Source: Candidatus Gastranaerophilales bacterium
Lineage (GTDB): Bacteria > Cyanobacteriota > Vampirovibrionia > Gastranaerophilales > Gastranaerophilaceae
Assembly: GCA_905236775.1 (NCBI GenBank)
Contig: CAJOOM010000115.1
Span: 1 to 37,492, forward strand
Direction: 5' to 3'
DNA: 37,492 bases
Of the stretch, positions 1-37,492 are shown in pieces; positions within the stretch are counted from its first letter, which is position 1, and each line of letters opens with the position of its first letter. Below the pieces are notes generated by a model, which was not told where the DNA came from, did no database searches, and saw only the letters and a list, made by a program, of their open reading frames with translations. The translations under genes and the position numbers were made by a program.

Positions 1-93
1 GAAACGAACAAGTGCTTTAGCACAGTGAGTGACAGGCTAGAGCAGGAGGAAATCCAAGACAAAATTTTAATTTTTCCGCAAGCTCATTATTAA
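1..93 (+). CDS. Possible C-terminal fragment of a CDS entering from the left (…LEQEEIQDKILIFPQAHY*)
   Basis: Frame 1 is open from base 1 to TAA at 91-93; the other + frames close early. Only 30 codons, so weak. Confidence 0.35.
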   Translation, partial: ETNKCFSTVSDRLEQEEIQDKILIFPQAHY

Positions 94-97
94 AAAG

Positions 98-126
98 TTG
101 TTATAAAATAATTTATATGATAAAAT
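98..126 (+). promoter_or_regulatory. Promoter: TTGTTA-17 bp-TAAAAT with TGn extended -10
   Basis: TTGTTA 98-103, spacer 104-120, TG at 118-119, TAAAAT 121-126; upstream of ORF 209-463. Confidence 0.6.
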
Positions 127-208
127 GACGTTGTAGTATTTGGTTTATTCACTAGTAAGAGTATATCCGACAGCATTTATCACTTAGTAATATGAATGAA
201 GGTATTTA

Positions 209-463
209 ATGAGGCTTTTAAACAGATTAAAAGGATTTGAAAAACAGTACGTATTTTTAAGATGGGCAACAGGTGCAGAATACGGAAAAATTAATTACGT
301 TGGTGATGACTATATCGAGTTTAACGTTATAGACATTGACACGATGGAATATCGTGAAACTACAATTATTAATTCTGAATTAATATTAGAGGTTATTTTT
401 GGAGGAACAGATATTTCAAGAATAGTAGCCGAAATATCTTCGATGTTGTCTGATTCAAACTAA
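209..463 (+). CDS. Hypothetical protein, 84 aa
   Basis: ORF with SD-like GAAGGT upstream and a promoter at 98-126. Confidence 0.75.
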   Translation: MRLLNRLKGFEKQYVFLRWATGAEYGKINYVGDDYIEFNVIDIDTMEYRETTIINSELILEVIFGGTDISRIVAEISSMLSDSN

Positions 464-481
464 AATATATAAGGAGGAACA

Positions 482-679
482 ATGTATCAAGTTTATATTG
501 ATAAACCGTCGTATTTTGAGCCGGATATGGCAGGAGAATTTAAAGATTTGGAATCGGCTGAAAAGTTTGCTCAAAAACAAAAAAGTGAAGACCCTGATAT
601 TACTTATACTATAGAAGAAACTAACGGGTGTGTTAACAGTTATGGTGAACAAATTACTACCGTTGTAAAAAGGGGGTAG
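482..679 (+). CDS. Hypothetical protein, 65 aa
   Basis: ORF preceded by AAGGAGG (471-477); same direction and close to the previous ORF. Confidence 0.7.
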   Translation: MYQVYIDKPSYFEPDMAGEFKDLESAEKFAQKQKSEDPDITYTIEETNGCVNSYGEQITTVVKRG

Positions 680-705
680 GGGTAAATAAGGGGGTAAATA
701 ATGGG
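672..705 (+). other. Four-run G-tract (potential G-quadruplex) in an AT-rich background
   Basis: GGGGG-TA-GGGG-TAAATAA-GGGGG-TAAATAAT-GGG; last loop is 8 nt. Confidence 0.45.
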
Positions 706-763
706 TAAACCAAACTCTACGAAGTTTAGCCAAGCGTCTCCGCGAATTATAAAGAAGAGGTAA
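701..763 (+). CDS. Possible 20-aa basic micro-ORF (MGKPNSTKFSQASPRIIKKR)
   Basis: ATG 701 with GGGGG at about 6 nt spacing; stop TAA at 761-763. Not in the ORF track because of length. Confidence 0.3.
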   Translation: MGKPNSTKFSQASPRIIKKR

Positions 764-845
764 TAAAAGATTCGTGAAGTCTTTTGTCTGATTACTTTAC
801 TGGAAGCAAGCACTCTGTTATGATTGGAGGTTTGAATAAAGTATC

Positions 846-887
846 AAAAATAAAAAAGCTTACTTTTATGTAAGCTTTTTTATTTTT
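846..887. terminator. Bidirectional intrinsic terminator, perfect 18-bp stem
   Basis: AAAAATAAAAAAGCTTAC (846-863) / loop TTTTAT / GTAAGCTTTTTTATTTTT (870-887), between convergent genes. Confidence 0.9.
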
Positions 888-905
888 ATTATTAATATTT
901 ATTTA

Positions 906-1499
906 TTATCTCATTCCAAAATCTTGGGCATATTCTGGACGTTGGTTTGCATAATTGCTTTGTCCAAATTGCTCAGATTCCATTCTGCGTTTTTCAAGAG
1001 CAATTTGACCATTTTTAACAATTTCCTGCATTTGAGCAAGATTCTGTTCCAAATTTACTAATAGTTGTTCAGCATAAGCAGAAGCGCCATTTTTTGTATT
1101 TTCAGCATCTTCTTGAACTTGAATTCTCAAAGCGTCAGCTTCTTCTACTGCTTTGCGTTTAATTTCTTCACAATCGCTTATAACTTGTTCTTTTATTTTT
1201 TCAGCTTCTTTTTGTACTGCTCGTAATATATCTGATTCGCTAAGCAATCTGTTAGCTTCTCCTTGAGCATCTGCGATAATTCTTTCTGCTTGTTGTTGAG
1301 CCTCGTATTGCAGCTCATCTTTTCTCCTAAGAACTGTCATTGCTTCTCTCATTGCATCAGGTAGTGCAGCAGTTACTTTGTCGAGTATATCATTAACAGA
1401 ATCTTTTCTTACAATAGCAAAAGGCCCGAAATAAAACTTTTCTAAAGTCTCTTCCAGATTATCCAGTAAACCGTAAACAATATCTAATTGTGAATTCAT
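906..1499 (-). CDS. Coiled-coil protein, DivIVA/ATP-synthase-b-like helical repeats
   Basis: 197 aa ORF rich in EAxxI/AxxE coiled-coil sequence; consensus promoter upstream. Confidence 0.8.
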   Translation of the reverse strand: MNSQLDIVYGLLDNLEETLEKFYFGPFAIVRKDSVNDILDKVTAALPDAMREAMTVLRRKDELQYEAQQQAERIIADAQGEANRLLSESDILRAVQKEAEKIKEQVISDCEEIKRKAVEEADALRIQVQEDAENTKNGASAYAEQLLVNLEQNLAQMQEIVKNGQIALEKRRMESEQFGQSNYANQRPEYAQDFGMR

Positions 1500-1532
1500 T
1501 TTCTACTCCATATTCTTGTGATAGTTAATATG

Positions 1533-1562
1533 ATTTTACATCAGTTATAAAAACAATGTCAA
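1533..1562 (-). promoter_or_regulatory. Promoter for 906-1499: TTGACA-18-TAAAAT
   Basis: Minus strand TTGACA (1557-1562), spacer 18, TAAAAT (1533-1538). Confidence 0.65.
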
Positions 1563-1581
1563 TGTTTTGTTTTTATTTGTT

Positions 1582-1965
1582 TTATTCAACTATTTTATTT
1601 TCCTCTTGTGCTGAAGGATTGTCTAATACATCCATATCTATAATAATGCTTTTCTCTATAATATTAAATAAATCATTTACCTCACCGATTTTGTATTGAT
1701 AAAATTCTCCAAAAAATAATACCGGTTGAGTTAATACGTCAGATAATCTTTTAAAAGCTGCTATCGATTGATATTTATCAAGCCTTAAAGCTTTATTTTT
1801 TAAAGCATCACGATAACCCTTTGGAAATAACCCTATTATACAGCAAAACAAATCATCAATGCGTCTTTTTCTGTTCCAGTATGACCCTAAAAATACAAAT
1901 TCGGGATTATTTGCCAAATTTTTAAGTTTTTGTAAATTTTTCTTTATCTCTTCCGCATCAAACAT
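1582..1965 (-). CDS. Hypothetical protein, 127 aa
   Basis: ORF with upstream GAAAG-like RBS; no family recognised. Confidence 0.7.
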   Translation of the reverse strand: MFDAEEIKKNLQKLKNLANNPEFVFLGSYWNRKRRIDDLFCCIIGLFPKGYRDALKNKALRLDKYQSIAAFKRLSDVLTQPVLFFGEFYQYKIGEVNDLFNIIEKSIIIDMDVLDNPSAQEENKIVE

Positions 1966-2028
1966 ATATTACTTCTTTCCTAAATCTACTTATATGTTAC
2001 ATTAAATTAAACAAAATATCAACTTGTA

Positions 2029-2037
2029 TGTTAGAAT
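2029..2037 (+). promoter_or_regulatory. Extended -10 (TGtTAGAAT) 6 nt before rpe ATG
   Basis: TG 2029-2030, TAGAAT 2032-2037, ATG at 2044; no SD between. Confidence 0.55.
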
Positions 2038-2043
2038 AAAAAT

Positions 2044-2694
2044 ATGGAAAAAGTAATTATTTCACCTTCAATTTTATCTGCAGATTTTTCAAAACTCGGG
2101 ATTGAAATAGAAGAAGTAAAAAAAGCAGGAGCGCAGTGGTTGCATATAGATGTTATGGATGGTCATTTTGTGCCAAATATAACTATAGGAGTTCCTGTTA
2201 TTAAATCCATAAGAAAAAACACAGATTTAATTCTTGATACACACTTAATGATAGAAAATCCTGAAAATTATATAGAATCTTTTGCTAAGGCAGGGTCTGA
2301 TATAATTACATTCCACTATGAAGCATGCAAAGACGATAAAAAAGTAAGAGATGTTATACATCAGATAAAAGGTTATGGTATAAAAGCAGGACTTTCAATC
2401 AAACCAAATACTAAACCGGAAAGCGTATATCAATTTTTAAATGAAGTTGATTTACTATTGGTTATGACTGTTGAGCCTGGATTTGGCGGGCAAGAATTTA
2501 TTCATGATTGTGCTTTAAAAATTCCAAAAATTAAGCAAAATGCTCCTAATAATATAATAATTCAAGTTGACGGAGGCATAAATAATTTGACATCAAAAAT
2601 ATGTAAATCTCTGGGCGCAAGTTCTCTTGTGGCTGGAAGTTACATATACAAAAGTCAAGATTATAAAAAATCGATAGAAAATCTTATGCAATAA
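2044..2694 (+). CDS. rpe: Ribulose-phosphate 3-epimerase
   Basis: SPSILSADFSKLG, HIDVMDGHFVPNIT, VEPGFGGQEF, VDGGIN motifs. Confidence 0.97.
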   Translation: MEKVIISPSILSADFSKLGIEIEEVKKAGAQWLHIDVMDGHFVPNITIGVPVIKSIRKNTDLILDTHLMIENPENYIESFAKAGSDIITFHYEACKDDKKVRDVIHQIKGYGIKAGLSIKPNTKPESVYQFLNEVDLLLVMTVEPGFGGQEFIHDCALKIPKIKQNAPNNIIIQVDGGINNLTSKICKSLGASSLVAGSYIYKSQDYKKSIENLMQ

Positions 2695-3256
2695 TAGAAT
2701 TTGCATATTCTGTTAATTTTTTTAAATCTTTATCTACTAATATTTTATCAATTTTTTCTTTAAATGTTTTAGCTTGTTTAGTAATCAAATTATTCGGAAG
2801 AATTATATCAGCATTTGTTTTTGTATTAACAAAACCTTTGTTTAATACTAAAAAATCTTTGTATGTATTTAAGAGTTTTGTGACATAGGGTTCAAAAGAA
2901 AAATCTTCGCCTAAAAAATATTTCATATCTTTTGAAAAAAGTTCGGAAAAACTAATCATGTAGTCTGTTTCAGCGGTATTTTCTTTCTCATCATATTTTT
3001 CACCTAAGCAATGATTATTAAGTATCGGTTGTTCTTCTTGAGTTTTTATATATGCAGCCCACATTAAGCATCCTGTATAGAAACCTAAATTATTATAAAA
3101 AACTTCTAAAATTTTTTTATAATACATTTTAAATTTCATTTTCTTTTGTGACAAATTCCTAAATCTATTAATATCAGTATACAAATAATTTACAGTTCCT
3201 TGAAATGCCAAAATGTATGGTGAAAAACCCGGATCGAATTCTAAACCTTCTGTCAT
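2684..3256 (-). CDS. Hypothetical protein (ORF track start 3316; RBS supports start at 3256)
   Basis: Minus-strand GGAGG-TATT-ATG places the start at 3256 (MTEGLEFDPGFS…). 3' end overlaps the rpe 3' end by 11 nt. Confidence 0.7.
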   Translation of the reverse strand: MTEGLEFDPGFSPYILAFQGTVNYLYTDINRFRNLSQKKMKFKMYYKKILEVFYNNLGFYTGCLMWAAYIKTQEEQPILNNHCLGEKYDEKENTAETDYMISFSELFSKDMKYFLGEDFSFEPYVTKLLNTYKDFLVLNKGFVNTKTNADIILPNNLITKQAKTFKEKIDKILVDKDLKKLTEYANSIIA

Positions 3257-3275
3257 AATACCTCCTTGCGTAGAA

Positions 3276-3304
3276 ATTATATCATGTCTTAAATATAATG
3301 TAAA
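3276..3304 (-). promoter_or_regulatory. Promoter: TTTACA-17-TATAAT with TGa extension
   Basis: Minus-strand TTTACA (3299-3304), spacer 3282-3298, TATAAT (3276-3281). Confidence 0.6.
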
Positions 3305-3358
3305 TTTTTGTAACAATTTTCTTAAATTAAGCCGTTTTCTCTAAAGTTTGTACAAAAT

Positions 3359-3793
3359 ATGCCGATATATATATTAACAGACTTAGGGGTATGTGAAGTG
3401 TCAATCAGAATAACATCGTATAATTTTTTTAGTGTTTCTTCTGCTCCGGATGCGGAATGGAAAAAAATTATTTATGTATTGTGGGTAAAGTATGGTATCC
3501 GCTCTACTGGAAGTAAAATTTTGGATAAACAAAAGTTAAGAGAACTGGAATTAAAAGAGATACGAGAAAAAAACGGAGAGGTTTCGGGAGAATTTGTTAC
3601 TGTTTCTAAAATAGAAATAGAAAAGATTAAAGAAAAAATTAAAGAAAAAAAGATTCAAAAAAATCCAAAGGAGTACGCAGAACAGCATGGTGCGCAAATT
3701 TTGGGCGAACAAATAATGATTGCCATAAAAATGAAAAAAGAAGAAGATGAAAAAGAAAATAAAAAGAAACGAGAGAATAAGTATCAAATTTAA
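3359..3793 (+). CDS. Hypothetical Lys/Glu-rich protein
   Basis: 144 aa ORF, no convincing RBS at the called start, low-complexity C terminus. Confidence 0.35.
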   Translation: MPIYILTDLGVCEVSIRITSYNFFSVSSAPDAEWKKIIYVLWVKYGIRSTGSKILDKQKLRELELKEIREKNGEVSGEFVTVSKIEIEKIKEKIKEKKIQKNPKEYAEQHGAQILGEQIMIAIKMKKEEDEKENKKKRENKYQI

Positions 3794-3856
3794 TTTAAGA
3801 TTTGATGTTCAGAATCTTTAGAGTTAGCAGGGAAATTAAAATAATTACGCATTTCT

Positions 3857-4666
3857 TTATCTTACTATTTCAAATATTTCTTTACATTTTTCAAAAACGT
3901 TTTCTGCATCCTTAAGAAAAAGCATATTAGCTCCATCACAGAGAGCTTTATCAGGATTTGGATGGATTTCAAAAAACAAAACATCAGCTCCAGCTGCCAT
4001 TGCACATTTTGCAAGAACAGGAACAAATCTTCTGTCACCTCCTGTTGAATCACCGTTAGAACCGGGCATTTGAACACTATGTGTAGCATCAAAAACTACA
4101 GGATATCCAAATTCTTTCATTATAGGGATTGCACGAAAATCTGAAACAAGATTATTGTAACCAAAAGTTACTCCTCTATCTGTCAGCATTATTTTATGAT
4201 TTCCGCTGTCTTCGACTTTTTTAACAAGAGATTTCATTTGTTCCGGAGCAAGGAATTGTCCTTTTTTAATATTAACAATTCTGCCTGTTTTAGCAGCCGC
4301 AACCAGTAAATCGGTTTGGCGACAAAGAAATGCGGGAATTTGTAATATATCTGCAACTTCTGCAACAATTCCTGCTTGTTCAGGAAGATGTATATCAGTC
4401 ACAATCGGAACTTCAAATTCTTTTTTTATAATTGATAAATATTCTAAACCCTTTTCAATACCAAGTCCTCTGTATGAATTTATAGAGGAACGATTAGCCT
4501 TATCAAATGAAGACTTAAAAACGTAATTAATTCCTAATTTTGTGCATACATTTTTTAATTTTTCCGCAGTCTCTTTCATGATATCCAGAGATTCGATTGC
4601 GCATGGACCTGCAAGAACTGTTAACTTATCCGTACCAATTTCAAAATCTTTTAGTTTTAATGTCAT
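3857..4666 (-). CDS. kdsA: 3-deoxy-8-phosphooctulonate synthase (KDO8P synthase)
   Basis: [49 protein letters not shown] motifs. Confidence 0.96.
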
Positions 4667-4691
4667 ATTTACTCCTAAATTTGTTAAGTAA

Positions 4692-4700
4692 ATTATATCA
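4692..4700 (-). promoter_or_regulatory. Extended -10 TGaTATAAT upstream of kdsA
   Basis: Minus-strand TGATATAAT followed by a leader containing AGGAG before ATG. Confidence 0.55.
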
Positions 4701-4790
4701 AAAAAAAGTATATTTTTTTATCCGGACAAAATTAAATTTAGCGGTAAAAGATTAAAATATGACATATATTAAAACAGTTTGTTGTTTGAT

Positions 4791-7121
4791 TTAGCTATCC
4801 ATCTGTTCTTTAAAAATTAAAGTTAATATATTTGCATCATTTTCTCTTTTATAATAAATACTATCTGTCATTTCTTTTGTCATAAAAATACCTAATCCGC
4901 CAAGGGGTCTTTCTTCCGGAGGTAAATTTATATCTGGATCCGGTTTTTCTAGCGGATTATATTCTATTCCGTAATCCTTAAATTCTAGTATTATATTACT
5001 GTTTTCTTTTTTTAATTCTGCTTCAATTGTGCCATTTTTTTCAGGATATGCATAAAATGTTATATTAGCAAAAATTTCTTCTCCACACATATCCAATTTG
5101 TTTGTTAATTCTTTACTTAAATTCCATTCGCTGCAAGTTTCGTGAATCCAAGAATATAATTCCTTATAATTTTCAATTTTTGCTTCTTGCTTAAATGTTT
5201 TATAATTGTGTCCCAAATATTTGAAAGCCAGCATTGTTATGTCGTCACTTTGTGGCGCTGATTCAGTATATTGCAGAATGGATGTTTTTACTTTTTCCAA
5301 AATGATTTTTGGAACAGTTTCTTCAATATGATTTAAACATTCGTACAGTCTTTTTTCGCCATATATTTCATTATCTGCTCGAGTAGCTTCGGTAATTCCA
5401 TCTGTATAAGTGTATATCAAATCTCCGGGATTCAAAGTTGTTTCATAAATTTGAAAATCTGCATCTTCAAAAATGCCAAGCGGATAATTTGATTCCAATT
5501 GTAAATATTCATACTTTTCGTTAATTCTTTTTAATAGAGGCGGATTATGTCCGCAGTTTATAATGCTCATTTTACCTGTATAAATATCTACTATGCCGGC
5601 GAGCATTGTTACAAAAAAACCTTGTTTATTTGTTTCACATATTTTTTTGTTAACTTTTTCTATCAGGGTTTTTGGACTATATCCTGATTGTGCAATATTA
5701 TTTATTAATGTTTTTACTGTCATCATAAATAATGCTGCAGGAATGCCTTTGCCGGAAACATCTGCTATTAAAAACATAAATTCATTTTCATTAATAAAAA
5801 AGAAATCGTAAAAATCACCTCCGACTTCTTTTGCTGCATCCATAGATGCAAAAATGTCAAAATCCACTCTTTCTGGAAATGGCGGAAAAACATTCGGCAG
5901 ACTTGCTTTTTGAATAGATTTTGCAATTGATAATTCTGAGTTTATTTTTGCTTTCTCAATGGTAATTGATTTTATGTCTTTTGTCATTTTATCAAAGGTT
6001 GAAGCTAATTGTGCAAATTCTTGAGGTTTTTCTATTTTAATTTCAATGTCTTCGCCTTTTCCTATTTTTGTTGCTATATTTATAAGTTTGTCTATAGGCT
6101 TAATCATATAATTATTCATGCTGTAGTATAGAAGTATTGGGATAATAAGTCCTATAAATAGCATTACCAGCACTATATATGAATAAAATTTATCAACAGC
6201 TCTGAACATTTCTGATTTTGGAATACATATAATTAATTCCATTCCATTTTTCATTTTTTTAACAAATGGAACATATTTCTTACCGTGATACGTTATATAA
6301 GTTGTTTCATATAAATTATTTGCATACCATGGAATCTCTTTTAATGAATGTCCTATAAGATTATCATTTTTTAAATAAGGATCGGTTGTTGCTATTATGT
6401 AATCATAATTAGTATTCCCTAGTAAAGCAAAGCTGTTTTGAATTTTTCCGCCGCTTTTGTACATTGAAAGAGTTTTTTCTATAGGTTTCATTTGAGAAAC
6501 CCTATCCATTATAGAGTCTATTTCCCAATCTACCGTAACAATACCAACCAATTCTCCATCAACATAAATTCCAGTTCCTGCTGTAACCATTGTTGTATAA
6601 CTTCCGAGATTTTCGTAATAAGGTTTTGACCATACGATATTACGTTCCGGAGTTACTTGAGAAATTATCTGTTTGTACCATTGTTGATTAGGATAATCAT
6701 ACTCTTTATTACCAAAATTTTTGTCAATAACAACTTTATTATTTTTGTCGCGGTATGCATAAAAGCATACATATTTTTTTGATTTGTCTACTATATAAGG
6801 CTTAAACCAGATACCGCCGCCTAATGTGCTGGGATAATTTTCAAAAATTCTTGTTATAACTCTATCCGTTAATTCATAGCTTCTGTCTGTTCTATAAAAT
6901 AAACCTCCGATTAGCGCCAAGCTTTTAAGGTTATCTTCAGATTTAATGATTCTAAATTTTATGTCGTTAGCAAAAGAATCTAATGAATAAACATAGTTTT
7001 GCACCATTAGCTGCTTGGTTTTCATTCTGGAAATTATTGTATGCCAAGCAAATGCACACATCAAAATTGTAAGCATTATTATTGCTGTTATAATAACTTT
7101 TGCTCTTACTGTTTTAAACAT
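4791..7121 (-). CDS. Membrane sensor: Cache-like region, HAMP, SpoIIE/PP2C phosphatase, C-terminal HATPase (RsbU-RsbW-like fusion)
   Basis: N-terminal TM, second TM near 'YIVLVMLFIGLIIPILLYYSM', PP2C motifs DFYDFF/ADVSGKGIPAAL/YTYTDGITEA, C-terminal CGEEIFANITFYAY…GGLGIFMTKEMTD HATPase motifs. Confidence 0.9.
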   Translation of the reverse strand: MFKTVRAKVIITAIIMLTILMCAFAWHTIISRMKTKQLMVQNYVYSLDSFANDIKFRIIKSEDNLKSLALIGGLFYRTDRSYELTDRVITRIFENYPSTLGGGIWFKPYIVDKSKKYVCFYAYRDKNNKVVIDKNFGNKEYDYPNQQWYKQIISQVTPERNIVWSKPYYENLGSYTTMVTAGTGIYVDGELVGIVTVDWEIDSIMDRVSQMKPIEKTLSMYKSGGKIQNSFALLGNTNYDYIIATTDPYLKNDNLIGHSLKEIPWYANNLYETTYITYHGKKYVPFVKKMKNGMELIICIPKSEMFRAVDKFYSYIVLVMLFIGLIIPILLYYSMNNYMIKPIDKLINIATKIGKGEDIEIKIEKPQEFAQLASTFDKMTKDIKSITIEKAKINSELSIAKSIQKASLPNVFPPFPERVDFDIFASMDAAKEVGGDFYDFFFINENEFMFLIADVSGKGIPAALFMMTVKTLINNIAQSGYSPKTLIEKVNKKICETNKQGFFVTMLAGIVDIYTGKMSIINCGHNPPLLKRINEKYEYLQLESNYPLGIFEDADFQIYETTLNPGDLIYTYTDGITEATRADNEIYGEKRLYECLNHIEETVPKIILEKVKTSILQYTESAPQSDDITMLAFKYLGHNYKTFKQEAKIENYKELYSWIHETCSEWNLSKELTNKLDMCGEEIFANITFYAYPEKNGTIEAELKKENSNIILEFKDYGIEYNPLEKPDPDINLPPEERPLGGLGIFMTKEMTDSIYYKRENDANILTLIFKEQMDS

Positions 7122-7435
7122 TATTCAAACACTAAAAATTTATCAAAACCTACCATCTTGAATGAATTCATCAAGTTCTCTGAAACATCTTTAAGCTTTA
7201 AAACACCATTTATATCTTTCATATGTTTATATAATTCCAAAATTATTTTCAGACCAAAACTTGAAATAAATGTAATTTGCGAAAAGTCAAGAACAACTTC
7301 TTGTATATCTGTATCAGAATCTTCAATTGCATCTTTTACTGTAGTGCCATATTCAACAGATGTATCTAAGTCCAATCTTCCGGCTGCTTGAACAAAAAGT
7401 GTATTAAAACCGTTACTCTTAATTTTAATATCCAT
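7121..7435 (-). CDS. STAS-domain anti-sigma factor antagonist (RsbV-like); start revised from 7534
   Basis: LDLDTSVEYGTTVKDAI…EVVLDFSQITFISSFGLKIILELYK; RBS GAGAGG supports ATG at 7435; stop and next start overlap as TAATG. Confidence 0.9.
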   Translation of the reverse strand: MDIKIKSNGFNTLFVQAAGRLDLDTSVEYGTTVKDAIEDSDTDIQEVVLDFSQITFISSFGLKIILELYKHMKDINGVLKLKDVSENLMNSFKMVGFDKFLVFE

Positions 7436-7454
7436 ATAGAAACCTCTCGTTTTT

Positions 7455-7463
7455 ATTATAACA
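7455..7463 (-). promoter_or_regulatory. Extended -10 TGtTATAAT upstream of the STAS gene
   Basis: Minus-strand TGTTATAAT, then a leader with GAGAGG RBS. Confidence 0.55.
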
Positions 7464-7556
7464 AAAATAAGTTCATGTGGTATTATCTCATAAATTATGG
7501 ACAATTTTATCATGTATATAATGGATTTAATCAATTATAAATGAAAAATAAAAATT

Positions 7557-9989
<2,433 letters not shown>

Positions 9990-10102
9990 TTATCCCCCTC
10001 AATAAGCTTGTCTTTGTTTGTATGTAATTAAACAACAACTTGTAAAAGTATCCTACAATTGCATTGTACCATAAATACAGAAAATCTACAAAGATTTATT
10101 AT

Positions 10103-10261
10103 AGAAATTGCAGAAAAAATTAAAATTTTTCCTGCAATTTCTGTGGAACGGTTTTAAGCTGGTCTACGTGCTATTCCGCACCTAGACCAGCTTTCACACA
10201 CACTTTAAAATCGGATTTGAAAAACCTCAAAATTTGTCAATTTTTGGGTTTTTCCACATCC
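10103..10261 (+). repeat. Three-hairpin intergenic element, copy A
   Basis: Hairpin 0: AGAAATTGCAG.AAAAA / TTTTTcCTGCAATTTCT (10103-10142). GAACGGTTT 10146-10154. Hairpin 1: AAGCTGGTCTA c GTGC [TATTCC] GCAC c TAGACCAGCTT (10156-10193). Hairpin 2: GGAT tt GAAAAACCTCAAAATT [TGTC] AATTTTTGGGTTTTTC cac ATCC (10213-10261). Second copy at 37354-37492. Confidence 0.85.
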
Positions 10262-10266
10262 TTATA

Positions 10267-11406
10267 TTATTTTGCTATATTTTGAACATATTTAGCAATT
10301 TCCTGTGCTGCATCATATTTAGCCAGATATGAAGAATTCTGTTTTAAATAATTCCTTTTAACCGGATTATTTATAAGTTCAATTATATTTTCCCTTAACA
10401 AATTTGTCTCCAAATCCTTGTCTTCTAAGTATATGCAAGCCCCATTTTCAAGTAAAAATTTAGCATTTTTGCGTTGATGGTCAGCAGCAGCATAAGGATA
10501 CGGTATTAATATAGGTGCAACATCAGATGCGCATATCTCAGAAATACTTAATGAACCGGCTCTTGATATTACAATGTCACTGGATTTTAAGACAGACATC
10601 ATATTGCTAAAATAGGGTTTTATAACCAAATTTTTATCCTGTTCCCATGCCGGATAAAATTGTTGTAGTCTTTCTATAACTTCATCATAATTTTTCTTTC
10701 CTGTTTGAAAGATTACTTGTGTATTTTGTTCTTGAGTCAATTCTTTTAGAAGTTCTACTACCGCATTATTGATAGATTTTGCACCTTGAGAACCACCAAT
10801 AATTGCAAGAGTAATTTTATTTGAAAGTGCTAAATCTTGTCTAGCTGCTTCTTTAGATAATGTTTTAAAATCTTCTCTTATGGGATTTCCTGTTATTACT
10901 GTGTGTTTATTAGGAATAAAATTTTTAGCTTTTTCAAAAGCTAAAGAAACATATTTAGCTTTCTTTGATAATTTTCTTGTTACAAGCCCCGGCATGGCAT
11001 CACAATCATGCATCATATAAGGGGTCCTCGTTAGCATGCATCCGAAAATCATAGGAGCAGATACATAGCCGCCGGTTGCAAAAACTGCATTCGGTTTATA
11101 TTTTTTTATATATCTGATTGAACGGATGATTGCCTTAACCAGCTTTATCCCCCACCAAAAAAATTTAGGAGTTAAGCCTCTAGGCATGCCCTTTATACTA
11201 ACATGTAAAAATTTAAATCCTTTCTTTGATGCAAGCTCAAATTCCATGTTACGTTTGTTCCCAACATAAAACACCTTTGCACCGCTTTTTGTTAACTCAT
11301 CAGCAACTGCTAATGCAGGATATATATGTCCGCCGGTTCCGCCACCTGTTACGAAATACCTATGCTCTATATTATTTTCGCTATTGTATATTTCTGACAT
11401 TTCCAA
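10267..11406 (-). CDS. murG: UDP-GlcNAc--undecaprenyl-PP-MurNAc-pentapeptide GlcNAc transferase
   Basis: TGGGTGGHIYPALAVADEL, IIGGSQGAKSIN, SRAGSLSISEICA motifs. Confidence 0.96.
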   Translation of the reverse strand: MEMSEIYNSENNIEHRYFVTGGGTGGHIYPALAVADELTKSGAKVFYVGNKRNMEFELASKKGFKFLHVSIKGMPRGLTPKFFWWGIKLVKAIIRSIRYIKKYKPNAVFATGGYVSAPMIFGCMLTRTPYMMHDCDAMPGLVTRKLSKKAKYVSLAFEKAKNFIPNKHTVITGNPIREDFKTLSKEAARQDLALSNKITLAIIGGSQGAKSINNAVVELLKELTQEQNTQVIFQTGKKNYDEVIERLQQFYPAWEQDKNLVIKPYFSNMMSVLKSSDIVISRAGSLSISEICASDVAPILIPYPYAAADHQRKNAKFLLENGACIYLEDKDLETNLLRENIIELINNPVKRNYLKQNSSYLAKYDAAQEIAKYVQNIAK

Positions 11407-12571
11407 ATCTTCCTCTTTTTATATTGTCTTTTGATATATTCAATAAAATTCCAATCATCCACAGAGAAACCATAATCGAAGAACCGCCATAACTTATAAA
11501 AGGCATTGGAATACCTGTTGCCGGAACAAATGAACTTGCAACAAACATGTTTGTAAAACCCTGAAAGCATATAGAAAAAGTTAAACCCAGAGCAAGAAGT
11601 TTGCCATAACTATCTTGACATTTAATTGCAATATGGAAACCTCTTTGTAATACAGTCCAGAAAAGACATATAATTAGTAAACAGCCAATAAAACCGTGTT
11701 CTTCGCCAATAACTGCGAATATAAAATCTGTATGGGCTTCCGGAAGCCAAGCCAGTTTTTGTTTGGAGCCTCCATATCCGACGCCACATAATCCGCCTGA
11801 AGCAAATGCTACAAGTGATTGAATTATATTATAACCTGCACCTAAAGGGTCAGACTCAGGATGAAGCCAAGTTGTTATTCTTGAAGACTGATACCCTTTT
11901 AATCCTTTTAACAATAATAGCGGAATCATTAAAGCTGCATAAGAACAAATTAATTTAAAAGAGCCGCCAGCACAGAGATATATTGTAACAGAAGTTGCCA
12001 GTAAAAGTATAACCATACTTAAATTAGGTTGGATAAATATAAGTCCAATCATAATCAATATCGGTATAAAAGCTCTGGTTATCTTTTTTTCATCCAAAAG
12101 TAATGCATTTTTAGAAAACACAGCAGCCAAAAGCATTACTACAGCGGGCTTTGCGAATTCAGAAGGCTGAAGATTCATCGGGCCTATATTAATCCATCTT
12201 TGAGCACCATTAACAGTTACACCTGCTACTTTTACCAGAATTAGCATTATTATAACAAAACCTACAAACGGCATTGTATATGTAAGCAATTTCTTGTAAT
12301 GAAAGTTTGAAAAAAATCTTAAACCGATAAAACCAATAACAACTCCGACAGCTTGCTGCATAAGAAATCTTGCTGGATGAAGTCCCATATCTACACATTT
12401 TTGCGCACTTGCAGAGAATATTGCCATAAGTCCAATGACAACAAGAAATATAACCGCTATTAGTAACGGTTTATCCGATTGCATGTTTTGAGGGCTTAAA
12501 TTTTCATCATTTTGATAAGACATAATCTTTAAAGACATCTCCTCTGTGTTCATAACTCTTGAACATATCAA
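11381..12571 (-). CDS. ftsW: Lipid II flippase/SEDS cell division protein FtsW (true start uncertain, probably within 12507-12540)
   Basis: Polytopic SEDS protein: NGAQRWINIGPMNLQPSEFAKPAVVM, FIGCLLIICLFWTVLQRGF, FVPATGIPMPFISYGGSS. Confidence 0.93.
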   Translation of the reverse strand: MICSRVMNTEEMSLKIMSYQNDENLSPQNMQSDKPLLIAVIFLVVIGLMAIFSASAQKCVDMGLHPARFLMQQAVGVVIGFIGLRFFSNFHYKKLLTYTMPFVGFVIIMLILVKVAGVTVNGAQRWINIGPMNLQPSEFAKPAVVMLLAAVFSKNALLLDEKKITRAFIPILIMIGLIFIQPNLSMVILLLATSVTIYLCAGGSFKLICSYAALMIPLLLLKGLKGYQSSRITTWLHPESDPLGAGYNIIQSLVAFASGGLCGVGYGGSKQKLAWLPEAHTDFIFAVIGEEHGFIGCLLIICLFWTVLQRGFHIAIKCQDSYGKLLALGLTFSICFQGFTNMFVASSFVPATGIPMPFISYGGSSIMVSLWMIGILLNISKDNIKRGRFGNVRNIQ

Positions 12572-13814
12572 AACTTGCGCAAGCAGGTGAAAGAAGAATT
12601 ACATCCGGTTTTAAACTTATAGCTTTATCAATTGCATCTTCCATACTTCTTTCTTTTATTATATTACTAAAACCGTTTTTAATCAGATTTTCTTCAAACC
12701 TTTGAGTTGCTTCTCCAATTAGCAAAACAGTATTAATATGTTTGTTTATAGAATTGCACATTTGAGTTAAATCGGTATTTTTATCGCGACCGCCTAGAAT
12801 TAAGGCAACATCGACATTATTAAATGAATCAATCGCTACAATTGAAGCTTCTGGATTTGTTGCTTTTGAATCATTATAAAAAGTGATTCCATTCATTTCT
12901 CGAACTTTTTCCAATCTGTGGTTTGGAGCTTTAAAAGACATTATTCTTTCTCTTATATCTTCATTTTTCATGCCGATTAATTTAGCAATTGCTATGCCGC
13001 ACATAATATTTTGGTAATTGTGATGTCCAATTAATGGACAATCTGCAAGTGATATAATCTCTTCACCTTTATAATAAATAGTATTATTTTGAATGTAACA
13101 ATCTTTGTCATCATCAAATAAAATAACATTTTTGCATTTTTTAGAAAACTCTAAAAGTTTTTTATCTTGAGCATTCAAAATAGAATATTCAGGTGATTGA
13201 GAACCAAGAAATAGTTTAGCTTTTGCATTAAAATAATTTTCTAAACCGCCATGCCAGTCTATATGATCCGGAGTAAAATTTGTCCAGCATGCTATTTTTG
13301 CTTTAAATTGACTTGTCATTTCCGCTTGAAAAGAACTAACTTCGCATACAAGAAAATCGTGCTTTTCATTAATTAATGATGTTGGAGGAATTCCGATATT
13401 ACCGCATGCAGGAGCTGAAAAATTTTTACTTAATATATGTGATACAAGCGATGTAGTGGTTGTTTTTCCATTTGTTCCGGTAATTACGATAAAAGGAATT
13501 TGAGTATTTCTATATGCATACTCTATCTCTGATATTATAGGAATGTTTAGTTTATTAAGTTTTTGGAATATCTCTGATTTAGGCGGAATTCCCGGACTTG
13601 TAATCGCATAATCAGAACCCTTAATAAAATCATCTGTATGCCCGCCTGTTTCTATTTGAATACCCATTGACTTCAATTTTGTTATTTCATCAAGATATTC
13701 TTCTTTCGGTTCTTTTCCCTCCGTTATATATACATCAGCGCCTTTGCTTTTAACATCAATTGCAGCAGCAATGCCGCTTTTAGACAATCCTAAAACTAAA
13801 ACTTTTTTTCCCAT
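12507..13814 (-). CDS. murD: UDP-N-acetylmuramoyl-L-alanine--D-glutamate ligase
   Basis: VLGLSKSGIAAA, ITGTNGKTTTTSLV, FTPDHIDWHGGLENYFNAK, NDSKATNPEA, LILGGRDKNTD motifs. Confidence 0.97.
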   Translation of the reverse strand: MGKKVLVLGLSKSGIAAAIDVKSKGADVYITEGKEPKEEYLDEITKLKSMGIQIETGGHTDDFIKGSDYAITSPGIPPKSEIFQKLNKLNIPIISEIEYAYRNTQIPFIVITGTNGKTTTTSLVSHILSKNFSAPACGNIGIPPTSLINEKHDFLVCEVSSFQAEMTSQFKAKIACWTNFTPDHIDWHGGLENYFNAKAKLFLGSQSPEYSILNAQDKKLLEFSKKCKNVILFDDDKDCYIQNNTIYYKGEEIISLADCPLIGHHNYQNIMCGIAIAKLIGMKNEDIRERIMSFKAPNHRLEKVREMNGITFYNDSKATNPEASIVAIDSFNNVDVALILGGRDKNTDLTQMCNSINKHINTVLLIGEATQRFEENLIKNGFSNIIKERSMEDAIDKAISLKPDVILLSPACASFDMFKSYEHRGDVFKDYVLSK

Positions 13815-13974
13815 TATTCCTCTCCAACTATTTTTAATTCTATATTAAAAACTATAAAAAATAAAATTTTGAGAAAAGTAATAAAAATAAATTTGGCTGT
13901 TTTTACAATTCTTTACAATAATTTAGCATTATTAGAATATAAATGATATAATTACTCAAGGGAGTATGTTAATA

Positions 13975-14586
13975 ATGTTCGACTACTTTAAGGGATTTAT
14001 CACAGATAAAAGAAAAACATCAAAAGGTACGTATCTTTCAATTGAAACAGCAGGGGTTGGGTATTTATTAGAAATCACTGACAGAGATTTTGAACTGGTA
14101 GAAGTTAATGAAGATAAACCTCAAAAGATATATTCTCTTCTTACACATAGAGAAGATGCAATGTCTTTGTATGGTTTCTTAAATAAAGAAACGCGTGATA
14201 TTTTTCAAATACTTTTATCTGTATCAGGAGTAGGCGCAAAAATGGCAATAGCGCTTTTGAATGAATTTGATGCCTGTGACGTTATATCTCTTGTCATAGA
14301 CGGTAATTTTAAAGAACTTACACGTGCAAAAGGTGTCGGACCAAAGCTTGCTCAAAAAATAATATTGGAACTAAAAGATAAACTCATGAAAACAGAACTT
14401 CCAAAATCTTCATCGCAGTTTGTACCGCAGACTCAAGCAATAAGTGATACTCAAGCGGTATTGCTATCACTCGGATATGAAGAAGATGAGATTGAAGATG
14501 CAATCAAAAAGGTAATGCCTACTGTTCAAGAAGCATCAAATTCTGAGGAAGTCTTAAGAAAAGCTTTAACTACTCTCTCAATGTAA
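13975..14586 (+). CDS. ruvA: Holliday junction DNA helicase RuvA (ORF track start 13966)
   Basis: MFDYFKGFITDK, THREDAMSLYGFLNKETRDIFQILLSVSGVGAKMAIALL, GVGPKLAQKIILELKDK. Confidence 0.95.
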   Translation: MFDYFKGFITDKRKTSKGTYLSIETAGVGYLLEITDRDFELVEVNEDKPQKIYSLLTHREDAMSLYGFLNKETRDIFQILLSVSGVGAKMAIALLNEFDACDVISLVIDGNFKELTRAKGVGPKLAQKIILELKDKLMKTELPKSSSQFVPQTQAISDTQAVLLSLGYEEDEIEDAIKKVMPTVQEASNSEEVLRKALTTLSM

Positions 14587-14663
14587 ATAAATGTAACTTT
14601 TTCTGAAAAATATGGCAAAAATATTTGTTCAGATGGTTTAAGAGAAGTAGAAGAAGGTTAAAT

Positions 14664-16262
14664 ATGAAAATCAGCAAAATAGGCGGAATGTACAATTTAA
14701 AAACATTTCGTTCAAATGATACCAACAATCCCAATCAGAACAAGGGGAAAGAAAATTCATTAGTAAAATCCCCCTTGAAAGATAGTTTTGAGCTTTCTAT
14801 AGGATACGTAAACGATACACACGGTCAAACTAACAATATGATGCGAATTTTATCCGGAATAGACGGAGATATTGTCTTATCGGCAGGTGACAATGATATA
14901 GGAGATGAAAAAAATAAAGGTATTCATAGAGCTACTGCAAAATTTTTAAATATTGCTAATGTTGTTGCAACTGCAGTAGGTAATCATGAGATGGATACTA
15001 CTCAAGAAGATTTAATGGATTCTTTTAATACTTATAAAGCAGATGCACTTGTAGTAAATATGAAAAAGGATGATATAGACGAACAAGATGAGGAAAATGT
15101 AAAAAAACTTGGCAGAGCGCGCTTAGAAGAAAGTTTAAAACCATCTAAAATAGTAGAAGTCAAGGGCGAAAAAATAGGTCTTATTGGAGCATCTCCGATT
15201 GATATGTTTGACAGACTTACACACCCTAATTATCATACGGATTGTCATGTTAATCCGCTTGATGAAACTATTGAAGATATTCAAGATGAAGTTGATAACT
15301 TAAAAGAACAAGGTGTAAATAAAATAGTCTTGCTCTCTCATCTCGGGAATAAAAAAGACAAACAAGTAGCTCAAACAACTGATGGAATTGATATAATTAT
15401 CGGTGGACATACGCATGAACTTATAGAAGGAATAAAAGACGGAGAAAATTTATTATTCTCCAAGAGCGGTGAGCCGGTAATTTTAACAGAAGCCGGTCGT
15501 GACGGTAACTTTTTCGGAAAGTTAAATTTAACTTTTGATAAAGATGGTATAATCACAAAAGCTCAAAATAATTTAGGTGAAACAGGATTATTCCATAAGA
15601 ATTTAGTTAATCAATATATTTTTGAAAATGTTTTAGGTGCGCCGGAAAAAGTCGGATACATTCAATTTGCACCGCCCCCTCCAAAGTCGCTCACGGAAGA
15701 AAATCCACACGCAAATTTTGTATGTGATGTAATGAGAGCCGAAACTAACTCAGATATTGCACTATGGCACAATTGCGGAGTCAGAAATTTTTTCCATGAG
15801 GGAGAAATTAATTCAAGCGACATCAAAGATATTTCACCGTTTTTGGATTTTGTAGTAGTGGCAGAAGTTCCTGAAAAAACTTTAGTAGATTTATTCAAAA
15901 AAGCAATAAAAGATACTTATTCCACAAGCAGCAGGAAGCCGGGATTAATTGCTGTCTCAGGACTTGAATACACTGTTAATGAAAATAACGGTACTCTTGT
16001 TGATATGAAATACATAGATAAGCAAGGTAATATTCAAAATATAGATGTTGAAAATCCAAGTGAAACAAAAAAATACAAAGTTGTCACAGATGAATTTTTA
16101 ATGTCCGCAGGTGCAGATTACAGTATTTTAGCAAAAGAAGAAGATTATTTAAAAAAATATTCTTATGATAAAGATATTATGGTTTGTAATTACATAAAAA
16201 GAAATAATAAACCGATTATAATAAATCAAGTAGGCAGGATTAAATATACTGATGAAAAATAA
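14664..16262 (+). CDS. 5'-nucleotidase-family metallophosphoesterase (copy 1)
   Basis: GYVNDTHGQ, SAGDNDIGDE, VGNHEMDT, LLSHLG, IIGGHTHE metallophosphatase motifs; C-terminal 5_nucleotid_C-like domain. RBS AGAAGG supports ATG at 14664. Confidence 0.9.
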   Translation: MKISKIGGMYNLKTFRSNDTNNPNQNKGKENSLVKSPLKDSFELSIGYVNDTHGQTNNMMRILSGIDGDIVLSAGDNDIGDEKNKGIHRATAKFLNIANVVATAVGNHEMDTTQEDLMDSFNTYKADALVVNMKKDDIDEQDEENVKKLGRARLEESLKPSKIVEVKGEKIGLIGASPIDMFDRLTHPNYHTDCHVNPLDETIEDIQDEVDNLKEQGVNKIVLLSHLGNKKDKQVAQTTDGIDIIIGGHTHELIEGIKDGENLLFSKSGEPVILTEAGRDGNFFGKLNLTFDKDGIITKAQNNLGETGLFHKNLVNQYIFENVLGAPEKVGYIQFAPPPPKSLTEENPHANFVCDVMRAETNSDIALWHNCGVRNFFHEGEINSSDIKDISPFLDFVVVAEVPEKTLVDLFKKAIKDTYSTSSRKPGLIAVSGLEYTVNENNGTLVDMKYIDKQGNIQNIDVENPSETKKYKVVTDEFLMSAGADYSILAKEEDYLKKYSYDKDIMVCNYIKRNNKPIIINQVGRIKYTDEK

Positions 16263-16280
16263 AAAGCAGGAAAATAAAAT

Positions 16281-17858
16281 ATGAATATTCAGCGAATCAC
16301 CAACATAAATCCAACAATTAAGCTAATATCTTCACAAAAAATTCCTTTCAGAAGTGAAGATAAATTAGAACGGACTCCAAAATCAGATACGTTTGAATTA
16401 AGTATTGGTTACATAAACGATTTACACGGTCAAACAAATAACATGATGAGGATTCTTTCGGGGATAAAAGGTGATATTATTCTGTCTGGCGGTGATAACG
16501 ATATTGGGGATGAGAAAAACCGACATGTACACGATGCTACCGTAAAATTTTTAAATTTAGCGGGAGTAAGCGGAACTGCTCTTGGTAATCATGAAATGGA
16601 TACAAAACAAGGAGATTTAAAAGAAACTGCTGCAAAATTTAACGGTAAAATTTTAGCTGTTAATATTGAACAAAAACCTTTGGAAGAGCAATCGCAGGAT
16701 GAAATTGACAATTATAATAAGATTAATATAAGAGATTTTATTAAACCATCCACAATTGTTAATGTAAGAGGAGAAAAAGTAGGTTTAATAGGAACGACAC
16801 CTGTTGATTTAATTGAAAGAGCCACTCATCCTGACTATCATAAAGATTGCAAAGCATATGATTTAGATACAACTATTGAATTAATCCAACAAGAGATTAA
16901 TAATTTAAAAACTCAAGGTGTAGATAAAATAATACTACTATCTCATTTAGGATTAGAAAGAGATAAACAAGTCGGCAGAAATACAGATGGAATTGATGTA
17001 ATTATTGGTGGTCATACTCATGAACTTCTTGAAGGAATTAAAGAAAATGAAAATTTAATATATTCTAAAAATGGTGAACCTATAATTATTACTGAAGCGG
17101 GTAAAGATGGCAAGCACTTCGGAGAATTGAATTTAACCTTCGATAAAGACGGTGTAATTACAAAAGCTCAAAACAACTTAGGAGATTCAAGTCTCTATCA
17201 CAGAAATTTGGTTCACCAATATATATTTAATGAGATTTTAGGTAAACCGGAACAAGTCGGTTATATTGAATATGCGCCACCTGCGCCAAAATCGCTAATG
17301 GAAGAAAATCCACATGCAAACTTTATGTGCGATGCAATGAAGTATGAAATGGATGCAGATATTGCATTATGGAATAATGCGGGAACAAGAAATCATTTTA
17401 AAAAAGGAAATATTGATACCAGTGATATAAAAGAAATTGCTCCTTTTGCAGATAATATTTCTATTGCTGAAGTATCGGAGGCGACACTTGTTAATGCATT
17501 CAAAAAAGCAATAGAGATTAGTTATAATTCAGTAGGCAATAAACCTGGACTACTAGCTGTATCCGGATTAAACTATACAATAAGTCCATCTAAAAAAACT
17601 CTTGTTGGTATGAATTTTGTTGATAAAAACGGATATGAACATCCTATAAATGTAGATAATCCTAGAAAAGATAAAACGTATAAAGTTGTATCAGACTCTT
17701 TTGTAATGTCTTGGGGGGCGGATTATGATATACTATCGCCAACAGAAGAGTGTCTGGAATATCCGTTTAATAAAGCATACTTGACTTGTGAATATATAAA
17801 GCACTTGAATAAACCAATTTTCATTAATCAGACAGGTCGAATTAAATTTGAAGAATAG
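16281..17858 (+). CDS. 5'-nucleotidase-family metallophosphoesterase (copy 2, tandem paralogue)
   Basis: Same motifs and near-colinear sequence with copy 1. Confidence 0.9.
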   Translation: MNIQRITNINPTIKLISSQKIPFRSEDKLERTPKSDTFELSIGYINDLHGQTNNMMRILSGIKGDIILSGGDNDIGDEKNRHVHDATVKFLNLAGVSGTALGNHEMDTKQGDLKETAAKFNGKILAVNIEQKPLEEQSQDEIDNYNKINIRDFIKPSTIVNVRGEKVGLIGTTPVDLIERATHPDYHKDCKAYDLDTTIELIQQEINNLKTQGVDKIILLSHLGLERDKQVGRNTDGIDVIIGGHTHELLEGIKENENLIYSKNGEPIIITEAGKDGKHFGELNLTFDKDGVITKAQNNLGDSSLYHRNLVHQYIFNEILGKPEQVGYIEYAPPAPKSLMEENPHANFMCDAMKYEMDADIALWNNAGTRNHFKKGNIDTSDIKEIAPFADNISIAEVSEATLVNAFKKAIEISYNSVGNKPGLLAVSGLNYTISPSKKTLVGMNFVDKNGYEHPINVDNPRKDKTYKVVSDSFVMSWGADYDILSPTEECLEYPFNKAYLTCEYIKHLNKPIFINQTGRIKFEE

Positions 17859-17868
17859 GAATTATATT

Positions 17869-18243
17869 ATGAAAGCAGATTTAAATATTAATATCCAACC
17901 AAGTTTTCAAGCACGTATTTCACCAAGATTTGAAAAATTTATGCGCAGTTATATAAACAATGGTAAAAACAAATTAGAAAATACGCATAAACTAAACTCT
18001 AAGCTGGAACAGATAAATAATTTCGGATATGATAATTATACAATAGAGCTAATAAATAAAAATGTGAGTTACGGAAAAGAATACTATTTGGCAGCAGTTC
18101 CGGATGGTGCGCCTATAAAAGATGCTATCCTTATTGATAAAAAAGAGAACGTTTGGAAAATTATTAATTCTCTTTTAAATATGCGAAAAAGCAAATTCGT
18201 ATATAAAATAAATAAAGGTATAAAAATAAAACCGGATGAATAA
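17869..18243 (+). CDS. Hypothetical protein (start revised from 17848)
   Basis: AGGA RBS before ATG 17869; N terminus MKADLNINIQPSFQARISPRF. Confidence 0.7.
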   Translation: MKADLNINIQPSFQARISPRFEKFMRSYINNGKNKLENTHKLNSKLEQINNFGYDNYTIELINKNVSYGKEYYLAAVPDGAPIKDAILIDKKENVWKIINSLLNMRKSKFVYKINKGIKIKPDE

Positions 18244-18268
18244 AATATTTTTTGATTTTCCTTTTTAT

Positions 18269-18276
18269 GCTAGAAT
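18269..18276 (+). promoter_or_regulatory. Extended -10 TGcTAGAAT 6 nt before mutS ATG
   Basis: TG 18268-18269, TAGAAT 18271-18276, ATG 18283; no SD. Confidence 0.55.
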
Positions 18277-18282
18277 CCTATT

Positions 18283-20853
18283 ATGAGTAAACCAGAGATT
18301 AATATGATTAATACTGCGGATATATCACCTGATGATTTAACTCCGGCAATGCAAAAATATTGGGAGATAAAAAGGGAAAATTCGGATTGCTTACTTTTAT
18401 ATAGAATGGGCGATTTTTATGAAACATTCTTTGAAGATGCTTCTGTGATGTCGCGTGAACTTGAAATTACTTTAACCGGACGTGATTGCGGTAAACTTGG
18501 CAGAATTCCTCTTGCCGGAATTCCTATGAAAGCTCTTGATGGATATTTAGAAAAACTGGTAAATAAAGGAATTAAAGTTGCAATTTGTGAACAGCTTGAA
18601 GACCCTAAAAATGTCAAAGGTATAGTTCCCAGAGGCGTTGTGAGAATTATCACTCCCGGTACTCTATACGAAAGCAACTTACTAAATCAAAATCGTAACA
18701 ATTATATGTGTGCAATATTTCAAGAAAAAGGAAAATGGGGTTTTGCATATACAGATACTTCAACAGGAGAATTTAAAGCCACACAATTGGATTATGAAAC
18801 TCTTTTGACAGAACTTGCCAGAATTCAGCCTTCTGAAGTAATCGGAAAGTCAAAAAAATTGGATTTACAACCTTTTCAAATTGTTAGAGAAGAAGCTGTG
18901 GATTTGCCGGATGAAATATTAAACAATTATAATTGTTCAAAAGTTCCAGAAAAAGTTTTTGAAGAAGATTGGGCAAAAAACAATTTAAAGCAGGTATATA
19001 ATATATCATCTCTGGATTCTATAGGATATAGCAGTTGTCCGCTCGGATTTAGAACTGCTGCAGGACTTCTTGCATATATTTGGGAAAATATGAAAGAAGG
19101 TTTCCCCAAATTTGAGAAAATAGAAATTTATGAGTTGTCTGATTATATTACATTAGATGGAAGTACAAGAAGAAATCTGGAACTTACTGAAACATTAAGA
19201 GAAAAAAATAATTACGGTTCTCTTTTGTGGGCAATAAACAGAACTGTGACAAATATGGGAGCAAGACTTTTAAGAAGTTGGATATGTCAGCCTTTAAAAA
19301 ATGCAGATAAGATTATTAAGCGACAAGGAATTGTAAAAAAAATTGCAGATGATACAGAGCAAAAATTAAAATTGCAGTCTTTAATGCGCAATATATATGA
19401 CATACAAAGAGTTTCTACCAAATTAAGTAATACAACTGCTACACCAAGAGACTTTTTGAGTTTAAAAATATCATTACAGTTTTTGCCTGAGCTTATAGAA
19501 ACTGCAAAGAGTATGGATTTAGACGTATTTTCTCCAATTGAACAACATTTGCAAGAATTAAATAATTATACGGAAATAATTTCTCAAACGATAAAAGACG
19601 ATGCTCCAATTTTTATTAAAGAGGGCGGTATTATAAAAGATGGGGTTAATCATGAATTAGATTACCTCCGAGATTTAATGTGCAATGGAAAAGATTGGCT
19701 TGAAAAATTTGAAAAAGAAGAAAAAGAACGTACCGGCATAAATATATTAAAAGTAAGTTACAATAAAGTATTTGGATATTATATAGAAGTTACCAATTCC
19801 AATCTTGATAAAGTTCCGGCAGATTATATTAGGAAACAAACTATCTCAAATGGTGAAAGATTTATAACAGAAAAATTAAAAAAACATGAAGATGAAGTTA
19901 TAACTGCCCAAGTTAAAGCATATGAACTTGAGTACAAGTTATTTTCCGATTTTAGAAATTATTCAAAAGAATTTGTTTCAATAATTCGTGACACAGCAGA
20001 ATGCATAGCAAAGCTTGATGTACTTACTTCCTTTGCAGTATTGGCAGTAGAACAAGGTTATTCTTGTCCAATTATAAATGAAAGTGGAAATTTTATTATA
20101 AAAAATGGACGTCATCCTGTTCTTGAACAAATTCTGCCGCTCGGAACATATGTTTCTAATGATATAGAACTGTCATCAAGTAATACATCTAAAACTCAAT
20201 TTATGATTTTAACAGGTCCAAATATGGCCGGTAAATCGACTTATATGCGTCAAAATGCATTAATTGCAATATTGGCACAAATTGGCTCCTTTGTACCTGC
20301 TGATTATGCAGAAATTGGGATTATAGATAAAATATTTACAAGAGTAGGAGCAAGCGATGATTTAACACTCGGGAAATCTACTTTTATGGTAGAAATGTCA
20401 GAAACAGCTTGTATATTGAATAATGCTACAGAAAAAAGTCTTATTCTTATTGATGAAATTGGTCGTGGAACAAGTACGTATGATGGAGTTGCAATAGCTT
20501 GGGCAGTTGCTGAATACATAGCAAACAAATTAAAAGCGAGATGTATTTTTGCAACTCATTATCACGAACTTAATGTAATGACAAAAACTTATCCTCAAAT
20601 TAAGAACTACAGAATTACCGTTAGTGAAGAAAATGGTGAAATAGAATTTTTACGAAAAATTGTTCCCGGAGGAGCAAGCAAAAGTTATGGTGTTCAAGTA
20701 GCAAAGATGGCAGGTCTTCCCAAAGAGGTTATTTCACGTTCTGAAGAATTGATGATAAAAATGCAAAAGGATTTATCCAAAAATCTTGCCGGAAGAAAGA
20801 AAGAATCCGAAATAGATGTTGAGAATTTAGCACCTCAGCTTAATTTGTTTTAA
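18283..20853 (+). CDS. mutS: DNA mismatch repair protein MutS
   Basis: TPAMQKYWEIK…LLYRMGDFYETFFEDA, TGPNMAGKSTYMRQ, LIDEIGRGTSTYDG, FATHYHEL. Confidence 0.98.
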   Translation: MSKPEINMINTADISPDDLTPAMQKYWEIKRENSDCLLLYRMGDFYETFFEDASVMSRELEITLTGRDCGKLGRIPLAGIPMKALDGYLEKLVNKGIKVAICEQLEDPKNVKGIVPRGVVRIITPGTLYESNLLNQNRNNYMCAIFQEKGKWGFAYTDTSTGEFKATQLDYETLLTELARIQPSEVIGKSKKLDLQPFQIVREEAVDLPDEILNNYNCSKVPEKVFEEDWAKNNLKQVYNISSLDSIGYSSCPLGFRTAAGLLAYIWENMKEGFPKFEKIEIYELSDYITLDGSTRRNLELTETLREKNNYGSLLWAINRTVTNMGARLLRSWICQPLKNADKIIKRQGIVKKIADDTEQKLKLQSLMRNIYDIQRVSTKLSNTTATPRDFLSLKISLQFLPELIETAKSMDLDVFSPIEQHLQELNNYTEIISQTIKDDAPIFIKEGGIIKDGVNHELDYLRDLMCNGKDWLEKFEKEEKERTGINILKVSYNKVFGYYIEVTNSNLDKVPADYIRKQTISNGERFITEKLKKHEDEVITAQVKAYELEYKLFSDFRNYSKEFVSIIRDTAECIAKLDVLTSFAVLAVEQGYSCPIINESGNFIIKNGRHPVLEQILPLGTYVSNDIELSSSNTSKTQFMILTGPNMAGKSTYMRQNALIAILAQIGSFVPADYAEIGIIDKIFTRVGASDDLTLGKSTFMVEMSETACILNNATEKSLILIDEIGRGTSTYDGVAIAWAVAEYIANKLKARCIFATHYHELNVMTKTYPQIKNYRITVSEENGEIEFLRKIVPGGASKSYGVQVAKMAGLPKEVISRSEELMIKMQKDLSKNLAGRKKESEIDVENLAPQLNLF

Positions 20854-20881
20854 TTCTATAAATAATGGAGTGTTATAAAAT

Positions 20882-21226
20882 ATGCTTCCTAAGGAATATC
20901 GATTAAAAAAACGTTCAGCATTTAATGCAACCTATAAGACAGGAAAAACTTTGCATAAAGATGGTATAACATTATTTATCGGAAAAGAAAAAAATAATGA
21001 TTATCCGACAAGAGTTGGATTTGTTGTTAGTAAAAAAATACATAAAAGAGCTGTAAAAAGAAACCGTATAAAAAGATTAATGCGAGAAAGTTATAGACTT
21101 TTAATAAAAGATGGGGCAGTTTCTGATAAGTATATATCTATTATTTTTGTCGCATCTTCAAAGCTTTTAGGTAAAAGTTTTAAAGAAGTAGATGACGCAA
21201 TGAGAAAGCTTGTGTATAAATTATGA
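20882..21226 (+). CDS. rnpA: Ribonuclease P protein component
   Basis: LKKRSAFNATYKTGK, VGFVVSKKIHKRAVKRNRIKRLMRESYR. Confidence 0.93.
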   Translation: MLPKEYRLKKRSAFNATYKTGKTLHKDGITLFIGKEKNNDYPTRVGFVVSKKIHKRAVKRNRIKRLMRESYRLLIKDGAVSDKYISIIFVASSKLLGKSFKEVDDAMRKLVYKL

Positions 21227-21768
21227 TAGACGGAATTGCACCTACCCTAAGAGATATTGATTATTTGGCTCCGACAGCGCCTTATCCTGCCATTCCATCA
21301 GGACTAACCGTACATCAAGATTCTATATACAGATATTCCATACCAACCGATGAACAGCCTGTTTTGCTCATAGAAGATTATATTTCTGACCATAACGGCA
21401 ATTACATAAATCCGGGATATTATCAACTTGCACTTTCTGATGATAGAGAATTTTTATATTTAATTGAATCTAAAAATCTAATTGCTATAATACCTGTTTT
21501 TAAAATTGCTGAAAATAAAACTGAATTAAATAAACTCTATAAATCAAATAAAGAACCTACAAGGAAAGAAAAAAAGCAGTTAAAAAAAGAAAAAAAACAA
21601 GCAAAAATACAAGAGATTATAAATAGAAAATATGCACAAACTGGTGCAACTCTTCCTCAAAAATACATACATATGGAAGCAACAATTGAGTACATACAAG
21701 AGGGAGGATACTATTTAATTATGTATGAAAAAGGTTATATCCGTGCTTGGGGTGCGATAAAAAGATGA
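21223..21768 (+). CDS. Hypothetical protein, translationally coupled to rnpA (ATGA overlap)
   Basis: ORF of 181 aa overlapping the rnpA stop; no family recognised. Confidence 0.7.
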   Translation: MIDGIAPTLRDIDYLAPTAPYPAIPSGLTVHQDSIYRYSIPTDEQPVLLIEDYISDHNGNYINPGYYQLALSDDREFLYLIESKNLIAIIPVFKIAENKTELNKLYKSNKEPTRKEKKQLKKEKKQAKIQEIINRKYAQTGATLPQKYIHMEATIEYIQEGGYYLIMYEKGYIRAWGAIKR

Positions 21769-21875
21769 ATTAAAATATTAATAAATCGTTCACAAGTCAA
21801 CTCTCTTCTACTTCTATTAAAATATCATGAATTTTACAACCAAAAATGAAATATTTAACAATCTATTAGCTTGCG

Positions 21876-21918
21876 GAAAAGCCTCTAAAATTTGCCAATT
21901 TTAGGTTTTTCAGCATCC
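21876..21918 (+). repeat. Truncated relative (copy C) of the multi-hairpin element: hairpin 2 only
   Basis: GAAAAGCC TC TAAAATT [TGCC] AATTTTA GGTTTTTC AGCATCC; matches hairpin 2 layout and CATCC end of copies A and B. Confidence 0.6.
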
Positions 21919-21994
21919 TCCTATAGTGATTTTAAAAGGTTATCGGTTTTTCAAAATATAGTAAACCATAGCAGAATCAAATAAACAGAGTACA

Positions 21995-22666
21995 CTAAAT
22001 AATCTTTAAAAATTTACAAGCTTCAAATGCTGCAAATTGTTCAGCTTCTTTTTTTGACTTTCCGCTTGCTCTTCCGATAACTTTATTTTCCCAGGTAACT
22101 TCTACATTAAACAAAGGTTTATGCGCCGGACCTGTTACCGACACAACATTATAATCCGGTCTTGTTTTATTATATCCTTGTGTGTACTGCTGTAAAATGT
22201 CCTTTGCGTTATATTTTTCAAAATGCTTATCTACATCTTCAGCATATTTTATTATGTATTCTTTTATAAAATTCTCAATCTCATCTCTTTTTCCGCTTAA
22301 ATAATATGCTCCTAGAATTGCTTCCAATGAACAAGCAATATTAGATTCGCGTTTTCTTCCGCCTTGTTTTTCTTCTGAAGCCCCCAAAATTATTTGTTTA
22401 TCTAATCCAATTTGTACGGCAACTTGCGCCAAAATAGCATCTGAAACAAGAATTGAACGTATTTTTGATAATTCACCTTCTGCTGATGTAGGATACAATT
22501 CATACAACAATTTTGATGTGAAAAGCTTTAAAACAGAATCTCCAAAAAATTCCAGTCTTTCATAATTTTCTAAATCGGAAAAATTATTTTCTTTTGTATA
22601 AGAAGGGTGAGTAAGTGCTATTTTTATAAGTTTTTCATCACCTTCACCAAAAATATCTTTTATCAT
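21995..22666 (-). CDS. rnc: Ribonuclease III
   Basis: ALTHPSYTKEN, YERLEFFGDSVLKL, LEAILGAYYL, C-terminal dsRBD (GRASGKSKKEAEQFAAFEA). Confidence 0.96.
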   Translation of the reverse strand: MIKDIFGEGDEKLIKIALTHPSYTKENNFSDLENYERLEFFGDSVLKLFTSKLLYELYPTSAEGELSKIRSILVSDAILAQVAVQIGLDKQIILGASEEKQGGRKRESNIACSLEAILGAYYLSGKRDEIENFIKEYIIKYAEDVDKHFEKYNAKDILQQYTQGYNKTRPDYNVVSVTGPAHKPLFNVEVTWENKVIGRASGKSKKEAEQFAAFEACKFLKII

Positions 22667-23547
22667 TAGAAAAGTCCTTTTAATAAATCAAGAAAATTAT
22701 TTTCCACAAAAAATTCTAAATAATAATAAACTACTGGTATTGTAAAAATATAACTGTCAGTCCTATCTAAAAATCCTCCGTGTCCGGGGATAATGTCACT
22801 TGAATCTTTTACGCCTGCATCACGTTTAATCATACTCTCGCATAAATCACCAATCTGTGCAAAACCTGCGATTAATAATCCCATTATAAGTGAGTGATAC
22901 CAAGCAAGATCAAATATCAATATTCCGAAAATCAGACAAAACAAAACACACGCAAGTGTTCCGCCAATAGCACCCTCTATTGTTTTATTCGGACTAATTA
23001 CTTCTGCAAGTTTGTGCTTACCAAATTGCATGCCGGCATAATAACAACAAGAATCTGTTAAAATGACACTGAATAGCAGTAAAAGAGCATATGCGGCTCC
23101 CTCGAATGAAGGATTTGTCTTTATCCATCCGTGAAAAATCGGGTCACAACAACCTATATCCCTTAACAATAATAAATGCAACGGAAACCATCCGCAATAA
23201 ACAAAACCTAATATTGTAGTTGCTACATTTGCTATATACGGCTGTTTTCCTCTGAATAAGACCCACATAAATGCCATAAACGTAGAAACCGTGAAAGTTA
23301 ACGGTAATAAATCAAGTCTGTTAAAATAGGCAATAAGTGCAAATATTAAACTTGATATAATTATTATTTTGTAACTTGGTGTAAATCCTTTATTTTCAAG
23401 AATTTTTGTATATTCTTTCGAACCTAGAAAAACAATAACAAGACATAGTATTGTAAGCGGCAAACCACCCATCAATATTGCAAAAAAGGCGGTAAAACCT
23501 ATTCCTAATCCCATTACTAATCTTGTTAAACTTTTAGATAAAGCCAT
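22666..23547 (-). CDS. cdsA: Phosphatidate cytidylyltransferase
   Basis: SPNKTIEGAIGGTL, GDLCESMIKRDAGVKDSSDIIPGHGGFLDRTDS. Confidence 0.95.
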   Translation of the reverse strand: MALSKSLTRLVMGLGIGFTAFFAILMGGLPLTILCLVIVFLGSKEYTKILENKGFTPSYKIIIISSLIFALIAYFNRLDLLPLTFTVSTFMAFMWVLFRGKQPYIANVATTILGFVYCGWFPLHLLLLRDIGCCDPIFHGWIKTNPSFEGAAYALLLLFSVILTDSCCYYAGMQFGKHKLAEVISPNKTIEGAIGGTLACVLFCLIFGILIFDLAWYHSLIMGLLIAGFAQIGDLCESMIKRDAGVKDSSDIIPGHGGFLDRTDSYIFTIPVVYYYLEFFVENNFLDLLKGLF

Positions 23548-24113
23548 TATACAGTCATAACCTCTTTTTCTTTTTCACTTACAAGAGAATCTATAATTCC
23601 TACGTATTTATCTGTGATTTTTTGTATTTGATCTTGATTATCTTTTACGGCATCTTCTGGAAGGTTTTCATCTTTTTCAATTTTTTTGAGAGAATCAACC
23701 ATATCACGTCTTACATTTCTTATTGCGACTTTAGTATCTTCACCAAATTTTTTAACATCTTTTGCTGTTTCTCTTCTTCTTTCTTCTGTCAAAGGAGGAA
23801 AGTTAAGACGAATGCAAGTTCCGTCATTATTAGGTGCAACGCCGATTTCAGCTTTTATAACAGCTTTTTCTACTTCTTTTAAAATACTTTTATCAAATGG
23901 TGTTATAACAAGAGTAGTACCCTCTGCAACTTGAACTTGCGCCATTTGTCTGATTGGAGTAGGTGCGCCGTAGTATTCAACAATAACCTTATCCAAAATT
24001 GCAGGATTTGCTCTTCCTGTACGAACAGAGGCAAAATCTTTCTTCAACTGACCTATAGCTTTTTCCATTTTTTCTTCGCCAAATAAAAACATTTCATCAA
24101 GAGCATCTGACAT
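23547..24113 (-). CDS. frr: Ribosome recycling factor
   Basis: VRTGRANPAILDKVIVEYYG, PPLTEERRRE, VRRDMVDSLKK. Confidence 0.97.
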   Translation of the reverse strand: MSDALDEMFLFGEEKMEKAIGQLKKDFASVRTGRANPAILDKVIVEYYGAPTPIRQMAQVQVAEGTTLVITPFDKSILKEVEKAVIKAEIGVAPNNDGTCIRLNFPPLTEERRRETAKDVKKFGEDTKVAIRNVRRDMVDSLKKIEKDENLPEDAVKDNQDQIQKITDKYVGIIDSLVSEKEKEVMTV

Positions 24114-24142
24114 AATTTTCTCCTTATTATAATAATTTACTT

Positions 24143-24862
24143 CTAACTAATATACGTACCTACCGGTTCTCCGTTCATTATTTTTACTAAACTACCTTGA
24201 GCTTTGAAATCAAAAACAATTATTGGTATTCCGTTTTGCTTACATAAAGCACAAGCAGACGTATCCATAACTTTCAAATCTTGCTGAATAATATCTGCAT
24301 AAGAAATTTTATCTAGTTTTTTAGCATTAGAATTGGTTTTAGGGTCATCTGTATAAACTCCATCCACACCATTTTTTGCCATAAGCATTACGTCTGCGCC
24401 AATCTCTGAAGCTCTTAAAGCTGAAGCTGTATCAGTCGTAAAGAAAGGATTCCCTGTTCCTGCTGCAAATATCACGACTCTTCCTTTTTCTAAGTGACGA
24501 ATAGCTCTATGACGAACGTATGGTTCTGCAATCTGATTCATCGCAATTGCTGTTTGAACTCTGCACTCTACCTCTATCTTTTTTAAAGCACATTGTAAAA
24601 CAACAGCATTCATTACAGTTGCGAGCATTCCGACATAATCACCGGAAGCTTGGTCCATACCAAGTCTTGCGCTATTCTTCATGCCGCGAAAAATATTGCC
24701 GCCACCTACAACAACAGCTATTTCGACTCCTCTTTCATATATAGAACGAATTTCATCAGCAATCATTTCGACAGGTTTAGGGTCTATACCAAATTGTTGT
24801 TCTCCAAGCAAAGCTTCTCCGCTAATTTTTAATAATACACGCTTATATTTATTATCTGCCAT
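24143..24862 (-). CDS. pyrH: Uridylate kinase
   Basis: LLKISGEALLG, VVVGGGNIFRG, FAAGTGNPFFTTDTASALRA. Confidence 0.97.
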   Translation of the reverse strand: MADNKYKRVLLKISGEALLGEQQFGIDPKPVEMIADEIRSIYERGVEIAVVVGGGNIFRGMKNSARLGMDQASGDYVGMLATVMNAVVLQCALKKIEVECRVQTAIAMNQIAEPYVRHRAIRHLEKGRVVIFAAGTGNPFFTTDTASALRASEIGADVMLMAKNGVDGVYTDDPKTNSNAKKLDKISYADIIQQDLKVMDTSACALCKQNGIPIIVFDFKAQGSLVKIMNGEPVGTYIS

Positions 24863-24968
24863 TAGTTACCTCGTATATATAAAAAATAATCCCCTTTTCT
24901 TTATAGTATAAAAAAACGAATTATTTGTAAAGAAAAAGTTTGTAATCAAATAAGTTTATATTTTGACA

Positions 24969-24977
24969 TGATACAAT
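24969..24977 (+). promoter_or_regulatory. Extended -10 TGaTACAAT 6 nt before tatD ATG
   Basis: TG 24969-24970, TACAAT 24972-24977, ATG 24984. Confidence 0.5.
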
Positions 24978-24983
24978 AAAGGA

Positions 24984-25760
24984 ATGAAAAATTATTTGAT
25001 TGACACACACGCACATATTGATATGCTCATTGATTCTCAGACCTCTTTAAAAGATGTTTTGGCAGACATGAATTCTTTCGGTGTAAAAAAGGCGATTATT
25101 CCTGCGGTTGAAGTTTGCACTCAAGATAAGGTTGTTGAGCTTTCAAACTCTAATGAAAACATTTATGGTATGGTTGGATTATTCCCATCGGAAGTAAAAA
25201 CATTTACCGAAGAATTTGAAAAAAAAATGGAAACGATTGCAAAAGAGAACAAAAAAATTGTTGCGGTAGGTGAAATCGGTTTAGATTATTATTGGGATAA
25301 ATCATTTGTGGATTTACAGCAAGATATTTTCCGCAAACAAATTCGACTTGCAAATCGTCTAAACTTGCCGATTGTAGTTCACGATAGAGAAGCTCACAAA
25401 GATTGTTTTGATATTATAAAAGAAGAAAAACCACAAAACGGAGTTTTATTTCATTGTTTTTCAGGTAGTGTCGAATTTATGAAAGAGTGCGTGAAAGAGG
25501 GATGGTATATTGCATTAGGCGGAGTTGTAACTTTTAAAAATGCTGTAAAAATGAAAGATGTGGCAAGAGAAGTTCCTTTGGACAAATTAGTTCTCGAGAC
25601 GGATTCCCCCTATTTAACACCTACTCCGTATAGAGGAAAACCAAACAAACCCGCATACGTACACTATGTAGCAGAAGAAATATCAAAAATTCGGGAAATG
25701 TCTTTGGAAGAGCTTACTAATGTAACAACTGAAAACGCAGAAAGGTTTTTTAAAATTTGA
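24984..25760 (+). CDS. tatD: TatD-family metal-dependent hydrolase
   Basis: LIDTHAHID, VGEIGLDYY, HDREAH, HCFSGS, LETDSPYLTP. Confidence 0.94.
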   Translation: MKNYLIDTHAHIDMLIDSQTSLKDVLADMNSFGVKKAIIPAVEVCTQDKVVELSNSNENIYGMVGLFPSEVKTFTEEFEKKMETIAKENKKIVAVGEIGLDYYWDKSFVDLQQDIFRKQIRLANRLNLPIVVHDREAHKDCFDIIKEEKPQNGVLFHCFSGSVEFMKECVKEGWYIALGGVVTFKNAVKMKDVAREVPLDKLVLETDSPYLTPTPYRGKPNKPAYVHYVAEEISKIREMSLEELTNVTTENAERFFKI

Positions 25761-26572
25761 AAAAAGAACGTTTAGACAAAATTTTGGTTGATTTAGGATA
25801 CTTTGAAACAAAAAGCAAAGCCTCTTCTGCTATTTTAGCAGGTCAAGTTATGATTGGCACAGAAGTTATAACAAAAGCAGGATATCAAATTGACCCTGCT
25901 AAAGACTATGATTTTAAAGTAAAAACAATGCCTTATGTTTCAAGAGGTGGATTTAAGTTAAAAAAAGCCTTGGATGCGTTTGAATTTTCACCTGCTGACA
26001 GAATTTGTCTTGATGCAGGAGCATCAACCGGAGGCTTTACGGATTGTTTGCTTCAAAACGGTGCTAAATTTGTTTACGCAGTTGATGTTGGTTACGGACA
26101 ATTAGACTGGAAAATAAGAAGTTCCAAACAAGTAAAAACAATCGAGAAAACTAATCTTAAAATATGTACTTATGATGATATTTATTCTGAAAACGAAGAA
26201 CCGGCAGATTTACTTGTGTCAGACCTCTCATTTATATCACTGGAAAAAGTTTTGCCAAATTTAAAAACTCTTTTAAAAAAAGACTTTCATGAAATGATTT
26301 GTCTTATAAAACCTCAGTTTGAAGCAGGAAAAGAACTTGTTGAAAAAGGCGGGGTTGTAAAAGATAAGAATACTCATATTATGGTTATTGATAATGTAAT
26401 TAGTTGTGTGAAAAATTTAGATTACGTTGTTAAAGGATTAACATTTTCTTCAATCAAAGGTCCTGCGGGGAATATTGAATATTTAATATGGTTTGGAACA
26501 GACGGCGAGGCTATAAATCCTGATATCACAACAATAGTTGACAATGCGCATAATATGGCACTAAGGCACTAG
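25757..26572 (+). CDS. tlyA: TlyA-family rRNA (2'-O) methyltransferase / hemolysin A-like
   Basis: S4 domain KERLDKILVDLGYFETKSKASSAILAGQVMIG, YVSRGGFKLKKALDAF, LDAGASTGGFTDCLLQNGA, KPQFEAGKE. Confidence 0.93.
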   Translation: MKKERLDKILVDLGYFETKSKASSAILAGQVMIGTEVITKAGYQIDPAKDYDFKVKTMPYVSRGGFKLKKALDAFEFSPADRICLDAGASTGGFTDCLLQNGAKFVYAVDVGYGQLDWKIRSSKQVKTIEKTNLKICTYDDIYSENEEPADLLVSDLSFISLEKVLPNLKTLLKKDFHEMICLIKPQFEAGKELVEKGGVVKDKNTHIMVIDNVISCVKNLDYVVKGLTFSSIKGPAGNIEYLIWFGTDGEAINPDITTIVDNAHNMALRH

Positions 26573-26591
26573 GGCAATATGTGAATAAGTG

Positions 26592-26612
26592 TTTTCAATT
26601 GAAAATTGAAAA
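26592..26612. repeat. Perfect 9-bp inverted repeat TTTTCAATT-GAA-AATTGAAAA
   Basis: Read directly between convergent tlyA and the YkgJ-like gene. Confidence 0.6.
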
Positions 26613-26629
26613 TGGTTTTAGAAGTAAAT

Positions 26630-26668
26630 AAGTGAATAAGAGTTAAGTTGATATGAACTTATTCACTT
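26630..26668. terminator. Hairpin AAGTGAATAAG … CTTATTCACTT followed by T-run; contains the stop codon of the opposing gene
   Basis: 11-bp stem, 17-nt loop, between convergent genes. Confidence 0.55.
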
Positions 26669-27064
26669 TTTAACACCTTTTAAATAACTCTCAAAAGATT
26701 TGTCTTCAACTTTATAACCGCAGCCATCATGCAATTTCCCCGGATAATTGATTTTTTTTGCAGGATAATTTCTGCACATTTTAAGTCTTTTATCGTACAC
26801 AGAACATAAGCCTTCTTTAGTTACATATTTACAAGCAAAAATTAAATTTCCAAATTCATCTTTGCCACGGATATAAAATCTTTTGTACTTTGGAAAAAAG
26901 AATTGCATAATTTTAAAATCAGTTGTTGTATAAGTGTCAAATGCATACATATATCTGCAGCATTTACCGCATTTTAAGCATTTTCCGGTGATTTTATATT
27001 CCATTTTTTCCGGAACAAAATATGATAAAATTTCATTTTTCAAAATTGTCAAAAAACTTAACAT
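26663..27064 (-). CDS. YkgJ-family CxxCxxCC zinc/iron-chelating domain protein
   Basis: KCLKCGKCCRY…CKYVTKEGLCSVYDKRLKMCRNYP. Confidence 0.88.
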   Translation of the reverse strand: MLSFLTILKNEILSYFVPEKMEYKITGKCLKCGKCCRYMYAFDTYTTTDFKIMQFFFPKYKRFYIRGKDEFGNLIFACKYVTKEGLCSVYDKRLKMCRNYPAKKINYPGKLHDGCGYKVEDKSFESYLKGVKK

Positions 27065-27114
27065 TATATTTAACTTTTTACTACTATTAATATTTATTTG
27101 GTAAAATGTAATTA

Positions 27115-27141
27115 ATAATATACTACATATGTGTATTATTG
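27115..27141. promoter_or_regulatory. Operator-like dyad AATAATATAC-TACATAT-GTGTATTATT
   Basis: 10-bp arms with one mismatch, just downstream of a TGgTAAAAT -10-like box (27100-27108), upstream of the PBP gene. Confidence 0.4.
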
Positions 27142-27192
27142 GTCAATTGCAATTATTAAAATGAGTATATAAATTTTTATTAGGAGCGGAGC

Positions 27193-29406
27193 ATGGGAAA
27201 TTATAATATTCCTAAGTTTAATAAAAATAAAAAAGGCGGTAAATATGATATAGATAACCCTATAGCAAGCTTTTTTGTATATGTTATTGTTTTTGTTTTA
27301 AGTATTACTCTTGCAGGAATAGTGGCATTAAAAATACATCTTATGTCACTTCCTCAAATAAAAAATTTAAATACATTAAAACCAAATATTGTTACAACAT
27401 TTTGTGCAAGTGATGGTCAAATAATAAAAACATTTGCAGCATTTACTTATTCTAACGTAGAGTTAAGAGAAGTTCCTGAACAATTAATTAAAGCGCTTAT
27501 TGCAACAGAAGATAAAAACTTTTATAAACACGAAGGATATGATTTGTTTGGTCTTGCACGTTCTATGGTCGCAAATGTTCTGGCAGGTCATGTCGTTCAA
27601 GGTGCAAGTACAATTACTCAGCAGCTTTCAAGAATTCTGTTTTTATCTAATGAAAAGACATTCACAAGAAAGATAAAAGAACTTCAAGTAGCTGCTCAAA
27701 TAGAAAAAACTATTTCTAAAGACAAAATATTAGAAATGTATCTTAATAATGTCTATTTAGGTTCAGGAGCATATGGTGTTAAGGGAGCAGCGAAGATTTA
27801 TTTTAATAAAAATTTAAATCAACTAACACTGCCTGAGATGGCACTTATTGCAGGCTTACCGCAAGCGCCGTCTGTGTATTCACCTTATAACAACAAAGAC
27901 CTTGCATTTAAACGCCGTAATCAGGTTCTTTTGAGAATGTATAAAATGAAATACATTGATAAAGAAACATACGAAAAATCTATAAAAGCTCCTATTGTGC
28001 TATCTACTATGCCATTAATGTATGCAACAAATAAAGCGCCTTATTTTTGCGATTACGTTATGAAAGAGCTTGAACAACTTGGATTTACTGAAGATGAAAT
28101 AGTAAATGGCGGATTAAAGGTGTTTACAACACTTGATTACAAGGCTCAAATGAAAGCTAATGAGTCTATTTTGTCGAATCTAAAAGCTTGGGGAATGACA
28201 AAAGATAAAAATCAAGCAGCAGTTTTTTCATTCAGCCCTGTAGACGGAAGAATTCTTGTTTATGCCGGTGGTAAAGATTATACCAAGAGTCAATATGACC
28301 GTGTTTCGCAATCACAAAGACCTTCCGGTTCGGCATTTAAACCGTTTATATACACAGCTGCCGTAGAAAAAGGCTTATCACCAAATGACATGATAGATGA
28401 CATGCCGGTGAAACTCGGAAATTGGACACCAAAAAATTATGGCAACAAATATAGAGGAAAAATCCCTGTATATACCGCATTGATGGTTTCTTCAAATGTT
28501 TGCGCAGCAAGACTTATGGATGCAATTGGTGTGAGACCGGTTATTCAACTTGCAAGAATTATGGGTATTACAACACCAATACCTTATGATTATACTATAG
28601 CCTTAGGTTCTAACAGTGTAAAATTATTTGAAATGACTCGTGCTTTTGGTATATTTGCAAATGGCGGATATAAGGTTGAACCTTATGCTATAGAAAGAGT
28701 TGTTTCATCGAAAGGAACAACATTGTATGAGGCAAAAAAAGCGCGAACGAGTAAAGTATTAAATATTAATACTGCTGCTACAATGACAGCAATTATGAGG
28801 ACTGTAATTACAAACGGAACAGGACGAGCAGCAGACATTGGAAAACCAGCAGCAGGAAAAACCGGAACAACAGATGATAGTAAAGATGCTTATTTTATAG
28901 GTTTTACTCCTGATGTAGCAACTGGTGTATGGGTCGGAAATGATGACAATTCCCAGATGGGTGGTGTAACAGGTGGTACTATTCCGGCAAAAATCTGGCA
29001 TGATATTATGCTTGTAGCAACAGAACCATACGGTAAATCTGAATTTGAGTATCCTGATGTTGTTTTAACTCCGTTTAAAGCATCATATGTTGCAGTTATT
29101 CCTCAAAAGGGCGAAGAAGATGAAAATGAAAACAACAGTGAAAATACAAATGAAAATGATGTTCAATCATCAAATACTTCTGCTCAATCAGAGATTAATG
29201 CTGTTACTTTAGATAAGCCAACTCCTGCAAGTACAATACCTGCAAGACATTCTGATTTTTTAAGACCCATAAATATACAAAAAACTGAGCCGCAGCCGGT
29301 TGTAGTTCCAAATGACATAAATACATCTAAACCTCCGCGCAGTTTTGCTCCAATACCTATAAATTCTATAAAAATACCGGAAGAGAAAGCCGAACAAAGC
29401 AATTAG
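27193..29406 (+). CDS. Class A penicillin-binding protein (PBP1A-type)
   Basis: TEDKNFYKHEGYDLFG, GASTITQQLSR, RPSGSAFKPFIYTAA, SSNVCA, AGKTGTTDDSKDAYFIGFTP. Confidence 0.96.
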   Translation: MGNYNIPKFNKNKKGGKYDIDNPIASFFVYVIVFVLSITLAGIVALKIHLMSLPQIKNLNTLKPNIVTTFCASDGQIIKTFAAFTYSNVELREVPEQLIKALIATEDKNFYKHEGYDLFGLARSMVANVLAGHVVQGASTITQQLSRILFLSNEKTFTRKIKELQVAAQIEKTISKDKILEMYLNNVYLGSGAYGVKGAAKIYFNKNLNQLTLPEMALIAGLPQAPSVYSPYNNKDLAFKRRNQVLLRMYKMKYIDKETYEKSIKAPIVLSTMPLMYATNKAPYFCDYVMKELEQLGFTEDEIVNGGLKVFTTLDYKAQMKANESILSNLKAWGMTKDKNQAAVFSFSPVDGRILVYAGGKDYTKSQYDRVSQSQRPSGSAFKPFIYTAAVEKGLSPNDMIDDMPVKLGNWTPKNYGNKYRGKIPVYTALMVSSNVCAARLMDAIGVRPVIQLARIMGITTPIPYDYTIALGSNSVKLFEMTRAFGIFANGGYKVEPYAIERVVSSKGTTLYEAKKARTSKVLNINTAATMTAIMRTVITNGTGRAADIGKPAAGKTGTTDDSKDAYFIGFTPDVATGVWVGNDDNSQMGGVTGGTIPAKIWHDIMLVATEPYGKSEFEYPDVVLTPFKASYVAVIPQKGEEDENENNSENTNENDVQSSNTSAQSEINAVTLDKPTPASTIPARHSDFLRPINIQKTEPQPVVVPNDINTSKPPRSFAPIPINSIKIPEEKAEQSN

Positions 29407-29428
29407 ATATATAGAAAGAAGGAATATA

Positions 29429-30316
29429 GTGTTACCAAATCAAATACAAGTAATTACCGGAGAAAATTTATCTCAAAAAGCAAATTTGGAATTTCAAGAA
29501 CAGATTTTAGATTATGAAATCAGCTCTAATTTAAGTTATTCAGATGTATTAAGTGTATCGAAAGGACTTGATATTATTAGTGAGTTCTATGATGTTTTAG
29601 GAGCTGCAAGTGTAACACCTGCCGGAATTTGCGCTGTGTCATTAGGTAAAACATTGGAAGATGCTATAACAAACATAATGGATTCTGACCCGATTGACTT
29701 TATGACTTCTACAATCGTGTTATCTAATGAAGTAAACAGTGATATCGCAAAAATGTTAAAAGATACACATATAATAGTTGCACCTAAGTTTACGAAAAAT
29801 GCAATTGAATATTTGGATACACATAGTATTACCTATGTTAAAGTGAATACACCACTAAAAGATTACAAAATGTATTTACCAAACAAGATAACAAATACTT
29901 CTTTGGGAACATTAACAGAAACTCCTAATTATAATGAGCTTGACAAAGATTCTTTTAAAGTTGTAACTAAGACTAAACCTACAGTTGAGCAAATTGAAGA
30001 TGCTGTTTTTGCATGGAAAGTTGCAAAACATGCTAATTCGCGAGCAATTGTTGTTGCTAAAGATTTAAAAACAAATTCGATATCACAAGGATTACAATTG
30101 TCAGCTGTTGAATATGCCCTTGACCATGCTTGTGATCGTTCTAAAGATGCTATTCTTGCTTCAGATATGAATATATCTATCCATGACTTGAATGTTGCAA
30201 TTCAAGGAAGAATTTCATTGGTTATACTTCCCGAAGCTTCAGAGGATATTATTGCAACTGCTGATAAATACAACTTAATCGTTATTACAACAGGCTATAC
30301 AAATATAAAATACTAA
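29429..30316 (+). CDS. Divergent stand-alone AICAR transformylase (PurH C-terminal domain)-like protein, probable pseudoenzyme; GTG start
   Basis: Colinear PurH-like blocks: GENLSQKA, LSYSDVL, SDPIDFMTSTIVLSNEVN, IIVAPKF, FKVVTKTKPTVEQIEDAVFAWKVAKHANSRAIVVAKD, AILASD, ADKYNLIVITTGY. N-terminal IMP cyclohydrolase domain absent. Confidence 0.85.
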   Translation: MLPNQIQVITGENLSQKANLEFQEQILDYEISSNLSYSDVLSVSKGLDIISEFYDVLGAASVTPAGICAVSLGKTLEDAITNIMDSDPIDFMTSTIVLSNEVNSDIAKMLKDTHIIVAPKFTKNAIEYLDTHSITYVKVNTPLKDYKMYLPNKITNTSLGTLTETPNYNELDKDSFKVVTKTKPTVEQIEDAVFAWKVAKHANSRAIVVAKDLKTNSISQGLQLSAVEYALDHACDRSKDAILASDMNISIHDLNVAIQGRISLVILPEASEDIIATADKYNLIVITTGYTNIKY

Positions 30317-30522
30317 TTTTTCTTAAACTTATGCTTCATATACTCGATTTGTCCTATATGAATAGCTGTGGCAGCTGCTGAAATCCAAAAAAGCGGTTTA
30401 TGCATTCGTTTAAATTGTTTATTTTTACCCATGCCTGTTGCGGCTGTTAGTGCAAATCCAGCTAAAGCACTATATCCTGTCGTTCTTGGGTTTATATATC
30501 TGTTTATAGAATCTACTTTCAT
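30313..30522 (-). CDS. Small hypothetical membrane protein, 69 aa
   Basis: ORF with hydrophobic stretches; stop codon overlaps that of the convergent upstream gene. Confidence 0.6.
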   Translation of the reverse strand: MKVDSINRYINPRTTGYSALAGFALTAATGMGKNKQFKRMHKPLFWISAAATAIHIGQIEYMKHKFKKN

Positions 30523-30543
30523 ACAATTTAAATTAGCATATAT

Positions 30544-32025
30544 TTATATTCTAAGCAATATTCCGTAGCCTTTTATGCGTTTATTATTTTTGTCTTTTGG
30601 ATTTATTTTTAAATAATTTTTTAAAGTTTTCCTCGCTTTAAAGTACTTCTTTTCCTTTATATATGCGTTTGTTAAAGGAATTACATAATCTATATTATTA
30701 GGATTATTCTTAATGAGTTCATTATATATTTTAATGCTTTCATCGAGTTTGTTTTCCTTGGAATATATTTCTGCTTCTAATACTTTTAACTCATTATCTT
30801 CATTGATTTCTTTCGCTTTTTTTATATAATTGCGAGCAAGTTCATAATTCCCATCATAATAACTTGTTACAGCTAAATTGAAATAAACCATATATTTTGT
30901 ATCATCATTATTCGCAAGTTTTAAAGCCTTTTCTAAATAAGTCATTGCTGCGATATATTTTTTCTTATTTAAAAGAGTTTGTGCTAAATCGATATAGCCG
31001 GACGGTATATTTGGTGCCTTTCTTATGTAATTTTTTGCTTCTAAAACTTTGCTGTCATTTATTTCGTCTTCATTTCCTATTACAACATATGGAATAAAAT
31101 CGTATTTTAAATCTTTGGCATTTGTAATATCAGGTTGAATTTTGTAAAACAGTTCTAATGTTTTTTTGTCAGCTTCAGTCAAAAACTTTCTGCCATCATT
31201 GTTCATAACTTCCATATCTTTTGACATATACATTATATTTTCTTTATCAAAACTATGACCTAAAAAACCTAAAGCGTGAAATATCTCGTGCAATGCAGTA
31301 TTATACATTTGATTTGGAGTAAACATGTTGCCTTCTAAGTCATAAATGTTCAAGTTCATAGTCATATGTTCTAACTTGTCATGATTTATTAACGGAACAG
31401 TTGAAGCTATAACATATTTACGTCCATATTGCGTATCTTGAATTTTAGTATAATTAAAGCTTACTATAATATCTGCTTTTGAGTTATTAATTTTATCAAA
31501 CTGTATCTTATAAGAACTGGCTTTTTCCCAGGTATTAAAGGCATTATTAACAGAATTAATGACATCTTTAGAAACATTGTTTGAATTTATAAAAGTATAT
31601 GTAATGGGCATTTTACCCCAGTGTACAATTTTATTGTTGTATGTAGCTTGTTTTATATAATTATCTGCATATTTATTATTTATTTCATTTTTAAAGCTTT
31701 TTAAAAAATATTTAGCAGAATCAGAGGATGAATCTTGAATTTCACCTGTTGCAAATTCTACAAGTTTTTTTTGAGCCGAAATAGTTAGCGGAGAATTTAT
31801 AAGAGAATTTACATATGCTTTTCTAAAATTAGAGTCAACATTTCCCAATTGGTATGATTTTTCGTAAAATTCTTGTGCTTTTACGTAATTTCCATTTTTT
31901 GAATATTTATATCCTAAATTAGCATAGTGTCCTGCTTTATTTGAATCAGAAAGAAACATATGAAATATAAAAAACAAAATTAAAATTAAAAATGTAATTT
32001 TAACCCAATGTTTCTGTAAGTTCAT
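30544..32025 (-). CDS. TM-anchored matrixin-like zinc metalloprotease with TPR repeats
   Basis: N-terminal TM; HEIFHALGFLGHS (HExxHxxGxxH) plus IMYMS Met-turn; TPR-like repeats at both ends. Confidence 0.85.
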   Translation of the reverse strand: MNLQKHWVKITFLILILFFIFHMFLSDSNKAGHYANLGYKYSKNGNYVKAQEFYEKSYQLGNVDSNFRKAYVNSLINSPLTISAQKKLVEFATGEIQDSSSDSAKYFLKSFKNEINNKYADNYIKQATYNNKIVHWGKMPITYTFINSNNVSKDVINSVNNAFNTWEKASSYKIQFDKINNSKADIIVSFNYTKIQDTQYGRKYVIASTVPLINHDKLEHMTMNLNIYDLEGNMFTPNQMYNTALHEIFHALGFLGHSFDKENIMYMSKDMEVMNNDGRKFLTEADKKTLELFYKIQPDITNAKDLKYDFIPYVVIGNEDEINDSKVLEAKNYIRKAPNIPSGYIDLAQTLLNKKKYIAAMTYLEKALKLANNDDTKYMVYFNLAVTSYYDGNYELARNYIKKAKEINEDNELKVLEAEIYSKENKLDESIKIYNELIKNNPNNIDYVIPLTNAYIKEKKYFKARKTLKNYLKINPKDKNNKRIKGYGILLRI

Positions 32026-32578
32026 TATTTACACCCTCGTTAGCAGTAACATCAGAATTGCCGTCTTCCGGCTCATCTTTAACACCATTATCGATATTTA
32101 ATGTTTTTACTAAAGCTCTTATATCACCTTTTAATTTAAAATATTCAGCAAATTTAGGTGTAGTTTTAATATTATATGAGCGTCCGTTTTTATCTTTATG
32201 ACGTGAGATTAAACCTTTTTCTATTAACTCTTGAACATGTTCATAAGCATTTGAACCTCTTAAATCTTTTAGCAAAGACTGCCTTATTGGTTCCTTTAGC
32301 GCGATTACTGTTAATGTTTTTAATACAGGCGGTTTAAGTTCAACAGGACATAACTTTTCTACAATATCCAAATGTTCTTGCTTAACTTGAAGTATATATC
32401 CGTTTTCATCATCTATTTCAAGCGCGCCTTCTCTTGATGCGTAATCCATTATTAACTCTAATAAAGCTTCTTCTACAGCTTCCGGCTCTTCTTCAAGTAT
32501 TTCTGCAATTTCATTAACTTGCAAAACTCGTGCAGTAACAAACAGAACCGCTTCAATCCTGGACTTTAACTGTTCCAT
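32000..32578 (-). CDS. scpB: Segregation and condensation protein B
   Basis: SRIEAVLFVTARVLQVNEIAEIL, LKTLTVIALKEPIRQSLLKDLRGSNAYEHVQELIEKGLI. Confidence 0.92.
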   Translation of the reverse strand: MEQLKSRIEAVLFVTARVLQVNEIAEILEEEPEAVEEALLELIMDYASREGALEIDDENGYILQVKQEHLDIVEKLCPVELKPPVLKTLTVIALKEPIRQSLLKDLRGSNAYEHVQELIEKGLISRHKDKNGRSYNIKTTPKFAEYFKLKGDIRALVKTLNIDNGVKDEPEDGNSDVTANEGVNNELTETLG

Positions 32579-33443
32579 TTTCTACCTCTTCTTTGACTAA
32601 AACACTTTCTGTATTATCTAAATTGTCAAGTAATTCGTTTTCACTATGCTCTTCTTTAGGATGTTTAACTACGTACAAATCCGAATAAAATTCATCTTGT
32701 TCCAAATCATAATCACTTTCAACTGTTAAAAATAATAATGATATATATGCACTTATTCTATCCATACCAAGGAGAGTAAGTTCATTCAATTCTATTTTAT
32801 CTTGACGATTCAAAATCTCTTCCAAATTATCCTTAAGTCGCGCAATTCCTTGTTCTATATATTCATCGTGGGCTAGATTAATAATATCTTCCGGTGATAA
32901 TTTTGAATAGTTTTGAACCCTTCTTTTTGCTCTTTCGTGCGCATTTTTCAAAGATTGCTTTTTATCAAGCATTTCGTAAAACTCTAATTGTCTGATTAAA
33001 TCGTGTAAAGTGACAACCCTATTATGATTTAATCTGACAGAAGTTCTTCTTTGCAAAACTTCATCGATAGAGATGACATTATTTGTTGGAATATATTCAT
33101 CTTGGGTGTATTCGAGCTGCTCATCATCAGAAAAGTTTAAATTCTCTTCTTGCTGCTGAGGTGCAAAATCCAAAATATCAATTCCCTCAAGGACATTAGA
33201 TTTAAGCTTTAACAAAATTGCAGCAAAAAGAAGTGTTCTTCCGGTTAAACGTAAATTTTGAGCTTTTGATTGGAACAAATGAGTTAAATATTTATCAGTA
33301 ACATCAACAATATTGACATTCCAAGGATCAATTTTTCCTTGTTTTGCCATATTAACAAGAATCTCTATACCGTCAACTTCGGCTTCTTGTACGTAATCTT
33401 CTTGTTTTGAAATATTTGTACTTTCTAAACTATTTAAAACCAT
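32553..33443 (-). CDS. scpA: Segregation and condensation protein A
   Basis: DGIEILVNMAKQGKIDPWNVNIVDVTDKYL, AAILLKLKSNVL; overlaps scpB. Confidence 0.92.
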   Translation of the reverse strand: MVLNSLESTNISKQEDYVQEAEVDGIEILVNMAKQGKIDPWNVNIVDVTDKYLTHLFQSKAQNLRLTGRTLLFAAILLKLKSNVLEGIDILDFAPQQQEENLNFSDDEQLEYTQDEYIPTNNVISIDEVLQRRTSVRLNHNRVVTLHDLIRQLEFYEMLDKKQSLKNAHERAKRRVQNYSKLSPEDIINLAHDEYIEQGIARLKDNLEEILNRQDKIELNELTLLGMDRISAYISLLFLTVESDYDLEQDEFYSDLYVVKHPKEEHSENELLDNLDNTESVLVKEEVENGTVKVQD

Positions 33444-33691
33444 ATCACCTTATTTTTAATCATAAAAATAACTACTCTGCCTATCGTTATTTTATATCAT
33501 ATCTTTTCTTCTTAGCTCCTCTATATTAATGAAATTCTATAGAGAAAATATTTGAAATATTCGGCAAATACAATTAAATAAGCCATTCATCTTAAATTAT
33601 ATCATACAGATTCGATACGACAAAATATTTACAAATATATTTACATAGTAAGTGTCCTTTAGATTTTTTCCGCACACTCCTTGAGAATCCC

Positions 33692-33720
33692 TTGTTACAT
33701 TACTTGTTTTTTGCTAAAAT
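33692..33720 (+). promoter_or_regulatory. Promoter TTGTTA-17-TAAAAT (TGc extension) for prfB
   Basis: TTGTTA 33692-33697, spacer 17, TAAAAT 33715-33720; same hexamers and spacing as 98-126. Confidence 0.65.
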
Positions 33721-33736
33721 CGTTCTACAGAGGTGT

Positions 33737-34814
33737 ATGATGAATATAATAGAATTAAATGATAGAATTTTAAAAAATAAGGAGTATCTTTGACCTAAAT
33801 AAGTGCAAGAATGAATTGAAAGAGCTTGAAACTCGATTGCAGCAGCCTGATGTATGGTCAAATCAAAATTTAGCAAATGAGTTAGGTCAAAAAGTCAGAG
33901 AAATAAAAGATAACATAGAGAGATTTTCACGTTGGGAAAGTATTATAGAAGATGCCAAAACCGCTCAAGAAATCGGTGATGAAGAGCTTATACAAGAATC
34001 TGATACGCAGTTGATTCAGCTCGAAAAAGAACTTAATAAATATGACATTCAAAAAATGCTTTCCGGAGAATATGATGAAGCGGATGCATTCTTAACTATA
34101 AATGCGGGAGCAGGTGGAACAGATGCACAAGATTGGGCAAGCCTTCTTTTAAGAATGTATATGCGATGGGCTGAAACAAAAGGATGGAAAACAGAATTAA
34201 TTGATAAATCAGATGGTGAAGAAGCCGGAATTAAATCTGCTACAATAAAAATCATAGGGAAATATGCATACGGCTATTCAAAAGCAGAAAAAGGAGTTCA
34301 TAGACTTGTCAGAATATCACCGTTTAATGCAAATGGAAAACGTCAGACGAGTTTTGCTTCTTGTGAAGTTTCACCTATTATTCCGGATTATGAAAAAACA
34401 ATTGTAATTCCGCCGGAAGATTTAGAAGTTGATACAATGCGTTCAGGTGGTGCCGGGGGTCAAAATGTTAATAAAGTTGAAACAGCCGTAAGAATTTTGC
34501 ATAAACCGACAGGAATTGTTGTTAAATGCCAACAAGAACGTTCACAACTTCAAAACAAAGAAAATGCTATGCAGATGTTAGCCTCAAAACTTCTCGAATT
34601 AAGACAGAGAGAACATGAAAAGAAACTTGCAGAACTTAAAGGAGAATCCTTTGATATAAATTTTGGCTCTCAAATACGTTCATATGTATTTCATCCATAT
34701 AAAATGGTAAAAGATCACAGAACAGGATATGAGATGGGAAATGTCGATGCAGTTATGGACGGAGATTTAGATGGATTTATTGAGGCATATTTGAGTAGGG
34801 GAAATCAGCAGTAA
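33737..34814 (+). CDS. prfB: Peptide chain release factor 2, with programmed +1 frameshift
   Basis: Zero frame [21 protein letters not shown] (33737-33793), then +1 frame from GAC 33792 to 34814; AAGGAG TAT CTT TGA C shift site; [18 protein letters not shown]. Confidence 0.96.
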
Positions 34815-34816
34815 TA

Positions 34817-35386
34817 ATGTCACTTTTCAAATTATTTTTAATATTTATGAAAATAGGTGCAATTCTTCTGGGAGGCGGTTACGTTATTTTGCCGATTTTG
34901 CAAAGTGAATTTACTGAAAAAAAGAAAATTTTAGATAAAGACGAGTTAATAAACTATTTTGCATTATCCCAATCGTTACCGGGAATTGTAGCGGCTAATA
35001 TTTCTATGTTTATAGGGTATAAACTTAGGGGTAAAATTGGTGCTTTATGTGCTGTTTTAGGAATAATATTTGTTCCGTTTTGGACAATAGTTTTGTTAGC
35101 TTCAATACTTTCTGCTTTTATGGAAAGTCATATTATGCAAGGTGCTTTGTGGGGAATAGGCATTGCCGTTATCGCTCTTATACTTTTAACGGTTAGAGAA
35201 TTGTGGCAGAATTCACACAAAGATATTTTCTTTTATTTAATTTTTGGCTCATCTCTTGTAATTCTTGTTTTATTTAAATTATCTCCAATAAATGTTATAT
35301 TAATTTTTTCTTGTATTGGAATTTTATATAAAACTATAGAAAGAAAAATAAAAGAAAAGACTCAAAGAGGAGATAGTGAGAAATGA
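34817..35386 (+). CDS. Short-chain chromate transporter family protein (ChrA half 1)
   Basis: FLIFMKIGAILLGGGYVILPILQSEF…FALSQSLPGIVAANISMFIGYKLRG. Confidence 0.9.
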   Translation: MSLFKLFLIFMKIGAILLGGGYVILPILQSEFTEKKKILDKDELINYFALSQSLPGIVAANISMFIGYKLRGKIGALCAVLGIIFVPFWTIVLLASILSAFMESHIMQGALWGIGIAVIALILLTVRELWQNSHKDIFFYLIFGSSLVILVLFKLSPINVILIFSCIGILYKTIERKIKEKTQRGDSEK

Positions 35387-35907
35387 TTTATGTATCACTA
35401 TTTGCGGAGTTTTTTAAGATAGGATTATTTTCCTTTGGCGGAGGGTATGCTACAATTCCGTTTTTATACCATTTATCAGAGGTATACAATTGGTATTCCA
35501 TACAGGAGTTAACACAAATGACTGCAATTGCTGCAATTACTCCCGGTCCTGTCGGAATTAATGTTGCTACGTATGCAGGACTTAAAACAGCCGGAATAAT
35601 TGGTTCAATTGTGGCTACAATATCAGAGATGTTTCCGTCTTTTATATTAGTAATACTGTTGTCCAAGTTATTAAAAAAATATAATGAAAATTTTTATGTA
35701 AAATCTCTATTAAGTTCACTGAAACCAATTAGCTGCGCATTACTAGCATCTGTCTCTTATGAATTATTGTTGGGAGAAATAAATAATTTAAAAGGAATAA
35801 TTCTTTTGACAATTTTAATTCTTTTAAGTTGGAAAGGTAAAAAAGAACCAATTTTTTACATGTTAATATCAGGAAGTATTGGAGTAATAATATGTTTATT
35901 TAATTAG
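35383..35907 (+). CDS. Short-chain chromate transporter family protein (ChrA half 2)
   Basis: FFKIGLFSFGGGYATIPFLYH…AAITPGPVGINVATYAGLKTAG; ATGA overlap with half 1. Confidence 0.9.
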   Translation: MIYVSLFAEFFKIGLFSFGGGYATIPFLYHLSEVYNWYSIQELTQMTAIAAITPGPVGINVATYAGLKTAGIIGSIVATISEMFPSFILVILLSKLLKKYNENFYVKSLLSSLKPISCALLASVSYELLLGEINNLKGIILLTILILLSWKGKKEPIFYMLISGSIGVIICLFN

Positions 35908-37289
35908 TTTTGTTCCGGTTCTTCTTTTAATTCTAAAGCGCTGAACTTATATACATCCATCGTTCTTGAGAAATATTTAGGCGGTAAACCGGCTTTTTCT
36001 TTTAAAGAGTTAAAAAATATTTCTCTATCGGGAAGTTGTTCCCAAACTACAGGCAGATACACAGCTCTTCTTTCACCATCTGATATGATTACACCGTGTG
36101 GGTAAATTTTTGAAAGTAAATCTTTTTCATTTTTAAATTTTATGCGTTCTATAGACGATAAAATTGAAACCGAAATGTCTATATTTTCGAGTTCTTCTAT
36201 GGTTAGCGGCTTAAATCTGGAGTCTTGAAAAGCCGCGTTTTTTGCATTGTCTATCAAATCCAATATCAAAGGTTTTGTAGGGTATATTGAGCCTATGCAC
36301 CCTCTAAGTTGATTATTAATTTTTAATGTTACAAAAGATGCTCCATATTCTAAAAACACCGGTGGAATATGTTGCGGGATAAATTCTTCTTGATTGATTG
36401 AATAAACAATGCTTTCTCTGACAATACTAAAAATATAATCTTTGTAAAATTTTTCTATAAAGGCATTCTTGCTATCAGGATATAAAAACCAGGAACCATA
36501 CCCTACGACTCTTTGTTTATCTTCACTAACATCTCCGGAATTGTACATTTCGATACGAATTAATGAAGAGTTGTTGTTATTTGCAAATTCTAATGCACCT
36601 TTTATTCCGATTAACCCGCAAGCTTGTTCCGGTTCAAAACAGTCGATTTTTCCGAATTCTATAATATTTGCTGTGTAAGTATCGATTTGTCTGCATTGTT
36701 CGTGGGTATAGAAATGACTTAAATCAGAACTAATTACAAAAGATGAATTTTCCCAATATTCGGCAATAATATCGGCTATCATTCTGTAATCACATTTTCC
36801 GACAAGAATCGGAACGATTTTTAACTTTTTACCAATACGGACAATGTTTTTTACAAATTCTGCCGCACTTTGCTTATGTGGAAAGAAAGTATTTTGCAAT
36901 ATCGGTAATTGTACTTCTATTGCGTGTTCGTTTTCAAAAGGGGCATCAGATACAATACAAGGATATTTTTCAGCCAGTTCCTTTATTAACCTGTTGTTAA
37001 CTTCTATACTCCCTAACGGTGTATCAAAGTATGTGTATTTTGGCAGTGCAATATTTGTAAAAGTTTCGTGATGTGACGGTGCTATTATAAATATATTTTC
37101 AGCCGGCTCTAAATGTTGAAATCCGGCTACTGCAGCATGACCGGAATATTCATATCCGGCATGCGGTACTATTATGACTTTTGATTGGTATTTTATCTGC
37201 GTATCTTCTTTTAATGAGTTAAGTAAATCTCTTAATTTATTCGCATCAGACGGATAAAAACTTCCTGCAAAATTTGGTTCTTTGTTCAT
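35904..37289 (-). CDS. MEMO-AMMECR1 fusion (AmmeMemoRadiSam system A/B)
   Basis: N-term FAGSFYPSDANKLRDLL, VPHAGYEYSGHAAVAGF, APSHHE, SSDLSHF (MEMO); C-term VFLEYGASFVTLKINNQLRGCIGSIYPTKPL, DSRFKPLTIEELENIDISVSIL, HGVIISDGERRAVYLPVVWEQLPD (AMMECR1). Confidence 0.93.
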   Translation of the reverse strand: MNKEPNFAGSFYPSDANKLRDLLNSLKEDTQIKYQSKVIIVPHAGYEYSGHAAVAGFQHLEPAENIFIIAPSHHETFTNIALPKYTYFDTPLGSIEVNNRLIKELAEKYPCIVSDAPFENEHAIEVQLPILQNTFFPHKQSAAEFVKNIVRIGKKLKIVPILVGKCDYRMIADIIAEYWENSSFVISSDLSHFYTHEQCRQIDTYTANIIEFGKIDCFEPEQACGLIGIKGALEFANNNNSSLIRIEMYNSGDVSEDKQRVVGYGSWFLYPDSKNAFIEKFYKDYIFSIVRESIVYSINQEEFIPQHIPPVFLEYGASFVTLKINNQLRGCIGSIYPTKPLILDLIDNAKNAAFQDSRFKPLTIEELENIDISVSILSSIERIKFKNEKDLLSKIYPHGVIISDGERRAVYLPVVWEQLPDREIFFNSLKEKAGLPPKYFSRTMDVYKFSALELKEEPEQN

Positions 37290-37295
37290 AATCGT

Positions 37296-37301
37296 ATTAT
37301 A
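37296..37301 (-). promoter_or_regulatory. -10 TATAAT 6 nt before the MEMO-AMMECR1 ATG
   Basis: Minus-strand TATAAT-ACGATT-ATG. Confidence 0.5.
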
Positions 37302-37353
37302 GAATAATATTTATTTTATGGCAAAATTTCATTTTTTCAAAAATTTTAGGTGA

Positions 37354-37492
37354 GGATGCGGAAAAAGTCTGAAAAATGACAATTTTTCGACTTTTTCAAA
37401 TCCGGCCTAAAGTGTGTGAAACTCAGGTCGTGTGCGGGATAGCACACAACCTGAGTTGAAACCGTTCTATGGAGATTGCGAGAAAAATTTTA
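37354..37492 (-). repeat. Multi-hairpin intergenic element, copy B (truncated by the window end)
   Basis: Minus strand: …taaaatttttctCGCAATctccatagaacggttt, hairpin 1 AACTCAGGTtGTGTGC[TATCCC]GCACACgACCTGAGTT (37420-37457), spacer TTCACACACTTTA, hairpin 2 GAAAAAGTCGAAAAAT[TGTC]ATTTTTCaGACTTTTTC (37361-37397) enclosed by GGAT/ATCC. Confidence 0.8.

Follow-up and report, generated by a model that had tools for sequence, protein, structure and literature searches.

A MITE-like element with covarying hairpins, dispersed among the Gastranaerophilales

Introduction

The gap between murG and gyrB in a contig of a Candidatus Gastranaerophilales bacterium, one of the gut relatives of cyanobacteria, carries three consecutive hairpins, and the same unit recurs at the far end of the window (the whole stretch of 37,492 nucleotides analysed here). 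What kind of element is this, how does it move, and why do its stems differ between copies yet stay paired? The original prediction, made from the letters of the window alone, read the unit as a folded nucleic acid under selection, and considered a fixed cis leader less likely than a mobile element or an independent structured RNA. The results described here point to an element of a known kind, a MITE, dispersed to dozens of places in this gut bacterium and its relatives and unusual in its internal covarying hairpin.

Copies of the element in the window

The two copies lie where they had been predicted. Copy A, in the gyrB-murG gap, was described at 10103-10261 on the forward strand; homology across the family sets its limits at 10104-10263, and it is annotated here as 10103-10263. 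All its parts are given on the forward strand. Hairpin 0 (10103-10142) holds the left terminal inverted repeat, and the conserved linker GAACGGTTTT (10146-10155) joins it to hairpin 1 (10156-10193), a hypervariable self-complementary stem with the conserved apex GTGC-TATTCC-GCAC. Hairpin 2 (10213-10261) has the loop TTGTCA and the right terminus. The flanks TTAT (10099-10102) and TTAT (10262-10265) may be a target duplication, an uncertain one since they are shifted by 1-2 bases relative to the canonical ends.

Copy B (37352-37492, reverse strand, model positions 17-157; hairpin 1 at 37420-37457, reverse strand) ends at the contig end, which cuts it and leaves its first hairpin incomplete. The conserved blocks listed for the pair are present, and the stems differ and still pair. 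Both copies fold much more strongly than their dinucleotide shuffles, with z -9.4 (copy A) and z -6.7 (copy B). The neighbouring genes were confirmed as gyrB, murG and a MEMO-type (MEMO/AmmeMemoRadiSam protein) gene, and copy A is indeed opposed to both murG and gyrB.

A third copy (1-85, reverse strand), cut by the contig start, still has its left terminus (71-85) together with some of hairpin 0, and is broken up by a nested insert beginning GTCTTGGATT. Both contig termini fall inside element copies, this one at the start and copy B at the right. A solitary right-terminus remnant, ending TTTTTCCGCACACTC, lies at about 33660-33679 on the forward strand.

Dispersal of the family

Copies A and B are members of a family of elements of about 157 bp that extends across the Gastranaerophilales. 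Used as a BLAST query against its own genome, copy A matched 46 places. The covariance model that had been suggested as a check was built from 33 copies and gave further copies in both the genome and its relatives, with the element in 57 of 286 genomes taken from across the order and in 19 of 50 genera, at from 1 to at least 10 copies per genome. The repeat is thus not confined to the pair on which the original prediction was based. When 84,980 species genomes were scanned by pattern, 44 stretches came up: where the organism is named, it is Gastranaerophilales, Melainabacteria or cyanobacterium; the others belong to MAGs, and those of them with a stated source come from horse faeces, goat gut or sheep rumen. 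The phage and plasmid records searched gave no match to the element, and one of three scans of viral contigs gave a lone contig with one copy.

Models specific for the ends matched the own genome 70 times (left end) and 34 times (right end), some of the 70 being readings of both strands of the palindromic left end. Further contigs of this genome likewise end inside element copies. Since fragmented MAGs break in these repeats, the copies can be counted only approximately, and an autonomous one may be missing from the assemblies; the many contigs that end inside copies make the element a likely reason why the assemblies of these MAGs break. Rfam gave no match above the gathering score, the best sub-threshold families being implausible eukaryotic ones, which rules out a known Rfam RNA family, one of the outcomes that would have refuted the original prediction.

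The element inserts with 4-bp target duplications

Both ends of the element are inverted repeats GAGNNTGCGGAAAAA. With at most 1 mismatch, this terminal pattern occurs 117 times in the own genome, compared with 4 for the reversed control. Identical 4-bp flanks were present at 53 of 117 distinct insertions (mean 2.6, maximum 9 in shuffles), and duplication lengths of at least 6 bp were in no excess over shuffles in the same set; an early sample had 4-bp duplications at 21 of 36 copies. More than half of the copies are without a duplication at the model ends. The duplicated tetranucleotides are varied and AT-rich, and the reconstructed target has a weak symmetric preference, with C about 2 bases to the left of the duplication and G about 2 to the right.

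Sister genomes were compared for empty sites, as had been proposed. One syntenic pair within the genus was obtained, in which L204 is occupied, with TCAA repeats on both sides, and L270 is empty; this single case is one of presence and absence, not a base-exact junction, because the surrounding intergenic DNA has diverged. For copy A an empty site was not obtainable, since the relatives carry gyrB and murG on separate contigs and the site is non-syntenic there. Two derivatives of about 80 bp (L022 and L027) have the same internal deletion and, by eye, their own 4-bp duplications, CTTA and AAAC respectively; the same picture would result if the deletion had followed insertion. Other shrunken derivatives are a single terminal hairpin of 36 bp (L166) and a derivative of 54 bp (L167, about 956-1009).

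The insertions are mostly intergenic, only 4 of 105 copies being contained in ORFs of at least 100 aa. Among the gene gaps that carry the element, divergent ones are mildly over-represented and convergent ones under-represented. The orientation relative to genes is unbiased (23 co-directional, 17 opposed), which argues against a fixed role as terminator or leader. Together with the terminal inverted repeats, the 4-bp duplications and the empty site, this bears out the preference for a mobile, MITE-like repeat over a fixed cis leader. Terminal inverted repeats, a duplication of fixed length, small non-coding dispersed copies and one case of an occupied and an empty syntenic site are features of a MITE, a non-autonomous DNA transposon, and we are nearly certain that the element is one.

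The hairpins are kept by compensatory change

In the alignment of 33 copies, 96.6% of the pair cells are paired, both partners have changed in 20 of the 53 pairs, and double-change cells number 162, compared with 52 in shuffles. Because the copies are related, a tree-aware test was used, a home-made analogue of R-scape whose null was columns simulated on a tree of 108 elements, each evolving on its own and with as many changes as had been observed. Significance was reached by 18 of the 53 structural pairs, compared with 0.05 per null alignment: 11 of 15 in hairpin 1, 6 of 21 in hairpin 2 and 1 of 14 in hairpin 0. When all 11,935 column pairs were tested, four were significant and all four were structural. 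Double-compensatory changes on branches numbered 143, compared with 5-16 when the partners were slid. Pairing is therefore kept well beyond what relatedness explains, and the compensatory stem changes around fixed loops that the original prediction saw in two copies persist as covariation when more sequences are included.

Pairing was also better in copies with a duplication (0.956) than in copies without (0.916; p = 6.5e-5, in a test that treats related copies as independent), suggesting that the folds are a property of the mobile lineage. The difference fits a structure that is needed while the element is mobile and is then lost. The hairpins of MITEs are usually seen as a side effect of their inverted repeats. 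In the present family a hairpin that lies internally, outside those repeats, has kept its pairing in many genera despite rapid change, and pairing is best where the duplications are intact, so the fold itself appears to matter. Such rapid sequence change, with arms that nearly always match, is unusual for a parasite of this kind. We consider it probable that the hairpins are under selection.

Hairpin 1 is hypervariable and self-complementary

Hairpin 1 is internal and at a distance from the terminal repeats; its apex is fixed, as are the linkers on either side of the hairpin. Its outer stem exists in 72 distinct forms, most of them well paired. Between 30 disjoint pairs of close copies the stem of hairpin 1 differed by 0.107 per site, compared with 0.037 elsewhere in the element (2.9 times faster), and 31 of the 35 stem pairs changed on both arms were complementary in both copies (about 4 expected).

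Could the arms be kept complementary without any selection? A mutational process, either intrastrand template switching in palindromes or recombination that swaps whole hairpin-1 modules, would account for the high rate, and the arms of hairpin 1 do look as if they change jointly, which is what either process would produce. On the tree, changes of both arms on the same branch (about 84) equal all single-arm changes together (about 84), and single changes do not favour the G.U wobble. Two near-identical copies of the own genome (L004 and L005) have 2 differences in 119 positions outside hairpin 1 and 5 compensated pairs inside it. However, 10 distinct, fully paired (Watson-Crick) outer stems have kept a T.G wobble at position 7 of hairpin 1, and another 10 have kept a C.C mismatch at position 5; these argue against whole-arm copying, which would erase mismatches. 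Module swapping, for its part, moves variants around but creates no new self-complementary ones, and there are the 72 stems to explain. Pairing by mutation alone is in our judgement improbable.

The same hairpin bears on a second alternative, a mobile element with a functional structured RNA, in which the transcript would be selected for control of mobility or for host regulation and transposition would merely spread it. Variable stems with invariant linkers and loops are an RNA-like signature, the covariation is significant, and the T.G at position 7 pairs on one strand only. On the other hand, A.C outnumbers G.U among the single changes of hairpin 1, and this preference runs in different directions in different hairpins, so that the evidence on the strand is mixed; the unbiased insertion relative to genes, the absence of an Rfam match and the decay of pairing in copies without a duplication also speak against the RNA. 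We regard this alternative as unlikely, if less so than pairing by mutation alone.

Other repeats nest in the element. A second small hairpin family, GCGGATTNTCGGYAGAG...CCAAGMAA, of about 70-90 bp, lies within the apex of hairpin 1 or the stem of hairpin 2 at L185, L007, L012, L023, L037, L182, L194 and L278, with two tandem units in L007; a free copy lies outside the element in L111 (about 2265-2360), and the family has no obvious target duplication. A third repeat type, beginning GGGGTAAATA, was seen inside element hairpins (L185, L169, L139 and L142), with a free copy at 680-745 of the window.

Search for the mobilising transposase

No copy with coding capacity was found, loci with a left end only included, and the search for an autonomous partner with the same ends, by pairing left and right ends or through left-end-only copies, gave merely decayed or nested copies. 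The transposase searches spanned few families (DDE_Tnp_1, DDE_Tnp_1_2, rve and Y1), in assemblies of which many contigs break in repeats. In the own genome, DDE_Tnp_1 and DDE_Tnp_1_2 (PF01609, PF13586) were undetected, and the lone rve-domain gene is part of an IS3-type element with different ends. In a different genome (G151), a copy (L113) and the start of a Mu-type transposase gene (Mu-transpos_C) are about 50 bp apart, and that gene is possibly adjoined by a MuB-like ATPase.

The original prediction had leaned towards REP- or IS200/IS605-type logic, in which a Y1 transposase (TnpA or TnpA-REP) moves the element as single-stranded DNA. The subterminal position of the hairpins agrees with this, as does the presence of Y1 genes, scattered through the order, in 98 of 286 genomes. 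The target duplications largely refute it, since IS200/IS605- and REP-type elements leave none. Moreover, the Y1 or TnpA_REP gene that was to be looked for in this high-copy genome was not detected (no match to PF01797 in G000, a 93.7% complete assembly). Nor does Y1 track the element within the genus, where by our own count from two lists it occurs in 16 of the 24 genomes that carry the element and in 6 of the 8 that lack it, and no left end lies near the Y1 genes sampled. The 4-bp duplications and the distribution of Y1 exclude this mode in practice, and we give it very little chance.

A small tyrosine recombinase adjoins some copies

Eight genomes have one common single-copy context without a target duplication (L105-L107, L109-L112 and L115). 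In seven of the eight (L106, L107, L109-L112 and L115) the element adjoins a tyrosine recombinase of about 180 aa, and the eighth, L105, has recombinase fragments only; the L110 locus was covered in part. On the opposite side there is mostly a HipB-like or HipBA gene, with HipA confirmed in L109. This context spans several genera and two families, and in G176 the element adjoins another such recombinase. These neighbours would suit an attC-like recombination site of the small recombinase. Against this, the 17 recombinase loci scanned have the element at the original one only, several high-copy genomes are without a close relative of the recombinase, and random 4-bp target duplications do not fit, which makes an attC-like site extremely improbable. 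The recombinase as general mobiliser is made unlikely by the same lack of linkage (1 of 17 loci; several high-copy genomes without a close relative).

Discussion

The reading that we favour, and hold to be reasonably likely as a whole, is that of a MITE moved in trans, whose hairpins are selected on the mobile lineage through recognition of the folded strand. The inverted repeat at each end forms a hairpin of its own, and between the two stands the third hairpin with its invariant apex and linkers. The mobilising transposase would act in trans and probably with DDE chemistry. Selection on the mobile lineage would keep the hairpins, most likely because one of the steps of multiplication involves recognition of a folded strand, and after insertion they would decay. 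As the folded molecule, DNA seems to us somewhat the better candidate, with RNA a rather weaker one. A more far-reaching possibility, which we put forward as speculative, is a cut-and-paste transposon that needs a folded strand to multiply, or that passes via a step in which one hairpin arm is rewritten from the other, so that its spread generates new self-complementary stems. If so, it would represent a mode of transposition or copying that unites DDE-type target duplication with hairpin recognition.

Comparison with known elements

Bacterial MITEs, including Nezha and Correia, have been reviewed, and the element shares with them its short length, lack of coding sequence, terminal inverted repeats, target duplications, AT-rich intergenic targets and high degree of pairing (PMC10969869). 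That review calls stable stem-loops typical of prokaryotic MITEs, and its main text nowhere uses the word 'compensatory' (PMC10969869). Unlike these MITEs, the present element has three separate hairpins upheld by compensatory change, an internal hairpin that is hypervariable yet self-complementary around a fixed apex and between fixed linkers, and no identified parent IS.

Integron attC sites likewise vary in sequence and conserve structure, but the element inserts whole, with 4-bp duplications, and has no association with an integron integrase. With REP sequences, TnpA-REP and the IS200/IS605 family it shares hairpins that are scattered between genes and have defined loops, mismatches and linkers (PMC8266576); it differs in its target duplications and terminal inverted repeats, in that no GTAG-hairpin unit was noted, and in an own genome without detected Y1. 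In architecture, compared by description only, it resembles BOX of Streptococcus pneumoniae, a modular composite with conserved ends, variable middle units, which may be in tandem (two in L007 of the present family), predicted stem-loops and insertion by other repeats (PMC3049150). It differs from BOX in that its 4-bp duplications are clear, its covariation has been tested, and its nested units are a separate hairpin family.
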